From: Haloterrigena salina JCM 13891 | Lineage (GTDB): Archaea; Halobacteriota; Halobacteria; Halobacteriales; Natrialbaceae | Length of the DNA stretch: 64,000 nt | Reading direction: 5' to 3' | Assembly: GCF_000337495.1 (NCBI RefSeq) | Contig: NZ_AOIS01000012.1 | Coordinates: 1 to 64,000, forward strand | Shown: positions 1 through 64,000 of the stretch, in pieces | Layout of the letters: the number at the start of each line of letters is the position of its first letter | Position numbering within the stretch: the first letter of the stretch is position 1 | Program-made: the position numbers and the translations under genes | Notes under the pieces: model-generated | Databases searched by the model: none | The model's input: the letters and a program-made list of their open reading frames with translations, nothing else | What the model was told of the DNA's origin: nothing

Positions 1-215
1 TCGTAGCGCAACTGCGTCAGCCCCAGTCCGAGCCAGCCGTCGGGCTCCCCACAGAGCAGTTCGTGATCGATGTCGTAGGCGTCGAGGAGCTCCCCCGTAA
101 CCCCCTTCTCGCGGCCGAACACGTGGACGTCGTGACCCGCAGCCTCGAGGTCGCGGACGACGTGCTTGAAGAGGTGAACGTTCGCCGCGTGCTGGATGGT
201 GATGATGATATCCAT
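1..215 (-). CDS. DUF354 family protein, 5' part only
   Basis: The first 71 residues of a protein that runs off the left edge of the window. It starts MDIIITIQHAANVHLFK and continues with a GHDVHVFGREK stretch, which is the N-terminal Rossmann-like pattern of DUF354 proteins, a family related in fold to GT-B glycosyltransferases such as UDP-GlcNAc 2-epimerases and often found in cell-surface glycan loci. The ATG is at 213-215; an AT-rich stretch with a GTGTA/TACAC inverted repeat lies 31-44 bases upstream. The substrate cannot be told from the fragment. Confidence 0.75.
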   Translation of the reverse strand, partial: MDIIITIQHAANVHLFKHVVRDLEAAGHDVHVFGREKGVTGELLDAYDIDHELLCGEPDGWLGLGLTQLRY

Positions 216-245
216 CTGTCTCGGTATCGAAGCGACTCGTTCCGA

Positions 246-259
246 GTGTATTATTACAC
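246..259. promoter_or_regulatory. Inverted repeat in the DUF354 promoter
   Basis: GTGTA-TTAT-TACAC is a perfect 5-base inverted repeat with a 4-base spacer, 31 bases before the DUF354 start and overlapping the AT-rich stretch that should hold its TATA box. This is a possible operator; the regulator is unknown. The rest of 216-485 shows no convincing gene. Confidence 0.35.
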
Positions 260-485
260 ATGTCTTAGAGGAGAATTACACGGCCTTAGCGGAGATATAT
301 ACCTCTGTCTAGAGATTTCATCGGGGAAACGGTCGCTCGTGAGTGAAATGATGGGCACAAAATAGTTTCATGAGAGACAAGTGTCCCGATACGACATCGA
401 GAGGGGGGACAGTAGCAACCGGGATTCGATCGCGATCTCGCGGTCGGCTTCCGACCGACCGTCGGACCGAAGGTTGAGGACGACC

Positions 486-2845
486 TCATGAAGATGGACG
501 CCAGCGAGACGATGTCGATCGGCTCCACGTACTGTCCTTATCGAAGTATTCCCCTGATGAGAATGGGCGGGTTGTATCACTGACCAGGACACCAGTAAGA
601 CCACGCTCAAAGCGTCGCCATAGTTGCCGCTCAGTCGGGTCCAATAGGGAAACATGACTGGTCTCCGGTACCGTGTTCAGTTGCAGAGGTTCATACTTGG
701 ATGGGCGTCTAAGCCGACCACAGACCGTACAGCGTCGAACTACGGTGTCCCGCGGACCGTCTGGATGGTATAATTGTCGTCAATAACGACCGTCACGCGA
801 TCGGCCAGATAGTCCTCGCCGTAGTCGTCAAAACGCGGTGGTTCATAGAGTGCTGTTGCACTCTGTCGCCCATTCCCTCCCGGTTCACTTTCCTGGAGTG
901 ATTCCCAGACGGCTTGTGCCAGCGCCGGGGCGAGTGCATGGGAATCGTCGTTTTTGAGATACCACATCATGCCCGTCTCCTCCTCGAGCGCTTCGTCCAT
1001 TTCTCGCCGACCGCTTCGAGGTCGGAGAAGCCTTCTTCAAACGGGGTAGTCAAATCAACGAACTCCTCGAACGTCGTCCTGGTGGCGTTTACAGCCTTCA
1101 GATAAGTCGTAATTCCCCGGCGGATCTCGTCTTGAGTCAGATCAACAGCGAAGTCCGGCTGTTCGTCAAGGATGACGTTGCAACCCTCAACCAGCGACGG
1201 AACGCGGGCGAAAGCGTGCGTTGCATGGATTACATCGACCGAAGCGTGGCCGTCGTCATTGCGCGGGATGCCGTCCCACTGGACCATTGCCGGGCACTCT
1301 GTATCGTCGTGCTCACACGGCAGCGTCGCGTTCTGGTCGTTGTTCTCGGCGAGGTACTGGTGCGCAACAGAGAACGGTATCCCCTTCCCATCACACATTA
1401 CATCAAGCCACTCTCGAGCAGGCATTCCGTTGATCGTGATAACAATGTCCGGGTCCTCGCCGTCCGGGTTCGGATCATGGTCTCCCGCAGCGACCGGACA
1501 ACGCTCTTTTCGACCCTTCAACACTCGATATGAGACGTTTGCCTTACTCAAGTCGGCCGCTGCCGCGTCGCGGGCCTTGCGCGTCTTATGGAGATGGACA
1601 ACGGGTTGCTCACCCGTCGTATCAGGATGGTTAAGCCACGGCGTCGTGGCCGTGGTGTAGGACTTCCCAACCGACGTCGGGGCGTCAATCACGGATGCCG
1701 ATCGGGAACGGACGGTACGGAGGATTTCATCCTCAAGCTGGTCGCACACCTTCGACGTACTTGGCCATTCGTAGCCAGGTGACTGTACGTATCGCTTCCG
1801 TTCCCCCGTGTCTAAGGCACCTAATCGCTTGAGAGAGACATTGAAACAGGTTCCGCGTCCTCTCCGCATCGAACTCGGGGATCGGTGCACCGGCGTCACG
1901 CGCGGCGTCTACGGCTTCCCACCAATCCGAACCGGACAGGGGATCCCATGGGTTGTTGATAATACCTTGTTCGGCAGCGAATAGACTCAATACGCCGAAG
2001 GCTTCCCCCTCTCGGAAGTCATGGAAGGCACCTTCGCCGTTGTAGTGCAAGCTCTTACCACTCTCTGAACGCCGGTAACTCGGATCCCGCGTCGTCCATC
2101 CGGTCGAATCCGTGCCAGTCTGTGTGGTCGAGAGCGACATGTCACGGGGCTCAATCCGGTCCACGGCCAAGAGGATATTCCGGACGTCAGATGCCCTCTC
2201 GTCGCCGTCTCTCGCCTCCGCTTCGTATCCTTCCCGTTCCGGGCGGTCCCGGTCGGTATCGTGCTCAATCTCTGGTTCATCCTCGTAGCCGTTGGCCTTG
2301 AGGATGGTTTCCAGAACGTCTGCGTCCCACTCTTTTGTCTCGAGCGGCGTCCCTGGAACGTGCTTTCCCGTGGTGACGTTGACGTGTTTATTGGCGTAAA
2401 TCTCTATAACCGGCACGTCCTCGTTAGCGGCCCATGGCTCCGTGGCGATCTCGAAGGAAACTTGCCCCTTATCTTCAATCAGAATCTCACCGATATATTG
2501 TCCGTGGGCGCTACTCGCCGACGTTGAAATGTCGGTGTAAGTCATACCCAACCGGGTGAGAATGGCGATAAACGCCGGATGTGCTTCGCCTGTTTCAGGA
2601 CAGACAACGCCGTCGCCGTCTAGGAACGCATACGGGTCGTCTTCTTGCTGGATGAACGTCCGACCCGTGGTTTCGCCACGGTATTTCGGATCCTCAAGAA
2701 ACATATCCAACTGCTCGCCCGTGACGTAGTACTCTTCATAACTCCACTTCCAACGGGCGTTGCAATCGCACACGTCTGCCGTAGTGTGGCCGTCTTTCGA
2801 ACACTCAGCGGGCGCGTCAGGATCAGCCCACGGTGAGATGGGCAT
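486..2845 (-). pseudogene. Decayed plasmid/virus-type replication protein (primase-helicase-like)
   Basis: One ancestral gene is now spread over several reading frames. The first part (2845 to about 1860) starts MPISPWADPDAP and ends in PIPEFDAE. The second (about 1860 to 1005) is shifted by one base and carries a P-loop-like DAPTSVGKSYT and a Walker B-like VILDEQPD. The third (about 1004 to 690) returns to the first frame, runs MDEALEEETGMMWYL and meets an in-frame TAG at 740-742, after which the reading continues sensibly (SVVGLDAHPS). The fourth (686 to 486) needs a further shift and reads LQLNTVPETSH, then LLDPTERQLWRRFERGL. Proteins of this layout are replication proteins of haloarchaeal plasmids and proviruses. 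Three frameshifts and a stop indicate a dead gene; single-base sequencing errors could explain some but hardly all. The exact boundaries between segments are approximate. Confidence 0.8.
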
Positions 2846-2846
2846 C

Positions 2847-3104
2847 TTATCCCGTGCGCCCATCCATTGTCTCGTTGTAAGTCGTCGTGTAGTAGACGCC
2901 GTTCTCAGGGTTCTGGAAGTCCGCGTCCGCAATTGGACCGACGAACTTAGATGCAGTCTCAGTATACCTTTCGGACTGCTCGCCGGAGGATTGATCTTCC
3001 CCAGTCGCAGCGGCTAGGTGCTCATCACAGAGGGGAATTTTGTCCGTTGGATCAACGGCCTCGGCCGTACACATCGTGCACTGCCGGTTTCGAGGGGCCG
3101 TCAT
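2847..3104 (-). CDS. Small zinc-finger protein of a mobile element
   Basis: An 85-residue protein with a CTMC...C/H cluster near the N-terminus (CTMCTAEAVDP, then PLCDEHL), typical of tiny zinc-binding proteins in haloarchaeal plasmids and proviruses. The ATG at 3102-3104 overlaps the TGA of the upstream micro-gene (ATGA), and the stop lies one base before the replication pseudogene start, so the three form one transcription unit. No function is known; it could act as an adaptor or regulator of replication. The reading frame is intact, unlike the gene behind it. Confidence 0.6.
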   Translation of the reverse strand: MTAPRNRQCTMCTAEAVDPTDKIPLCDEHLAAATGEDQSSGEQSERYTETASKFVGPIADADFQNPENGVYYTTTYNETMDGRTG

Positions 3105-3220
3105 GGCTGGCACCTCCCATCCTCAAGCGCGGGGCAGAACTGATCATCAGTTACGATGTAGCATCCACAGAATTCGCAGACAGGGGGCTCGAGTTCGACG
3201 ACACGACTCACTGCCACCAC
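3101..3220 (-). CDS. Zinc-ribbon micro-protein (39 aa)
   Basis: A very short frame that reads VELEPPVCEFCGCYIVTDD and ends DGRCQP. The CEFCGC pair and two later cysteines suggest a zinc knuckle. GTG codons at 3220, 3217 and 3211 are all possible starts; a GGGGTGGT stretch just before the GTG at 3211 may act as a ribosome binding site, which would favour that start. Its stop overlaps the ATG of the next small gene. Such micro-proteins commonly precede replication genes in haloarchaeal integrated elements. Confidence 0.55.
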   Translation of the reverse strand: MVAVSRVVELEPPVCEFCGCYIVTDDQFCPALEDGRCQP

Positions 3221-3286
3221 CCCTGATTAACCGGACGTAAAAATGTTGGAGACGCAACCGTTCTACCGAAAACCGCCGTAAGAGGA

Positions 3287-3359
3287 TGGGATCGCCCGGA
3301 TTTGAACCGGGGTCACGGGCACCCAAGGCCCGAAGTATACCAAGCTAACCCACGATCCC
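3287..3359 (-). tRNA. tRNA-Pro (anticodon TGG)
   Basis: On the minus strand the 73-base sequence begins GGGATCG and ends CGATCCCA, giving a 7-bp acceptor stem. The anticodon arm is CGGGC-CTTGGGT-GCCCG, with TGG in the loop, and the T arm is CCCGG-TTCAAAT-CCGGG. No intron is seen. The 3' end lies directly beside the mobile-element remnant at 486-3220, which fits a tRNA 3' end as integration site; no second copy of the tRNA 3' end was found on the far side. Confidence 0.95.
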
Positions 3360-3444
3360 GTACTCCCCCCTAAAAGGTGCACATCATAAAGGGTTTCGTT
3401 ACCGGCCGAACGGTTTTGGCGGTCGACGTGATACCGCCGCATAC

Positions 3445-3699
3445 ATGACAGGTCTCGAGATCCTCGTCCTGATTGCGGTCCTCGTGGGCGTGCTGGTCGC
3501 CGCAGTTCTCGTCCGCGCGCTCGCCCCCTTCATCGTTAACGCGGTCGCGGGACTCCTCGTATTGTTCCTCAGCCACGTCGTCTTCGGCCTCTCGATCGCC
3601 GTCACGCCCGTCGTGCTCGTGATCGTCGGCCTCGGCGGGATCCTCGGCGCGGCCGTCGTACTCCTGTTCGCGCTGTTCGGTGTCGCCTTCGTTCCGTAG
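3445..3699 (+). CDS. BofA-like (pro-sigma-K processing inhibitor family) membrane protein
   Basis: An 84-residue protein made almost entirely of hydrophobic segments (about residues 5-25, 27-48 and 53-80). The arrangement, with APFIVNAVAGLLVL in the middle and a GVAFVP end, matches the BofA family, whose bacterial member inhibits an intramembrane protease. Archaeal members are conserved but their partner is unknown. It has no obvious operon partner: the tRNA gene lies upstream and a convergent gene downstream. The family call is fairly sure; the role is not. Confidence 0.75.
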   Translation: MTGLEILVLIAVLVGVLVAAVLVRALAPFIVNAVAGLLVLFLSHVVFGLSIAVTPVVLVIVGLGGILGAAVVLLFALFGVAFVP

Positions 3700-3755
3700 T
3701 CGCTATCGCCACCCCTGGCGACCCCCCGGTCGCCAGCCCCGGTCCCGACCGACCG

Positions 3756-4460
3756 TCACTTCCCCAGCAGCCGCGCGATATCCTCGTCGGTCGCTTCGGT
3801 CGACGGCTCGACGGCGAACTCGAACTCGCCGTCGGGTTCGTCGGCCCCGTCGGTCCACGCCGCCAGCAGATCGGCGACCTCCTCGTCGGTCGCTTCCGGC
3901 AGCGATTCCTCGCTGCCCTCCTCGGCGACGATCGCGTCGAAGATCTCCCCGAACGTCGAGACGACGCGATCCTCGTGGCGCGTCGGATCGAAGTGAAAGT
4001 GCGCGTACGCGTCGACGCTCGAGAGCCGATTGGTCAACACGTGCGCGAACTGGAAGACGTCCTTCGGCGGCGTCGAGCGGAGCAAGGCGTCCAGCGAATC
4101 GAAACAGACCGTGAGTTGTTCGTCGGACCAGTATTTACAGAACCGACTGACGGCGACACCGATGGCGGAGAGGTCGGTCGGATCGCGAACCGTGTCGACG
4201 ACGACGCGCTCCTCGAAGTCGCGGGCCGACTCGGCGGTGTCCTCGATCAGGACGTCTCCGACCGTCAGGAGGCCGATCTTCCCGGTCACCGCGTCCGGAT
4301 CCGGTCGATCCGGTCGGTTATCCGCGAACGAAACCCTGAGATCTGCCGTCGCGCCGGTGTCGTGACAGAGATCCGGACAGACGGCTGGCTCGCACTGTTT
4401 CTCGTGAACGAGCAAGACGTTCGCCGGCGGATCGATCGCGGAAGGGGTTGCTGGCTCCAT
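3756..4460 (-). CDS. DUF7504-like RecA/KaiC-related protein
   Basis: A 234-residue acidic soluble protein. The N-terminal NVLLVHEKQCEPAVC stands where a P-loop would be in RecA/KaiC-type ATPases but lacks GKT/S, so it is probably not an active ATPase. The later strands (KIGLLTVGDVLI, LTVCFDSLDALL, VFQFAHVLTNRL, AYAHFHFDP) follow the RecA-core order. Haloarchaea have many such proteins near signalling genes. The ATG at 4458-4460 was chosen because the longer frame upstream lacks family-like sequence. The C-terminal 40 residues repeat a TDEEVADLL / TDEDIARLL pattern. Confidence 0.6.
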   Translation of the reverse strand: MEPATPSAIDPPANVLLVHEKQCEPAVCPDLCHDTGATADLRVSFADNRPDRPDPDAVTGKIGLLTVGDVLIEDTAESARDFEERVVVDTVRDPTDLSAIGVAVSRFCKYWSDEQLTVCFDSLDALLRSTPPKDVFQFAHVLTNRLSSVDAYAHFHFDPTRHEDRVVSTFGEIFDAIVAEEGSEESLPEATDEEVADLLAAWTDGADEPDGEFEFAVEPSTEATDEDIARLLGK

Positions 4461-4608
4461 TGGTCTCTCCGGGCTGGTCCCCGGCGCTACTCGTATCTCG
4501 GACGACGCACTCTTTACCGTTCCGGCCGCTGATAGGTTCGGCAAAAGGGTTCCGGCCGATACGTGTGGAGTTGAAGTTCGGACCGACTCAAGGGCGACGA
4601 CGGGACGA

Positions 4609-6720
4609 CTACAGGTCGTCCTCGCGCAACTCGAGGTCGGCGATCAGTTCGTAGGGGTGGGCGTCCTTCCGGATGCCGTCCAGCAGGGCGAAGGCCTCGC
4701 CGGGATCGAGGAAGTGCTGGGTGACCACCTGCCCCAGCGGCGTGGGTTCGAAGCCGTCGATGAAGTCGTACTCGAGGAGTTTGCCGATGGCGTGTTTGGT
4801 GGGGACGTCGCCGAGCATGCGGTCGTTGAGCGACTTGGCGGCCTTGCCGCCGACGGTGACGTTCGCCAGCGTCTCCTCGACGGCGGCGGCCTCGTCGTAG
4901 TGGGTCATCACCGACTCCATATCGCCCTTGAGGAGCTTGAACGCGACCTCGTCCTCGGTCATCTCCATCGAGTTGTGGTAGGAGCAGTCGGGTTCGACCA
5001 GCACGTACACCGTCCCTTTGTCGTGGTAGTCGGGTCGGCCGGCGCGGCCGAGCATCTGGTGGAACTCCTGGACGGAGAGCCACTCGATCCCCATCGCCAG
5101 CGAGTCGAAGACCACCTGCGAGGCCGGGAAGTCGACCCCCGCTGCGAGCGCGGCAGTCGTCACGACCGCCGATAGCTCCTGCTCGCCGAACTGGCGTTCG
5201 ACCTTCTTCCGTCGCTTGTAGTCCAGCCCGGCGTGGTAGGGGGCGGCCGAGTAGTCCAGTTTCCGGCTGATCTCGTGACACCGCCGGCGGGAGTTCGTGA
5301 AGATGATCGTCTGCCCTCGATACCCCTTCGAGGACTCCGTGTCGAACTCCCGTTTGACCAGCTTGTTCTCGATGCGGACCTTCTCCTGTCCGTCGGCGAA
5401 GGTGACGTGGCGCTCGATCGGGACCGGACGCTCCTCGAACTCGATGAGTTTCGACTCGAGGGCCGTCGCGAGCTGTTCGGGGTTACCGACGGTCGCCGAG
5501 AGGTAGACCCACTGGGCGCCGCCGTAGTCGTCCCGTCGCTTCGCACGCTGCTCGCAGGTGTACTTGAGCCGCGAGATCAGGCCGTCCAGCCGGTGGCCCC
5601 GTTCCTCCTCCTTCAAGGTGTGGACCTCGTCGATGACGACGGTCCCGATGTCGCCCATGTCCTTGCCCGTCCGCAGGGCGTGGTCGATCCCCTCGTAGGT
5701 GCCGACGATGACGTCGGCGTTCGGGTCGAACTGGTTGCCGTTGTCCGAAATGCGACTCGCGCCGACCCGAATGGAGACGTCGACGAGGTGGCCGTACTCG
5801 TCCTGAAAGTCCTCGTACTTCTGGTTCGCGAGCGCGACGAGGGGCACGAGAAAGAGCATCTTCCCCTCGCCGTTTAACACGCGGTCGATCCCGGTCATCT
5901 CGCCGACCAGCGTCTTCCCGGTCGCCGTCGCCGAGACGACCATCTGGTCGTCGCCGTCGAACAGGCCGTGGTCGACGGCGAGGCTCTGGACCGGCAGCAG
6001 CGTCTCGAACCGGTCCTCGAGCAGGTTCTGCAGCCCCGGATGCAGGTTCAGCGAGTCCACCCGGACGGGGTCGACCTCGTCGGTCGTCGCCGAGATGGTA
6101 TCGAACTTCGTCAGGTCGGGATCTAACTGTCCCTGCAGCAGGTTGACGATCCGCTCTAAGTCCTGGACCTCGAGCATGAGGTCCTCGAGGCGGTCCTTCG
6201 CGGCGGCCGTCACCTCGCCGCTGCCCGAGTAGGTGAGCTGGCGCTCGAGTTCCTGGCGGGCGCAATCGCGGCAGATCCAATCGTTGTCGTCTTTGACGGC
6301 GGTCTCGGTCGTGATCGGCGAGTACCGCCCCGCGGAGGCGCAGTAGCGACAGGTCCGGACGGCCTTGGTCTTGTCCTCGAGCTGGTAGCCCTCGAGCATC
6401 TCCCGCAGTTCGCGGCGCTTCTCGGGGGCGGTCTGCTCGGAGATGCGGATCCGCCCGGCGCGGCGAGCGAGTTCGACGAACTCGTCGGGCTGGCGGGGCT
6501 CCTCGCTCGAGCCCTGCTTCAGCCGGAACTTCGCGGGTCGGGGGCCCGCCGACGTCTCGGAGAGTCCGAGCTTCGCCCGGAACAGTCGCTTTCCGTCGCG
6601 TTCGACGACGACGAGGTAATCGTCGCCAGTCGCGTGACAAAAGATCGTTTCGACCTCCTGGACCTGCTTCGACACGAGTGGCCGTACGGCGGGACGGTAT
6701 TTCAGCGGTTCGGACTGCAC
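4609..6720 (-). CDS. Ski2-like superfamily 2 DEAD/DEAH-box helicase
   Basis: A 703-residue ATP-dependent helicase. A four-cysteine zinc site (CRYC about residue 123, CRDC about 150) precedes the motor. Motif I is SATATGKT (about 261-268), motif II is DEVH (about 362), motif III SAT follows, and motif VI is QMLGRAGRP (about 553). A C-terminal domain after that resembles the winged-helix/ratchet part of Ski2/Hel308 relatives. The expected role is nucleic-acid unwinding in repair or RNA turnover; which of these cannot be told. It is transcribed away from the chemotaxis gene. The start ATG gives MQSEPLKYRPAV, which looks native. Confidence 0.88.
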   Translation of the reverse strand: MQSEPLKYRPAVRPLVSKQVQEVETIFCHATGDDYLVVVERDGKRLFRAKLGLSETSAGPRPAKFRLKQGSSEEPRQPDEFVELARRAGRIRISEQTAPEKRRELREMLEGYQLEDKTKAVRTCRYCASAGRYSPITTETAVKDDNDWICRDCARQELERQLTYSGSGEVTAAAKDRLEDLMLEVQDLERIVNLLQGQLDPDLTKFDTISATTDEVDPVRVDSLNLHPGLQNLLEDRFETLLPVQSLAVDHGLFDGDDQMVVSATATGKTLVGEMTGIDRVLNGEGKMLFLVPLVALANQKYEDFQDEYGHLVDVSIRVGASRISDNGNQFDPNADVIVGTYEGIDHALRTGKDMGDIGTVVIDEVHTLKEEERGHRLDGLISRLKYTCEQRAKRRDDYGGAQWVYLSATVGNPEQLATALESKLIEFEERPVPIERHVTFADGQEKVRIENKLVKREFDTESSKGYRGQTIIFTNSRRRCHEISRKLDYSAAPYHAGLDYKRRKKVERQFGEQELSAVVTTAALAAGVDFPASQVVFDSLAMGIEWLSVQEFHQMLGRAGRPDYHDKGTVYVLVEPDCSYHNSMEMTEDEVAFKLLKGDMESVMTHYDEAAAVEETLANVTVGGKAAKSLNDRMLGDVPTKHAIGKLLEYDFIDGFEPTPLGQVVTQHFLDPGEAFALLDGIRKDAHPYELIADLELREDDL

Positions 6721-6834
6721 CGAACTCGAGCGCGAGCCGTGAGAGTGACCCCCACTGTCGGTTTCACTGTGCCCCGGCGGACGGCGACGACGTATTCGTT
6801 CGTACCGCCGACGAGCGGACTATAGCCGCATATA

Positions 6835-6847
6835 TCACTAATAGTGA
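6835..6847. promoter_or_regulatory. Palindrome in the transducer promoter
   Basis: TCACTA-A-TAGTGA is a perfect 13-base palindrome lying over and just downstream of a TATA-like CATATATC, 34 bases before the transducer ATG. It is placed where a repressor would block transcription. The regulator is unknown. Confidence 0.45.
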
Positions 6848-6880
6848 ATTACACGTAGGAATGATTGAGTTCCCAATTCG

Positions 6881-9214
6881 ATGGATTTGAATCCGTTACG
6901 GGGAGTTCCGGGCGTTCGAAGCAGCTACGCACTCCGGTTCGGTGCCGCGCTCTTCGTGGTGTTGCTCGTCGTGGGGGTGTTCGGCGGCGTCATCTACGCA
7001 CACACAGGCTCCGAACTCGAGGACGACGTCGAGTCGCGGCTGGTCAACAACGCCGAGAGCGACGCCGAGCGGCTCGACGGCTGGTTGGAATCGTCCGAGC
7101 GGAATCTGGCATCGCTCACTCGATCGCTCGAGTTTCGAAACGACGACCGCGTTTCGATCTCCGACTCGTTACACCGGCTGAACGAACGCCCCGGTTTCGA
7201 GGGGGCGTACTACGTCGACGCCGGGAACGGGACCGTCGACGTCGAGGCCGGAACGGACGCCGTCGTCGAGGACGGTCGCCTCGGCGAGGCGGCCGACGAA
7301 CGGCTCTCGAACGCGATCGAGGCGGAGGGGCGAGTCACGTTCACCGAGACGTTCGAGACCGCGGACGGACGGCCGGCGATGCTCGCGGTCAGCACCGTCC
7401 CCGGCGACTCGGACCACGTCGTCGTCGGCCTCGTCGACCTCGAGTCGCTGTCTCGAGCGGTGATCACCGACGACGGTACGAAAGACGCGGTCGTCGTCGA
7501 CGGCTCGGGGACCGTCGTGCTCGCCGAGGACCGCTCGCTGCTCCTTCGCGACGACGTCCTCGAGGCGAGCGCGGTCGGCGGCGGCGCCGGAACGACGTCG
7601 ATCGAGTCCGACGCGGACGGCGAGACCGTCGTCGGCTACGCGCCGATCGAGAACGGAAACGGGGAGTGGACGATGACGACCCGCGTCCCCGCCGCCCAGG
7701 CCTACTCGCTGCAGTCGGACGTCTCGCTGCAGATCCTCGCCATGCTGGGCGTCGTCTTCGCGAGCATCGTGGTGCTCGGCGCGACCGTCGGCCGAAACAC
7801 CGCCCGATCGCTGCGGGACCTCTCCGAGCGAGCGGCGGCCATCGAGGACGGGAACCTCGAGGAGTCGGTCGAGTCCGACCGGCGCGACGAACTCGGCGAG
7901 TTACACCGGTCGATCGACCGCATGCGACGGTCGCTCCGCGAGCGCCTCGAGGAGACCGAAGCGGCCCGCGCCGAGGCCGAGCGGGCGCGGACCGAGTCCG
8001 AACGGTTCTCCCGGCACCTCGAGCGGACGGCCGACGAGTACGGCGAGACGATGCGGGCCTGCGCCGACAGTAACCTCACGCGCCGACTCGAACCCGACGA
8101 CGAGAGCGAGGCCATGGAGACGGTCGCCCGGGAATTCAACGGGATGATGGACGACATCGAGGCGACGGTCGCCGCGACGCGGGCGTTCGCCGACGCGGTC
8201 GACCGGGGCGCCGAGTCGACGGCCGAGGGCGTCACCGAGGTACGGTCGGCCTCCGAGCAGGTGACGACGTCGGTCCAGGAGATCGCCGACGGCGCCGAAC
8301 GCCAGAGCACGCAGCTCGCGGCGATCGCCGACGAAGTCGACGAGCTCTCGACGACGACCGAGGAGATCGCCGCGACCTCCTCGCAGGTGGCCACGCTCGC
8401 GGAACGGACCGCCGCCACGAGCACGGACGCCCGCGAATCGGCGCGCCGGGCGATCGACGGGATGAACGCCATCGAAGCGGAGGCCGACGAGGCCGTCGCA
8501 GAGGTCGACCGACTCGAGGACGAACTCGAGGCGATCGACGACCTGCTGGCGTTCATCGGCGACGTGACCCGGGAGACGAACATGCTCGCGCTCAACGCCT
8601 CGATCGAGGCGGCGCGCTCGCGCTCCGACGACGCGGAGTTCATCGCGGTCGCGGACCAGGTCAAGTCCCTCGCCGAGGACACCCAGGAGGCGGCGACGGA
8701 CATCGAAGCCCGCCTCGAGCGGGTCAACGAGCAGGCGAGCCGAGTAGCGGCCGTCGTCCGCGAGACCGACGAGCGGATCGCGGACCACCGCAGCGCGGTC
8801 GAAACGTCGGTCGCGGCCCTCGAGGAAATCTCCGAGTTCGCCGACGAGACCAACGACGGGATTCAGGAAATCTCGGCGGCGACCCAGCAACAGGCCGCCG
8901 CGACGCAGGAAGTCGTCTCCATGACCGACGACGTGACGGCGATCGGCGAAGAGACCAGCGCCGAGGCGGAGACGGTCGCCGCGGCCGCGGAGGAACAGAC
9001 CTCGTCGCTCGTCACGGTCTCTCACACCGCGACGTCGCTGTCCGAGCGCGCACGGGAGCTCTCCGACGCGCTCTCGACCTTCGAGGTGACGGACGAACCG
9101 GACGCGGACGCGGCGCTCAAGGGCGATCCGGCGCTCGAGGCCGCCGATGACGACGCGACGGGCGACCACGGGGATGACGGCGACCGGACGTTCACGTGGG
9201 ACGGACAGGAGTGA
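6881..9214 (+). CDS. Methyl-accepting chemotaxis transducer (Htr family)
   Basis: A 777-residue membrane receptor. Residues about 21-42 form the first membrane segment; an extracytoplasmic sensor domain follows to about residue 275, including DGETVVGYAPIENG as in Cache/dCache-type sensors; a second membrane segment lies at about 283-305. A HAMP region follows (NTARSLRDLSERA), then a long coiled coil. The hairpin tip reads TRETNMLALNASIEAAR, the conserved contact site for CheA/CheW. It should sense an external signal and pass it to the chemotaxis kinase. The ligand is unknown; the iron-uptake genes downstream are convergent, so no operon link exists. Confidence 0.93.
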   Translation: MDLNPLRGVPGVRSSYALRFGAALFVVLLVVGVFGGVIYAHTGSELEDDVESRLVNNAESDAERLDGWLESSERNLASLTRSLEFRNDDRVSISDSLHRLNERPGFEGAYYVDAGNGTVDVEAGTDAVVEDGRLGEAADERLSNAIEAEGRVTFTETFETADGRPAMLAVSTVPGDSDHVVVGLVDLESLSRAVITDDGTKDAVVVDGSGTVVLAEDRSLLLRDDVLEASAVGGGAGTTSIESDADGETVVGYAPIENGNGEWTMTTRVPAAQAYSLQSDVSLQILAMLGVVFASIVVLGATVGRNTARSLRDLSERAAAIEDGNLEESVESDRRDELGELHRSIDRMRRSLRERLEETEAARAEAERARTESERFSRHLERTADEYGETMRACADSNLTRRLEPDDESEAMETVAREFNGMMDDIEATVAATRAFADAVDRGAESTAEGVTEVRSASEQVTTSVQEIADGAERQSTQLAAIADEVDELSTTTEEIAATSSQVATLAERTAATSTDARESARRAIDGMNAIEAEADEAVAEVDRLEDELEAIDDLLAFIGDVTRETNMLALNASIEAARSRSDDAEFIAVADQVKSLAEDTQEAATDIEARLERVNEQASRVAAVVRETDERIADHRSAVETSVAALEEISEFADETNDGIQEISAATQQQAAATQEVVSMTDDVTAIGEETSAEAETVAAAAEEQTSSLVTVSHTATSLSERARELSDALSTFEVTDEPDADAALKGDPALEAADDDATGDHGDDGDRTFTWDGQE

Positions 9215-9315
9215 GCGCGGGACACATTACAGTCGCTTCTCGCTGCGCCGGAGATTGCGACCGAAAACGCGTTCGAGCCCTCGAGGGGCGACCTCGACTG
9301 GGACACAGCGGTCGG

Positions 9316-10548
9316 TTAGAAGTCGCCGTTGACGATATCGCTGACGGCCTGCGGGTCGTACAGTTGTTCGTCGATGTCGTAGAGCCGTTCGGCCATTCGC
9401 TGGGTGACGACGAGGTTGATGATCGGCCCCTGATGGAGCGGCCCGGCCCGATAGACGTTGCCGTTCTGGACGGCCGTCAGTTCCTGCCCGACGCTGTGGC
9501 TTTGCATCGGCTCGACGCGGCGCTCCTGGAACGCCGACTCGGTGAGGTACTGCTCGCTGCGAAGCAGGATGTACTCCGGATCGACCTCGAGGAGCGTCTC
9601 GTAATCGATCTGTCCGTAGTGGGAGACCTCGTGGGACGCGAGCGCGTCCTCGACCTCGAGGTCCCGCAGGTGTTTGAAACTCGTCCCCCCGTCGATGTGA
9701 GAGGGCAAAAACGATTCCTCATCCTGCGGCCACAGAACGGCAACCTCGGGTCGGACGTTCGCGGGGACGGTGTCCGAGAGGATCGACTGAAACTCGTCGT
9801 GTAGCGACGCGAACGCTTCGTAATGCTCGCGCTCCTGAAAGACCTCGGCAAGTTTCTCGAAGGCCTCGTACAGCGTGAGGTAGTCGTAGTCGTCGTGCCA
9901 CCTGTAGTCCTGGGAGACGATGCTGTTCCCGAAAAAAGGCGTCCCTGTCGATTCGACCTGCGCGATATCGTCAGCAGTCAAGTCGCCACGATTCTTGAGA
10001 AGTTCCGGATCCATGGCGAAGAACTCCACCGCCTCGGCAACTTGCAGGAACTTCTCGACGGCCAGTCCGTACTCCCAGAGCGAGTGGATCCCGTCCGGAT
10101 CGACGCTCACGTCGGGAATGGCGTCGTAATACGCCGTGTGATACCGCCACGCGAGATAGAGGGCCTCCGGCGGCTCCTGCCCGAGCGCGACCCCCATATC
10201 GACCCAGCTCCCGTTGTTCGCGGCCCACGTCTCGGGGACCGACTCGAACTCGACTTCACCGACCGGCGGCATCGAGACCGTGTACGACCCGTCGTCCGAC
10301 GGCTCCTCGTCGTCCTCGTCGGTGTCGGTAGTCTCGTCGGTAGCGTCAGTATCGTCGGTCCCGTCGGTCCCGTTGCTACCGGCGGTGTTCGCATCGGTTA
10401 CGTTGTCGCCAGTGTCGCCGTCGTCGTCGGCCTCGCCGTTGCCGCCGTCCCCGTCGCTGCCGAGACAGCCTACCGTCGCAGCGCCGACGATAGCGACGCC
10501 ACTCGTTCGGAGAACATCGCGTCGCCCCCACCGTCGTTTACCGGCCAT
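9316..10548 (-). CDS. Iron/siderophore ABC substrate-binding lipoprotein, copy 1
   Basis: A 410-residue exported binding protein of the periplasmic-binding family used for siderophores, haem and cobalamin (PF01497-like). A Tat signal (GRRDVLRTSG) leads to the lipobox cysteine in VGCLGSD. A Thr/Asp-rich linker of about 55 residues follows, longer than in the two paralogues. The body begins YTVSMPPVGEVEFESVPETWAA, nearly the same as copy 2, and ends PQAVSDIVNGDF, identical to copy 2. It is last in the locus and, unlike copies 2 and 3 and the permease, has no clear iron box before its start; the upstream region is AT-rich with TTAATATATTAT. The ATG at 10546-10548 was chosen because it places the twin arginines near the N-terminus. 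Confidence 0.88.
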   Translation of the reverse strand: MAGKRRWGRRDVLRTSGVAIVGAATVGCLGSDGDGGNGEADDDGDTGDNVTDANTAGSNGTDGTDDTDATDETTDTDEDDEEPSDDGSYTVSMPPVGEVEFESVPETWAANNGSWVDMGVALGQEPPEALYLAWRYHTAYYDAIPDVSVDPDGIHSLWEYGLAVEKFLQVAEAVEFFAMDPELLKNRGDLTADDIAQVESTGTPFFGNSIVSQDYRWHDDYDYLTLYEAFEKLAEVFQEREHYEAFASLHDEFQSILSDTVPANVRPEVAVLWPQDEESFLPSHIDGGTSFKHLRDLEVEDALASHEVSHYGQIDYETLLEVDPEYILLRSEQYLTESAFQERRVEPMQSHSVGQELTAVQNGNVYRAGPLHQGPIINLVVTQRMAERLYDIDEQLYDPQAVSDIVNGDF

Positions 10549-10615
10549 TGCCGGATAATATATTAATGCTAACAAATTAGTTTTGATACGTATCCGAACT
10601 GACCGAGTGGACCGC

Positions 10616-11725
10616 TCAGAAGTCGCCGTTGACGATGTCGCTGACGGCCTGCGGGTCGAACAGGTCGTCCTCGACGCCGTAGAGCTGCTCGGCCAACCGC
10701 TGAGTGGCGACGAGGTTGATGATCGGGCCCTGATAGAACGGGACGGTCTTGTAGATGTTGCCGTTCTGGGCGGCTGTCAGTTCCCGCCCGACGTTGTGGC
10801 CTTGGATCGGTTCGACGATGCTCTGCTGGAATTCCTCCTCGGAGAGGTATTGCTCGGTGCGAACCAGGATGTACTCCGGATCGACTTCGAGGAGCGTCTC
10901 GTAGTCGACCGATCCGCGGCCGCTGTGGAAGTCCTCGACGTCAGAGGTCGCGAGTGCGTCCTCGACCTGGAGGTCCTGCAGGTGTTTGTAAGTCGTCGAC
11001 TCGTCGACGAGGTAGGGGAGGAACGAGTCATCCTCCAACTGCGGGTACAGGACGGCGACCTCGGGTTGGTCGCCCGAGGAAACGACGTTCTCGAGTTCCG
11101 ACTGGAAGTCCTCGTGTAGCGTCTCGAACTCGTCGTAGCGTTCCTGTTCCTGGAAGACTTCGGCGAGTTTCTCGAAGGCCTCGTACATCGTGAGGTAGTC
11201 GTAGTCCTGGTGCCACGGGTAGTCCCGGGAGGTGATCGAGTTCCCGAAGAACGGCGTCCCCGTCGATTCGACCTGGTCGATGTCGTCGGGGCTCCAGTCG
11301 GCCCGCCCCTCGAGGAAGTTCGGGTCCATGACGAAGAGATCCACGTCCTCGGCGAGTTCCATGACCTCCTCGCGGGTTAACTCGCTGTCGTCCCAGAGCG
11401 AGTCGATCTCGTCCGGGTCGACGCTCACGTCGGGAATCTCGTCGTAATAGCCCGTGTGGAGGCGCCGGGCGAGATAGAGGGCCGCCGGCGGCTCCTGGCC
11501 AAGTGCGATCCCCATGTCGGCCCAATCCCCGGTGCCGGCGGCCCACGCCTCGGGGACGCCGTCGAATTCGACCTCGCCGACCGGCGGCATCGAAACCGTG
11601 TATTCGGCGTCGTCGTCGTCGTTGGACCCGAGGGAGTCGATGCAGCCGGCCATCGCACTCACGCCGGCGATCGCTCCACTCGTTCGAAGGACGTTGCGTC
11701 TCGTCCACGTGGACTCGTCGGTCAT
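10616..11725 (-). CDS. Iron/siderophore ABC substrate-binding lipoprotein, copy 2
   Basis: A 369-residue paralogue of copy 1. The Tat signal is TRRNVLRTSG and the lipobox cysteine is in MAGCIDS. The body opens YTVSMPPVGEVEFDGVPEAWAA and contains conserved DYDYLTMYEAFEKLAEVFQ and YETLLEVDPEYILVR segments shared by all three copies. The ATG at 11723-11725 is preceded directly by a DtxR-type palindrome, so expression should rise when iron is scarce. Tandem duplication with copy 1 is plain from the near-identical ends. Ligand preference cannot be read from sequence. Confidence 0.9.
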   Translation of the reverse strand: MTDESTWTRRNVLRTSGAIAGVSAMAGCIDSLGSNDDDDAEYTVSMPPVGEVEFDGVPEAWAAGTGDWADMGIALGQEPPAALYLARRLHTGYYDEIPDVSVDPDEIDSLWDDSELTREEVMELAEDVDLFVMDPNFLEGRADWSPDDIDQVESTGTPFFGNSITSRDYPWHQDYDYLTMYEAFEKLAEVFQEQERYDEFETLHEDFQSELENVVSSGDQPEVAVLYPQLEDDSFLPYLVDESTTYKHLQDLQVEDALATSDVEDFHSGRGSVDYETLLEVDPEYILVRTEQYLSEEEFQQSIVEPIQGHNVGRELTAAQNGNIYKTVPFYQGPIINLVATQRLAEQLYGVEDDLFDPQAVSDIVNGDF

Positions 11726-11730
11726 CAACC

Positions 11731-11746
11731 TTTAGGTTAGCCTAAA
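11731..11746. promoter_or_regulatory. DtxR/IdeR-type iron box before substrate-binding copy 2
   Basis: TTTAGGTTAGCCTAAA, an inverted repeat of TTTAGG/CCTAAA around TTAG, ends six bases before the ATG. It fits the consensus of iron-dependent DtxR-family repressors (TTAGG...CCTAA) and sits where it would overlap the start of transcription of a leaderless mRNA. Two closely similar copies lie at 12925-12940 and 14928-14943. Confidence 0.85.
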
Positions 11747-11812
11747 CCATCAAAAGTGTTCCGAACTAATACGGCCAGAACTGGGCTCGACGCACGGTAC
11801 GGGGCCGTCGAG

Positions 11813-12919
11813 TTATGTATTACCAGCGACAATATCGGATACGGCTTGTCGGTCGAACAGGTCCTCGTCACCGAACGTGTCCGGGAAGAGTCCCTGTGTT
11901 ACTCGCTCGAGTTGAAACAGGTGGATGATCGGCCCTTGGTAGGTCATGCCCGCGTAGACGACGCGGTCGTTTCGCACGGCCTCGAGTTCGCTCGCGACGT
12001 CGTGATCGCGGAGGAAGGAGACGATCCCGTTCTCGAAGTCCTCCTCGGTGACCTGACCCTGTTGCCGGACGGCGATCACGTCGGGATCGATCTCGAGCAG
12101 TGTCTCGTAGTCGACCGTGCCGCCGCCGGCCTGTGCATCCTCGATGTCGTTGGCACCCAGCGCGTCGCGGACGCCGAGATCCGTCCAGTGTTTCGACTGC
12201 GTCCCCTCGTCAATGAGGTACGGGTAGAACTCCTCGGGTTCCTCCGAAGCGGGAACCAGCACCGCGACCGACGGACTCTCCTCCGGCCGCCGCGACTCGA
12301 GGTCGGCGATCACCTCGTCGTGCAGCGTCGCGAAGGCCTCGTAGCGCTCGCGTTCCTGGAACAGTTCGGCGACTTTCTCGAAGGCCTCGTACAGCGTGTA
12401 GCGATCGTAGTCGTGCCAGTCGTAACTGGCCGAGAAGATCGTGTTCCCGATGAAGGGCGCGACGGTGTCGGCGATCTCGTCGACCTCGTCCCGACTCCAG
12501 CCGAGCCGGTTGATCATGAAGTTGGGATCGATGAGGTGGACGTCAGCGTCGAGTTCGTAGAAGACCTCCTGTCCGGTGGCGCCGTCCCAGAGTTCCGTGA
12601 GGTTGCTCGCGTCGACCGAGACGCCCGGGAGTTCGTCGTAGTAGTGGGTGCCGTACAGGTGAGCTTGGCCGATGCCGACCAGCCCGTCCCCCTGACCGAG
12701 CGCGACGCCCATGTCGGCGTAATCGGCCGTGTACGGGAGCCACGTCTCGGGAACGCCGTCGAACTCGACCTCGCCGACCGGTTCCATCGTCACCGAGTAG
12801 GTGCTCCCCTCGTTCGACGACCCGGACTCGCCGAGGCAGCCGGCGCCGATGCCGAGACCGGCGAGCGCTCCGGTCGTCTTCACCACGGTCCGTCTCGTCG
12901 TTCCGTCGTCGGTTGCCAT
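11813..12919 (-). CDS. Iron/siderophore ABC substrate-binding lipoprotein, copy 3
   Basis: A 368-residue, more divergent member of the tandem family. Its Tat signal is TRRTVVKTTGA and the lipobox cysteine is in GAGCLGE. The mature protein opens YSVTMEPVGEVEFDGVPETW and contains DRYTLYEAFEKVAELFQ and YETLLEIDPDVIAVR. It lies directly downstream of the ATPase gene with its own iron box in the 42-base gap, so it can be transcribed with the transporter or alone. It is likely the original partner of the permease and ATPase, with copies 1 and 2 arising later; that order is inference. Confidence 0.9.
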   Translation of the reverse strand: MATDDGTTRRTVVKTTGALAGLGIGAGCLGESGSSNEGSTYSVTMEPVGEVEFDGVPETWLPYTADYADMGVALGQGDGLVGIGQAHLYGTHYYDELPGVSVDASNLTELWDGATGQEVFYELDADVHLIDPNFMINRLGWSRDEVDEIADTVAPFIGNTIFSASYDWHDYDRYTLYEAFEKVAELFQERERYEAFATLHDEVIADLESRRPEESPSVAVLVPASEEPEEFYPYLIDEGTQSKHWTDLGVRDALGANDIEDAQAGGGTVDYETLLEIDPDVIAVRQQGQVTEEDFENGIVSFLRDHDVASELEAVRNDRVVYAGMTYQGPIIHLFQLERVTQGLFPDTFGDEDLFDRQAVSDIVAGNT

Positions 12920-12924
12920 TATGC

Positions 12925-12940
12925 TTTAGGCTGGCCTAAA
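12925..12940. promoter_or_regulatory. DtxR/IdeR-type iron box before substrate-binding copy 3
   Basis: TTTAGGCTGGCCTAAA, the same TTTAGG/CCTAAA arms around CTGG, five bases before the ATG at 12917-12919. The core differs from the other two boxes but the arms are identical. Confidence 0.85.
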
Positions 12941-12961
12941 ACGGTATAGCTTTTCCGACTG

Positions 12962-13813
12962 TTAGCGCTCGGGTAGCGCTCGACGGGGCAACACCTGCAG
13001 TTCGGGCTCGTGTTGAACGGTCGCCTCGACGCCGAAGACGTCGGCCAGCAGCTGCTCGGTCACGACTTCCTCCGGCGGCCCCCAGTCGTACAGTTCCCCG
13101 TCGTGCATCGCCACCAGATAGTCCGCAAAGCGGGCCGCTTGGGCGATGTCGTGGAGGATGACGGCCACGGTGACCCCCTTCTCCTCGTTCAACTGGCGGA
13201 TCGTCTCGAGGACGCGGAACTGGTGGTGGACGTCGAGGAACGTCGTCGGTTCGTCGAGCAGGAGGACGTCCGTATCCTGGGCCAACACCATCGCGATCCA
13301 GGCCAGTTGCTTCTGGCCGCCGCTCAGTTGGCCAAGTTCGGCGTCCCGGAGGTCCTCGATCCCCGCCAACTCGAGGGCGCGTTCGACGGCCGCGTGGTCT
13401 TCCTCGCTGACGCTGTCGAAGAAACCGCGGTGCGGGTAGCGGCCGTGGTAGATCAGATCCTCGACGGTGATCGAACCCAGCGAGTCGTTCTCCTGGGAGA
13501 GGACGCCCAGTTCGCGGGCCAGTTCCTTCCGGTCGAACGTGTCGAGTTCCTTGCCGTGGATTCGGACCGTCCCCCGTTCGGGCTCGAGGTGGTTCGAGAG
13601 CGACTTCAGCAGCGTACTCTTCCCGCTGCCGTTTGGCCCGACGAGTGCGGTTACGGCGTTTTGGGGAATGTCCAGTCGGGCGCACTCGACGATCGTCTCC
13701 TCGGTCGTCGGGTAGCTCAACGAGAGGTCCTCGCCGACCAGCGCGCTCTCGACCGCGACGCCGTCACTGTCGGTGATCCGTTCTTGGGTCATCTGCGTCT
13801 TGTTCTGTGCCAT
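12962..13813 (-). CDS. Iron/siderophore ABC transporter ATP-binding protein
   Basis: A 283-residue ATPase of the FecE/BtuD class that powers uptake on the cytoplasmic face of the membrane. Walker A is GPNGSGKST, the signature is LSGGQKQ, Walker B is VLLLDEPTTFLD, and a switch histidine follows in VILHDIAQA. About 28 residues precede the core. Its ATG overlaps the stop of the permease gene (TAATG), so the two are translationally coupled. Length and motifs are normal for the family. Confidence 0.92.
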   Translation of the reverse strand: MAQNKTQMTQERITDSDGVAVESALVGEDLSLSYPTTEETIVECARLDIPQNAVTALVGPNGSGKSTLLKSLSNHLEPERGTVRIHGKELDTFDRKELARELGVLSQENDSLGSITVEDLIYHGRYPHRGFFDSVSEEDHAAVERALELAGIEDLRDAELGQLSGGQKQLAWIAMVLAQDTDVLLLDEPTTFLDVHHQFRVLETIRQLNEEKGVTVAVILHDIAQAARFADYLVAMHDGELYDWGPPEEVVTEQLLADVFGVEATVQHEPELQVLPRRALPER

Positions 13814-14922
13814 TATAGTTCACCCATGGATTGCTGCTTGCGCATCAAATAGAGGAAGTAGGGGCCGCCGACCAGCCCGGTCACGACGCCGACGGGCATC
13901 TGCATTCCGCCCAGCGCGAGGCGGGCGCCGACGTCGGCGGTGACCATCAGCGCCGGACCGGCGAACAGGCAGCCGACCATCAGCTGTCGGTAGTCGCCGC
14001 CGACGACGTTCCGGACGATGTGCGGGACGACGAGGCCGAAGAAGCTGACGATGCCCGCGACGGCGATCGCGACGCTCGCCGCGAGAATGGCGATCCCCGA
14101 GAGGAAAAAGCGGACGCGCTCGACGCGCATCCCCAGCGACTTGGCGGTGGTCTCGCCGAGCAACAGGACGTTCAACTGTCGCGAACTGGCGAGCGCGATG
14201 GCGATCGCAGCGATGCCCGGAATGAGGGCGATCCGGACCTCTCCCCAACCCGTGCCGGTGAACGAGCCCGTGAGCCAGGCGATCGCCGTCTGGGCGACGC
14301 CGAGGTCGTCCACGAAGAAGAACAGCCCCTGCTGGAGCGACTGGAAGACCATGTTGACGATCACGCCCGCGAGCACGAGGCGAACGGGGCTGGTCCCGCC
14401 CTTCCAGGCGATCCCGTAGACGACCAGGAAGGCGACGGTCCCGCCGAGCGCGGCGATCAGCGGGAGGTACGGCGCGAGCCCGGTGAAGACGACGAGCGTC
14501 GCCAGCACCGCGAACCCGGCGCCGGAGCTAACCCCGAGCACGAAGGGGCTGGCGAGCTCGTTTCGCGTCACTGCCTGGAAGATCGCCCCGGAGATCGCCA
14601 GCGTCGCGCCGGCGATAATCGCGACGAAGACGCGAGGGAGCCGGAGGTTCCACACCACGACGCTGTCCGTGCTCATCTCGGGGAGCTCGGTGCCGAAGAG
14701 AAACGAGGACCAGGCCTCGAGGTTGAAAAGCACCGTGGGCTCGAACACGGCTGACCACGCCTCCACGAACGTCATCGAGTACTCTCCGAACGTCACCTGT
14801 ACGAGTCCGGCGACGACCGTGATGATCGTACTCGCCAAACAGAAGAGCACGAGCGTCCCGGTAACCCAACCCTCCCGGTCCCGAGTCGCCGCGTGCTCGC
14901 CGACCGACTGCGCTTCTACCAT
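13813..14922 (-). CDS. Iron/siderophore ABC transporter permease (FecCD family)
   Basis: A 369-residue membrane protein with about ten hydrophobic segments. The NLRLPRVFVAIIAGATLAISG stretch near residue 91 and the GIVSFFGLVVPHIVR stretch near 297 are the hallmark FecCD sequences, the latter forming the coupling helix that contacts the ATPase. Only one permease gene is present, so the transporter would use a homodimer. It is the first gene of the locus and begins right behind an iron box. The ATG is at 14920-14922. Confidence 0.92.
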   Translation of the reverse strand: MVEAQSVGEHAATRDREGWVTGTLVLFCLASTIITVVAGLVQVTFGEYSMTFVEAWSAVFEPTVLFNLEAWSSFLFGTELPEMSTDSVVVWNLRLPRVFVAIIAGATLAISGAIFQAVTRNELASPFVLGVSSGAGFAVLATLVVFTGLAPYLPLIAALGGTVAFLVVYGIAWKGGTSPVRLVLAGVIVNMVFQSLQQGLFFFVDDLGVAQTAIAWLTGSFTGTGWGEVRIALIPGIAAIAIALASSRQLNVLLLGETTAKSLGMRVERVRFFLSGIAILAASVAIAVAGIVSFFGLVVPHIVRNVVGGDYRQLMVGCLFAGPALMVTADVGARLALGGMQMPVGVVTGLVGGPYFLYLMRKQQSMGEL

Positions 14923-14927
14923 CGGGT

Positions 14928-14943
14928 TTTAGGTTATCCTAAA
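14928..14943. promoter_or_regulatory. DtxR/IdeR-type iron box before the permease
   Basis: TTTAGGTTATCCTAAA, five bases before the permease ATG, with the same arms as the boxes at 11731 and 12925. It should place the permease-ATPase pair under iron control. Confidence 0.85.
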
Positions 14944-15008
14944 AGACGTTTAGTACTTGTGGTTGCCGACCGAGGCGGGACGGCCCTTCCGTCCGCCTCC
15001 CGTGACGG

Positions 15009-15374
15009 TCACTCGAGCAGTTCGATCTCGTCGTCGCCGTTCGGGACGGCACAGATGAACGCGCCGGGTTCGTCGCTCTCGTTGCGGTACCAGTGGACCG
15101 TCCCCGCGGGGATGAGCAGCGAATCGCCGGCTTCGACCGCGTACTCCTCGTCTCCGATGCCTACGGTGTACTCGCCCTCGAGGACGTACTGTTCGTGTTC
15201 GACGTCGTTGGTGTGTTTCGGCACCTCGGCGCCGGGTTCGAGGACGAACCGGCGGATCGCGAAGTGGGGCGCGCCGTGGTCGTCGCCGACGAGGACGCCC
15301 TTCTCGAGGCCGTCGGCCGCGTCGACCGACTCGTACTCGATCTCGTCGCGACGCCGAATCAGCGGGTCGGACAT
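15009..15374 (-). CDS. Single-domain cupin protein
   Basis: A 121-residue beta-barrel protein. Cupin motif 1 reads PKHTNDVEHEQYVLEGEYTV, with two histidines and a glutamate able to bind a metal, and motif 2 reads GDSLLIPAGTVHWYRN, giving the last histidine. No catalytic fusion partner is present, so the substrate is unknown. The ATG at 15372-15374 (MSDPLIRRRDE) was chosen because upstream sequence has no family similarity. It ends 66 bases from the iron box of the divergent-looking but same-strand permease. Confidence 0.82.
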   Translation of the reverse strand: MSDPLIRRRDEIEYESVDAADGLEKGVLVGDDHGAPHFAIRRFVLEPGAEVPKHTNDVEHEQYVLEGEYTVGIGDEEYAVEAGDSLLIPAGTVHWYRNESDEPGAFICAVPNGDDEIELLE

Positions 15375-15451
15375 ACCTCGACTCGGCGCCGAACCCACAA
15401 AACGATCCGGGTCGATCGCTACAGCGCGCCGCGCAGTCGTGCGAGGAGATA

Positions 15452-15538
15452 CTAGACGCCGCCGAGGGTCCCGAGGACGAGCGCGAGGTGGAAGAGGATG
15501 ATCGAGCGTTCGGGAACGCCGATTGCAGGGGCGAACAT
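15452..15538 (-). CDS. Possible 28-residue hydrophobic micro-protein
   Basis: ATG at 15536-15538, TAG at 15452-15454; the product opens MFAPAIGVPERSIILFHLA and ends in a Gly/Leu-rich stretch, enough for one membrane helix. A TATA-like TTATAAGTTT (minus strand, 15562-15571) lies about 29 bases upstream of the ATG, the normal spacing for a leaderless archaeal mRNA. No family was recognised. It may be a real small membrane peptide or chance. Confidence 0.4.
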   Translation of the reverse strand: MFAPAIGVPERSIILFHLALVLGTLGGV

Positions 15539-15697
15539 GGGTGTCGACTACGATCTCGGGCAAACTTATAACTATCCCAACACGTATGCGCCGATACCGC
15601 TCCGCCGGGATTTCGATTATACCGCAGCTGACGACGGCGCCGCCGCTGGCCGGTGTAAAATACAGTTCTGAAGTGCCGATACCTCCGCGAATTCGCC

Positions 15698-15892
15698 TTA
15701 CAGGCGCTCGACGTTCGTCGCGCGCGGGCCCTTGGGGGCCTGCTCGATGTCGAACTCGAGCTCCTGTCCTTCTTCGAGGTCCGGGCCGCCGATGTCTTCC
15801 ATGTGGAAGAAGACGTCCTCGTCCGCGTCCTCAGTTTCGATGAATCCGTAGCCGCCAGTGTCGTTGAAGAAATCAACGGTTCCTTTCGCCAT
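15698..15892 (-). CDS. cspA: Cold-shock domain protein CspA
   Basis: A 64-residue OB-fold protein of the usual haloarchaeal length. The RNP1-like GGYGFIET and RNP2-like DVFFHM motifs that stack on single-stranded nucleic acid are intact. It should act as an RNA chaperone in the cytoplasm. A TATA-like CTTTATCAG about 30 bases upstream suggests its own promoter. It stands alone. Confidence 0.93.
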   Translation of the reverse strand: MAKGTVDFFNDTGGYGFIETEDADEDVFFHMEDIGGPDLEEGQELEFDIEQAPKGPRATNVERL

Positions 15893-16003
15893 TGCTTCTG
15901 AAGAGAACGCCGCGACACTGATAAAGCCTGCGGCTCGACTCAGCTCTCGATATCGAGGGTATGGCGGGCCATCGCCCCCGTTTCGTCGAAAATCGTCGTT
16001 CGG

Positions 16004-16222
16004 TCACCGTTCGTCGCGGTCCTCGAGTCGATGGACCGTCACCGAGACGAAGAAAATCAGGATGAACAGGAAGAAGCCGACGACGAGTCCGCCGAGTTCG
16101 ATCGCACCGATGTCGCCGGGGCTGACGACCGCCAGGACGACCAGTCCGCCGAGGAAGACGAGAACCGTGAACAGCCCGACGGCGTAGTAAAACCCCGTAT
16201 CGGACTCGAGGAACCGTCGCAT
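16004..16222 (-). CDS. Small two-helix membrane protein
   Basis: A 72-residue protein, MRRFLESDTGFYYAVGLF at the start, with hydrophobic segments at about 12-32 and 40-62 and a charged tail (HRLEDRDER). Such proteins are common and conserved in haloarchaea but have no known function. The ATG at 16220-16222 follows a GC-rich stretch; the longer upstream frame is composition-driven. Confidence 0.6.
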   Translation of the reverse strand: MRRFLESDTGFYYAVGLFTVLVFLGGLVVLAVVSPGDIGAIELGGLVVGFFLFILIFFVSVTVHRLEDRDER

Positions 16223-16461
16223 GCGAGGGGAATGCGCGTGCGAATAGCAAAACGGTACCGACGGCGACGATCTCGCCTCCCGAGAACGGTAGCGGCGAGT
16301 TCCACAGCGATAGCGGGAGTGCGATGACAGCGGTCGTGAGTGCCGACAACGACGGTAGCAAGCCTCCTCGAGCGCACGGCGCGGCGAGTCGACGTACGAA
16401 CGGCGATCCTTGCGTTTTGTCAACAGAAGTTCCTTATAGCCGTCGCGGACAAACGGACCGT

Positions 16462-16926
16462 ATGACGGACTACGATCTCGACGCGGTCGATCGGGAGATT
16501 CTCTACGCGCTCCAGGAGGAAGCCCGGAACCTCTCGTCGAGTGAGATCGCCGAGCGGACCGACGCGTCCTCGAGCACCGTTCGCAAACGCATCCAGCGGT
16601 TGGAGTCGGAGGGCGTCATCAAGGGCTACAGCGCCAACATCGACTACACGAAGTCGGGGTATCCGATCCGGATGCTCCTCTACTGCACGGCGTCGATTCC
16701 GGAGCGAGGCGACTACATCGACGATCTACTGGACATTTCCGGCGTCGTCTCGGTACAGGAGTTAGTCACGGGCGAGCAGAACCTGCTCGTGACGGCCGTC
16801 GTCAAGAACGACCGAGAGATCACGCCGATCGCACAGGAGATCTCGGACATGGGGCTGACGATCACCGACGAAGTGCTCGTGCGGAGCCACCAGTCGACGT
16901 CGTTCGACGAATTCTCCTCCCAGTAA
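16462..16926 (+). CDS. Lrp/AsnC family transcription regulator
   Basis: A 154-residue regulator. Residues 5-60 form a winged helix-turn-helix (LDAVDREILYALQEEARNLS, then SSTVRKRIQRLESEGVIKGY), and the C-terminal half is a RAM/AsnC ligand-binding domain (GVVSVQELVTGEQNLLVTAV). A CTTATAG TATA box lies about 26 bases before the ATG, so the mRNA is probably leaderless. It lies about 300 bases upstream of dabB on the same strand and could regulate it; the sequence does not prove this. Confidence 0.88.
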   Translation: MTDYDLDAVDREILYALQEEARNLSSSEIAERTDASSSTVRKRIQRLESEGVIKGYSANIDYTKSGYPIRMLLYCTASIPERGDYIDDLLDISGVVSVQELVTGEQNLLVTAVVKNDREITPIAQEISDMGLTITDEVLVRSHQSTSFDEFSSQ

Positions 16927-17010
16927 CGCGACGAACGGACTCCGTTTCCGGACGGACACCGCGCCGTTTCGCCCGTTCTCGTCCCGTTCGATGCGATTCT
17001 CACGAGCGTC

Positions 17011-17039
17011 GACTGAGACGTTCTCTGACTGAGACATTC
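17011..17039. repeat. Direct repeats upstream of dabB
   Basis: GACTGAGACGTTC (17011-17023) and GACTGAGACATTC (17027-17039) are direct repeats with a 16-base period, about 70 bases upstream of a TATA-like ACTATAATAA (17109-17118) that should drive dabAB. Spacing of one and a half helical turns suits an activator or Lrp-type regulator. Confidence 0.45.
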
Positions 17040-17228
17040 GCGATGAGTGCCGTGTTTATCACGATCGTCCGCTATAGAGCGAGGGGCGAACGTTTTGTTC
17101 GAACCAAAGACTATAATAACCAGTCTGTTCGTATATTGGGTGAAGACGACCGGCGGTGCAAGTGTTGCCGGGACCGGTTCGGCGCGACCCGGCCGCGATC
17201 CCGCGCTGGTCGAGCGCGAAATCGAAGC

Positions 17229-18728
17229 ATGACCGACGAAAGTGCACCCACATCCGACGACGCCGTCGCACAACTCTCCGAACCGACGCCATCGACCTCG
17301 CTCGTTCCGCGAGCGGCGACGCGGACGGTTTGGACGCTGTTCGCCCTCAGCGTCGGGGTACTCGCGCTGGCGGCCCGGAACGGAGCCGGCTGGGAGTTTG
17401 CAGGCGCGCTGCGCGTCGACGGGCTGACCGCGGTGATGTGGGTCGTAGTCACCTTCTTCAGCGGGATCGTCCACAGCTACTCCCGGCGCTACATGGCCGG
17501 AGATCGTCACATCGATCGGTTCTACTATCGCGTTCTCGGGTTCACGCTCGTCGTCATGACGCTGACCGCGGCGAACCACGTCGCGCTGTTCGCGGCGGCG
17601 TGGCTGGCGATGGGGCTGCTCATGGCGTCGCTCATCGGTCACGTTCGCGAGTGGGAGCAGGCCCGAGCCGCGGCCGCCCTCGCTCGTCGGTACTTCCTCG
17701 CCAGCAGCGGCCTGCTGGCCGCCTCGCTGGCCCTCCTCGCCTGGGCGACGGGCGCGACCACCCTCACCGGCATCTTCGGCGCCCTCGAGGGCGTCTCGCG
17801 AACGGTCGGCCTCGTCGCCGCCGGTGGGATCGTCCTCGCAGCGGTTATCCAGTCCGCCCTGTTCCCCTTCCACAACTGGCTGCTATCGTCGATGACGGCG
17901 CCGACGCCGGCGTCGGCCCTGATGCACGCCGGGTTCGTCAACGCGGGCGGGCTCCTGTTGACCAGGTTCGCTCCGGTGGTCGCCGACCACCTCGCCGTCA
18001 TGTCGTTCGTCGTCCTGCTCGGCGCCGTCAGCGCCCTCCTCGGACAGGCGATGATCCTCGTCCAGACGGACGTCAAACGCAAGCTCGGCTGCTCGACCAT
18101 CGCGCAGATGGGCTTTATGATACTGCAGTGCGGCCTCGGCTTCTTCGCCGCGGCGATCGCCCACCTCGTCCTCCACGGCTTCTACAAGGCGTACCTCTTC
18201 CTCTCGTCGGGCGCCGCCGTCGAGCAAGCGGTGCCGAAAGACGGGAAACAAACCCACCTCGGCTTCTCCGGGATCGCCGTCAGTCTGTTGACCGCCGTCG
18301 GCGGCGGCGTCCTGTTCGGCGTGCTGACCGGGAAGGCGACGAGCCTCGAGTTGAACAGCGGGACCATCCTGACGCTGGTCGTGGTCCTGACGACGCTGAC
18401 CGCGGCACGGGACATCCTCCGGCGCTCGACCCTGCCGGCGTCGGTCAGGTTCGTCAGCGCCCCGCTGGTCGTCCTGACCGCGATCAGCGGCTACGCCATC
18501 GCGTTCAACGCCGTCTCGACGATGCTGTCGGGCGTGCCGATGACCCACGTCTCGACGGAGATGACGATCGCCCACTACCTCGTCGTCGCCCTGTTCGTCG
18601 GCGCCTATCTCGTGGCCGAACTCGGCTGGTACCGCTCGAGCAAGCGCCTCTACGTCTCGCTTTTGAACCTCTCCCAACCCGATCCGAACACCGTGCTCAC
18701 CGACAAGGAGGACTACAATGACGCGTAA
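17229..18728 (+). CDS. dabB: DabB-like proton-conducting subunit (NuoL/MrpA family) of an inorganic-carbon uptake complex
   Basis: A 499-residue membrane protein with about 13 hydrophobic segments. It contains typical complex I antiporter sequences such as PFHNWLLSSMTAPTPASALMH and DVKRKLGCSTIAQMGFM. In DAB systems this subunit passes cations and drives the DabA partner. Its end overlaps the dabA start by 11 bases, which supports the pairing and separates it from a respiratory complex subunit. The ATG at 17229 (MTDESAPTSDD) was chosen because the frame upstream covers the promoter. The AT-rich promoter lies 110-120 bases before it, leaving a leader of about 80 bases. Confidence 0.85.
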   Translation: MTDESAPTSDDAVAQLSEPTPSTSLVPRAATRTVWTLFALSVGVLALAARNGAGWEFAGALRVDGLTAVMWVVVTFFSGIVHSYSRRYMAGDRHIDRFYYRVLGFTLVVMTLTAANHVALFAAAWLAMGLLMASLIGHVREWEQARAAAALARRYFLASSGLLAASLALLAWATGATTLTGIFGALEGVSRTVGLVAAGGIVLAAVIQSALFPFHNWLLSSMTAPTPASALMHAGFVNAGGLLLTRFAPVVADHLAVMSFVVLLGAVSALLGQAMILVQTDVKRKLGCSTIAQMGFMILQCGLGFFAAAIAHLVLHGFYKAYLFLSSGAAVEQAVPKDGKQTHLGFSGIAVSLLTAVGGGVLFGVLTGKATSLELNSGTILTLVVVLTTLTAARDILRRSTLPASVRFVSAPLVVLTAISGYAIAFNAVSTMLSGVPMTHVSTEMTIAHYLVVALFVGAYLVAELGWYRSSKRLYVSLLNLSQPDPNTVLTDKEDYNDA

Positions 18729-21231
18729 GGAAATCGACGACCGTCGTCGCATCGAGGAGCGTATCGACCGCGCGGCCGAGCGCATCGGCTCCGTTTGGCC
18801 GCTGCACTCGTTTGTCACGGCCAACCCCCTCTCGGGGTTCGAGGACGAGCCGTTCCATCAAGCCGTCGCCGAGGGCGAACGCCTGTTCGGCGGCCGCGGC
18901 TACCCGCATCCGTCGGTCTTCCGCCAGGCGTGGGAGACCGGCCGGATCGATCCCGACGCGCTTCAGGCGGAACTCGACGCCCGCGGCATCGACCGGGAGC
19001 CCGAGACGCTCTTGGACGAGATGGCCGAAGCCGAGGCGGAACGCGGCTCCGAGACCGACGACGCGATTGCGGCCGTCGACCGCGTGCTGACGAAGTGGCT
19101 CGCGGCCTTCCTCGATCAGGGGCAGTCGAAGTGGCCGATGCCCGATCGCGAGGCGGGGTTCTACGCCGCGTGGCGCGAGATGGCTCCCCACGACGGGGAC
19201 GTGCCCGGCTGTGACGACCCCGAGGACCTTCCCGAGACGGCGACCGAGGCCCTCGAGGCGGTGCTGGGCGACTTCCCCGAAGGACGCTGGGAGGACGTCC
19301 TCGAGCACCACCTCGCCGCGCTCCCGGGCTGGAGCGGGTTCATCAAGCAGCGGACCGACGCCGACGCCAACGCCTGGCAGGAGCAGTACCCGATCACGCT
19401 GCCGGAGTATCTGGCGGTGCGGCTGACGCTGGCCGACCTGCTGGACGCGCCGATCGACCCCAATGCGGGCGACGACGGCGACGAGGCGACGACCGTCGCC
19501 AGTGCGAACGACGCGAGCGACGCGGACGACGAGATCCCTCTGCCCGAGATCTGGCTGACCGCGTGGGAGCGCAGCTACCGCGAGCGCCTCCTCAAGGGGA
19601 TCGACGACTCGGTGACGGACCCGTCCGAGGCCGACGACGGGGAACGACCGGCCGCACAGCTCGTGTTCTGCATCGACACCCGCTCGGAGGTGATCCGCCG
19701 CCACATCGAGGCCCAGGGTCCCTACGAGACCCACGGCTACGCGGGCTTCTTCGGGGTTCCGATGCGCCATCGAGAGTACGACTCGTACGCCGAGAGCGAC
19801 GCCTGCCCGCCGATCGTCGACCCGCAACACCGCGTCGTCGACCGTCCCGGGGAGGAAGCCGAGGCGGCGACGGCCCGCGACCGCTGGACCGGTGTGGCGA
19901 ACGCGGCACGCAAACACTTCACGACGCTCAAGAACAACGCCGTCGCCGCATTCACGTTCGTCGAGGGCGCCGGCAGCGCCTACGGCTCGGCGATGGCCGC
20001 GCGGACGCTGTCGCCCTCGGCGATCGCGAAACTCGAGCGCGCCGTCGAGGAGCGCGTGCCGAGCTACCACGAGGCCGCCGCCCCGGCCGTCGACTACGAC
20101 GCGTACGCCGACCACGGCCACGCCGACCACGCCCTCCCGCAGGGGATGACCCTCGAGGAGAAGGTCGAGTACGCCGCGACGGCCTTCGAACTCATGGGGT
20201 GGACGGCGTTCGCTCGCCTGGTCGTCTTCGCGGGCCACGCCAGCGAGACGACGAACAACCCCTTCGCCTCGAGTCTCGACTGCGGGGCCTGTGCGGGGAA
20301 CCCGGGCGGCCCGAACGCCCGCGTGCTCGCCGAGATCTGCAACGACGAGGACGTGCAGGCTGAGCTTCGCGAGCGCGGGATCGACGTCCCCGAGGACACC
20401 GTCTTCCTCGCGGGCGAGCACAACACGACGACCGACGAGATCGAACTGTTCGACGACGCGGTGCCCGAGAGCCACAGCGAGGATCTCACGTCCCTGCGCG
20501 CGGACCTCGAGCGCGCCCGCGCCGGGGCCGCAGCAGAGCGCACCGACGACGCGACCGGCGGCGATCCGGACGCCGGCGTCGCGTCGGTCGAACGCAAGGC
20601 GGCCGACTGGGCCGAGGCACGTCCCGAGTGGGGGCTGGCCGGCAACGCCTCGTTCGTCATCGGTCCCCGCGAACTAACCGAAGACCGGAACCTCGACGGG
20701 CGCGCGTTCCTCCACTCCTACGACTGGACGACCGATCCGGACGGTGACGCCCTCGAGGCGATCTTCACCGGGCCGCTGGTCGTCACTCAGTGGATCAACA
20801 ACCAGTACTACTTCGCGACCGTCGACAACGCGGTCTACGGCAGCGGCTCGAAGATCACCCAGAACCCGATCGGCAACGTCGGCGTTCTGCAGGGCAACGG
20901 CGGGGACCTGATGACCGGCCTGCCGCTCCAGTCGCTGAAGGTCGACGACGACCGGCCGTACCACCAGCCGCTGCGGTTGACGGCCGTGATCCACGCGCCG
21001 GTCGATCGCGTGACCGAGATCCTCCGCGAACACGAGGACGTGCGCACGCTGCTCGACAACGGCTGGATCGGCGACCTGACGGTCGTCGACCCCGAGCAGG
21101 ACAACGCCGTCTTCCAGTACGCCGGCGACCTCGAGTGGGCGGCAGAGACCGACCTCGAGGTCGAACCCGAGGCGACGGCGAAACCGGAGACCGAGCCCGC
21201 GCCGACCCCGCAGACGGCGGACGACGACTGA
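18718..21231 (+). CDS. dabA: DabA-like inorganic-carbon uptake subunit (UPF0753/DUF2309)
   Basis: An 837-residue soluble, acidic protein that should bind the inner membrane through DabB and hydrate CO2 in a one-way, energy-coupled manner. The zinc-site residues known from bacterial DabA are all recognisable: Cys318 and Asp320 in FCIDTR, His507 in FAGHASE and Cys522 in LDCGACAG; the 15-residue step between the last two equals that in the characterised bacterial protein. The N-terminal VWPLHSFVTANPLSGFED is also typical. An acidic insert near residues 255-275 and an acidic C-terminal tail look like halophilic adaptations. Confidence 0.88.
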   Translation: MTRKEIDDRRRIEERIDRAAERIGSVWPLHSFVTANPLSGFEDEPFHQAVAEGERLFGGRGYPHPSVFRQAWETGRIDPDALQAELDARGIDREPETLLDEMAEAEAERGSETDDAIAAVDRVLTKWLAAFLDQGQSKWPMPDREAGFYAAWREMAPHDGDVPGCDDPEDLPETATEALEAVLGDFPEGRWEDVLEHHLAALPGWSGFIKQRTDADANAWQEQYPITLPEYLAVRLTLADLLDAPIDPNAGDDGDEATTVASANDASDADDEIPLPEIWLTAWERSYRERLLKGIDDSVTDPSEADDGERPAAQLVFCIDTRSEVIRRHIEAQGPYETHGYAGFFGVPMRHREYDSYAESDACPPIVDPQHRVVDRPGEEAEAATARDRWTGVANAARKHFTTLKNNAVAAFTFVEGAGSAYGSAMAARTLSPSAIAKLERAVEERVPSYHEAAAPAVDYDAYADHGHADHALPQGMTLEEKVEYAATAFELMGWTAFARLVVFAGHASETTNNPFASSLDCGACAGNPGGPNARVLAEICNDEDVQAELRERGIDVPEDTVFLAGEHNTTTDEIELFDDAVPESHSEDLTSLRADLERARAGAAAERTDDATGGDPDAGVASVERKAADWAEARPEWGLAGNASFVIGPRELTEDRNLDGRAFLHSYDWTTDPDGDALEAIFTGPLVVTQWINNQYYFATVDNAVYGSGSKITQNPIGNVGVLQGNGGDLMTGLPLQSLKVDDDRPYHQPLRLTAVIHAPVDRVTEILREHEDVRTLLDNGWIGDLTVVDPEQDNAVFQYAGDLEWAAETDLEVEPEATAKPETEPAPTPQTADDD

Positions 21232-21276
21232 GGAGTCTCGGAGCACTCAAGACACCCGTTCTACTAGGGAGGGGCA

Positions 21277-21933
21277 ATGGGGCAGAGTCTCCTCGCGGCG
21301 TTGTTCGGCGATCCGTTCGCGATGATGAACACGATCGGGTTAATCGCGTTCGCCCTCGTCGGCTCATCGAAGGCGATTCGGGAAGAGTTCGACTTGCTCG
21401 GGATCACCATCGTCGGGTTGGCGATGGCGTTCGCCGGCGGGGCGACGCGCGACGTCCTCGTGACGCGGGTTCCGTTAGCGCTTCAGTCCCCGATCGAAAT
21501 TGGTCTGGGACTGCTCGGCGTCGGGTTAGCAATCGCGCTGAGCGTCGTCCTCACGGCTCCGGATACGCATCCGACCACGCTGGTCGCGGACGCGATCGGA
21601 CTCGCCGCGTTTACCACGACCGGCGCGATCGTCGCCACCGAAGCGGGCGTGTCGGTGTTCGGCGTCGTCGGTATCGCGACGATCAACGCGGTGGGAGGCG
21701 GTGTGTTCGCCGATATCCTCCTGGATCGCGCTCCGTTCATCCTGTTCGACGATTTCTACGCGAGCTGTGCGGTACTGGGCGGGAGCGCGTACGTTATCGC
21801 GGCGGTCGCCGGCGTCTCCGGGAACACCGCCGCCGGAATCTGTGCGGGCGTGACCGTGGTAACGCGGTTAGCCGCAGTCACGTACGATTGGACGCTGCCG
21901 ACGATACAGGGCTTAGGGTTAGTCGAACAGTGA
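21277..21933 (+). CDS. TRIC/UPF0126-type trimeric cation channel protein
   Basis: A 218-residue membrane protein with seven hydrophobic segments and an internal two-fold repeat. It contains MAFAGGATRDVL in the first half and INAVGGGVFADIL in the second, the paired glycine-rich turns of the prokaryotic TRIC family. These form trimers that conduct potassium and other cations. It lies 45 bases after dabA on the same strand, so it may be co-transcribed and could balance charge during carbon uptake; this is inference. A long inverted repeat follows it. Confidence 0.85.
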   Translation: MGQSLLAALFGDPFAMMNTIGLIAFALVGSSKAIREEFDLLGITIVGLAMAFAGGATRDVLVTRVPLALQSPIEIGLGLLGVGLAIALSVVLTAPDTHPTTLVADAIGLAAFTTTGAIVATEAGVSVFGVVGIATINAVGGGVFADILLDRAPFILFDDFYASCAVLGGSAYVIAAVAGVSGNTAAGICAGVTVVTRLAAVTYDWTLPTIQGLGLVEQ

Positions 21934-21971
21934 CCCAGTCGAACGGGTGAGAAACGCAGTACGGGAGAGGG

Positions 21972-22027
21972 GGTCTCGAGCGGCAAATTTGAGAAAAACA
22001 GTTCTCCCTCGGGTAGCTCTCGAGACC
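21972..22027. terminator. Large inverted repeat between convergent genes
   Basis: GGTCTCGAG (21972-21980) pairs with CTCGAGACC (22019-22027) across a 38-base loop that holds GAGAAAAACAG. It lies between the channel gene and the carbonic anhydrase gene, which converge, and may end transcription from both sides. Confidence 0.35.
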
Positions 22028-22071
22028 GGCCCCGCGTTCGGTCCCCTGCCCAGTTTCGAACCGGCCCCTCG

Positions 22072-22776
22072 CTACCGGTGGAGCAGACTGCGGGCCGTCG
22101 CCTCGTAGCCCTCGGGCACGATATCGGCGAGCGCGTCGGGGTCTGTCTCGCCGTTGGCGGCGACCAGGTACGCGCGGCCGGGTTCGTCGCCGTAGACGCC
22201 CTGAAAGTCGTAGACGAAGCCGTAGACGTCGATGTCGTCGGGAACGTCCGCGGCGTCGCAAAGCGAGCGCACCTGATAGTCGACGTTGTACTCGACGAGT
22301 TGGTTGACCACTCGGTCGTCGTCGGCGTCGGTGTCGACGAGGCCGCTCTCTATGGCCTCCTCGACGATGGGCACGAGCTGGTCGACCCACTTATCGACGC
22401 CCTGCGGGCCCGGCGGCTCCTCGCCGGTCGCGACGTGGTAGGCCGCGGTGACGGCGCCGCAGCCGGTGTGGCCGACGACGGCGACGACGTCGGTGCCGGT
22501 GTGGTGGATCGGGTAGAGGACGCCGCCGTCGACGATCCGCTCGCCGCCGTCCTCGTCCCAGATCTGGTTGCCGATGTTGCTCGGCGTGAAGACCGCACCC
22601 GGGCGTTCGATGCCCCACATACCCTCGTGAGAGACCCGCGAGTCCGAACAGCAGATCGCGACGACGGTCGGATGCTGGTCCGTCTGCACCGCCGCGAAGT
22701 AGTCCTCGGGCAACGCCTCGACGTGGCGCTCGTTGCCGGCGAGCAGCTCCTCGAGCGTGTCCCGATCGCCTCCCAT
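22072..22776 (-). CDS. Beta-class carbonic anhydrase
   Basis: A 234-residue enzyme that interconverts CO2 and bicarbonate. The zinc ligands are Cys43 in CCSDSR, His103 and Cys106 in GHTGCGA, and the Asp45-Arg47 dyad is intact. It ends with ARSLLHR. It is convergent with the channel gene behind dabAB, so it forms part of the same carbon-handling neighbourhood without sharing a transcript. The ATG at 22774-22776 gives MGGDRDTLEEL; a one-codon-longer GTG start is also possible. No export signal, so it acts in the cytoplasm, where it should equilibrate bicarbonate made by DabA. Confidence 0.93.
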   Translation of the reverse strand: MGGDRDTLEELLAGNERHVEALPEDYFAAVQTDQHPTVVAICCSDSRVSHEGMWGIERPGAVFTPSNIGNQIWDEDGGERIVDGGVLYPIHHTGTDVVAVVGHTGCGAVTAAYHVATGEEPPGPQGVDKWVDQLVPIVEEAIESGLVDTDADDDRVVNQLVEYNVDYQVRSLCDAADVPDDIDVYGFVYDFQGVYGDEPGRAYLVAANGETDPDALADIVPEGYEATARSLLHR

Positions 22777-22920
22777 AACGAGACGTACACGAACGGCGAC
22801 CAAAAAGGTTCGACTCGCTGCTGACCGCGGCCGCACCGACCTCGCGTCTGGATCGACGGTCAACCGTTCGTCATCTTCCGGGAGCCCAACGTTCACCCGT
22901 CGGGGCGCCCTCGTACGCGT

Positions 22921-23937
22921 ATGGCAGAGACCAGACAGTGGCGACTCGCGAGCCGTCCCGTTGGCGAACCGACCCGCGACGACTTCGAACTCGTCACCGT
23001 CGACCGTCCCGAACCCGATAACGGCGAGGTGCTCGTCAAGACGCTCTACCAGTCCGTCGATCCGTACATGCGCGGTCGCATGCGCGACGCGGAATCGTAC
23101 GCCGAACCGTGGGACGTCGGCGACCCGATGAAAGCGAGCGTCGTCGGCGAAGTCCTCGAGTCCAACGCCAGCCAGTTCTCGGCGGGCGATATCGTCACCG
23201 GCGACCTCCTCTGGGCGGAACACGCCGTCGCGGACGCGAACGAACTCCAGCCGGTCGATCCGGACCGCGGGCCGATCTCGACGGCGCTGGGCGTGCTCGG
23301 CATGCCCGGCGTGACGGCCTACTGGGGCCTCAACGACGTCGGCGACCCGAAGCCGGGCGACACCGTCGTCGTCTCCGCGGCCGCGGGCGCGGTCGGCTCC
23401 GTCGTCGGCCAGCTCGCTCGTCTCTCGGGGGCTCGAGTCGTCGGTACCGCCGGCAGCGAGGCCAAGATCGAGTGGCTCACCGAGGAACTGGGCTTCGACG
23501 CCGCGATCAACTACAAGGAGACCGACGACCTCTCGACTGCGGTCGACGAGGCCTGTCCCGACGGCGTCGACGTCTACTTCGACAACGTCGGCGGCCCGAT
23601 CACGGACGCCGTCTGGCCCCGGCTGAACGTCGACGCCCGAGTCGCGGTCTGCGGCCAGATCGCCCTCTACAACGAGACCGAGGTCCCGACCGGCCCGCGA
23701 AAGCTGGCCAAACTCATCGAGAGCCGCGCGACGGTCGAAGGGTTGCTCGTCAGCGACTACCAGCCACGGTGGGGCGAGGCGCTCGAGCGGCTCTCGACGT
23801 TCGTCCAGAACGGCGACGTCCAGTACCGCGAGAACGTCGTCGAAGGCTTCGAGAACGCGCCCGACGCGTTCCTCGGGCTGTTCGAGGGCGAGAACATCGG
23901 GAAGCAGCTGGTGAAGATCGCCGACTACGAGGACTGA
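22921..23937 (+). CDS. NADP-dependent oxidoreductase, zinc-free MDR family
   Basis: A 338-residue reductase of the medium-chain superfamily, in the leukotriene B4 dehydrogenase/curcumin reductase branch. The N-terminal SVDPYMRGRM and the nucleotide-binding VSAAAGAVGSVVGQLARL with a following GTAGSEAK are characteristic; no structural or catalytic zinc cysteines are present. It should reduce double bonds of enones using NADPH. It starts right after a gap of 144 bases and is transcribed alone. Confidence 0.9.
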   Translation: MAETRQWRLASRPVGEPTRDDFELVTVDRPEPDNGEVLVKTLYQSVDPYMRGRMRDAESYAEPWDVGDPMKASVVGEVLESNASQFSAGDIVTGDLLWAEHAVADANELQPVDPDRGPISTALGVLGMPGVTAYWGLNDVGDPKPGDTVVVSAAAGAVGSVVGQLARLSGARVVGTAGSEAKIEWLTEELGFDAAINYKETDDLSTAVDEACPDGVDVYFDNVGGPITDAVWPRLNVDARVAVCGQIALYNETEVPTGPRKLAKLIESRATVEGLLVSDYQPRWGEALERLSTFVQNGDVQYRENVVEGFENAPDAFLGLFEGENIGKQLVKIADYED

Positions 23938-23939
23938 CG

Positions 23940-24200
23940 CTACTGCGGCCCGTGTCCACCCGCGGGCGGCGTTCCACAGTCCCGTCGCGCGCCCATCAGG
24001 ACGTCGGGAAGCATCGCGACGACTTCCGCGGGAGATATCCCGAATCGCCGACCCGGAGCGTTCCCCGTATCAGGAGCTGCGACAGGACGAGCTCGGGGAT
24101 GACGAGAACGGACGCGACGATGATGAGATACCAGTCTCCCCTCAGATCGTTCTCGCAGTTCGCGACGCGGGCATTCGTTCGCCGTTTCGATCGCTCTCAT
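23940..24200 (-). pseudogene. Possible remnant of a small membrane-protein gene
   Basis: In this 447-base stretch (23938-24384) no intact gene is convincing. On the minus strand one frame without a usable start reads GDWYLIIVASVLVIPELVLS and stops near 23998; another reads ISPAEVVAMLPDVLMG and ends at 23940. A single frameshift would join them into one short membrane protein. The evidence is only reading-frame quality, and chance is possible. Confidence 0.25.
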
Positions 24201-24384
24201 CGAGCGACCGTGCATGTCCGCCGAATAGTGTTAACGTGAAGAGTCGGTATCACCGAATACCTCGGTGTGGGTTATGTACCCAGTCGCGGATCGAGCGGCG
24301 TCCGTACGCGACCGGTGTCCGCCGCATCGGATCATGGGTATCGCGATGCGCAACGATAAAGGGTCATTTAGTTTTAATCTACGT

Positions 24385-25200
24385 GTGAATAGTTCCGAGC
24401 CGGAGTCGATTACGCTCCCCGACGGTCGCACGCTGGCGTTCGCGACGTACGGCGATCGGAACGGCGCGCCGCTGCTCTTTCACCACGGAACGCCCGGTTC
24501 CTCACGGCTCGGGGCGTTGCTCTCGGCGTCGGCCCACGACCACGGCGTTCGCGTGATCGCGCCGAGTCGCCCCGGCTACGGTCGGTCCGATCCCCATCCG
24601 GACGGGACGTTCGAGACGTGGGCCGCGGACTGCCGGGCGCTGGCGGACACGCTGGGCCTCGAGTCGTTCGCGGTCGCGGGGTTCTCGGGCGGCGGCCCGT
24701 ACGCGTTGGCTGTCGCCGCGGACCACCCTGACCGGATCACCGATGTCGGCGTGATCGGCGGGCCGGTGCCGGACCACGACGAGAGTCCGTTCGGCTCGCT
24801 CGTTCGGTTTCCGCACCTGCTGGGTGCCGTGTTCCGGGTCAGTGCGCTCGTCGCCCGACTCCGCGGCGACCGGGTCGTCGTCGACCAGTTGACCGATCGA
24901 TCCGTCGACGACGAAATCGCCCGCATCGTCGGTCGCGACTTCCGTACCGGACTGTCTAACGGGTCCTCCGGCGCGGTCCGCGAGAGCCGAACGATCGCGA
25001 GCGACTGGTCGCTGCCGCTGCCCGATGCCGACGCCGTCGATCTGACCGTTTGGCACGGAGCGGAGGACGAAAACGTCCCGATCGGACCGGTCCGGGCCAC
25101 ATACGAGGACCGGACGGCCATCGACCTCGAGGAGGTCGACGACGATCACCTGGGAACGCTGTGTCGGGTTCGCGACGCAGTCGTCGAACCGTCTGCGTGA
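24385..25200 (+). CDS. Alpha/beta hydrolase
   Basis: A 271-residue soluble hydrolase. The oxyanion-hole motif HHGTPGSSR is at about residue 33, the nucleophile elbow GFSGGG places the catalytic serine at about 101, and DDDHLGTL near the end supplies the histidine. The GTG at 24385 (VNSSEPES) was chosen because the 120 bases before it, though open, are AT-rich (AAGGGTCATTTAGTTTTAATC) and look like a promoter; an ATG at 24346 is the alternative. The substrate is unknown. Confidence 0.8.
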   Translation: MNSSEPESITLPDGRTLAFATYGDRNGAPLLFHHGTPGSSRLGALLSASAHDHGVRVIAPSRPGYGRSDPHPDGTFETWAADCRALADTLGLESFAVAGFSGGGPYALAVAADHPDRITDVGVIGGPVPDHDESPFGSLVRFPHLLGAVFRVSALVARLRGDRVVVDQLTDRSVDDEIARIVGRDFRTGLSNGSSGAVRESRTIASDWSLPLPDADAVDLTVWHGAEDENVPIGPVRATYEDRTAIDLEEVDDDHLGTLCRVRDAVVEPSA

Positions 25201-25264
25201 GCCCGACCAGACGATTCTCAGCGCCGACGAGTCGATCGTGGGACGGCAGACGACCGTTGACCGT

Positions 25265-25939
25265 TCAGACGCCCGAACCGCTCCGCTCCATCGCTGCGCG
25301 GACGAGTTTGGCCTCGGCCTTGCGCAGATGTTCGCTCGCCGTCGCCGGCGCGCACTCGAGTTCGGCGGCGACATCGGCGTGGGTGGCCGCGCGGGGCTGA
25401 TCGTAGTAGCCCAACTCGAGCGCGACGGAGACTGCCTCGCGTTGGCGCTCGCTCAGCGTCGCCGCCGGCCGGTCCGGATCGCCGCGCACGGTCTCGATCT
25501 CGTCGATCCGGACGTCGACCGCGTCGCTCGCGCGGTCGAACGCGGCCTGCAGCGACTCCGGGTCGCCCACGACGCGGAAGTGGATGGCCCCGTCGCGGTA
25601 GACGATCGGTCTGCGGGCGACGAAACCGGACTGCATCCGCGCCCGGTGGATCGTCTCGTACATCGGCGTCGCCAGCGGCCGCGCCTCGACGATGGCGTAG
25701 GTCCACCCGTCCTCCGTGGCGGAGAGATCCACCGACTCGATACCGGGCGTCTCCGTGGCCTCCGCGCGGAACCGCTCGGGATCGCCCTCGAGGGCGTACA
25801 GCAGCGTCTCCACGCCCTCGCGGGTGGGATTACCACCGATGAGCCGCGCTTCCGCGATCCGTTCGGAGTTGGCCAGCAGGTTGTAGAACCTCGGCGCCGC
25901 GTCGGGGTCGACGGTGGCCCGTCCGCGAATGAGCTTCAT
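25265..25939 (-). CDS. HTH-10 (bacterio-opsin activator type) transcription regulator
   Basis: A 224-residue regulator. The C-terminal 55 residues form the HTH-10 domain, opening TLSERQREAVSVALELGYYD and holding TASEHLRKAEAKL as the recognition helix. The N-terminal part is a sensor domain of the kind often fused to HTH-10, with no recognised cofactor motif. Its start lies 190 bases from the start of the RND exporter on the other strand, so it is a candidate regulator of that exporter. Confidence 0.85.
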   Translation of the reverse strand: MKLIRGRATVDPDAAPRFYNLLANSERIAEARLIGGNPTREGVETLLYALEGDPERFRAEATETPGIESVDLSATEDGWTYAIVEARPLATPMYETIHRARMQSGFVARRPIVYRDGAIHFRVVGDPESLQAAFDRASDAVDVRIDEIETVRGDPDRPAATLSERQREAVSVALELGYYDQPRAATHADVAAELECAPATASEHLRKAEAKLVRAAMERSGSGV

Positions 25940-26129
25940 CGACCCCTTCTGCCCGAGAGCGACTTATAAAACCACCGTCCATACCTCGCAGCATCCCTTC
26001 CTCGGGTCGATGGGTGGGTTCGCATACGAATCCGATGGTCGAACGCACGCGAGTCACAGACGCGGAGGCGAAAGCGGAGACGGAGACGGACACGAACATG
26101 AACGCGATCTCGACGGAGGGACGCATCGA

Positions 26130-28748
26130 ATGGAGCGGCTAGACCGACTCGCGTCGGTCGTCACCGAACGCAGTCGACTGGTGATCCTGCTGGTACTGGT
26201 GATGACGGTCGGGATCGGCGCCAGCGTGACCGGCCTCGAGGAGTCCAACCAGATCACGATCGACGAGGAGTCGGAGTCGGCGGCGGCCGACGACTACGTC
26301 GCCGAGAACTTCACGGCGGGCGAGGTCAACGCGACGACGTCGGTGATCGCCGTCCGCTACGACGACGGCGACGGTAGCGGCAACGCGCTCTCCCGCGAGT
26401 CGCTGCTCCGGGAACTCGAGTTCCAGCGGGAACTGGTGGCCAACGAGTCGGTCAACGAGACGCTCGTCGCCGAGCGAACCGGCGGAATCGCGAATATCGT
26501 CGCCGCGACGGCGATCACCGAGGACGACGTTCGCGACGACGAGAGACGGAACGAAGCCGATGAGGACGATGAGAAACGGCCATCGACGGAACCGACGCTC
26601 GAGGAGCAGATCGCCGCCCTCGAGTCGATGGACGACGGCGAGGTCGAGCGGATCGTCGAACGGATCACGGATCCGGACAGCGACCATCCCGAGCGGGAGC
26701 GGGTCTACTCGCTGCTGTCGCGGACGTACGACACCGGATCGGCGACGGCGGACGCGCGGGCGTTCGTCCTCACACAGGAGACCGACGGTCCGGTGCGGAC
26801 CGACGTCTCCGTCTCCGATACCGTCGCCGAGGGGCAGGTCGCCGCTCGCGACATCGCGAAGTCCCGGTCCGGACCGGAGACCTACGTGATGGTCGGGAGC
26901 GGACTCGTCGGCGAACAGGAGGACGCGGCGATCGAGGACAGCCTCGCGATCGTCGGCCCGCTGGCGCTGCTGTTCGTCGTCGGGACGCTCTCGATCGCCT
27001 ACCGAGACCCGCTGGACGTCGCCCTCGGCCTGGTCGGTATCGTCCTCGTGCTCGTCTGGACGCTCGGAACGATCGGCTGGGCCGGTATCGCGTTCAATCA
27101 GGTGATGGTCGCGATCCCGATACTGCTCATCGGGCTGTCGGTCGACTACGCCTTCCACGTCGTCATGCGGTATCGAGAAGAGTACGGTGACAACGGCAGC
27201 GACGACGACGGCAGTGACGTCCGCGCCGCCATGACCCGCTCGCTGAACGGCGTCGGACCGGCACTGGCGCTCGTGACGGTCACGACGGCGATCGGGTTTC
27301 TGGCGAACCTCACGAGTCCGGCGGCCGATCTCCGGCAGTTCGGCGTCGTCGCCGCGATCGGCATCGGGACGACGCTGGTGGTCTTCGGCTGCTTCGTCCC
27401 CGCTTGCAAGGTCGAACTCGACGCCGCGCTGGCGGCCCGCGGCTGGGACCGCTCCGATCGAGCCGTCGGCACCGGCGGCCGCGTCGGCGGACTGCTGGCC
27501 GGCGGGTCGGGGCTGGCCCGTCGAGCGCCGGTCGCGGTCGTCGTGGTCGCGCTCCTGGTCACCGCCGGCGGCGCGGCCGGCGCGACGCAGCTCGAGACGT
27601 CCTACTCGGCGGAGACGTTCATGGCGGACGAGCCGCCGGCGTGGACCGACGAACTGCCGGACCCGATACGGCCCGGAGACCACTACCTGAAGGGCGACCG
27701 CGAGTACGTCTACGGGACGTTTCGGACGCCCGACCAGCGGGGCGAGGTCCTGATCGAGGGCGCCATCACGGACCCGGCGACCCTCGAGCGCCTCGAAGCG
27801 GCCGAATCGGAGGCCGCCGCGACGCCGGTGACGGTCGACCGGCCGACGGGCGACCCCGCCGTCGACTCGCCGCTGTCGGCGATGGAACGCACCGCGGCGA
27901 CCGACGAGGCGTTCGACGAGACGTTCCGCGAGGCGGACAGCGACGGCGACGGCGTCCCCGACCGGAACCTCGAGGCCGTGTACGACGCCTTCTTCGAGGC
28001 GAACCCGTCGCTGGCGGACCGGTACGTCCACCGGAGCAACGGCGAGTACGTCGCGCTCAGGCTCACGATGGCCGTCGACGGCACTGCCGACGCCTCGACG
28101 ATCAGCGAGCAGGTCGAGGACGCGGCGACGGTCCTCGAGACCGACGCCCTCGAGGCGACCGCCACGGGCCAGCCACTCGTGGCGACGGAGACTTCCGAGC
28201 AACTCGCGACGACCGTCGCCCAAAGCCTCGCGGTGACGGTCGTCGCGATCCTCGTCCTGCTCACCGCCGTCTTCCGCGCGACGAGAGGGCGGGCATCGCT
28301 GGGTGCCGTCACGCTCGTCCCCGTGGCCGCCGCCGTGAGCTGGTTGCTCGGGACGATGGCGCTGCTCGGGATACCGATCAACGCCGTCACCGCGCTCGTC
28401 GGCAGCATCGCGCTCGGACTGGGCGTCGACTACGCGATCCACGTCACCGAACGGTTCGGCGGGGAACTCGAGGGCGGCGCCGACGCGGCGACGGCGTTGC
28501 GCCGGACGGTGGTCGGCACCGGCGGCGCGCTCCTGAGCAGTGCCGTCACGACGGCGGCCGGCTTCGGCGTGCTCGGCCTCGCCCTGCTCCCCGCGCTCCG
28601 CCAGTTCGGGATCAGCCTCGCGATCGGGATCGCGTACGCGTTCCTCGCCAGCGTCGTCGTGTTACCGAGCCTGCTTGCCTGCTGGGTCCGATACGGTCCC
28701 GGCACGGTGACGGAGTCGGAGCCGACGGCGGTCGCCGGCGACGACTGA
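26130..28748 (+). CDS. RND/MMPL family exporter
   Basis: An 872-residue membrane transporter with two halves, each a long external loop and a bundle of five or six helices (a first helix at about 17-35, bundles at about 270-420 and 680-860). GLSVDYAFHVVMRYREE in the first half and GLGVDYAIHVTERFGGE in the second are the family's paired motifs, each carrying the Asp used for proton coupling. The second external domain holds a calcium-type DSDGDGVPDRN loop as in thrombospondin type 3 repeats. It should export lipids or hydrophobic compounds. The ATG at 26130 was preferred over upstream starts, which overlap the divergent gene. Confidence 0.87.
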   Translation: MERLDRLASVVTERSRLVILLVLVMTVGIGASVTGLEESNQITIDEESESAAADDYVAENFTAGEVNATTSVIAVRYDDGDGSGNALSRESLLRELEFQRELVANESVNETLVAERTGGIANIVAATAITEDDVRDDERRNEADEDDEKRPSTEPTLEEQIAALESMDDGEVERIVERITDPDSDHPERERVYSLLSRTYDTGSATADARAFVLTQETDGPVRTDVSVSDTVAEGQVAARDIAKSRSGPETYVMVGSGLVGEQEDAAIEDSLAIVGPLALLFVVGTLSIAYRDPLDVALGLVGIVLVLVWTLGTIGWAGIAFNQVMVAIPILLIGLSVDYAFHVVMRYREEYGDNGSDDDGSDVRAAMTRSLNGVGPALALVTVTTAIGFLANLTSPAADLRQFGVVAAIGIGTTLVVFGCFVPACKVELDAALAARGWDRSDRAVGTGGRVGGLLAGGSGLARRAPVAVVVVALLVTAGGAAGATQLETSYSAETFMADEPPAWTDELPDPIRPGDHYLKGDREYVYGTFRTPDQRGEVLIEGAITDPATLERLEAAESEAAATPVTVDRPTGDPAVDSPLSAMERTAATDEAFDETFREADSDGDGVPDRNLEAVYDAFFEANPSLADRYVHRSNGEYVALRLTMAVDGTADASTISEQVEDAATVLETDALEATATGQPLVATETSEQLATTVAQSLAVTVVAILVLLTAVFRATRGRASLGAVTLVPVAAAVSWLLGTMALLGIPINAVTALVGSIALGLGVDYAIHVTERFGGELEGGADAATALRRTVVGTGGALLSSAVTTAAGFGVLGLALLPALRQFGISLAIGIAYAFLASVVVLPSLLACWVRYGPGTVTESEPTAVAGDD

Positions 28749-28825
28749 CCGGCGGAACCGCTCGAGTCGGAGGGCGGTTCAGTTTCGGCGAGAAGGGAGA
28801 CGGCGAGCGAGCGTCAGACCGGCCA

Positions 28826-29629
28826 TCAGTCGGTCAGCCCGTAGCCGATCTTGAACAGGTAGACGTCGATCGCCAGCACGAGGACGGTAGCCGCCGTGAG
28901 CACCCCGAGCGCGAACAGCGGCGCGAACTCGGTGTACGGTGTGGGGAGGATGCCGACGCCAATTAGGTCCGAGTGGCCCAGCAGTCCGTACCGGACGCTG
29001 TCGACCATGTAGACCATCGGGTTCACCAGCGATATCTGGATCTGCCAGCTCTGCTCGAACGTCTCGAGCGAGTAGAAGACGGCGCCGAAGAACACCAGCG
29101 GGCGGAGGATGAACTGGTTCATCACGGTCAGATCGTCGAAGTCGCGGGCGACGAGCCCGCCGATAATCCCGAAACCGGCGAACAGCGCCGTGATGACGAC
29201 CATCGTGGCCACGAGGAACAGACCGTGTTCGATGCTGATCGGCACGAACAGCCGGCCCACGACGGCGATGATGACGCCGACGATGAGCCCCCGCACTGCG
29301 CTGGCCGCGACGTAGGCGACGACCATCTCGGCGTAGGACAGCGGCGAGGTCAGCGTCTCGTGGATGTACTCGTTCCACCTGCCGTGGAAGATCGAGAACG
29401 AGGCGTTCTCGAAGGCGTTCGAAATCGCCCCGAGGACGACCAGCCCGGGGACGATAAAGAGGATGTAATCGAAGCCAGCGATCTGATCGATCCGGCCGCC
29501 GAGGATCAACCCGAAGACGGCGAAGTAGAGGACGTTCGTGATCGCCGGCGGCATGAACGTGTTCTTCGGACGGCGAACGAACCGCAGCACCTCGCGCCGG
29601 AACAGCGCGCGGAAGCCGACCGACAGCAT
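28826..29629 (-). CDS. ABC-2 type exporter permease
   Basis: A 267-residue membrane protein with six hydrophobic segments. FVRRPKNTFMPPAITNVLYF at the N-terminus and the region with IVPGLVVLGAISNAFENAS followed by NPMVYMVDSVRYGLLG are typical of ABC-2 (DrrB/NodJ-like) permeases. Its ATG overlaps the stop of the ATPase gene (ATGA), so they form one unit. The exported substrate is unknown. Confidence 0.9.
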   Translation of the reverse strand: MLSVGFRALFRREVLRFVRRPKNTFMPPAITNVLYFAVFGLILGGRIDQIAGFDYILFIVPGLVVLGAISNAFENASFSIFHGRWNEYIHETLTSPLSYAEMVVAYVAASAVRGLIVGVIIAVVGRLFVPISIEHGLFLVATMVVITALFAGFGIIGGLVARDFDDLTVMNQFILRPLVFFGAVFYSLETFEQSWQIQISLVNPMVYMVDSVRYGLLGHSDLIGVGILPTPYTEFAPLFALGVLTAATVLVLAIDVYLFKIGYGLTD

Positions 29630-30657
29630 CAGGCCACCCCCTCCTGTTCGCGCTCGGACGGACGGCTCTCATCTGCTTCGTCCGCCCCGTCCGCGCTCGA
29701 AGCCGACGACCGGGTCACCGTCCGGTCGTCACTCCGGGTCAGATCGACGAAGATCTCCTCGAGCGACGTGCGGGTGATCTCGAGGTCGGCGATCTCGTGG
29801 CCCCGCGCCTCGAGGTCGTTCAACAGTTGCGGTGCGGTCGAACCGCCGTCGTCGACGCGGACCTCGAGGCTGTCGCCGGTCGTCGTCACCTCGTGGGCGT
29901 ACGCGCCGAGGTCGGTCTCGAGGTCGGCCGCCGCGCTCGCGGAGACGCCGGACTCGAGGCGGACGGAGATCGTGTCGGTACCGCGCTCCTTCAGTTCGTC
30001 CGGCGTCGCGACGGTCACCTTCCGGCCCTCGTTCATGATCGCGACCCGGTCACAGAGGCGCTCGGCCTCCTCGATGTAGTGGGTCGTCAGGAGGATCGTC
30101 GTCCCCTCCTCGTTGAGTTCCGTCACGAGTTCCCAGAGATCGTGGCGCAACTGGACGTCGACGCCGGCCGTGGGCTCGTCTAAGATGAGCAGGTCGGGAT
30201 CGGTCACTAGCGCCCGCGCGAGCAGTAGGCGACGTTTCATCCCGCCGGAGAGCCAGTCGAAGCGCTCGTCGCGCTTGTCGTAGATCCCGACGCGCTTGAG
30301 CACCTCGTCGGCGCGCTCGGCGGCCTCGTCCTCGGGAACGCCGTGGTAGCCGGCCTTGTGCATCAGCACTTCCTTGATGGGGAAGAACCGATCGACGTTG
30401 AACTCCTGTGGCGCCAGTCCGATCGCGTCGCGGGCCTGTCGGTACTCCGCCTCGACGTCGTGGCCGAAGACCCGCGCCTCGCCGCCGGACTTGCGGACCA
30501 GGCCGACCAGCGTGTTGATAAAGGTCGTCTTGCCCGCGCCGTTGGGGCCGAGCAGGCCGAAGAACTCGCCCTCCTCGACGGTCAGCGACAGCTCCTGCAG
30601 CGCGCGCAAGTCGCCGTATTCCTTCACGAGATCGGTCGTCTCGATGGCCGGTGGCAT
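29629..30657 (-). CDS. ABC-2 type exporter ATP-binding protein
   Basis: A 342-residue ATPase of the CcmA/DrrA class. Walker A is GPNGAGKTT, the signature LSGGMKR, Walker B LLILDEPTAGVD, with the switch histidine in LLTTHYIEEA. After the core a DrrA-type C-terminal domain of about 90 residues follows and then an acidic Ser/Asp tail. The ATG at 30655-30657 (MPPAIETTDL) fits the family start; it is coupled to the permease downstream. Confidence 0.92.
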   Translation of the reverse strand: MPPAIETTDLVKEYGDLRALQELSLTVEEGEFFGLLGPNGAGKTTFINTLVGLVRKSGGEARVFGHDVEAEYRQARDAIGLAPQEFNVDRFFPIKEVLMHKAGYHGVPEDEAAERADEVLKRVGIYDKRDERFDWLSGGMKRRLLLARALVTDPDLLILDEPTAGVDVQLRHDLWELVTELNEEGTTILLTTHYIEEAERLCDRVAIMNEGRKVTVATPDELKERGTDTISVRLESGVSASAAADLETDLGAYAHEVTTTGDSLEVRVDDGGSTAPQLLNDLEARGHEIADLEITRTSLEEIFVDLTRSDDRTVTRSSASSADGADEADESRPSEREQEGVA

Positions 30658-30812
30658 CGGCGGTGAGTCGGCCCCGACCGCGGTTAAGAATGTTGATTGC
30701 GGCCCTCGAGGCGGCCGTTTCGGACGGTTTTGCCGGTTCGTCGGTCGACTGCGCGTCGTCGAGGCGAATGAGTCGGCCGTCGTGGCGGATGGATCGACCG
30801 CCGTCGCACCGA

Positions 30813-31991
30813 TCAGTCCGCGGCCCGCAGTTGGCTGCTGGGGTTGACCGCGCCGCTTTTCTGAACGATGTCGAAGGCGGTCATCACGTCGGATCGAGAG
30901 ATTAGGCCGACGAGGTCGCCGTCTTCGACGACGAGCAGCCGCCCGATATCGTTCTCGCGCATCTCCTCGATCGCCGTCATCGCGTCCGAGTCCGGCGTGA
31001 TCGTCCGCAGGTCGGTCGTCATCACCTCGTCGACCGTGAACGCGTCGCGTTCGACCGGATCGATCTCGCGGGCGTCGGTCAGCGTCACGAGTCCGACGAG
31101 GCGTTCGCCCTCGAACCCGCTGGTGTCGATGACCGGGTAGCCGGTGTGGCGCTCGGTGAACATCCGCTGGACCAGCTCCGCCACCGTGGTCTCGGGTTCG
31201 ACCGTGTGGAGATCGCTGGCGGGCGTCATGATGTCGCCGACGGTGACGTCCTGGAACGCGGCCTTCATCGTCACCTGCTGGGCCTCGCTCGAGGCGGCGA
31301 TGTAGACGAAGAAGGCGACGCCGATGAAGATGATGCTGAACTGCATGAGTCCGATCAGACCCATGACGACAGCCAGCAGCTTGCCGACGCCGGCGGCCTG
31401 CTGGGTAGCCGTCGCGTAGGGGCGGCTGCGGGCGAGAAACGCGCGGAGAACCCGCCCGCCGTCCATCGGGAACGCGGGGATCATGTTGAAGACCGCGAGC
31501 ACGACGTTCAGAATAGCGAGGTAGCCGAGAACGAACCTGGCGCCGTCGAGGCTTTCGGGGACCGCCAGAAAGAGCGCGTACGAACCGACGCCGACGAGCA
31601 CGGAGACGATCGGACCGGCGATGGCGATGGTGAGCTCCTGTCGCCAGTCCTCGGGCATCTCCGAGAGCGCGGCGATGCCGCCGAACAGCCAGAGCGTGAT
31701 CGAGTCGATCGGAAACCCGTAGCGCTGGGCCGTCAGCGAGTGGCCGAGTTCGTGGAGCACGACGCCGACGAACAGCCCGATCGCCGCGGTCAGGCCGAGT
31801 AGCCACGGCATCGTCCCGGCGGTGATCGCGCCGACGTCGATGCCCGCCGCGAGCCCGTCGTTGAGCAGCCCCGCGACGGGTTCGATCTGTTCGCCGATGA
31901 GATAGGCGAACAGCGGGAGCACCAACAGAAACGTGAGGTCCAACTTGATCGGAATCCCGAACAGGGATCCGATTCGAAAACTCCGAGGCAT
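30813..31991 (-). CDS. Site-2 protease (M50) with C-terminal CBS pair
   Basis: A 392-residue intramembrane metalloprotease. The zinc site is HELGH at residues 80-84, and the third ligand lies in NMIPAFPMDGGRVLRA. Six membrane segments precede two CBS domains (about 250-310 and 320-380), which in this group bind adenosine nucleotides and are thought to gate the protease. It should cut membrane-bound regulatory proteins. The ATG at 31989-31991 (MPRSFRIGSLFGI) is the family-like start. Confidence 0.92.
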   Translation of the reverse strand: MPRSFRIGSLFGIPIKLDLTFLLVLPLFAYLIGEQIEPVAGLLNDGLAAGIDVGAITAGTMPWLLGLTAAIGLFVGVVLHELGHSLTAQRYGFPIDSITLWLFGGIAALSEMPEDWRQELTIAIAGPIVSVLVGVGSYALFLAVPESLDGARFVLGYLAILNVVLAVFNMIPAFPMDGGRVLRAFLARSRPYATATQQAAGVGKLLAVVMGLIGLMQFSIIFIGVAFFVYIAASSEAQQVTMKAAFQDVTVGDIMTPASDLHTVEPETTVAELVQRMFTERHTGYPVIDTSGFEGERLVGLVTLTDAREIDPVERDAFTVDEVMTTDLRTITPDSDAMTAIEEMRENDIGRLLVVEDGDLVGLISRSDVMTAFDIVQKSGAVNPSSQLRAAD

Positions 31992-32218
31992 GCCCCATGT
32001 TACCCGTGGAAAGGCCTTAAAAACGCCGACGGAGGGGGGTGGGTCGCCGTTTGTCCCCGATTCTCGGCCCCGTCGCGTACTCGCCGGGCGCCCAGCGGGA
32101 TCGGACTGCCAGTAGACCGCTGTTCGCTCGATTCGCTCGACTATCACCGAGATTAGAGCTCGAGCCGAAATCTGCCGGAATCGATGAATAGGGAGGCTCG
32201 ATACGGCCATTGTCGCAT

Positions 32219-32233
32219 TACTGGCATCCAGTA
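32219..32233. promoter_or_regulatory. Palindrome in the 562-base gap before the wHTH gene
   Basis: TACTGG-CAT-CCAGTA is a perfect 15-base palindrome. A second inverted repeat, ACTGTG (32282-32287) with CACAGT (32299-32304), lies 50 bases on. The gap 31992-32553 is otherwise AT-rich without a gene. Confidence 0.35.
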
Positions 32234-32553
32234 TTAATATTCCTTATACGCTCTGCAGGTGCCTGATTTCTCGCTACCAATACTGTGATAAAGTGATACA
32301 CAGTTATTCTGTTTCTAGTCGTTCCCGGCAACGTTCGCCCGCAGTCATTTTCCAGTTCCAGTACGGTGATTCCTCTCGTGAATATCTGACTCGGCTAGAG
32401 AGAACCGCTCACATGCGCCGAGTGGACTTTCTCGTCTCAGTAGCTACTGTGACATCCGTATTCTAAGGCATATAATGTCACTAGGACTCTTTTCCGAATA
32501 TGGACTCGGTGTGCAATAACTTTATACAGATGTTCGTCGATTGTGTAAATACG

Positions 32554-32784
32554 ATGATGGAACAGACCCACACCGATCCCGGACTCACCGAACTACCGAC
32601 CGAACTCAACTCCGCACAGGGGAAGCTCGTCTACCTCTACCTCGAGGCGACTGACGGGGCAACGGTCGACGAACTGGGTCAGGTGCTTTCCATGCGGAAG
32701 ATCGACATCCTGAGCGTCTGCAACTCGCTCTCGAGCCAGCAGCTGATCGAGAAGTGCGACGGAACGTACGTGCCGACTCGCTGA
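32554..32784 (+). CDS. Small winged-helix (TrmB/MarR-like) regulator
   Basis: A 76-residue protein that is almost only a winged helix: TELNSAQGKLVYLYLEAT, ATVDELGQVLSMRKIDILS, and a wing ending in DGTYVPTR. This short form is conserved in haloarchaea, where members act as global DNA-binding proteins or partner regulators. A TTTATACAG TATA box at 32521-32529, about 27 bases before the ATG at 32554, supports this start and a leaderless mRNA; the frame upstream covers the promoter. Confidence 0.8.
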   Translation: MMEQTHTDPGLTELPTELNSAQGKLVYLYLEATDGATVDELGQVLSMRKIDILSVCNSLSSQQLIEKCDGTYVPTR

Positions 32785-33029
32785 TTTTCAGCACCGACCG
32801 TGCCGCGTTGGGCGTGCACCGATCGCTCGTCACCGAGCCGCCGGCTCGTCGATTGTCGTCCGACCCGGCCTCGAGGACGGACTCGATCGCATCGGATTCC
32901 GAACTGCTGGTCGGATTCCAATACTGCCGATCCGTTCGTCCACGTACGTGGCCGCGGACCCGCATCCAGCGCGTGCTTCGAAGCCTTTATCCGCACGGTA
33001 GGCCTGCGTTTTCGTAAGTAACCACAACC

Positions 33030-33560
33030 ATGTCCGACAAACCCGCCTCAATGTACCGGGAGATTAGCAAGCCGGCCTACACGCGACGCGAGTACATCAC
33101 CGGCATCCCGGGCTCCAAGATTGCACAGCACAAGATGGGCGACATCAGCGCCGATCCCGAGGACTACCCGGTCCAGATCAGCCTCATCACCGAGGAAGAG
33201 GTTCAGCTCCGCCACGGGAGCCTCGAGGCCTCGCGCCTCTCGGCCAATCGCCACATGCTGAAAAGCGCCGGCGAGAACAACTACAAGATGATCCTCCGGA
33301 AGTTCCCCCACCACGTCATCCGCGAGAACAAGCAGGCGACGGGTGCGGGTGCGGACCGTGTTTCCGACGGGATGCGACAGGCCTTCGGGAAGATCGTCGG
33401 CACCGCCGCGCGTATCGACGCCGGCGAGCGCATCTTCACCATCTGGTGTGACGTCGACGACGCCGAGTTCGCCAAGGAGGCGATGCGTCGCGCCTACAAC
33501 AAGATCTCGCCGCCGTGTCGCGTCGTCGTCGAGAAGGGCGAAGAGCAGCTTATCGCCTAA
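33030..33560 (+). CDS. rpl10e: 50S ribosomal protein L10e (L16 family)
   Basis: A 176-residue large-subunit protein, the archaeal counterpart of bacterial uL16, at the usual length. [20 protein letters not shown] at the N-terminus and the [15 protein letters not shown] loop are strongly conserved. It sits near the peptidyl transferase centre and supports tRNA binding. It is followed by a clear hairpin. Confidence 0.97.
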
Positions 33561-33570
33561 AGAACGAAGT

Positions 33571-33608
33571 TTTGCTCTGCGGGCCGCCGTTGGCGGCCCT
33601 CGGCAAAA
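33571..33608 (+). terminator. Hairpin after rpl10e
   Basis: GGGCCGCC (33582-33589) pairs with GGCGGCCC (33593-33600) across a 3-base loop, with outer TTTTGC/GCAAAA arms extending the stem. It begins ten bases after the rpl10e stop and is the likely end of that transcript. Confidence 0.6.
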
Positions 33609-33707
33609 ATTCGATTAAAAACACTCCTCCCTCCGTTCCGAACGCATAGCGTTCTCCACGTCGGTCGTCGGTCCGCTCGCTCTCTTCGGTCGCTCGCGGT
33701 CGTAATT

Positions 33708-33722
33708 GGGTAGTGCCTACCC
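33708..33722. promoter_or_regulatory. Perfect palindrome upstream of the RimK-like gene
   Basis: GGGTAG-TGC-CTACCC, 15 bases, about 115 bases before the ATG of the ATP-grasp gene. It may be an operator or a small hairpin. The role is unknown. Confidence 0.3.
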
Positions 33723-33837
33723 TTCCCTGAGTCGTGCGTCTCTCGCGTCTGCTCGAGACGCACTCCCGGCCACGGTTACGGCCTCGAGTCCGCCCGTCTC
33801 GAGCACCTTTTTGTCCCTCTACTCCCGAGTGCCGACT

Positions 33838-34710
33838 ATGATCGATCTCGCGGTAGCGAACGCGAAACAGACGTTCCGGCGGATGCGCGAGCCGCTGTCC
33901 GAGCGGGGAATACGGGTTCATCACGTGCCCGTGCGCGAGCGCACGATCGCGCTCGGCGATCCGCCGTGGGACCCCGACGACTACGACGTGGGGTTCGTCT
34001 ACCCCGGCCGGCTCATGGAGGGCGGCGTCGCCGACGCCCTGCTCGAGATCCCGTGGCTCAACGACCACGAAACGGTGTTGACCTCGCGGAACAAGGCCGA
34101 AGTGATCGCGCGACTCGAGCGGGCCGACCTGCCGGTTCCGGAGTCGGTCTACGTCTCGAACGACGTCGGCGAAGCGGAACTGACCGCCGTCTTCGAGCGG
34201 TTCGATCCGCCGGTGGTCGTCAAGCCGAACTCGACGACCCGCGGCGTCGGCGTCGCGAAGGCTCACGACCTCGATTCCTTCCTCGGGATCTGCGACTACC
34301 TCTCATTGGTCCACGATTACAAGGCGACGGGCGACCAGTCGTTTCTCGTCCAGGAGTACCTCCCCGACGCGACCGACTACCGCGTGATGGTCCTCGAGGG
34401 CGAGTACGTCGGCGCCGTCGAGCGGCGACTACCCGACGCGGCCGTTGCCGAGGGCCAGTGGAAACACAACGTCCACCGCGGCGCGGAGGCGACCGGCGTC
34501 GAGTTGCCCGAGGAGTACCGCGAGCTGGCCGAGCGGGTCGCAGCGGAGCTCGAAATCCCGTTCCTCGGCGTCGATTTACTCGAGACCGACGACCGACTGG
34601 TGGTTAACGAAACGAACGCGCGGCCGACGATCGACGACGAAACGAAGTACGAACCGGACTTCTACGATCGACTCGCGGACGCAATTCGAACGGCTGCCGA
34701 CCGGCAGTGA
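33838..34710 (+). CDS. RimK-like ATP-grasp ligase
   Basis: A 290-residue enzyme with the ATP-grasp fold: PPVVVKPNSTTRGVGV is the lysine- and glycine-rich ATP loop, SFLVQEYLPDATDYRVMVLE supplies the adenine-binding strand, and DLLETDDRLVVNETNARP carries the metal-binding Glu and Asn. Close families attach glutamate or other amino acids to a carboxylate of a protein or metabolite. The partner is unknown. It is not in an operon with rpl10e because a hairpin and a palindrome intervene. Confidence 0.87.
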   Translation: MIDLAVANAKQTFRRMREPLSERGIRVHHVPVRERTIALGDPPWDPDDYDVGFVYPGRLMEGGVADALLEIPWLNDHETVLTSRNKAEVIARLERADLPVPESVYVSNDVGEAELTAVFERFDPPVVVKPNSTTRGVGVAKAHDLDSFLGICDYLSLVHDYKATGDQSFLVQEYLPDATDYRVMVLEGEYVGAVERRLPDAAVAEGQWKHNVHRGAEATGVELPEEYRELAERVAAELEIPFLGVDLLETDDRLVVNETNARPTIDDETKYEPDFYDRLADAIRTAADRQ

Positions 34711-34740
34711 AAACGGGGAAACCGACCGCGACGGCCCGGA

Positions 34741-35142
34741 TTACTCGAGGCTGATACCCGAAGACTGCTCCGCGGGATCGAAGACGACTTCGAGGACGCC
34801 GTTGTTGTAGGTCGCCGAAGCGGTGTGTTCGTTGACGCGGGTCGGCAGGGAGACGCGCTCGTCGTACTGGCGGTGCTCGCTCTCGGCGGAGATGGTCAGG
34901 GTCTTCCCGTCGCACTCGAGTTCGATGTTGTCCTTCTCGACGCCCGGGAGATCGGCGACGACCCGGAGCTCGTCGTCGGTCTCGTGGATATCGACGTGGG
35001 TGTCCATGCCGAAGCCGTTACCGACGTCGCTCGAGGAGGAGAAGTCGACGTTCGCGTCCGCGCCGTTCATCATTTCGTTCATCATTCGTTCGATCTCGCG
35101 GAACAGGTCGTCGAAGGGTTCGTCGCGGTCGTCTCGGCGCAT
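34741..35142 (-). CDS. Hsp20/alpha-crystallin small heat-shock protein
   Basis: A 133-residue ATP-independent chaperone. The alpha-crystallin domain spans about residues 45-125: DTHVDIHETDDELRVVADLP, then ERVSLPTRV, then ATYNNGVLEVVF, where the NGVL motif is the family mark. The N-terminus is short and methionine-rich (REIERMMNEMM). It should bind unfolding proteins as an oligomer. The ATG at 35140-35142 was chosen because it starts right before the conserved RRDDRDEPFDDLF. Confidence 0.92.
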   Translation of the reverse strand: MRRDDRDEPFDDLFREIERMMNEMMNGADANVDFSSSSDVGNGFGMDTHVDIHETDDELRVVADLPGVEKDNIELECDGKTLTISAESEHRQYDERVSLPTRVNEHTASATYNNGVLEVVFDPAEQSSGISLE

Positions 35143-35252
35143 GCGAAACGATAGTGGACCGCGGGCCAAAAACTTTCTGTCGTCACTAGTTGTTTGGGGT
35201 GAACGAAACCGACGAACGGCGATGACGAAGCCGCGAGGAAGCGACAGCGCCG

Positions 35253-36266
35253 CTACAGCCCGATTCCCATCGTCTCGTTTGTCGTCTGGATGCTTTCCTC
35301 CGCGTCGGCTTCGCCCAGCACCGCTCGGATCGCGTCGACGTTCTCGGGGACGACGTCGCTCTCTTGGTGGATCCCCTGGAAGAGGTAGAGGTCGTTGCCG
35401 ACCGTCGAAACCGACTCCTCCCAGATGCAGTTCTCCCAGACGTCGCCGCGCGGGCGACCCGCGTCAAGCGCGTACTCCTTGAGCTTCCCGCTGCCGTCGA
35501 TATCCATCCGTTCGGGGATCTGGAAGAGGCGGGACTCATCGGCGAACAGGTCGCGAACCTCGCTCGCGTCGACTTCCTCCTCGAGGGTGACGTTCAGGCT
35601 GTGCATGTGCATCAGCGTCGCGGGCACCTTCATGCCCAACGTGTCGATGTCCAGATCGTCGAAGATGGTCTCGACGTCGGGACCGTGGTGGGAGGGGATC
35701 GTGACCGGGTTCGGCAGGATGTCGTTGATCGGGCCGCGGGAGGTCTGGCCGGGGTCGCCGCCCCGCCGGACGAGCGTCGCGCGGACCTTCTCGACGCCGT
35801 AGGCCTCCCGCAGGGGCGCGATCACGCGGGAGAGGCCGGTCGTGTTACAGGAGACGACGCGGACGTGATCGGCCCCGGTCGCGTCCTCGAAGTTCGAACG
35901 AGCGTTGAAGCTAGTGTCGACGAGGTCGGCGTCCTCGCCGCCTTGGTAGAGCGCGGGCGTGTCGTACTCCTCGTACATCGACTTGTTCTCGGCGCCGATG
36001 CCGGAGGGCGTAGCGTCGACGACGACGTCGGCCGCGTCGACGAGGTCTTCGACGGGACCGGCGATCTCGAGGCCGGCTTCCTCGAACCGATCGGCTCGTT
36101 CTTCGACGGCGGCGTAGAGCGGGAATCCCTTGTCGACGGCCGTCTCGGCCTCGAAGTTGGGACGCGTTTTGGCGACGCCGCGAACCTCCATATCGGGCTG
36201 TTCGCGGACGGCGTCCGCGACGCGTTTGCCGATCGTGCCGTAGCCGTTGATCGCGACCTGGATCAT
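35253..36266 (-). CDS. gap: Archaeal type II glyceraldehyde-3-phosphate dehydrogenase
   Basis: A 337-residue enzyme of glycolysis/gluconeogenesis. The nucleotide-binding start is [20 protein letters not shown] and the catalytic cysteine is Cys140 in SCNTTG, exactly where the archaeal type II enzyme has it. HHGPDV and HMHSLNV are also conserved. A TATA-like GGTTATCCC lies about 28 bases upstream, and an inverted repeat AACTC/GAGTT (36325-36340) a further 30 bases back could bind a sugar-responsive regulator. Confidence 0.96.
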
Positions 36267-36471
36267 GTACCCGGGAGTCCACTACCGAGGGGGATAACCG
36301 TTTCGAGGCTTCTCGACCGATTTTAACTCGAAAGAGAGTTTTATGCAGATTTCCGTAGCGATTCAGCGAGCCGGAACGGTCGCGAACGGCGGCTGGATCG
36401 GTATCGCGCCGGTCGCCGGCGATGCGAGTCGGCGCCAGAGATTCCGCTACTCCCTCGTTCGAAGGGCGACG

Positions 36472-36490
36472 CATCACCGTACTGGTGATG
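36472..36490. promoter_or_regulatory. Palindrome upstream of the DUF7857-ParA promoter
   Basis: CATCACC-GTACT-GGTGATG is a perfect inverted repeat of 7-base arms, lying directly before a TATA-like TAATTTATAC (36491-36500), which in turn is 25-34 bases before the ATG at 36525. Position just upstream of the TATA box suits an activator. Confidence 0.5.
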
Positions 36491-36524
36491 TAATTTATAC
36501 GTCATTGGGCGCGATAATAGTGGC

Positions 36525-36890
36525 ATGGTCGAGGTGGAAGCGACGTGTGAGCGACGCGAGGACGTGACGCTGGTCCGGGCGACTGTCACCAACACTCGGT
36601 CGACGCCGCAGACGGTTCGCCTGCGGAGTCGACTCGAGGGACCGATCTGGCCGCCGCGGGCGGGGTCGGTCGCGGCCCCCGAATGGGACGACGACGAGTG
36701 GACGGGGACGGTCAAACCGGGCCGGACGCGCGGCCTCGGATTCGCCAGTCCGGCGCCCCCGATCGAGTCGCCGGTCGAAATCGTTGAGGTTTGCCGAGCG
36801 GACGGCGACGAGTCGTCCTCGTCGAAGACCGTCCTCGCCGACCTCGAGGAGTGGGCGCCGACGACCGACGTCCTCTCGCGGGAGCTATGA
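36525..36890 (+). CDS. DUF7857-like haloarchaeal protein
   Basis: A 121-residue soluble protein, MVEVEATCERREDVTLVRAT at the start, probably a beta-sandwich, with a conserved LRSRLEGPIWPPR stretch. It has no membrane segment or catalytic motif. Its stop overlaps the ATG of the ParA-like gene (ATGA), so the two products are coupled and may form a complex. No function is established. Confidence 0.7.
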   Translation: MVEVEATCERREDVTLVRATVTNTRSTPQTVRLRSRLEGPIWPPRAGSVAAPEWDDDEWTGTVKPGRTRGLGFASPAPPIESPVEIVEVCRADGDESSSSKTVLADLEEWAPTTDVLSREL

Positions 36891-37585
36891 TCGTCGCGGT
36901 AACCGGCGGCAAGGGAGGGGTGGGGAAGTCGACGACGTCGCTCAACCTCGGGTACGAACTCGACGCGGTCGTCGTCGACGGCGACCTCGCGACGGCCGAC
37001 CTCCCGCCCGGAACCGGCCCCGACCTCCACGATGTCCTCGCCGGCCGCGCCGACCCGGTCGCGGCCGTCGAACGGTTCGGACCGGTTCGCTACCTCTCCT
37101 GCGGGCGGACGCTGGCCGGGGCCCGTGCGGCGGATCTCTCCGCGCTCGGCCGCGTCGTCGAACGACTCGAGCGGGAGTACGGCCGGGTCGTCATCGACTG
37201 TCCCGCCGGCCTCGCGAGGGACGTGGGGGCGCAACTCGAGACGGCTCACCTCGCCGTCCTCGTCACGACGCCCGACGAAGCCGCGCTCGTCGATGCCGTC
37301 CGGACGCGACGCGTCGCGGCCGATCTGGAGACGCCGATCGCGTCGATCGTCCTCAACCTGGCCGACCGCGACGAGGACGACGATCTCGCGAGGCGCGTCG
37401 AAGAGACGTTCGGTGCGACGACCGCGATCGTCGAAACTCGAGCGACGATCGACGACGCCCAGTCGCGGTGGCTGCCCGTCGACGATGTCGATCCGGACTG
37501 TCCGGCGGTCGGCGCGTTCGACGGGATCGCCCGGACCGTCGAACGGTCCGAACGGCGGCTCTCGAGCCGTCTCGGCGTGCGCTGA
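36887..37585 (+). CDS. ParA/MinD-type P-loop ATPase
   Basis: A 232-residue ATPase of the deviant Walker A class: VTGGKGGVGKSTTSLN holds the signature lysine, VVVDGDLATADL is the switch I region and RVVIDCPAGLARDVG Walker B/switch II. It lacks an obvious membrane-targeting C-terminal helix. Such proteins place complexes in the cell; haloarchaea carry several MinD homologues, some controlling polar positioning of motility structures. It converges with the MinD-RecA fusion gene, which suggests related functions. Confidence 0.87.
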   Translation: MIVAVTGGKGGVGKSTTSLNLGYELDAVVVDGDLATADLPPGTGPDLHDVLAGRADPVAAVERFGPVRYLSCGRTLAGARAADLSALGRVVERLEREYGRVVIDCPAGLARDVGAQLETAHLAVLVTTPDEAALVDAVRTRRVAADLETPIASIVLNLADRDEDDDLARRVEETFGATTAIVETRATIDDAQSRWLPVDDVDPDCPAVGAFDGIARTVERSERRLSSRLGVR

Positions 37586-37634
37586 TCGACCAACGACCAC
37601 GCGACGGCGTGGCGTCGGGACGTCTCTCAGCTTG

Positions 37635-38978
37635 TTACTCGTCCGCCTGATGCTCGCCGGCGACGCCCGAATCGGAGCCGGCGGCCAGTTCCCCGTCGGC
37701 CGGCACCGTAATCGCGTTCGACGTTCCGTCGAAGCGCAGTTCGATCGTCTCGGAGAAGCCGCAGTCGGCGCGGTGTTTCGGGACCGAAAGGTAGTGTTCG
37801 ACGTCCGCGTCGGCGCCGGACGAGACGGTCTCGAGTTCGAGCACGACATCCGCGAAGTGGGTCGTGATCTCGCGGTTTTCCGGAACCGTTCGCGTCGGAC
37901 AGTGGAGGACGGCGACGCCGTCGGTCTCAACCATTCCGTCTTTCAGGTCGTTCATGAACGCGACGTACGCCTCCCTGTCCCGTCGCTCGAGCGCGCTCGC
38001 GGTGTCGACGAGCAGGTTCGCGCCATCGGGAAGCTTGTCGAGGAACTCCCGGAACCGGTCGAAGGGCGCCGCTCCCTCGCCGTCGATCCGGCGGACCGTC
38101 GGGGTGCCCGTCTCGAGCGTCGACGCCTCGATCGCGCGGTCGACGTTCCGTTCGGAGCGACGCGTCGTGACGTACAGCGAGCCGCGGGCGGCCGTCGTCT
38201 GGTAGAGGAACTGTTCGCTCTGACTCGCCGGATCGGCCGTCAGTGCGACGACGGTGCCGGGCGGGACGCCGCCGCCGAGTCGGCGATCGAGGGCGTCGAC
38301 GCCGGTCCCCAGCAGTTCGTCGGCGGACGCCGGCGGCGTCCGGGCCGTCGCGTTCTTCGTCTGGAGCGTCCGCACGATCTCGTCGTAGACGGCCCGGGAG
38401 TCGTCGGCCGACAGCGGGTCGTCGACTTCGGAAACGACGCCCAGTACGGGTACATCGACCCACGACCGGACCGTATCGGGCACGTCGGACGACCGGTTGA
38501 CGATGGCGCCGAGCACCGGGACGCCGAGCCGGTTCGTCATCTCCACGGTCGTCTCGGCGGCGTCCAGACTCCGGTCGTCCGCGGTCGTGACGACGATCAC
38601 CCCGTCGGCGACCGAGAGCGGATCGACGACGTCGGGGCCCGCGCCCGACGGGCAGTCGATCAGCAACTGCACCGAGTCGGGCGCCAGCCCATCGAGGGCC
38701 GTCTCCGTATCGAGTTGCGCGGAGGATTTGGGCGCCGGGAGCAACGCGACGTTCGACGACCGCGGATCCTTTTGGGCGACCTGCAGGACGTCGTCTTCTC
38801 CGCGTGCCGCCGCGAGCGTCGGTTCGCGATCAATGCCACCCCTGACGTGAAGGTTCGGAAGCTGTCGGTCGGCGTCGACCGCGAGCGCGGGCGTTCCGCC
38901 ACGACCGAACGCTTCGGCGAGGCCCAGCGTCGTCGTCGTCTTGCCACAGCCACCTTTCGCACCGGCGATTGCGATCAT
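37635..38978 (-). CDS. MinD/ParA ATPase fused to a degenerate RecA/KaiC-like domain
   Basis: A 447-residue two-domain protein. Residues 1-200 are a ParA/MinD ATPase: AGAKGGCGKTTTT, ALAVDADRQLPNL, LLIDCPSGAGPDV. Residues about 210-430 follow the RecA/KaiC pattern, with GTGVDALDRRLGGGVPPGTV, but where the second P-loop should be the sequence reads ALTADPASQSEQ, so only the first domain should hydrolyse ATP. The protein converges on the separate ParA-like gene at 36887. The fusion suggests a positioning ATPase that carries a sensing or docking module. Confidence 0.82.
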   Translation of the reverse strand: MIAIAGAKGGCGKTTTTLGLAEAFGRGGTPALAVDADRQLPNLHVRGGIDREPTLAAARGEDDVLQVAQKDPRSSNVALLPAPKSSAQLDTETALDGLAPDSVQLLIDCPSGAGPDVVDPLSVADGVIVVTTADDRSLDAAETTVEMTNRLGVPVLGAIVNRSSDVPDTVRSWVDVPVLGVVSEVDDPLSADDSRAVYDEIVRTLQTKNATARTPPASADELLGTGVDALDRRLGGGVPPGTVVALTADPASQSEQFLYQTTAARGSLYVTTRRSERNVDRAIEASTLETGTPTVRRIDGEGAAPFDRFREFLDKLPDGANLLVDTASALERRDREAYVAFMNDLKDGMVETDGVAVLHCPTRTVPENREITTHFADVVLELETVSSGADADVEHYLSVPKHRADCGFSETIELRFDGTSNAITVPADGELAAGSDSGVAGEHQADE

Positions 38979-39194
38979 GCCTCGGTTAGGCTTCCGCTTC
39001 CTATTTGAACGTGCACACGAAGCCGCCGAATACTAGTCCCGTTGCTCGAGAGCCGTCGCGGACCGATCGAGAGGCTGCTATCGACGCGTCGTACGAGACG
39101 AAACCGACTCCGGAGGCGATCCACAGAAACCGTCACGTCAGCGGGACCGTCGCGTCCCAAGTCCCGTCGGAACCGCGACTGGAGAGAGTAGGGC

Positions 39195-39215
39195 ATCGAC
39201 GGCGCGGCCGTCGAT
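39195..39215. repeat. Inverted repeat in the 498-base gap before the DUF7859-like gene
   Basis: ATCGACGG (39195-39202) pairs with CCGTCGAT (39208-39215) across CGCGG. The gap 38979-39476 is GC-rich, has no supported gene, and contains weak promoter-like AT stretches around 39335-39375. Confidence 0.3.
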
Positions 39216-39476
39216 CGCCCGCGTCGGATCGAAGCGGTCGGGGATGGGAGGGTGATAGCGGGGCCGCGGGCGATCCGTCTCGATCGCGCCGTCGCGGGCC
39301 GCGACCGAGACGCACGCTCGACTACGTTCCACCGAAGAATATAGTCAGCGCAAGGTGAAACGTCGATTTGAGTTTATTTCGGTCGCCAAACGCAACGATC
39401 GCGCCCGAATCGGGTTGCGTCGCCAACACGTGACCGCGGTCGAAACGATTTTGCGCGCTGGCACGATACCTCCAGT

Positions 39477-39602
39477 ATGTTCGACTTCATCCCCGACGAC
39501 CCCGTCATCATCGCCATCGTGGTGATCCTCCTCGCATTGATCTTCTTCTCGTACCTGCTCGTCCGACGGACCATCCTCGAGTTCCGAGATGGAATGCGGT
39601 AA
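39477..39602 (+). CDS. 41-residue single-helix membrane protein (DUF7859-like)
   Basis: ATG at 39477, TAA at 39600-39602. The product opens MFDFIPDDPVIIAIVV, has one hydrophobic helix of about 22 residues, then a basic RR and an acidic end (LEFRDGMR). The charge pattern places the C-terminus in the cytoplasm. Proteins of this size and layout are conserved in haloarchaea without a known role. A long reading frame on the other strand is a shadow. Confidence 0.65.
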   Translation: MFDFIPDDPVIIAIVVILLALIFFSYLLVRRTILEFRDGMR

Positions 39603-39662
39603 TCGAAGACTCGATTTCATCATGCGGTTTGGGCCCTAGCAGCAGGAGCTACTACTTCTGAA

Positions 39663-39676
39663 ATCAGTGAACTGAT
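39663..39676. repeat. Palindrome at the edge of the AT-rich island
   Basis: ATCAGT-GA-ACTGAT is an inverted repeat with 6-base arms, about 60 bases after the small membrane gene. From here to about 40336 the sequence is clearly richer in A and T than the flanks. Bases 39603-39891 hold no gene. Confidence 0.3.
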
Positions 39677-39891
39677 AATTTCTTTGACGGTGCTAGAGCG
39701 GTATCGGTGCCGGTGACTACTGCAATTAGTACAGCTCCCGAATATTATATAGATTAATATACTAAAATAATGGGTGCGGCGTAGAAATCGAGATTTATTG
39801 GACGGTAGTAATGCCAGTTCCAGCTTACGATATTTAATCTCAGTAAAAGACTGCGTAATCTATTACTGCCAGAATTCCATGACAGAATTTA

Positions 39892-40077
39892 ATGATTGAC
39901 TTCACTCCGTTACAATCACGGCTGCTGGAGACCGGCTTGTTCGCTCTTTGTGGGATGATAGGCACATATGGCTATTTGGACGATCCCTCGATGCGGATAT
40001 TTTTGGTCTTGATCGGTATCTCCCTACTCGGAGTGCTCGTATCGGGATCACGGCTACTACTCCAATTGATCAGGTGA
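39892..40077 (+). CDS. 61-residue membrane protein in an AT-rich island
   Basis: MIDFTPLQSRLLETGLFAL begins a protein with hydrophobic segments at about 14-28 and 36-58 and little charge. A TATTAC element 26-31 bases upstream suits a leaderless promoter. Codons are unusually AT-rich for this genome (ATT, AAT, TTG, GGA), which points to recent transfer. No family was recognised. Confidence 0.45.
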   Translation: MIDFTPLQSRLLETGLFALCGMIGTYGYLDDPSMRIFLVLIGISLLGVLVSGSRLLLQLIR

Positions 40078-40336
40078 AAAACTCGAACGAACCACGGATT
40101 CAATGGACTGCACCATCTTCGCAGTTGCGTAATCGTGTCCGAATTTATCGCTATCCGCAACGTTTCTACTAATGGCTTGATGTTTATCCCCCAATCGGAA
40201 CGATAGACTTCTATTTCTCATAAGAACATTCCCTGAGAGATTGCGGGTAAACTGATCTCGTGAACGCCGACGGCTACAGATAAACCGCGTTCGGGGATGA
40301 GACGGTCAACTCGACTAATTGTATTTCTGGTTTTCA

Positions 40337-40453
40337 GTCGACGAGGACGGCGAGGTCAGCCTCGAGTCGCCGTTCGCGCTCGCGTTCGGCGGCGGCGTGG
40401 GTTGTGCGATCGCGGCGATCTACCTCGGGATCTCCCTCTCGAACCGGGACTAG
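40337..40453 (+). pseudogene. Truncated 3' end of a membrane-protein gene
   Basis: From about 40337 the frame FSVDEDGEVSLESPFALAFG continues through a hydrophobic GCAIAAIYLGISL to TAG at 40451-40453. It has typical haloarchaeal codon use, but no start: upstream the frame meets TAA within about 20 bases in AT-rich DNA. This looks like the C-terminal 39 residues of a broken gene, cut by insertion or deletion at the island boundary. Bases 40078-40336 contain no other gene. Confidence 0.5.
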
Positions 40454-40525
40454 TCGGAACGCGGCGACCCCGGAACCGGGTGTCGATGCGAAAACGGTAT
40501 CCCCGCGGTCCCAGACGTCTGTCAT

Positions 40526-41620
40526 ATGGACCCACGTATCCGCGAGCACGCCGAGGTCATCGCGAACCACTCGGTCGATCTGCAGGAAGGCGACAACGTC
40601 GTCGTCGACGCCCACCCCATCGCCGAGGACCTGGTCGTCGCCCTCCACGAGGTCATTGGCGATCGGGGTGCGAACCCGGTGACGGTCAGCCAACGCACGG
40701 GCGAGCGCCAGCGGCGGGCCTTTTTGCGGGCTGCCGACGAGGACTTCGACACGCCCGAGCACGAACTCGCGCTCATCCGGAACACGGACGTCTACATCGC
40801 CATCCGTGCCTCGGACAACGTCACCCAGACCAGTGACGTCGACCCCGAGACGCAGGCGGCCTACCAGCAGGCCCACCGCCCGATCCTGGAGGAACGCCTC
40901 TCGAAGCGCTGGTGTCTCACGCAGTATCCTGCGCCGGCCAACGCCCAACTGGCCGAGATGAGCACGGAGGGCTACGAGAACTTCGTTTGGGACGCCGTCA
41001 ACAAGGACTGGGAGGAACAGCGCGAACACCAGGAGAACATGGTCGAGATCATGGATCCCGCCGAGGAGATCCGGATCAAAAGCGGCGACACGACCGACGT
41101 CACGATGTCGATCGCCGGCAACCCGACGCTCAACGACCACGGCGAGCACAACCTGCCCGGCGGCGAGGTCTTCACCGCGCCCCAACCCGACAGCGTCGAG
41201 GGCGAGGTGCTGTTCGACATGCCCCTCTATCATCAGGGCCGGGAGATCACGGACGTCTACCTCGAGTTCGAGGGTGGCGAGGTCGTCGATCACTCGGCGG
41301 CGAAGAACGAAGAGGTCCTCACGGAAGTCCTCAACACGGACGACGGCGCGCGCCGACTCGGCGAACTGGGCATCGGCATGAACCGCGACATCGATCAGTT
41401 CACCTACAACATGCTGTTCGACGAGAAGATGGGCGATACGGTCCACATGGCGGTCGGCCGGGCCTACGACGACACCGTCGGCGAGGGCAACGAGGCCAAC
41501 GATTCGGCGGTCCACGTCGACATGATCGTCGACATGAGCGAGGATTCGGTCATCGAAGTGGACGGAGAAGTGGTGCAGCGCGACGGGACGTTCCGGTTCG
41601 AGGACGGATTCGAACAGTAG
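40526..41620 (+). CDS. M29 family aminopeptidase
   Basis: A 364-residue metallopeptidase of the thermophilic aminopeptidase T group, normal length. Metal-site sequences are NLPGGEVFTAP, with the glutamate ligand, a Tyr/His stretch in MPLYHQGREI, and the C-terminal SAVHVDMIVDM. It should remove N-terminal residues from peptides in the cytoplasm. It is monocistronic and followed by a hairpin with a T-rich tail. Confidence 0.9.
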   Translation: MDPRIREHAEVIANHSVDLQEGDNVVVDAHPIAEDLVVALHEVIGDRGANPVTVSQRTGERQRRAFLRAADEDFDTPEHELALIRNTDVYIAIRASDNVTQTSDVDPETQAAYQQAHRPILEERLSKRWCLTQYPAPANAQLAEMSTEGYENFVWDAVNKDWEEQREHQENMVEIMDPAEEIRIKSGDTTDVTMSIAGNPTLNDHGEHNLPGGEVFTAPQPDSVEGEVLFDMPLYHQGREITDVYLEFEGGEVVDHSAAKNEEVLTEVLNTDDGARRLGELGIGMNRDIDQFTYNMLFDEKMGDTVHMAVGRAYDDTVGEGNEANDSAVHVDMIVDMSEDSVIEVDGEVVQRDGTFRFEDGFEQ

Positions 41621-41656
41621 GACCGCGAGCAAACGCAGTGAGTAAGCGGCCTTCTC

Positions 41657-41711
41657 GCGCACGACGGCGCAAGCGAGGGTTCGAAAGCGCCGTGCGCCTT
41701 CGGTAGTTTTT
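41657..41711 (+). terminator. Hairpin and T-run after the aminopeptidase gene
   Basis: GCGCACGACGGCGC pairs, with a small bulge, with GCGCCGTGCGC about 20 bases on, followed by GGTAGTTTTTAT. It begins about 35 bases after the stop codon. Confidence 0.45.
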
Positions 41712-41842
41712 ATCGACGGTTTTGCGCCTGCGACGGACGCTTCGAACCTGTGAACAGAGAGCGGTATGACAGCGTTGGGGAGACTCTGTCACATCCATAA
41801 TCCACAAATATTTCGCATAACGTATCGACGGACAATACACTG

Positions 41843-43021
41843 ATGTCTGCGCTGTTGCTCGGCGTCGGCGTTCTCGTCGCGCTCTTCGTCGGCTACAACA
41901 TCGGCGGCTCGACGACCGGGCCGGCGTTCGGGCCCGCCGTCGGCGCCGACGTGATCGGGAAGGGCGTCGCGGCGGCGCTCATGTCCGTTTGTTTCGCGCT
42001 CGGGGCCCTGACCGTCGGTCCGGAAGTCGTCCATACGCTCGCGGGCGATCTTCTTCGGGATCAGTCGGTCTTCACGCTTCGCTCGAGCGCCGCCGTCCTG
42101 CTGGTGATCGGCGGGGCGTTGTTCCTGGGCAACTACGCGGGCGTCCCCACCTCGACGTCGATGACCGCCGTCGGCGCGGTCGCCGCGCTGGGATTTGCGG
42201 CCGGGGAACTCGATCGCTCAGTGCTGAGCGAGATCGTCACGTGGTGGCTCGTCGCGCCGGTCGTCGGCTTCTGGGTCGCAGCCGTCGTCGGCCGGTACTG
42301 GTATCCGCGGCTGCGGGCGTGGCTCGCGCTCGAGGAAGGTCGGCGAGAGCGACCGCTCGTACGGGTGGTTTCGTCGGGAATCACGCCGCAACCCGTCGTC
42401 GAATCGACCGACGGACGGCGCGAGCTATCGGGTGCGATCGCCGTCGTCGCCGTCGGCTGTCTGATGGCCTACGCATCGGGAACGAGTAACATCGCCAACG
42501 CCGTCGCGCCGTTGTACGCGACCGGCGAGCTGGAGCTCGATCCGCTGCTCCTGCTCGGTTCGGCCGCCGTCGCCGTCGGCGCGTTCACGATCGCCCGGCG
42601 GACCCTCGAGACGCTTGGCAACGACATCACGGCGCTGCCGCTGCCGGCGGCGATCGTCGTCGCCGTCATCAGTTCGGCAATCGTCGTGAGCCTCTCGGCG
42701 GTCGGCATTCCCGCGAGTTTCGTCATCGTGGCGACGATGAGCATCGTCGGACTGGGGTGGGGACGGGCGTCCCGGACGCCGACGCTCTCCGACGTCTCCC
42801 GCAGCGAGGACGCGCCGACCGCCGTCGGCGGCCAGCACGCCGACGGGGAGCACGATTCGCCGGCGTCCAGCACGCAGGAAGCCGCCGACGCGCCGGAAGC
42901 GGCGTCGCTGTTCGATCCCTCGACGACGGCCCGGGTCGTCGTGATGCAGAACGTCGTCCCGCTCGTCGCGACGGTCGGGGCGTTCGTGCTGTTCGAGTTC
43001 GTTCCGCTCTTCAGGTACTGA
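41843..43021 (+). CDS. Inorganic phosphate transporter (PiT family)
   Basis: A 392-residue membrane protein with about ten helices in two homologous halves. The paired family signatures are GYNIGGSTTGPAFG near the start and YASGTSNIANAVAPL in the second half; NYAGVPTSTSMTAVGAV is the usual PTSHA-type motif. It should import phosphate with a cation. A hydrophilic Ser/Asp-rich loop of about 70 residues lies before the last helix. No PhoU-like gene is adjacent. Confidence 0.92.
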   Translation: MSALLLGVGVLVALFVGYNIGGSTTGPAFGPAVGADVIGKGVAAALMSVCFALGALTVGPEVVHTLAGDLLRDQSVFTLRSSAAVLLVIGGALFLGNYAGVPTSTSMTAVGAVAALGFAAGELDRSVLSEIVTWWLVAPVVGFWVAAVVGRYWYPRLRAWLALEEGRRERPLVRVVSSGITPQPVVESTDGRRELSGAIAVVAVGCLMAYASGTSNIANAVAPLYATGELELDPLLLLGSAAVAVGAFTIARRTLETLGNDITALPLPAAIVVAVISSAIVVSLSAVGIPASFVIVATMSIVGLGWGRASRTPTLSDVSRSEDAPTAVGGQHADGEHDSPASSTQEAADAPEAASLFDPSTTARVVVMQNVVPLVATVGAFVLFEFVPLFRY

Positions 43022-43152
43022 GCGCTCCCTTCGATCGATCGGCCCGTTCGGCGGCGACGGCCGACGGTCGCTCGAGCGGGCGCCGAGACGCCGAGTCCGA
43101 TCCCCGGGGCCCAGCGGACGGGTTTATATCAGCGGACGCGCTATTTGCAACC

Positions 43153-43569
43153 ATGAAAGTCCTCGTCGCATACGACGGCTCCGCGCCCGCACAGAAGGCA
43201 GTAGAATACGCGTTCGACGAGTACGCCGACGAGGAGATCATCCTGTTGCGCGTCGTCGAGTTCGCGGACGGCTACACGGAAGCGAGCATCAGGGCCATTC
43301 AGGACTTGCTCGACGACCGCGAGGAGGAAGCCGCCGCGAGACTGCGCGAGGACCTGATGGAACTCGTCGATACGAGCGGCGTCGATTTCCAGATGGACGT
43401 CGCCTCCGGTGATCCCGCTCGAGAGGTCGTCGAGTACGCGGAGGAAAACGACGTCGATCACATCCTCGTCGGCAGCCACGGCCGACAGGGCGTCTCTCGA
43501 ATCCTGCTGGGCAGCGTCGCCGAACGGATCGTCCGGCGCGCCCCCGTCTCAGTCACCCTCGTCCGGTGA
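43153..43569 (+). CDS. Universal stress protein UspA
   Basis: A 138-residue single-domain Usp. MKVLVAYDGSAPAQKAVEYA is the N-terminal strand and loop, and GSHGRQGVSRILLGSVAERI is the ATP-binding GxxGxxxxxxxGS motif followed by SVTLVR. A TTTATATC TATA box is 24-31 bases upstream, giving a leaderless mRNA. It could sense nucleotide state under stress. Confidence 0.93.
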   Translation: MKVLVAYDGSAPAQKAVEYAFDEYADEEIILLRVVEFADGYTEASIRAIQDLLDDREEEAAARLREDLMELVDTSGVDFQMDVASGDPAREVVEYAEENDVDHILVGSHGRQGVSRILLGSVAERIVRRAPVSVTLVR

Positions 43570-43585
43570 GCGCCCCCTCGAGGGG

Positions 43586-44095
43586 TCAGATGAGTTCGAC
43601 GGGCCCCTTCTGTCCCGCCGGCTGGTACTCGCAACGGTAGGTGTCCATCTCTGGGGTCGCCTCGAAGACGAGCGTCTCGCGCTCGCCCTCGACGTCGGTG
43701 CCGTCGGTCGAGTAGTCCTCGACGACCTCCCGCTCGTCGTCCCAGAACGCGAAGTTGTGGTGGATGCCGTCCTTGTTCTCCCAGGTGACCTCGTACTCGC
43801 GGCCCTCGACGAGGACGAGCGTCGGGTTCTCGACCCCCTCGATCGCGCTCGGCTCGAGGCCGAGCCATCCCCCGACGTAGCCGTCGAACCGGAGCGACTC
43901 GACGTCGCGCCACGCCTCGGGGTCGGTGTCGCCCTCGACCGCCGTCGCCTGATCGAGTCCGGGCTCGGGGTCTTCCTTTTCCGAATCCGCGCCGCCCAGA
44001 CAGCCGGCGACGGAGACGGTCGCGACCGCGCCGGCCACTGCCGACAGGACCGTCCGCCGCTTCGCACCGCGCCGGTCCGCGCCGTTCGGTGCCAT
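43586..44095 (-). CDS. Tat-exported cupredoxin-like lipoprotein with missing copper ligands
   Basis: A 169-residue protein. A Tat signal (KRRTVLSAVAGA) leads to the lipobox Cys32 in VAGCLGG. The domain has the cupredoxin outline: NKDGIHHNFAFW supplies His113, and YRCEYQPAGQKG supplies Cys155. In plastocyanin/halocyanin the next ligands are at Cys+3 (His) and Cys+8 (Met); here they are Gln158 and Lys163. A type 1 copper site is therefore unlikely, and the protein may have a non-redox or other metal role. It stands alone between convergent neighbours. Confidence 0.75.
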   Translation of the reverse strand: MAPNGADRRGAKRRTVLSAVAGAVATVSVAGCLGGADSEKEDPEPGLDQATAVEGDTDPEAWRDVESLRFDGYVGGWLGLEPSAIEGVENPTLVLVEGREYEVTWENKDGIHHNFAFWDDEREVVEDYSTDGTDVEGERETLVFEATPEMDTYRCEYQPAGQKGPVELI

Positions 44096-44194
44096 AGTGG
44101 TCCTACGCCGTTGAGGAGGATAAGCGCCAGTCACGGCGGGAGTGAGTATCACTCGCGGCGAAACGTCGCGGAGAACGGCGGCGGCGGCCGAGCG

Positions 44195-44863
44195 TCAGTT
44201 ATCGACGAGGTCCGCGACCATTCCGGAGACGAACTCGAGTTCGTCCTCGTTGACGCCGTGACTCATGCCCTCGTAGAGCCGTTTGGTGACGGCGGCGTTC
44301 ATGGACTCGAGGACGTCGGCCGTCTCGTGGACGCGCTCCTCGGGAATGTGGGGGTCGACGTCGCTGCAGCCGAGGAAGGCGGGTGTCGCCTCGAGGTCCG
44401 GATCGTCGGCGAGGTAGTCGTCGGGGTCGACGTCCGCGCCGATGAGGCCGCCGCTCAGAGCGACGAGGCCGCCGTACCGCCGCGGGTTGCGGGCGACGAA
44501 CTCGCTGGCGAGGCAGGCCCCCTGCGAGAAGCCCATCAACATGATGCGCTCGGTCGGAATGCCGGCGTCGGTGGCCTCGGAAATCGCGTCGCTGATCGCC
44601 CGCAGGCCCGAGGTTCGTCCGGGCTCGTTGCGCTCGACGGGTTCGAGGAAGGAGTTGGGGTACCACGTCTTCCGGGCCGCCTGCGGCGCGAGGAAGGCGA
44701 CGCCCTCCCGACCCACTTCGTTCGCCATCTGGACCATCCCCTGGGCGGTCGCGCCGCGGCCGTGGGTGAGGACGATCGCGGCCTCGGCGTCCTCGAGGGC
44801 GGTGCCGCCCGTCACGAGGGGCTGGCCCTGGTGAGGGCCGTCGGCGCCGTCGCCGGCGCTCAT
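44195..44863 (-). CDS. Phospholipase/carboxylesterase family hydrolase (MhqD-like)
   Basis: A 222-residue alpha/beta hydrolase. The nucleophile is Ser113 in GFSQGA; LTHGRGATAQGM forms the oxyanion loop, CSDVDPHIP gives the acid and YEGMSHGV the histidine. Bacterial relatives include the quinone-responsive MhqD. It is the last gene of a three-gene operon with an FAD protein and a VOC protein; its start overlaps the VOC stop by four bases. Confidence 0.87.
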   Translation of the reverse strand: MSAGDGADGPHQGQPLVTGGTALEDAEAAIVLTHGRGATAQGMVQMANEVGREGVAFLAPQAARKTWYPNSFLEPVERNEPGRTSGLRAISDAISEATDAGIPTERIMLMGFSQGACLASEFVARNPRRYGGLVALSGGLIGADVDPDDYLADDPDLEATPAFLGCSDVDPHIPEERVHETADVLESMNAAVTKRLYEGMSHGVNEDELEFVSGMVADLVDN

Positions 44864-45480
44864 TCGACACCACCGACGCCGGCGTCGGCGTCGGGCAGGT
44901 CGTGTTCGACGACCTCGAGGCCGAGCGCCTCGATCGCCCCGCGGAGGTGTTCGTCCTTGGCGTAGTCGGCGCCGTCCGCCTCGCGGAGTTCCTGGGCCTT
45001 CGCTAAGACCTCGCCGCGGCGGTCGTCGGGAATCTCGTACTTGTCCGTCGAGAGCTCGATCACGAGGCCGTTGTTGTCGCGGGTGTAGATCGAGTGGAAG
45101 ATACCTCGGTCGAAGACGTTGTAGCCGTGGCCCGCGTCCTCGAGCGCCTGCATCGTGTCCTCGTACTCGTCGGGGTCGACGCTGAAACAGAGGTGGTGGA
45201 CGGCGCCGACGCCGGCCCGCTGGCCGCGGGCGGAGGGCCGGTCGTCGCTGACGAAGAAGGTGAGGATGCGCCCGTCTCCGGTGTCGAAGAACAGGTGGGT
45301 CTGCGAGGGGTCGTCGAGGTTCGGCTGGCGGAGCACGAGGGGCATGCCCAGCAGGTCGCGGTAGAACTCGATCGTGTCGGCCTCATTGCTCCCCCAGATG
45401 GTGATGTGGTCGGTTCCGGTCGTGTGGACGGGGCTGTCGGGCAGTTCGGGCGTGACTGGGTTGGGGTGATCCTGTGACAT
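44860..45480 (-). CDS. VOC (glyoxalase/ring-cleaving dioxygenase-like) protein
   Basis: A 206-residue member of the vicinal-oxygen-chelate superfamily. Metal ligands are suggested by THTTG-like HTTGTDHITIWG, by VGAVHHLCFSV and by GLVIELSTDK, which supplies the Glu. One paired-barrel module is followed by a helical tail of about 45 residues. Bacterial MhqO relatives cleave or detoxify hydroquinones. The ATG at 45478-45480 lies five bases after the FAD gene stop, so the operon is tightly coupled. Confidence 0.85.
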   Translation of the reverse strand: MSQDHPNPVTPELPDSPVHTTGTDHITIWGSNEADTIEFYRDLLGMPLVLRQPNLDDPSQTHLFFDTGDGRILTFFVSDDRPSARGQRAGVGAVHHLCFSVDPDEYEDTMQALEDAGHGYNVFDRGIFHSIYTRDNNGLVIELSTDKYEIPDDRRGEVLAKAQELREADGADYAKDEHLRGAIEALGLEVVEHDLPDADAGVGGVE

Positions 45481-45485
45481 GGGTG

Positions 45486-46106
45486 TTACTCCGCGACCAG
45501 TTCGCCGAAGACGCGCTCGGCGTCCGCGGGAACGTCGAAGTCGTGGTAGTGTTCTCCCCGTTCGCTCGAGAGGATGTTGAGTGCTGCGGCGGCGCCGTCG
45601 CCGACGGCGATGGCGGCCTGCCACTCCTCGGGGCGGACCATCGCGCCCGTCGCGTAGGCGCCCTCGACGCTGGTCTCCATCTCGACGCCGACGTCGACGG
45701 TGCCGTCCTCGGCGAAGTCGACGCCCAGTTCCTCCGCGAGGTCGCGGTTGGCGCCCGTCGCGAGGACGACGTAATCGGATTCGTACTCGCCCTCGTCGGT
45801 TTCGACGGCGAAACCGTCGCCGGACTCGCGGACCGCAGTCACTTCCTCACCCTGCCGGCGGTCCGCGCCGAAGTCGTCGACCTGCTGGCGGGCCGTCGCC
45901 ATGAACTCGCTGCCGCCGACCGAGCCGATCCCCAGGTAGTTGAACAGGTGCGCCTTGTGCATCCAGGTCTCGTCCGTGTCGAACACCGTCGTCTCGAGGC
46001 CGTTCTTCGCGGTGAAGAGCGCGGCACTCAGGCCGGCGACACCGCCGCCGACGACGATCACAGATGCGTTCCGTTCGGGTTCGTCCGCAGTCGTCTCGTC
46101 GCTCAT
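45486..46106 (-). CDS. Short FAD/NAD(P)-binding oxidoreductase
   Basis: A 206-residue thioredoxin-reductase-like protein with only one nucleotide-binding core. SVIVVGGGVAGLSAALFTAKN is the FAD fold, VVLATGANRD the second motif and YATGAMVRPEEWQAAIAVGDGAAAAL the C-terminal FAD motif. The redox CxxC of thioredoxin reductase and the inserted NADPH domain are absent. It leads the operon with the VOC and esterase genes, behind GTAAC-type repeats. The ATG at 46104-46106 was chosen by its distance to the FAD motif. Confidence 0.83.
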   Translation of the reverse strand: MSDETTADEPERNASVIVVGGGVAGLSAALFTAKNGLETTVFDTDETWMHKAHLFNYLGIGSVGGSEFMATARQQVDDFGADRRQGEEVTAVRESGDGFAVETDEGEYESDYVVLATGANRDLAEELGVDFAEDGTVDVGVEMETSVEGAYATGAMVRPEEWQAAIAVGDGAAAALNILSSERGEHYHDFDVPADAERVFGELVAE

Positions 46107-46108
46107 GT

Positions 46109-46180
46109 GGTTACAGAATGTTACCGCAGCCGTATGAACCCCGCAGAGACGCCGGGCCAACTACGTAACACGCGTGTTAC
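46109..46180. promoter_or_regulatory. Operator-like GTAAC repeats before the FAD-VOC-esterase operon
   Basis: A perfect 16-base palindrome, GTAACACGCGTGTTAC, lies at 46165-46180. Nearer the start, minus-strand GGTAACATTCTGTAACC (46109-46124 region) holds two direct GTAAC units five bases apart. The two sites flank the likely promoter, 3-75 bases before the ATG, and probably bind one regulator. Confidence 0.55.
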
Positions 46181-46513
46181 CGGGCGCGGCGATCGAACGG
46201 CGAGCGGACGGTCGCCCCGACGGTCGACCCGCACCCGCCGATCCGCGATCGACGTATCGCTCGAGCGGACAAACCCTCTCACCGAACCGTCCGTATTTTT
46301 GCGATGAGCGGCCTGTACTCACTAATATCGCCCTGGCGTGCGCAGGCTCAACCGGTTCAAGCAAAACCGGTCAATCCTGACAGTACGGAACAGAACCACC
46401 CGGCGCCGGCCCGCGACCCCGTCCCCCCGCGGCCGTCGGCGCCGTCCATCAACCGTGGCCCGGTGACGGCTTGCTCGAGGGCCACTCGATACCGCAGCCT
46501 AACGGAGACATCC

Positions 46514-47605
46514 ATGAACACAAGCCTCGAGGTGGAGTACTGGGTTATCGACGACGACGGCGACCTGGTTTCACCCGGATCACTGCTCGACTACTCCGAA
46601 CAGATCGATCCAGAGTTCGTCGAACCGATGCTCGAGATCAAGACGACGCCCTGCTCGTCGATGGCCGAGCTCCGCGAGGAGTTCCTCGGTCTGATCGGGG
46701 AAATCGTCGACGCGGCCCGCGAACGGGACAAGCGACTCGTCCCGCTGGCGACGCCGCTGCACGCCGCCCCGTCGGAGATCCCCTACCGCGACAAGCGGGG
46801 GACCGACCTCCAGCGGCGGATCGTCGGCCCGGCGTTCGACGACGCGCGAGTCTGTGCGGGCACGCACATACACTTCGAGCAATCGAACGTCGCCGACCAG
46901 TTGAATATGCTGACGGCGCTCGATCCCGCCTTCGCGCTCGTGAACAGTTCCTCGCACTACCGCGGCGAGCACATTCTCGAGTGCGCCCGGCCGTTCCTCT
47001 ATCGGCGCTCGTGTTACGAGCCCTGTCCCGACCAGGGCCAGCTCTGGCCCTACGTCGACAGCGCTGCCGAGTGGGAGGAAGAACTCGAGAACGCCTACGA
47101 CTGCTTCCGCGAGCGCGCGCTCGAGCGCGGCGTCGATCCCGACGCGTTCGACGAGGCGTTCGATCCCTACGACGCGGTCTGGACGCCGGTCCGACTGCGG
47201 CAGGCGATGCCGACCGTCGAGTGGCGCTCGCCCGACGCGGCCCTGCCGAGTCAGGTGCTGCGCCTCGCCGAGACGGTCCGCTCGCTCGTTAGCCGCGCCG
47301 ACGCCCGCGGGACCGCGATCGGCGACGGCGACCCGACCGACACCCACGGCGACAACGAGGGTTCGGTGACCCTCCCGTCGTTCGACACCGTCGAAACCGT
47401 CACCGACGCCGCGATCCACGACGGCCTCGAGGACGCGAGCGTCCGGAACTATCTGCAGAACCTCGGGTTCACGCCGTCGGCGTACGACCCGCTGGCCGGC
47501 CGACTGCCCGACGAGCGGCTCTCGAAACGCCGGGCGAAGAAACTGCGGCTCGAGGCCGCACGGGGACTCGAGGCCGACCTCGAGCGGCGTCGGGTTCGCG
47601 CCTGA
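46514..47605 (+). CDS. GCS2-family carboxylate-amine ligase (glutamate-cysteine ligase-like)
   Basis: A 363-residue enzyme. LEVEYWVIDDDGDLVSPGS opens it as in GCS2 proteins, FVEPMLEIKTTPCSS carries the Glu of the active site, GTHIHFEQ holds the metal-binding histidine and PTVEWRSPDAALPSQV the substrate loop. It may join glutamate to cysteine to make gamma-glutamylcysteine, the main haloarchaeal thiol, or act on a related amine. The ATG at 46514 was chosen because the upstream frame is promoter sequence. Proximity to the electrophile-type operon is suggestive. Confidence 0.82.
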   Translation: MNTSLEVEYWVIDDDGDLVSPGSLLDYSEQIDPEFVEPMLEIKTTPCSSMAELREEFLGLIGEIVDAARERDKRLVPLATPLHAAPSEIPYRDKRGTDLQRRIVGPAFDDARVCAGTHIHFEQSNVADQLNMLTALDPAFALVNSSSHYRGEHILECARPFLYRRSCYEPCPDQGQLWPYVDSAAEWEEELENAYDCFRERALERGVDPDAFDEAFDPYDAVWTPVRLRQAMPTVEWRSPDAALPSQVLRLAETVRSLVSRADARGTAIGDGDPTDTHGDNEGSVTLPSFDTVETVTDAAIHDGLEDASVRNYLQNLGFTPSAYDPLAGRLPDERLSKRRAKKLRLEAARGLEADLERRRVRA

Positions 47606-47681
47606 GGGAGCGCCGCGTCGAGCGGACGCGGAGCCGAAGCGGCTCTCGACCGTGACCGCGGTCGGAGTTAGCGGTCTGCGA

Positions 47682-50600
47682 TCAGAACCACGATCCTGAG
47701 CCGGATCGTCCGCGCCCCTTCTTGCGACGCCCGCGACCGCTGTGATTCCCGTGGCCCGGCGCGTTGGGGCTGTTACCAGGTCCGTTCCCGCGATGACCCG
47801 GCGCGTGGCCGCTGTTTCCGGGAGCGTCTCCACCCCCCTTCTCGTCGGTCCAGTCCCTCGAGGGGTCGTACGCGTCGAACAGCGGGAGCGAGTCGTCGAA
47901 CGCGGTCGTCTCGAGGACCGTCGGGTCGTCTCCGAGGTGTCGCTCTTCGTCGACGACTGCGTCCGCGTTGAACCGGAGGTCCGTCCGGAGCTTCGCGGCG
48001 ACGGCGTTGAGGTGGCGCGCGTGCTCGGCGGCGGCCGCGGCGCTACCGAGCAGGACGACGGCGCCGCCGGCCTTTCGGTACCTGCGAAGGGCGAGGAGTT
48101 CGCCGATCTCGAGCTCCCGGGCGGGCGCGCTGAGCAACACGGCCCGCGGTAGCTCCGTCTCCATCTCGGCGGGCAGCGTCGCCGCGAGATCGTTTATCTG
48201 TCGCAGTCGGAGACCGACCCCCTCGAGGTACCGCTGGTAGTACATGCAGTCCTCGAGCGAGATCGAGCCCGCGGCGTTGAACTGACCCTGGCCGCCGACG
48301 ATGAGAACGTCGCCGTCGGCGTCGCTCGCGGAGAGGGCGTCGATCAAGTTCGTCAGGAACGGGAAGTTACCGTAGCCGCTCGTGTCGACGCCGAACGCCG
48401 CGTCGGCCTCGTAATCCTCGTGGATCGGGATTCCGCCGACCAGCGCGACGCGGCGACGTTCGTCGACGCCGACCAGCGGGATTTCCGAACCGTCGTCGTA
48501 CGCGATCCCGCCGGTCTCGAGGCGCTGTTCGGCGCTCGGCTCGGCCGCGACCGCGACGCGGTCGTCCTCGAGTCGACCGCCGTTTCGGCCGCGGGCGCTG
48601 CGGACGCTCCGGGCTGACGGGAGGTACAGGTCCTCGACCGGCTCGTTCCGAATTTCGCCGAGCGCGTCGAAATCGGCCGCCGACCAGACTCCCCGGCCCG
48701 CAGCGAGGGCGTCCTCCTCGAGCGCGGCGAACTCGTCGTGGGCCGCAAAGCCCGAGGAGTAGACGCGGGCGTACCCCTCGGCGACGATCTCCCGGTTGTG
48801 GTTCGTCGAGAAGGAACCGTTCTCGAAGTCGGCTTCGAACGCGTCGGGATCGTAGTGGACGAAGCCCAGCAGGCGCCCGTAGTTGCCCCGCAGTGGTTCG
48901 GCCTCGTCGAATGTGACCTTCACGTGGCGCCCCTCGAGGTCGGACTCGTCGACCGCGGCGCCCTCGGGAGCGAGTCGCTCGAGGGCGAACTCGGCCGCCC
49001 GCTCGCCCCAGTCGTGCAGGTGGTCGTCGGCGTCGTCGGGGATTCCGAACCACTCTTCGGGAGTCACCTCCGTTGGTGGCGTCTCCGCGGTGTCGACGCC
49101 GACGTTGCGCACGACCTCGCGGTAGCCGTACTCGGTGTCGAACTCGACCTCGACGGTGTCGCCGTCGAACACGCGGACGACTCGACCGTAGTACTCGCCG
49201 TCGCGCTCGAACTCGATATCGACGCCGTCCCGGCCGCCGAAGTAGTCGAACTCGGGCGAGAAGTCGGTTGCGAGCGGAACGTACTCCGGTCCGGCGTTGT
49301 GGACCTCGTCCTCGACCTGGCCGCCGTTGAACCGGAACGCGAGGTCCAGCCGCTCGGCGATTTCGTTCAAGTTTCCGGTCCGATCGTTGCCGCCGAAGTC
49401 GGACTGGTCGAACAGGAAGAGGGCGCCGCCGTCGGCGACGAACGACTCGAGCGTCTCGAGTTCGGCATCGGTGAACGCCCGGTCCGGCGTCGTGACGACG
49501 AGGCCGTCGGCGTCCGCGAGACCGACCGCAGTCTCCGCCTCGCCGAGGTACGACCGGTCGAAATCGCTCGTCTCGAAGACGTAGTCGTCCCAGCCCGAGG
49601 TCCCGTCCTCGACCTGGTCGTCGTTGAACCGGAAGCCGAGGTCCAGCCGCTCGGCGATCGCGTTCAGGTGAGCCGTCTCGGCGTGACCGCCGAAGTCCGA
49701 CTGGTCGTGGAGGAAGACGGCCCCGCCGTCGGCGACGAACGCCTCGAGGGCCGCGAGTTCGCCGTCGGTGAACGGCTCGGCGGGCGTCGTGATCACGACC
49801 GCGTCGGCGTCCGCGGCGTCGGCACCGCTCGATCCGCTCATCGAGCCCTCGAGGAGCGCCAGCAGGTCGTCGGTGGCCTCGACGGCGTACCCCTCGCGCT
49901 CGGCGTCGGCGATAAACGTCTCGAACCGCGAGCTCCCGTAGTACTGGTCGTGGCTCTCGTCCCAGTAGACCGTCTCGCCGTCGACGACATCGTCCCAGAC
50001 GCCCAGGAGGAACGCGCGGTTCTCGTCGTGATCGCTGTCGTCTGCCGCGAGCGGTGCGCCGAGCCCGACCGTGCGGTCGTCGCGCGTGATCAGCGGAATC
50101 CGCTCGTCGTCGGCGTAGCGGTACGGTTCGGCGTCCGACCGATCGACGTTCGTCGCCGTCGGTTCGGCCCACGCGAGCACCTCGAGTGCGTCCGCGGCCG
50201 CCACGCGGTCTTCCGTGAGCGCGTCGTCGTCGGGCGAGACCTGACTCGCCGTCGAGTAGAACTCGAGGGTCGGCCCGTCGGTGTCGAACTCCTCGAGCGG
50301 GCGCAGGTCGTAGCCGTTGTCCTCGGCGTAGCGACGGAAGACGGTGTGACTCGAGAGGTCCCAGTACTGGCGGTGGCTCTCGTCCCACAGCACCGTGCTG
50401 TCGGGCCCCATCAGTTCGTCCCAGACCTCGAGCACGAACTCCTCGTTGCCGACGTCGAACCCGCCGCGCTCGTCGCTGAGGAAACCGGCGCTACCGATCC
50501 CCAGCACGTTCTCGTCCTGCGTGATCAGCGGAATGCGCCCGTCCTCGTAGGAGACGACGTCGGACTCGTCGGTGCCGCCGCTGGTCGTCGTCACGTACGC

Positions 50601-50846
50601 GTCTTCGGAGGCCCACGCGACGACGTAGTTCTCGTCGGTCAGTTCGCCGTACTCGGCGCTGATCTGGGCGGCCGTCGAATAGAACGAGAGCGCTTCGAGG
50701 CCCTCGTCCGCGTCCGCATCTGTAGAACCGGTGCCTCGAGCGCTCGACGACCCGGAGATCGCGAGCGTCCCGGTCGTCGCACCGAGCAGCGAAACGAACG
50801 ATCGGCGATCCAGTCGACGCGCATGGCCGTTCGGAAGGGAACCCAT
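47682..50846 (-). CDS. Large Tat-exported protein with repeated domains and an internal thermonuclease (SNase) domain
   Basis: A 1054-residue exported protein. The N-terminal Tat signal is DRRSFVSLLGATTG without an obvious lipobox. Two repeats follow (about 50-190 and 194-340; FYSTAAQIS and FYSTASQVS begin them, DESHRQYW and DESHDQYY near their ends), then two shorter repeats with VVITTPAEPFTDGEL (about 349) and VVTTPDRAFTDAEL (about 448), each with DQSDFGG. At about 550-716 lies a staphylococcal-nuclease domain: VVRVFDGDTVEVEF, VGVDTAETP, DWGERAAEFA and GNYGRLLGF keep the catalytic Asp, Arg and Glu positions. A last repeat-like domain (808-1000) and a Gly/Asn/Pro-rich basic tail follow. It may degrade extracellular DNA at or outside the cell surface. 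Confidence 0.78.
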   Translation of the reverse strand: MGSLPNGHARRLDRRSFVSLLGATTGTLAISGSSSARGTGSTDADADEGLEALSFYSTAAQISAEYGELTDENYVVAWASEDAYVTTTSGGTDESDVVSYEDGRIPLITQDENVLGIGSAGFLSDERGGFDVGNEEFVLEVWDELMGPDSTVLWDESHRQYWDLSSHTVFRRYAEDNGYDLRPLEEFDTDGPTLEFYSTASQVSPDDDALTEDRVAAADALEVLAWAEPTATNVDRSDAEPYRYADDERIPLITRDDRTVGLGAPLAADDSDHDENRAFLLGVWDDVVDGETVYWDESHDQYYGSSRFETFIADAEREGYAVEATDDLLALLEGSMSGSSGADAADADAVVITTPAEPFTDGELAALEAFVADGGAVFLHDQSDFGGHAETAHLNAIAERLDLGFRFNDDQVEDGTSGWDDYVFETSDFDRSYLGEAETAVGLADADGLVVTTPDRAFTDAELETLESFVADGGALFLFDQSDFGGNDRTGNLNEIAERLDLAFRFNGGQVEDEVHNAGPEYVPLATDFSPEFDYFGGRDGVDIEFERDGEYYGRVVRVFDGDTVEVEFDTEYGYREVVRNVGVDTAETPPTEVTPEEWFGIPDDADDHLHDWGERAAEFALERLAPEGAAVDESDLEGRHVKVTFDEAEPLRGNYGRLLGFVHYDPDAFEADFENGSFSTNHNREIVAEGYARVYSSGFAAHDEFAALEEDALAAGRGVWSAADFDALGEIRNEPVEDLYLPSARSVRSARGRNGGRLEDDRVAVAAEPSAEQRLETGGIAYDDGSEIPLVGVDERRRVALVGGIPIHEDYEADAAFGVDTSGYGNFPFLTNLIDALSASDADGDVLIVGGQGQFNAAGSISLEDCMYYQRYLEGVGLRLRQINDLAATLPAEMETELPRAVLLSAPARELEIGELLALRRYRKAGGAVVLLGSAAAAAEHARHLNAVAAKLRTDLRFNADAVVDEERHLGDDPTVLETTAFDDSLPLFDAYDPSRDWTDEKGGGDAPGNSGHAPGHRGNGPGNSPNAPGHGNHSGRGRRKKGRGRSGSGSWF

Positions 50847-51049
50847 GCGTGAACGTTTTAGTTGACTTAGATGAACGTTCGTAATAGCAGTACGTTCCGG
50901 TATGTAATCGGTTCGGGCAATCAGAATTCAGCGGAACCGATCAGGTTCCTGTTTTCGCACAACAGCATCCCTCTACTGTTGTCTCGAATCAAGAGAGTGG
51001 CCGAAACCAGAACTCGGAGCTGACCTATCGAACGCGCAGCGGGGGCCGC

Positions 51050-52288
51050 TCAATGCAAGCGATCGAGCCATCGCTGGCCGGTCCGGAGATCCGTCGGCAC
51101 CTCGTCGCCGAACGCACAGCGGGTCCGATCGGTCTCGCAGGGGTTGCCCGCCGCGACCTCGATCTCGGGCGAGCCGCCCTCGAAGACGGCCGCGCTCGCG
51201 GTCGTCAGCTGCCCGAAGGCGTGGGGTTCGTCCGTCTCCGGCTCGGGGTGGCGACAGATCGAGTCGTCGCCCGGCCCGTTCGCGTGGTCGCGCGCGATCG
51301 CCCAGAGATCGTCCCGATCGAGGCGCTCGTCGCCCTCGAGCAACTCGAGGGCGCGCTGCCGGCGTTTCGTCGAACTCTCGGCCTCGGTCGACTCCGAGCG
51401 GACGAAGTGGTTCGTTCGCGTCACCACGGAACCGTCGTCGACGAATATCTGCTCGGTCGCGGGGTCGATCTCGAGCAGAACGGCGTCGGTGTCGTCGGCC
51501 AGAAACAGCGTCTGGCCCATCAAACGACGCGTGGGCCGGGACTCGAGGAACTCGCGAGCCTCTTCGGCGGTCGCACACTCCTCGAGGATCATCCGGATGA
51601 CGGTGCCGTTTCGCAGTTGGGTCTCGGGCGAGACGTCCTCGCCCTCGCCTTCGCAGTCGATGTACGTGTTCGCGGCGACCAGCCCCTGATCGTTGACCCC
51701 CTTGAACATCGCGACCGTCCCGCAGGTGTCGATCGTCAGGATGCCGTAGTAGTCGTCGATCGGCGGCTGTTCGACGACCGACTTCGGCCGGGCTCCTCGA
51801 CCCGCGATGTCGCGGTTCTTGAGCACCAGCGGGCCGCCGGTGGCGGCGTCCGGCCCCGCGTCGGTCGTCGACTCCGGATCGACCGTCAGCGGCGCGACGA
51901 GCGCGTTCGTACACCCCTCCCCGATTCCGTTTCCGACCCCTTTCGGATTCTTCTCCGAGCGGCCCTCCCCCTCGGCAAGTTCCTCGCACAACTCGGAGTA
52001 GGCGAAGACGTACACCTCGTAGACCGCCGGATCGACGTCGAACACATCGGCCATCGCCTCGTAGGCCCGCCGGTGGCGATCGGGGAGGCTCTCCTGACTG
52101 CGGCGACCGTACTCGAGCAGCGGCTCGAGGTCGACGCCCCGCTCGTCGACGATCGACTCGAGTTCGTCGATCGCCCACTCGACGGCCTCGCGCTCGGTCT
52201 CGGCGCGCCGTTGCGCGTGCTCGGCGAATGAGTCGACGCCAGCGATCACATCGTCGTACGCAATAGTGTCGACGGCCGTGTCGTCCAT
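51050..52288 (-). CDS. C45-family Ntn-hydrolase/acyltransferase-like protein
   Basis: A 412-residue protein related to the acyl-CoA:6-aminopenicillanate acyltransferase family. The nucleophile is Cys126 in GEGCTNALVAP, which becomes N-terminal after self-cleavage in active members; GPLVLKNRDIAG and LVAANTYIDCEG downstream are family-like. It contains no signal peptide. Haloarchaeal members are mostly untested, and the substrate, perhaps an amide-linked lipid or antibiotic-like compound, is unknown. Confidence 0.83.
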   Translation of the reverse strand: MDDTAVDTIAYDDVIAGVDSFAEHAQRRAETEREAVEWAIDELESIVDERGVDLEPLLEYGRRSQESLPDRHRRAYEAMADVFDVDPAVYEVYVFAYSELCEELAEGEGRSEKNPKGVGNGIGEGCTNALVAPLTVDPESTTDAGPDAATGGPLVLKNRDIAGRGARPKSVVEQPPIDDYYGILTIDTCGTVAMFKGVNDQGLVAANTYIDCEGEGEDVSPETQLRNGTVIRMILEECATAEEAREFLESRPTRRLMGQTLFLADDTDAVLLEIDPATEQIFVDDGSVVTRTNHFVRSESTEAESSTKRRQRALELLEGDERLDRDDLWAIARDHANGPGDDSICRHPEPETDEPHAFGQLTTASAAVFEGGSPEIEVAAGNPCETDRTRCAFGDEVPTDLRTGQRWLDRLH

Positions 52289-52601
52289 ATCGGAAGCTAG
52301 GCCTCGAGGTGGTTGTATCGCCGGCCTGAATTAGTCTCCGAGCCGGGTACGGCAGCCGTTCGGCGACCAGTGCAGGTGATCGACGGGAGCGAATCGGCTG
52401 GGGAGGATGTGGCGATTCCCTGTTGCCGCGGTAACGGACCGCTTCCTCTCATCACTCTCCTCGAGTACGCTGATCACTACGCGAGCGGACTCGAAGCGCA
52501 AATAGGTACTAAACTAAAGGGTGTACGCGCGTCGGCAGCGGGGATTGGTGATCGTCGCGCGTGGCGATGATCGATGTCTTTCCCCCCGATCCCCACTGTG
52601 A

Positions 52602-52650
52602 TGCCGGTGTCCGGCACTGCCGACATTCTATTTAACGTTAGTGGCCGGCA
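52602..52650. repeat. TGCCGG/CCGGCA inverted repeats before the lipoprotein gene
   Basis: A palindrome TGCCGG-TGT-CCGGCA (52602-52616) is followed by TGCCGA (52618-52623) and CCGGCA (52645-52650) around a TATA-like CTATTTAACG (52628-52637). The pattern suggests overlapping operators. The rest of 52289-52706 has no supported gene. Confidence 0.35.
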
Positions 52651-52706
52651 TTAGTGTATCGGAAACGTTCAACTATCCTTGCATTGAGAGATAGAGTACC
52701 CCGCTA

Positions 52707-53129
52707 ATGCGAGCCCGGCGCAACCTGCTGAGGACCTTCACTATCGTCGGTACCGCCGGCTGTCTCGAACCGCCGGTGACCGGGTCGCCGCCGTCCCGTC
52801 CGCAGGGGAGTTTCGAGTTCGACGTCCGAACGGTCGACGGTGCCGAACTGGTCCGGATCACGGCGACGAACGTCAGCGGTAATCTATCGGGTCTCAGGGT
52901 TCGGATCGGCGATACAGTCGCCTACGCCGACGGCCGATACGGCGAGGCGTACACCGCCAGCCGCGAGTACGTCGGCGAGTGGGACGACGGGATCGACTCG
53001 GGCGACGTCCTCGAGTTGACGACCGGTGACGCGCTCCCCGAAAAGCGGCTCCGTATCGACGTCGAACGCGACGAGCGCGACGAATACGTCAGCATCGGGG
53101 AGACGGACTTGAGCGTCGCCGACCCCTGA
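52707..53129 (+). CDS. Small exported lipoprotein of unknown function
   Basis: A 140-residue protein with RRNLLRTFTIVGTAGCLEP at the start: basic residues, a short hydrophobic run and a lipobox cysteine at 19. The mature part is a single beta-rich domain (ELVRITATNVSGNLSGLRVR, VLELTTGDALP) similar in pattern to the globular part of haloarchaeal pilin-like proteins. The twin arginines are at positions 4-5. It is alone on its strand. Confidence 0.6.
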   Translation: MRARRNLLRTFTIVGTAGCLEPPVTGSPPSRPQGSFEFDVRTVDGAELVRITATNVSGNLSGLRVRIGDTVAYADGRYGEAYTASREYVGEWDDGIDSGDVLELTTGDALPEKRLRIDVERDERDEYVSIGETDLSVADP

Positions 53130-53192
53130 CGGAGTGGTGCCCTCAGCGACGAAGGGGGACTGCTATCGCTCACGGACTGTTCGCAATAGAAG

Positions 53193-53309
53193 CGGGCGCG
53201 ATGGGATTTGAACCACGGTCGGAGCAAAGCTCCTCCCTGCTTCAAATCCCACGTGCCGGTTCGCTCGTCACTGCGTTCCTCGCTGCACGGGCGCGATGGG
53301 ATTTGAACC
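53193..53309. repeat. Direct repeat of the tRNA-Arg 3' end, with a cruciform between
   Basis: A 22-base copy of the tRNA-Arg 3' end (53193-53214) repeats exactly at 53288-53309, 95 bases on, inside the tRNA. Between them TGGGATTTGAA (53202-53212) pairs with TTCAAATCCCA (53241-53251) around a hairpin GGAGC-AAA-GCTCC (53221-53233). Duplicate tRNA 3' ends are the footprint of site-specific integration and excision. Confidence 0.7.
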
Positions 53310-53362
53310 CACGACCGTCGGATTAGAAGTCCGACGCTCTTTCCGGACTGAGCTACGCGCCC
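53288..53362 (-). tRNA. tRNA-Arg (anticodon TCT)
   Basis: On the minus strand the 75-base sequence begins GGGCGCG and ends CGCGCCCG, with a 7-bp acceptor stem. The anticodon arm is GTCGGA-CTTCTAA-TCCGAC with TCT in the loop, and the T arm is GTGGG-TTCAAAT-CCCAT. There is no intron. A duplicate of its 3' end lies downstream at 53193-53214. Confidence 0.95.
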
Positions 53363-53413
53363 TCGAGTAGGATTCCATGTCGGATCGGTATAAGCGGTGT
53401 GGATTCTCCGTAG

Positions 53414-53557
53414 CTACCCGCGAAGCCGGTACAGCGAGGTGACGAAGGGCAACCGGTCGACCAGCCAGATCGCTACCCGGTGGCCGACGATCGTCGCCGC
53501 GAAGAGGGCCGCGAACCAACTCCGCACGGGGACCGCTCGAGCGGAGACGGGCAGCAC
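53414..53557 (-). CDS. Possible 47-residue membrane protein
   Basis: A GTG at 53555-53557 starts a frame that includes SWFAALFAATIVGHRVAIWL, one likely helix, and ends in SLYRLRG before TAG at 53414-53416. Codon use fits a haloarchaeal gene and the hydrophobic pattern looks natural, but there is no ATG and no recognised family. Confidence 0.35.
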   Translation of the reverse strand: MLPVSARAVPVRSWFAALFAATIVGHRVAIWLVDRLPFVTSLYRLRG

Positions 53558-53633
53558 GCTGTCGGTACGGTCCGAGACAACCGCGAAAAAAGCCGCGAGA
53601 TGGCGACACCGTCTTCCGTCCCTAATGCCGATT

Positions 53634-54017
53634 CTAGCCGGCGATGTTGCGTTCCGCGTCCGACTCGGTGTCCTCGGTACTGGCGTTGTCGCTGAACGGA
53701 TTGTCCGATTCGGTTTCGCCGGCGCCGGACTCGTTTTCGCCGCCCGCGGAGTCGTTCTCGTCCGCGCTCGGACCGGACATGCCGCCGTCTTCGGAGTCGT
53801 TCGTGCCCGTACTCGGTGCGGCGTCGTCGTTCTCGCCGGTGCTGGGCTCGTCGCTCGTCTCGTTCGCGGCAGGGTCGCTCCCGTCGGAGGACCCGCCGTC
53901 CTCGCCGTCAGATTCGTTCTCCTCGGACCCGAGGTCACTGCAGCCGGCGAGGGCGGCGATCGCGCCGGCACCAACTGTCGCGGCGAACCGTCGTCGGTCG
54001 AGTTTCGGAGCTGTCAT
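53634..54017 (-). CDS. Highly acidic Tat lipoprotein
   Basis: A 127-residue protein. The Tat signal is DRRRFAATVGAG and the lipobox cysteine is in LAGCSDL. Nearly all of the mature part is Asp, Glu, Ser, Asn and Gly without a folded domain (EENESDGEDGGSSDGSD), so it may be a disordered surface filler or linker protein. The ATG is at 54015-54017. A perfect inverted repeat lies just upstream. Confidence 0.65.
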   Translation of the reverse strand: MTAPKLDRRRFAATVGAGAIAALAGCSDLGSEENESDGEDGGSSDGSDPAANETSDEPSTGENDDAAPSTGTNDSEDGGMSGPSADENDSAGGENESGAGETESDNPFSDNASTEDTESDAERNIAG

Positions 54018-54022
54018 AGCGT

Positions 54023-54047
54023 GCAGTCGACGGCGATGATCGACTGC
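54023..54047. promoter_or_regulatory. Inverted repeat just upstream of the acidic lipoprotein
   Basis: GCAGTCGA (54023-54030) pairs with TCGACTGC (54040-54047) across nine bases, ending six bases before the ATG at 54017. It could be an operator or a 5' hairpin that covers the start. The remainder of 54018-54381 is a gene-free spacer between divergent genes. Confidence 0.4.
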
Positions 54048-54381
54048 TAAATAACGGCGACAGTCGGTTCGAATTGTTAGTCCGGCTTGTATCGAATTGT
54101 CCGTCGTAACGCGAGCCGAGTGAACGGTTGCACTCGTCGCCGCCGTTGCACACCGGACAAGGGGGAGGGTACGACCGCCACGCGTCCGGTCGCGGGTGCA
54201 GACGCGAGCACGGCGACAATCTGTTTCGGGCGGGGCGTGTCGCATACTGTGAGCGAGTCGGATACCCGTGACCGACGGACGTTTCGCTGATCGCAATCCG
54301 ACCGTTTCGTTCGCCGCACTCTCGGTGGACTCGAGCGACGAACAACAGCGCTTATGCACGTCTCGCCGATACATTTCTCCG

Positions 54382-54978
54382 ATGCACGTCATCGGAACGG
54401 TGGGACTGCCCGGCAGCGGGAAGGGCGAGGCCGCGACCGTCGCGCGCGAACACGGCATCCCGGTGGTGACGATGGGCGACGTCGTCCGCCAGGAGACGAC
54501 CGACCGGGGACTCGACCCGACGAAGGACCACGGGAAGGTCGCGCAGGCGCTGCGCGACGAGAACGGGCCGACCGCGATCGCCGAGCGATCGCTCCCGATG
54601 ATCGAGGACCGCCTCGAGGACCACGACACCGTCCTCGTCGACGGTATCCGGTCGGACACCGAGGTCGACGTCTTCGAGGAACGGTTCGGCGAGGCGTTCA
54701 CGCTGGTCAGCATCGAGGCGCCGTTCGAACTGCGGGCCGAGCGCATCGACGCCCGCGGCCGGGACGCCGGCGAGAGCGACGGCGGTGAAGGACTGGCTGC
54801 CCGCGACGAGCGCGAGCGCGGCTTCGGGATGGACGATGCGATGGATCGGGCCGACGTCGTCGTCGAGAACACCGACGCGCTCGAGGCCTTCCACGAGCGC
54901 GTCGAGGCGATCATCCGCGAGGGCCCCGGCTCCGAACCGGAACCGACACCCGACTCCGTCTCCAACACTGACCCATGA
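54382..54978 (+). CDS. UPF0200 P-loop NTPase (adenylate-kinase/dephospho-CoA-kinase-like)
   Basis: A 198-residue archaeal protein. GTVGLPGSGKGEAATVARE is the P-loop, VVTMGDVVRQE a kinase-type substrate motif and VLVDGIRSDTEVDVF a Walker B-like strand. It belongs to UPF0200, conserved in archaea beside UPF0201 as here; both genes are coupled by an ATGA overlap. The activity has not been shown in these families. The ATG at 54382 gives the natural start MHVIGTVGLPG. Confidence 0.88.
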   Translation: MHVIGTVGLPGSGKGEAATVAREHGIPVVTMGDVVRQETTDRGLDPTKDHGKVAQALRDENGPTAIAERSLPMIEDRLEDHDTVLVDGIRSDTEVDVFEERFGEAFTLVSIEAPFELRAERIDARGRDAGESDGGEGLAARDERERGFGMDDAMDRADVVVENTDALEAFHERVEAIIREGPGSEPEPTPDSVSNTDP

Positions 54979-55388
54979 CCGACATCTACCGCGTCGACGT
55001 CGAGATCACGGCGCCGATCTACGACACCGAAGTCACGAGTCGGGTCGTCGACGCCGTGGCCAACGTCTTCCCCAACGCCGACCTCGATGAGGAGTTCGGC
55101 GAGGTCAGGGCCGAAGCGCACGCGATGGACCACTTCTCCGATCTGCTCCACCGACAGGAGATCCTCGATACCGCCCGCGGCGAGTTCTTCGCGAACCGCG
55201 AGGGCGACACGTTCAGTTTCGCGCTCAAGAAGCAGGCTGCCTTCATGGATCGAATCAACTTCTCGGTCGGCGAGCCGGACGAGCTCGGCGAGATCAACGT
55301 CCGTGTCCGCGTCGAGGAGCCGACCGTCGAGGAGTACATCGACCACATCGCGCCGCCGACCGAGGACGGCCGCCCGGTCGACGCCTGA
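54975..55388 (+). CDS. UPF0201 family protein
   Basis: A 137-residue conserved archaeal protein, MTDIYRVDVEITAPIYDTEV at the start, mixed alpha/beta. A DTFSFALKKQAAFMDRINF stretch is typical of UPF0201, which has an RNA-binding-like fold. Its start overlaps the stop of the UPF0200 gene, supporting a joint role in archaeal RNA or cofactor metabolism, as yet unproven. Confidence 0.88.
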   Translation: MTDIYRVDVEITAPIYDTEVTSRVVDAVANVFPNADLDEEFGEVRAEAHAMDHFSDLLHRQEILDTARGEFFANREGDTFSFALKKQAAFMDRINFSVGEPDELGEINVRVRVEEPTVEEYIDHIAPPTEDGRPVDA

Positions 55389-55538
55389 TTTTAGGCCGAT
55401 TCGATCCGCACTCCCACCGACGGGCAGCGGGATCGTCACGTTGGTTCGATCGAGCAGCGATCTGCAGCGGACGGTACGGCACTGATCGACGGCGACTACG
55501 AAAGCGCTATTTTTCTCGTGGCGACAGGTCGTGGTAGG

Positions 55539-56138
55539 ATGACCGCGACTGACATCACGAGACGGCGGTTCGGGCTGGGTTTCACGGGGGCGCTCTCGGT
55601 ACTCGCGAGCGGCTGTCTCAACAGTATTACCGGCGGCGACGACCACGAACACGAGCACGACGACCCGCCGTGGGAGTGGGGCGGTCTGTACGACCTCGAG
55701 CAGGGGACGTACTTGTACACCTATCACGAAGGCCCCGATCCAGACATGCACTTCGCGATCGTGCCGACGGACGAAGACGGGGAACACGGGCTCTTCCACG
55801 CGGGGGAAACCGCGACGGAACTCTTCGAGCGCGACGAGGCGGACGCGTCGGTGTCCGACGGCGACGCGGTTCAACCCTCGTCCGAGACGCTCTACCGCGT
55901 CGATTTCGAATCCGAGGGCGAAACGGCGATCGAACTCGAGGTCGAGTCCAAGGGCCTCTACTCGCTGTTTACCGCGCACGTCCCCGAGGAGTTCGACGCG
56001 GTGCTTCGCTCCGAAACCGGCGAGGAGCTGACGCCGACCGTGACCGAACAGCACTCGAGTCACGGTCACGACGACAGCGAGAACCACAGCCATGACGGTA
56101 ACGAGAGCCACGGGCACGACGACGAGCACGAGCACTGA
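55539..56138 (+). CDS. Histidine-rich Tat lipoprotein, probably metal binding
   Basis: A 199-residue exported protein. TRRRFGLGFTGALSV is the Tat signal and the lipobox cysteine is in SGCLNS. A HEHEHDD cluster follows directly, a beta domain spans about 45-165 and the C-terminus is a run of His/Asp/Ser units (HGHDDSENHSHDG and similar, ending EHEH). Such tails bind zinc, nickel or copper. It may store or hand over metal outside the membrane. The ATG at 55539 follows a TATTTTTC promoter element. Confidence 0.75.
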   Translation: MTATDITRRRFGLGFTGALSVLASGCLNSITGGDDHEHEHDDPPWEWGGLYDLEQGTYLYTYHEGPDPDMHFAIVPTDEDGEHGLFHAGETATELFERDEADASVSDGDAVQPSSETLYRVDFESEGETAIELEVESKGLYSLFTAHVPEEFDAVLRSETGEELTPTVTEQHSSHGHDDSENHSHDGNESHGHDDEHEH

Positions 56139-56276
56139 GGCCCGTCTCGGAACCGCGAGCGAAACGAGCAGCCCGAGGCGAAAACGGCAGGTCGAGGGTC
56201 GTGAGTGAGCCGGCGCAACCGCCGAGCGACGGAATCGACCCACTACTGATAGGGGTCGGTCGCATACTATCGACAG

Positions 56277-57218
56277 ATGCACGACACGATCACCGTCTCG
56301 GAGATCATGGTCACCGACGTCGTCACCGCCCCGCCGGACGCCACCGCCTCCCGCGCCGCGACGCTGTTGCGCGACGAGGGCGTCAGTTCGGTCGTCGTCC
56401 GCGACGGCGCGCCGATCGGTATCGTGACCGAGGGCGACTTCCTCGAACACCTCTGTGAACGCACCGACCTCGGCAGCGTCGAACTGACCGACGTGCTGTC
56501 GGCGCCCCTCGAGACGGTCGCGCCCGACACGTCGATCGTCGACGCCGTGGCCGTCCTGCGGGAGTCCGGCTTCGAACACCTCCCGGTCGTCGACGGCGAG
56601 AGCGACGCCGACAGGGGCGGCGACCTCGTCGGCATTCTCACCACGACGGAGCTCAGCTACTACGTCCCGCACCTCGCTCGTCGGACGGGGGGCCTCAAGG
56701 CCGACCGCCCGAAACGACGGGTGCGGACCGACACCCAGTACGAGCGCGACGACTGGGAGTTCGAGTACCGCGGCGCGGACGAGTCGACCGTCGACGTCGG
56801 CGACGTCGCCCGGTTCTCGAAAGTGATCTCGGAGAGCGACGTCGAGGCGTTCGCCGAAATCAGCGGCGACACGAACCGACTCCACCTCGACGCGGCCTAC
56901 GCGGCTGGAACCCGGTTCGGCGAGCGGATCGTCCACGGCGTCCTCGCCACCGGACTGATCAGCGCCGCCCTCGCCCGCCTGCCGGGGCTGACGATCTACC
57001 TCTCACAAGAGAGCAGTTTCCTCGCGCCGGTGCCGATCGACGACCGCGTGACGGCCGTCTGCGAGGTCGTCGACGATCTGGGCGGCTCGAAGTACCGGAT
57101 CGAGACAACCGTCACCGACGGCGACGGAACGACCGTGCTCGACGGCGACGCCGTCGTCCTCATCGACGAGTTGCCGCCTGAAGCGGCGGCCGAAGACGAG
57201 CCGGTGGCCCACGATTGA
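56277..57218 (+). CDS. CBS-pair protein fused to a MaoC-like hydratase
   Basis: A 313-residue two-part protein. Residues 8-128 form two CBS domains (VSEIMVTDVVTAPPDATASR, IVDAVAVLRESGFEHLPVVD), which usually bind adenosine nucleotides. Residues 175-300 form a MaoC/hotdog domain: FSKVISESDVEAFAEISGDT carries the catalytic Asp, RLHLD the histidine, and ERIVHGVLATGLIS the conserved loop. MaoC domains hydrate enoyl-CoA. The fusion suggests an enoyl-CoA hydratase controlled by cell energy state. It is a single gene with a repeat after its stop. Confidence 0.85.
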   Translation: MHDTITVSEIMVTDVVTAPPDATASRAATLLRDEGVSSVVVRDGAPIGIVTEGDFLEHLCERTDLGSVELTDVLSAPLETVAPDTSIVDAVAVLRESGFEHLPVVDGESDADRGGDLVGILTTTELSYYVPHLARRTGGLKADRPKRRVRTDTQYERDDWEFEYRGADESTVDVGDVARFSKVISESDVEAFAEISGDTNRLHLDAAYAAGTRFGERIVHGVLATGLISAALARLPGLTIYLSQESSFLAPVPIDDRVTAVCEVVDDLGGSKYRIETTVTDGDGTTVLDGDAVVLIDELPPEAAAEDEPVAHD

Positions 57219-57224
57219 CGACGT

Positions 57225-57275
57225 GGCGGGAACGCTCTCATTGGCGGGAACGCTCTCAGTAGCGGCAACGCTGAA
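57225..57275. repeat. 18-base tandem repeat after the CBS-MaoC gene
   Basis: GGCGGGAACGCTCTCATT (57225-57242) is followed by GGCGGGAACGCTCTCAGT (57243-57260) and a degraded copy AGCGGCAACGCTGAA. It starts seven bases after the stop codon, between convergent genes, and may be a slippage product. Confidence 0.75.
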
Positions 57276-57376
57276 CCGGATCCACTAACTCGAGTCGATT
57301 GCGGATCGGCAATTCGAGTCGATCGAGGACCGTCGATCCAAGCCGTTGCGAACCGCCGATCCGGTCGATTGCGTGG

Positions 57377-58381
57377 TTACGTACAGTTACGAGCGTCTTC
57401 GAGCGCCTGTTCGCCCGCTTCCTTGTGATTCTGAGCCGCGAAACGATCGCCGTCGGACGCGGCGATCGCCCACTCCTCGAAGGACCCCGCGGCGTCGGCC
57501 AGGTGTTCGCTCTGGCATGTCGCCGTTTCGACGTGCTCGGCGATCCCGCCCGGCGGCTCCTCGTCTTCCTCGAAGGTCGTCGTCGCCGTCTCGAGGGTCG
57601 ACTCGGCGTTCCCGAAGGCGGTTTCGGCCTTCCCGTACTCCCGGTTCTCCATGTGCTCGCGGCCCGTCTGCAGGCCCTCGTAGCCGCCGAGCAGCGACTC
57701 GAGTCCGTCGCCGAGGGTCACGAGCGACGCGACCGCGTCGCCGAGCGCCGCGACGCCGTCCTCGAGTTCCGCGGGATCGATTCGGACCAGGCGCTCGAAC
57801 GCCTCGTCGAACGACTCGACGTCGGCGGCCGCCTCCGCGTGCTTCGTCTCGGCGACCGCGAACTCGTCCGTTCGCTCGTCGATCGTCTCGGACGCCGCCT
57901 CGAGGTCGTCGTCATTGTCGCTATCGGCGTCATCGGCAGCGTCGTCGCCGCCGATCGCTTCGAAGACGGCCTGGAGATCAGCCTCGAGCGTCTCGTCGGT
58001 GACCGTCTCGGTCACGTCGACCAGCCGCTCGAGGACGGCGGCGTACGTCCGGAGAAGTTCGATCTCGGACTCGCGGTCGTCGCCCAGTTCGTCCGCCGCC
58101 GTCTCGAGGTGCGTGCGGGCGCTCTCGATCCGTTCGGTCGGTTCGTCCGGATCGAATTCGACGTCAGTGGGCTCCTCGAAGTCGTCCGCGGCGAACAGGG
58201 CGAGAGCGGCCTCGTTTAACTCGCCGACGGCGCGGTCGAGTTCGCGGTCGCCGGTCCGATCGGCGACCGCGACGGAGTCGTCGCTCGAATCGCTACCCGG
58301 GAGATCGTCGAGACAACCGGCCGTTGCGACCAGCGCGGCGAGAGGGATACCAGTGCGCGTGAGATACTGCCGACGGTTCAT
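57377..58381 (-). CDS. Coiled-coil Tat lipoprotein
   Basis: A 334-residue protein with a NRRQYLTRTGIPLA signal and a lipobox cysteine in TAGCLDD. The mature part is almost all amphipathic helix with many acidic residues (TERIESARTHLETAADELGD, EDGVAALGDAVASLVTLGDG), and a late segment resembles TPR-like pairs (GREHMENREYGKAETAFGNA). It is anchored outside the membrane and may bind partners. No catalytic motif was seen. Confidence 0.65.
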   Translation of the reverse strand: MNRRQYLTRTGIPLAALVATAGCLDDLPGSDSSDDSVAVADRTGDRELDRAVGELNEAALALFAADDFEEPTDVEFDPDEPTERIESARTHLETAADELGDDRESEIELLRTYAAVLERLVDVTETVTDETLEADLQAVFEAIGGDDAADDADSDNDDDLEAASETIDERTDEFAVAETKHAEAAADVESFDEAFERLVRIDPAELEDGVAALGDAVASLVTLGDGLESLLGGYEGLQTGREHMENREYGKAETAFGNAESTLETATTTFEEDEEPPGGIAEHVETATCQSEHLADAAGSFEEWAIAASDGDRFAAQNHKEAGEQALEDARNCT

Positions 58382-58510
58382 CGACTCGAGGATACGTCTA
58401 GAGGAACATGAACGTAGTGGCAGCCGACAATTCCCGTCACAAATTCGAAAAGAGCGCGCTCGAGAGAGACGGAATCGATCAGCGGTGCGGGCTCGGGTTC
58501 GAGGTGGCGA

Positions 58511-59905
58511 TCAGCCGAACGGACCCATCCCGCCCATTCCGCCGCCGCCACCGCCGCCCTGCTGTTGCATCTGTTTCATCATGCGCTGCATCTCCTGTTC
58601 GGAGCCCATGCCCTGGAACTGCTTGATCGTCTTCTCCATCATCTTGTACTGCTGGAGCAGTTCCCGGACCTCCTCTTCGGTGGTACCCGAGCCGCGGGCG
58701 ATGCGCTCGATCTGGCTGGCGCCGATGGCCTTCGGATACTCCTTTTCGGCCTCGGTCATCGAGTCCATGATGACCGAGAACGTGCGCATCCGGTCCTGGG
58801 TGACGTCCATCGCGTCGTCGGGCAGCTGGTCTTTGATCCCGCCGCCGAAGCCGGGGATCATGTCCATCACCTGGTCCAGCGGCCCCATGTTGTTCATCGC
58901 CTCCATCTGCTTTTGCATGTCGTGGAGGGTGAACGAGCCCTGGAGCATGTCCTCGGGGTCCCAGTCGTCTTCCTCCATCTCGGTCTGCTCCATGGCGCGC
59001 TCGACGCGCTCGGCGAGCTGGCCGAGATCGCCCATGCCGAGCAGCCGCGAGATGAAGCCGTCGGGCTCGAAGCGCTCGATGTCCTGGACCTCCTCGCCGG
59101 TCCCGAGGAAGGCGATCGACGAATCGGTCTGATCGACGGCGGTCAGGGCGCCGCCACCCTTCGCGGTCCCGTCGATCTTCGTGATGACGACGCCGTCGAT
59201 CCCGATCGACTCGTCGAACTGCTGGGCCTGATCCTTCGCGCCCTGCCCGATCGCCGCGTCCAGCACGAGCAGCGACGTGTCGGGGTCGGCGACGTCCTCG
59301 ATCTCTTCGATCTCGTCGATCAGTTCGTCCTCGAGCGCGTGGCGACCCGCGGTGTCCACGATGTGGACGTCCGCCTCGCTGGTCTCCTCGAGACCCTTGC
59401 GGGCGATTTCGACGGGATCGTCGTTGTCCGGGTTGCCGTAGAAGTCGACCTCCGCGCGCTGGGTCATCTCCTTTGCCTGCTCGTAGGCGCCGGGACGGAA
59501 GGTGTCGGTCTGGATCACGGCGGGCCGGAGTCCCTTCGTCGAGAACCACCAGGCCATCTTCGCAGCGGAGGTGGTCTTCCCGGATCCCTGTAGCCCGGCG
59601 AGGAGGATCGTCTGCTCTTCGAGGGGTAGTTCCGTCGAGTCGCCGATGAGGTCGACCAGTTCCTCGTAGACGATGCGGAGGACGAAGTCCCGCGCCGGCG
59701 TTCCGGCCGGCGGTTCCTCCTCTAGGGCGCGTTCCTTGATGTTGTCCGACAGCTCCATCACGAGCGAGACGTCGACGTCGGCGGAGAGCAAGGAGCGCTG
59801 GATCTCCTTGACGATCTCCTCGATGTCCTCCTCGCTGATGCGTGACTTCCCGCGGAGTTTATCGAGGGTGCCCCGCAGAGAACTCCCGAGATCGTCGAGT
59901 ACCAT
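58511..59905 (-). CDS. srp54: Signal recognition particle protein SRP54
   Basis: A 464-residue GTPase that binds signal sequences with 7S RNA. The N domain covers about 1-95, the G domain 96-300 with [17 protein letters not shown] (G1), DTAGRH (G3) and [13 protein letters not shown] (G4), and the methionine-rich M domain follows, ending in [11 protein letters not shown] and a Gly/Met tail. The start ATG is at 59903-59905. It is monocistronic. Confidence 0.97.
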
Positions 59906-60056
59906 TTGCTCAGTCTACGGGGCGATGGCGTTAAAGGCTTTTTCTACTCCCCACGCCGCGGACGGAATCCAGAAGCGAGACCGCGGCCGGCGAAGCCGAA
60001 CCCGAACCCGAAGCGGCGTCGGTGAGTATTTCACGCGACCCCAACTACTCCCGCGT

Positions 60057-60278
60057 ATGAGTTCCGACGCGGACGTAGACCCCTCGGAGTACGAGGCGCT
60101 CGAGGACGCCGACGTCACGATGCGCGAAACCGAACACGGCCTCCACATCGCCGACGACGAGGTCACCGGCGTCTCGAGTCAGGGCCAGACGCCAGAGGAA
60201 GCCGTCCGGAACCTCGCGGAAGCGGTGCGATCCTACCGGGAGGCGACGGACGACGATACAGGCGACGATTGGCTGTAA
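60057..60278 (+). CDS. HicB-like protein without a HicA partner
   Basis: A 73-residue protein with the HicB partial RNase H-like fold: HGLHIADDEVTGVSSQGQT, then PEEAVRNLAEAVRSYRE. In toxin-antitoxin pairs HicB blocks the HicA RNase, but no HicA gene lies within the flanking sequence, so this is a lone homologue, as often in archaea. It may act as a stand-alone regulator. The start ATG lies in frame directly after a promoter-like spacer. Confidence 0.8.
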   Translation: MSSDADVDPSEYEALEDADVTMRETEHGLHIADDEVTGVSSQGQTPEEAVRNLAEAVRSYREATDDDTGDDWL

Positions 60279-60439
60279 GCGCGACAGTACCGGCCGAGAG
60301 GGTCGTCGGTAGAATAGTCGACCAACCGGGGTGGATCCCATAGCGACGACAAGAAGGGGCGTTCGCCGCGTACAGCAATTCTTTCGACAGACGCACCAGA
60401 GTAACTACCTGGGCAAGCGGTGAACAGGCCTACTGTCGC

Positions 60440-60994
60440 ATGGACCAGACACGATCCGATTCACCGCGCGGAAGCGACTCGACGACCGACTCGGGGATGG
60501 CTCGACGCCGCGTACTTCGAGGCGGAACGGGGCTGGCGGCGACGGCCCTCGGTATCGCGACGCTCGGCGGCCAGGCCGCCGCGCACTTCCCGACCGATCT
60601 CGAGATCGACGTCAAGCCGGGCACCGAGCGAGCGCCGATCAACCCGAACAGTTGCGGCGTGATCCCGGTCGCCGTCCTGCGGACCGACGAGTTCGATCCA
60701 ACGAGCGAGGATGTCCGGTACCGGTTCGGCGCACCCGACGTCGTAGAAGGCGGCGACGGCGCGCGACCGATGCACGGCGGCCACGCGGTCGACATGAACG
60801 GCGACGGACGGGACGATCTCCTGTTGCTGTTCCCGGCCCCCGACGCCGGGTTCGACGGCGACGAATCGACCGCCCGCCTCGAGTGGGAGCGAAGCGAGGA
60901 CGGCGCGCACGGACTCGCGGGAACGGCGCCGATCAGGATCGTCGGCCGACGCGGCCGAAAACAGGGGCGAGGGCACGCCAGTAGCTCGCAGTAA
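60440..60994 (+). CDS. Tat-exported protein with an FG-GAP-like calcium loop
   Basis: A 184-residue exported protein. The signal MARRRVLRGGTGLAATAL-like twin-arginine segment (residues 20-49) ends in AAAHF, so it is released rather than lipid-anchored. The mature part resembles exported repeat domains that begin IDVKPGTERAPINPN and pass through GVIPVAVLRTDEFD, with a calcium-type DMNGDGRDD loop. It may be a surface or secreted structural protein; no enzyme motif was seen. Confidence 0.6.
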   Translation: MDQTRSDSPRGSDSTTDSGMARRRVLRGGTGLAATALGIATLGGQAAAHFPTDLEIDVKPGTERAPINPNSCGVIPVAVLRTDEFDPTSEDVRYRFGAPDVVEGGDGARPMHGGHAVDMNGDGRDDLLLLFPAPDAGFDGDESTARLEWERSEDGAHGLAGTAPIRIVGRRGRKQGRGHASSSQ

Positions 60995-61134
60995 CGACGA
61001 CCGCCGGAAGCCCGCGGTGACGACGCGTCCCGCACGCGGGCATAACCATCTGGTAATACGGTTTCTTTATTCAGTGTGGTTCGTGAAATTCGTGTTCAGT
61101 ATCGGAGAACGAGTTAGCGGTTAGCCTGTAGTGC

Positions 61135-61527
61135 TTACCGGGTATGAAGGTAGATGGCGACGCGAAGTGGGATGAACGTGAGAAATGTCGTTAACATCGT
61201 GAGTACCGTCCATGTGGGGGCGATAGTGAGTCCAAGTTGGCCGCCCATGATGAGCGCGAACAGTCCGGCAAAACGGATGCGGAAATCCGCCCAGAGTCGC
61301 TGGAGGCGCTCACTAACGAACAAGCCGTACATCACAGCGACACCGAGAATTACACCGAGGGTTGTCGCGCCAGCAAGTCGTGGTGGCGTAATCGAGACGG
61401 TGATCGAGAACGGCTCCCAGTACGCGAGGGCGGCAAGCACGATAACCGCTAGCCCTGTCCAGAGGGAATCATAGTAGACGCCAGTCCGGGAATCCGGCTC
61501 ACCCCACTCCATCGGAATCACTGACAT
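61135..61527 (-). CDS. Four-helix membrane protein in lower-GC DNA
   Basis: A 130-residue protein with hydrophobic segments at about 25-40, 50-68, 85-100 and 105-122. It opens MSVIPMEWGEPDSRTG. The coding sequence and its flanks (about 61040-61710) have less G and C than the rest of the window, a sign of possible transfer. No family was recognised. The 410-base stretch 61528-61936 has no supported gene; it holds AT-rich promoter-like DNA and the leader of the next gene. Confidence 0.55.
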   Translation of the reverse strand: MSVIPMEWGEPDSRTGVYYDSLWTGLAVIVLAALAYWEPFSITVSITPPRLAGATTLGVILGVAVMYGLFVSERLQRLWADFRIRFAGLFALIMGGQLGLTIAPTWTVLTMLTTFLTFIPLRVAIYLHTR

Positions 61528-61936
61528 CAACTAGAACAAAATGCCCCACAATGATAAGTATTCGACCATGTTCGCAGTTCCGTCGGCACCCGGGATCAGG
61601 GCGTTTGACGGTGCAAATGAAATCTAATTAGATTACACTCTCAGGTTGAAATATCGAGGTATAAGACCTGTACTTAGTGAATCACCCAATTCAGTTCAGA
61701 CGGAGTTCTAAATGAAGAAACCGCGCTACGATCTACTGATACGCTCCCGGACCGCTCCGGAAAGCACGAACGCACACCGGAACCGGCTCGTGCCCGTGCT
61801 GCGGGCGATCGTCCGCGAACTCACGGTCGAGGGCGCGACGTTCGCGGCCGGTTCGATCGCGCACGACGGCTCCGAGGGACGGAGCCCTCGAGTCGCAGGG
61901 CTCGGTTTTACGCCCGCATCCGTGGTCGACGCACGT

Positions 61937-63370
61937 ATGGACGAGTACGATCTGGTCGTGATCGGCGGCGGTTCGGGCAGTCAGGTCGCGACGGCGGCCG
62001 CCGAACGGGGCCTCGAGGCGGCCGTGATCGAGCGCGGCCCGCTCGGCGGCGCCTGCATCACGCGGGGCTGTGTCCCCTCGAAGGCGCTGATCCACCGCGC
62101 CGATATCGCGGAGTCGGCCCGCCGCGCCGAGTCGTTCGGCGTCGACGCCGCGCTCGAGGGCATCGACTACGGCGAGATGACTGCGGCGATCCACGACACG
62201 GTCTACGAGAAGGCCGACCGCCAGGAAGCGAGCCTCGAGGACGCCGAGAACGTCGCGCTCTACCGCGGCGAGGGCCGGTTCGTCGACGAGCGGACGCTCG
62301 AGGTCGATCTGAACGACGGCGGCGACGCCGAGGTCCGGGGCGACGACGTCGTCCTCGCGGTCGGGAGTCGGCCGATAGTCCCGCCGATCGACGGCCTCGA
62401 GGACGCGGATTTCCTCACGAGCGACGACGCGCTCTTCCTGGACGAACGGCCCGATTCGCTGGTCGTCGTCGGCGGTGGCTACATCGGCGCCGAACTGGGC
62501 TACTTCTTCGCCGCGGTAGGAACGGACGTCTCGATCGTCGGGCGCAGCGAGCGACTCGTCCCGCGGGAGGACGAGGCGGTCGGCGAGGTCGTGACGGAGT
62601 CGCTCGAGCGCTACTGCGACGTCTACACCGGCTACGAGGCGGCCGAAATCGGGGAGAACGATTCGGGCGTCGTCGTGACCGCCGAACCGAGCGAGGACGA
62701 CACCGACGGCGACGGCGTCGACCTCGAGGCCGACGACCTGCTGCTCGCGACGGGGCGGCGCCCGAACACGGACACACTGAACCTCGAGGCGACCGGCGTC
62801 GAGACCGACGACGGCGAGTACGTCGTCGTCGACGATCGGCTCGAGACGTCCTGCGACGGCGTCTGGGCGCTGGGCGATATCGTCGGCGAGCAGCCGTTCA
62901 AACACGCGGCGGACTACGAGGCGAAGACCGTTTCGGCGAACCTCCTCGAAGACGCCGACCGGGCGGTCGATTACGGCGCGATGCCCCACGCCGTCTTCAC
63001 CGAGCCGCAGGTCGCCAGCGTGGGGCGAACGGAGGGCGAACTCGAGGACGACGGTCGGGAGTACGAGTCGACGACGGTTCCCTTCGACGCCGCGCCGCTG
63101 GGGATGATTATGAACGCCGACGACGGGTTCGTAAAGGTGCTCGCGGCGCCCGACGGCGAGATTCTGGGCTGTCACATCGTCGGCCCGCAGGCCTCGACGC
63201 TGATCCAGGAGATCGTCACCGCGATGGACGGCGGGGGAACCGTCGACGACGTCGCCGAGCCCGTTCACGTCCACCCGGCGCTCTCCGAGGTCGTCTACGC
63301 CGCGTTCGACGACCTGTCCTCGAGTGAGTTCTCGACGGCGCCGGACTGGCGGGACGTCGGTGACGGGTAG
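61937..63370 (+). CDS. lpdA: Dihydrolipoyl dehydrogenase-type flavoprotein disulphide reductase
   Basis: A 477-residue FAD enzyme. GGGSGSQVATAAAERG is the FAD loop; the redox-active cysteines are Cys40 and Cys45 in GGACITRGCVPSK; VVGGGYIGAELGYFFA is the NAD motif; YAMP-like AMPHAVFTEPQVASVG and the C-terminal HVHPALSEVVY, with the catalytic His, complete the family set. It lacks the extra cysteines of mercuric reductase. Adjacent 2-oxoacid dehydrogenase genes are absent, so its partner is elsewhere or it reduces another disulphide. The ATG at 61937 was chosen by the FAD motif. Confidence 0.87.
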   Translation: MDEYDLVVIGGGSGSQVATAAAERGLEAAVIERGPLGGACITRGCVPSKALIHRADIAESARRAESFGVDAALEGIDYGEMTAAIHDTVYEKADRQEASLEDAENVALYRGEGRFVDERTLEVDLNDGGDAEVRGDDVVLAVGSRPIVPPIDGLEDADFLTSDDALFLDERPDSLVVVGGGYIGAELGYFFAAVGTDVSIVGRSERLVPREDEAVGEVVTESLERYCDVYTGYEAAEIGENDSGVVVTAEPSEDDTDGDGVDLEADDLLLATGRRPNTDTLNLEATGVETDDGEYVVVDDRLETSCDGVWALGDIVGEQPFKHAADYEAKTVSANLLEDADRAVDYGAMPHAVFTEPQVASVGRTEGELEDDGREYESTTVPFDAAPLGMIMNADDGFVKVLAAPDGEILGCHIVGPQASTLIQEIVTAMDGGGTVDDVAEPVHVHPALSEVVYAAFDDLSSSEFSTAPDWRDVGDG

Positions 63371-63401
63371 CTTATACGGGATAATCGCGTTCTAGCCACA
63401 G

Positions 63402-64000
63402 ATGGGCGACCGATCAGAACCGACGGAACCGCGCGACGGCGACGCGTCCGCCGCCTACGAGCGGATCGCTGACGCCGTGTTCGCACTCGACGACGAGTGG
63501 CGGTTCACCTTTCTGAACGACCGAGCCGAGCGACTGCTCGAGCGGTCCGAGAGCGAACTGCTCGGGGCGGTCGTCTGGGACGACTACGCCGACGCGTTCG
63601 AGTCGTCCCGACGAGCGTTCGAGCGCTCGTTCGAGACGCAGGAACCGGTCTCCTTCGACGCGTTCTCCCGGCCCTTCGACGCGAGGCTCGAGGGTCGCGT
63701 CCACCCCTCGGAGACGGGGATCACGGTCTGCGTGCGCGAGGTGAGCGACCGCAACGGTCGAGAGAGAGGAACCCGGGAGCGCGAGCGTGCGCTCAGGGAC
63801 GCCTACGAGGTCATCGCGGATCCGGATCGACCGTTCGACGACCAGCTCGAGGCGCTGCTGGGCGTCGTTCGACGGACGATCGGCACGGAGTACGCGGCGC
63901 TGTCGTGCGTCCACGAAGACGCCAACGAATACATCTTCGAGGTCGTCGACGCGCCCGACGGCGATCTCGAGGCGGGAGACACCGCCCCGCTCGAGGCAAC
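63402..64000 (+). CDS. PAS/GAF sensor regulator (HTH-10 type likely), 5' part only
   Basis: The first 199 residues of a frame that runs off the right edge. Residues 15-75 are a PAS domain (ERIADAVFALDDEWRFTFLN, ERLLERSESELLG), a coiled region follows, and a GAF domain seems to begin near residue 140 (DQLEALLGVVRRTIGTEYAA). Haloarchaeal proteins with this order usually end in an HTH-10 DNA-binding domain or a histidine kinase. A CTTATACG TATA element is 24-31 bases upstream of the ATG at 63402. Confidence 0.75.
   Translation, partial: MGDRSEPTEPRDGDASAAYERIADAVFALDDEWRFTFLNDRAERLLERSESELLGAVVWDDYADAFESSRRAFERSFETQEPVSFDAFSRPFDARLEGRVHPSETGITVCVREVSDRNGRERGTRERERALRDAYEVIADPDRPFDDQLEALLGVVRRTIGTEYAALSCVHEDANEYIFEVVDAPDGDLEAGDTAPLEA

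Follow-up and report, generated by a model that had tools for sequence, protein, structure and literature searches.

A conserved lrp-dabB-dabA unit predicted to supply bicarbonate in heterotrophic haloarchaea

We find that lrp-dabB-dabA is the true conserved unit of a haloarchaeal neighbourhood in which a DabB-DabA pair lies beside a TRIC-type channel gene and a β-class carbonic anhydrase (CA) gene. The reading we consider probable is that the haloarchaeal DAB/DAC is an energy-driven, one-way CA that would feed bicarbonate to a heterotroph under local Lrp control, with the β-CA overlapping it in function and the TRIC gene a passenger. At the gene level the case is strong that the locus belongs to the DAB/DAC family, apparently as a clade variant in which the ion pair of DabB has been lost and an Lrp protein is the predicted regulatory partner. 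If so, an isolated haloarchaeal dabAB annotation becomes a testable physiological system.

The window is the whole stretch of DNA that was analysed (64,000 nucleotides); the locus lies on contig C12 of a haloarchaeal draft assembly that totals 4.84 Mb and is 99% complete. The gene order is lrp (+), dabB (+), dabA (+), tric (+) and a convergent β-CA (−). All five genes score far above chance and are confirmed as real, and the first-pass annotation, which had named the same five products, is borne out by profile and PDB matches. The features are as follows.

12965-14922: FecCD-type ABC transporter, adjoining the cold-shock protein and cupin stretch
15009-15374, − strand: cupin, encoded within the span of a spurious reverse open reading frame
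15698..15892, − strand: cspA-like cold-shock protein, left-hand neighbour of lrp-dabB-dabA (context, from its translation)
16462..16926, + strand: lrp, Lrp/AsnC-type regulator, 154 aa (AsnC-type HTH; start ATG from relatives and sequence)
17087..17101, no strand: palindrome CGAACGTTTTGTTCG, conserved across an alignment of 17 Natrialbaceae-type promoters and a candidate Lrp operator
17112..17119, + strand: TATA-box-like TATAATAA, dabB promoter, a conserved block directly 3′ of the palindrome
17126..17131, no strand: second half-site TGTTCG, 3′ of the TATA box, with TGTTC kept in most relatives
17229..18728, + strand: dabB, NuoL-like membrane subunit, 499 aa (PF00361; best PDB match DabB2, 9rd0_B)
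18718..21231, + strand: dabA, zinc-binding catalytic subunit, 837 aa (PF10070; DabA2, 9rd0_A)
21277..21933, + strand: TRIC-type channel gene (PF03458 and PDB TRIC homology)
22072..22776, − strand: β-class CA, 234 aa (PF00484, catalytic residues kept)

Two starts were corrected: that of dabB to the ATG at 17229, against a mechanical open reading frame start at 17043, and that of lrp to the ATG at 16462, on the evidence of relatives and sequence. The dabB and dabA reading frames overlap by 11 bases. A long reverse open reading frame (14950-15918, −) was rejected as spurious because the cspA-like and cupin genes occupy another frame there, and its reading as a FecB-like gene was dropped with it.

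The DabB-DabA pair

The first-pass annotation had suggested that an archaeal DAB next to a channel and a CA would be a new carbon-handling module. HVO_2410/HVO_2411 of Haloferax volcanii are already annotated as dabA/dabB on the basis of DAB2 and predicted to form a CO2 transporter (PMC8305020), and DACs are mentioned in heterotrophic Halobacteria (PMC10880623). Thus, the pair in itself is not new. Of the 146 genomes sampled from the order, 62 encode DabA; in a set of 391 genomes with a 95% completeness filter the figure is 233. The H. volcanii genes are, like those of the window, an annotated haloarchaeal DAB pair, but their account is predictive, and the part of it available to us does not describe the Lrp partner, the operator, the link to CA or the loss of the ion pair (PMC8305020).

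The closest characterised comparison is DAB2 of Halothiobacillus neapolitanus (9rd0), with which the window shares a dabB-dabA pair and full-length homology. DabA is a full-length match to PF10070 (903 bits, profile positions 1-747) and aligns to DabA2 (9rd0_A) with an E value of 5e-113. DabB matches Proton_antipo_M (PF00361, E 2e-39), and its best PDB match is DabB2 (9rd0_B, E 3e-37). When the DabB model was used in a fold search, all the chains retrieved were of the NuoL/Mrp type; 9rd0 was not among them, possibly because it is later than the library's April 2026 limit, so the search adds little to the sequence match.

The catalytic features of DAB2 are all recognisable in DabA. Residues C318, H507 and C522 correspond to the zinc ligands Cys351, His524 and Cys539, D320-R322 to the dyad Asp353-Arg355, L640 to Leu658 (which stands in place of the Gln/His of CA), and E416 of the finger helix to Glu444. 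The DAB2 residues equivalent to the zinc site and dyad were shown to be essential in the solved complex (PMC13144422). The intact zinc site proposed by the first-pass annotation therefore stands, but as three ligands plus a dyad rather than four zinc residues. Its loss in relatives, which the same annotation had named as an observation that would count against its proposal, is not seen: C318, D320, R322, H507, C522 and E416 are invariant in 100 of 100 haloarchaeal DabA rows, and L640 is kept in 98, some genomes contributing two loci to these rows.

DabB is conserved along its proton path and altered elsewhere. Residues S256, H260, K310, S316, H339, H343 and K347 (DAB2 numbering) are all kept in the window and in 81-83 of 83 archaeal rows. 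In contrast to DAB2, haloarchaeal DabB is without the Lys235/Asp185 ion pair and without Arg182: the window has Q208 and S160 at the paired positions, the Lys235 position is Gln in 83 of 83 haloarchaeal rows, the Asp185 position is Ser, Thr or Gly across the same rows, and an uncharged residue occupies the Arg182 position. Among 17 bacterial rows, drawn from plasmid records and the bacterial matches of a homology search, Lys235 is retained in 14, and Asp185 likewise in 14. We counted the ion pair as common in, rather than defining for, DAB/DAC membership. Alanine mutants of the DAB2 ion pair reduce growth yield by 30-60% but retain complementation (PMC13144422), so its loss in archaea predicts altered coupling, not inactivity. 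The substitutions suggest that coupling in haloarchaeal DABs may be weaker or may proceed via another ion. K369, H449 and E464 are conserved in archaeal DabB and are candidates for taking the place of the pair. How ion flow couples to CO2 hydration is a current question for DABs, and the clade-wide loss of the ion pair amounts to a natural experiment on this complex-I-like coupling.

The same loss bears on whether the complex is instead a Na+-coupled bicarbonate importer, as has been argued for the DabB/DabA homologs MpsAB of Staphylococcus aureus, and not a proton-driven CO2 hydratase. The Lys/Asp pair missing from all 83 haloarchaeal rows is that of a proton-conducting prototype, and haloarchaea maintain steep Na+ gradients. 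For MpsAB, which is likewise found in a heterotroph and can substitute for CA (PMC6689103, PMC8567241), Na+ dependence has been proposed (PMC13144422); an Lrp unit is not mentioned in the available part of its description. However, the zinc site and finger glutamate are invariant, as expected of CO2 hydration, the other proton-path residues of DabB are retained, and DAB2 itself is not Na+-dependent (PMC13144422). We therefore regard Na+-coupled import as unlikely and favour CO2 hydration.

Lrp and the dabB promoter

The window Lrp matches an AsnC-type HTH profile (HTH_AsnC-type, 40 bits, cut-off 27). Its ligand-binding (RAM/AsnC) domain has no Pfam match at E 1e-3; NCBIfam Lrp models do align, below their cut-offs, and cover residues 53-176 of the 200-aa open reading frame. 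When this Lrp was searched against the 146 sampled genomes of the order, a sharp gap separated orthologs (at least 61% identity and at least 210 bits) from paralogs (at most 48% and at most 152 bits). An ortholog is present in 60 of the 62 genomes with DabA versus 1 of the 84 without, which supports the regulator that the first-pass annotation had placed upstream as a dedicated partner of dabBA. In both DabA-bearing genomes that lack the ortholog, no more than 3 kb separates dabA from the start of a contig. Of the 67 haloarchaeal loci whose upstream flank reaches 5 kb or more, 66 have a co-oriented Lrp gene upstream. Relatives in the same family that have no DabA (L081-L091) are also missing lrp and dabB, which fits gain and loss of the unit as a block, and most of them keep cspA beside CA. 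Bacterial dab loci differ in that they mostly have LysR, which lies within a few genes in 8 of 9 plasmid dab loci; the haloarchaeal locus has Lrp as its neighbour instead.

The dabB promoter carries a short conserved element. An alignment of 17 intergenic regions from the same family contains a near-invariant CGAAC, TTGTTCG, a TATAATAA-like box and then a TGTTC half-site; other families have a degenerate CGAAC-N4-TGTGAA, TTTAATA and TGTTC at a roughly equivalent position. Allowing up to three mismatches, the degenerate element occurs in 48 of 51 regions versus 21% of shuffles, where the 51 regions are non-independent, 220 bases were scanned in each, and some best matches fall elsewhere in the scan. 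Across the whole 4.84 Mb, CGAACNNTTTGTTCG is found twice; its copy outside the dabB promoter lies in apparent coding sequence, and the genome holds no second intergenic copy of the palindrome. From its position and conservation, the palindrome CGAAC-N5-GTTCG beside the dabB TATA box is most likely the Lrp operator.

Could Lrp be only a neighbour that acts on other genes and exerts no control over dabBA? In the one exception to the upstream arrangement (genome G051) Lrp is encoded 54 kb from dabBA, and in another genome (G010) it is present although dabBA is absent. Against this stand the co-occurrence and co-orientation given above and the rare, conserved palindrome at the dabB promoter, and we judge the idea improbable. 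We infer instead that Lrp would bind CGAAC-N5-GTTCG and tune how strongly dabBA is expressed to the cell's metabolic or inorganic-carbon status. On this reading the DAB comes with a dedicated regulator and a short promoter element that is conserved.

Several individual loci add detail on Lrp. In G010 (L105:9623-13061) the genes beside the DAB-Lrp ortholog encode a CO dehydrogenase (PF03063) and a CooC-like ATPase, a hint that C1/CO2 status may be what this Lrp family responds to. The palindrome has no strict match beside this lone lrp; two loose ones occur, both far away from the gene. In G051 an amidohydrolase gene (PF01979; L107:8836-9852, −) lies beside lrp on the opposite strand. The lrp-dabB gap is 1.3-1.5 kb in L040, L043, L046, L048, L051, L073, L078, L079 and L092, and these gaps may hold a PF01979 amidohydrolase such as that beside the G051 lrp.

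The TRIC channel gene

The TRIC gene encodes a clear homolog of solved prokaryotic TRIC channels (5wuc, 5h35), with two PF03458 stretches (repeats; 109 bits) and an E value of 1e-25 to 5wuc, but gene order does not tie it to the DAB unit. Where 3 kb or more of sequence follows dabA (69 haloarchaeal loci), TRIC is its neighbour only three times, in the window, L101 and L104, which come from a single genus. In two further congeners the slot is filled by different genes, and no TRIC occupies it in the other genera examined. We conclude that TRIC is a passenger in a variable slot outside the lrp-dabB-dabA unit. The first-pass annotation had cast it as a possible charge-balancing partner of DAB, and we rejected that role on these counts; of the gene order that it had proposed to survey in other haloarchaea, lrp-dabB-dabA and a recurrent CA hold up and TRIC does not. 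A four-part arrangement in which DAB, TRIC and CA act jointly, with TRIC balancing charge, would fit the order in the window and two congeners and the recurrence of CA near dabA. For TRIC, however, gene order refutes it as a conserved module, given the single genus and the unrelated genes in two congeners, and we give it almost no credence.

In one congener (G244, L102:11342-12647) the slot between dabA and CA holds a precursor with a Cys-rich C-terminus and no Pfam match, which we take to resemble halocin C8. A small membrane protein follows it and is a possible immunity partner.

Carbonic anhydrase and the supply of bicarbonate

The window β-CA (PF00484, 87 bits) keeps its zinc ligands C43, H103 and C106 and the dyad D45-R47, and no other PF00484 match occurs in its genome. 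In the 146-genome sample, 48 genomes have both genes, and in 21 of these a full CA gene is found no more than 10 kb from dabA, versus a chance of about 0.6% each; we rely on this count alone as unbiased because the fetched locus set was partly picked for CA proximity. The CA gene may be convergent downstream, on the same strand upstream, divergent from lrp, or on the same strand downstream. The link between CA and dabA seen by the first-pass annotation is thus real and recurrent, although the closeness may in part be inherited from a common ancestral location in individual clades.

The two genes also complement each other across genomes. Among 391 haloarchaeal genomes filtered at 95% completeness, and counting CA of the β class, CA is present in 361 and missing in 30; DabA is found in 29 of these 30 versus 204 of the 361 with CA (Fisher P = 2.6e-6). 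The 29 genomes span 11 genera in 5 families, and the genus-level test gives P = 0.027. On the 146-genome set, which includes incomplete genomes, the complementarity was not significant (P = 0.29); on its high-quality subset P was 0.004. The only near-complete genome without both β-CA and DabA is G010, which carries the Lrp ortholog. Given the 29 of 30, DAB and β-CA seem able to replace each other as sources of bicarbonate in haloarchaea, and heterotrophic archaea appear to need one or the other. The pattern parallels the staphylococci, in which CA and MpsAB replace each other (PMC8567241; PMC6689103).

These counts also weigh on the proposal that DabB-DabA serves ion homeostasis or generates membrane potential, its association with CA being incidental. 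DabB does resemble complex I and Mrp antiporter subunits, and MpsAB was originally named for membrane-potential generation (PMC8552792). However, the DabA zinc site is invariant, nearly all CA-less genomes have DabA, and CA has repeatedly been recruited to the locus; we hold this role to be very improbable. Most probably the pump provides bicarbonate in a heterotroph, a task in which it and CA can replace each other.

In contrast to the DAB2 comparison, the present host is without RuBisCO (no PF00016 match in the genome), on which ground we rejected RuBisCO-linked carbon concentration. An intact DAB site in such a genome makes carboxylation supply, rather than a full fixation cycle, a sensible role, in agreement with the first-pass annotation. 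Carrying over CO2 hydration and its direction from DAB2 by analogy, we infer that CO2 entering the cell would be hydrated at the DabA zinc site, that ion flow through DabB together with the DabA finger helix (E416) would make the reaction vectorial, and that bicarbonate would accumulate in the cytoplasm for bicarbonate-using carboxylases. The nearby β-CA would be a second, reversible and functionally overlapping supplier rather than a subunit. Strong accumulation is not expected because an ordinary CA in the genome would dissipate bicarbonate. It is conceivable, but in our view doubtful, that haloarchaeal DABs form a distinct, self-contained class of vectorial CA, in which the ion-pair switch of complex-I-type subunits has been removed and coupling departs from that of DAB2 in ion, stoichiometry or gating, a dedicated Lrp sensing inorganic-carbon status replaces the bacterial LysR, and the complex can stand in for CA in entire genomes.

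Candidate users of bicarbonate in the genome are a biotin carboxylase homolog and two PEP carboxylase homologs. In the two PEP carboxylase copies (G000:C37:127308-130074, L140; G000:C57:226480-229213, L141) the reading frame shifts at a common position, and ambiguous bases occur in one of them, which makes the assembly uncertain here; misassembly of near-identical copies is the likely cause, a true shared frameshift the less likely one.

Finally, in four loci (L067, L074, L076 and L077) a divergent β-CA-like gene lies between lrp and dabB. Its product keeps the Cys/His/Cys residues with Met in place of the catalytic Asp, and is perhaps an inactive or regulatory CA.
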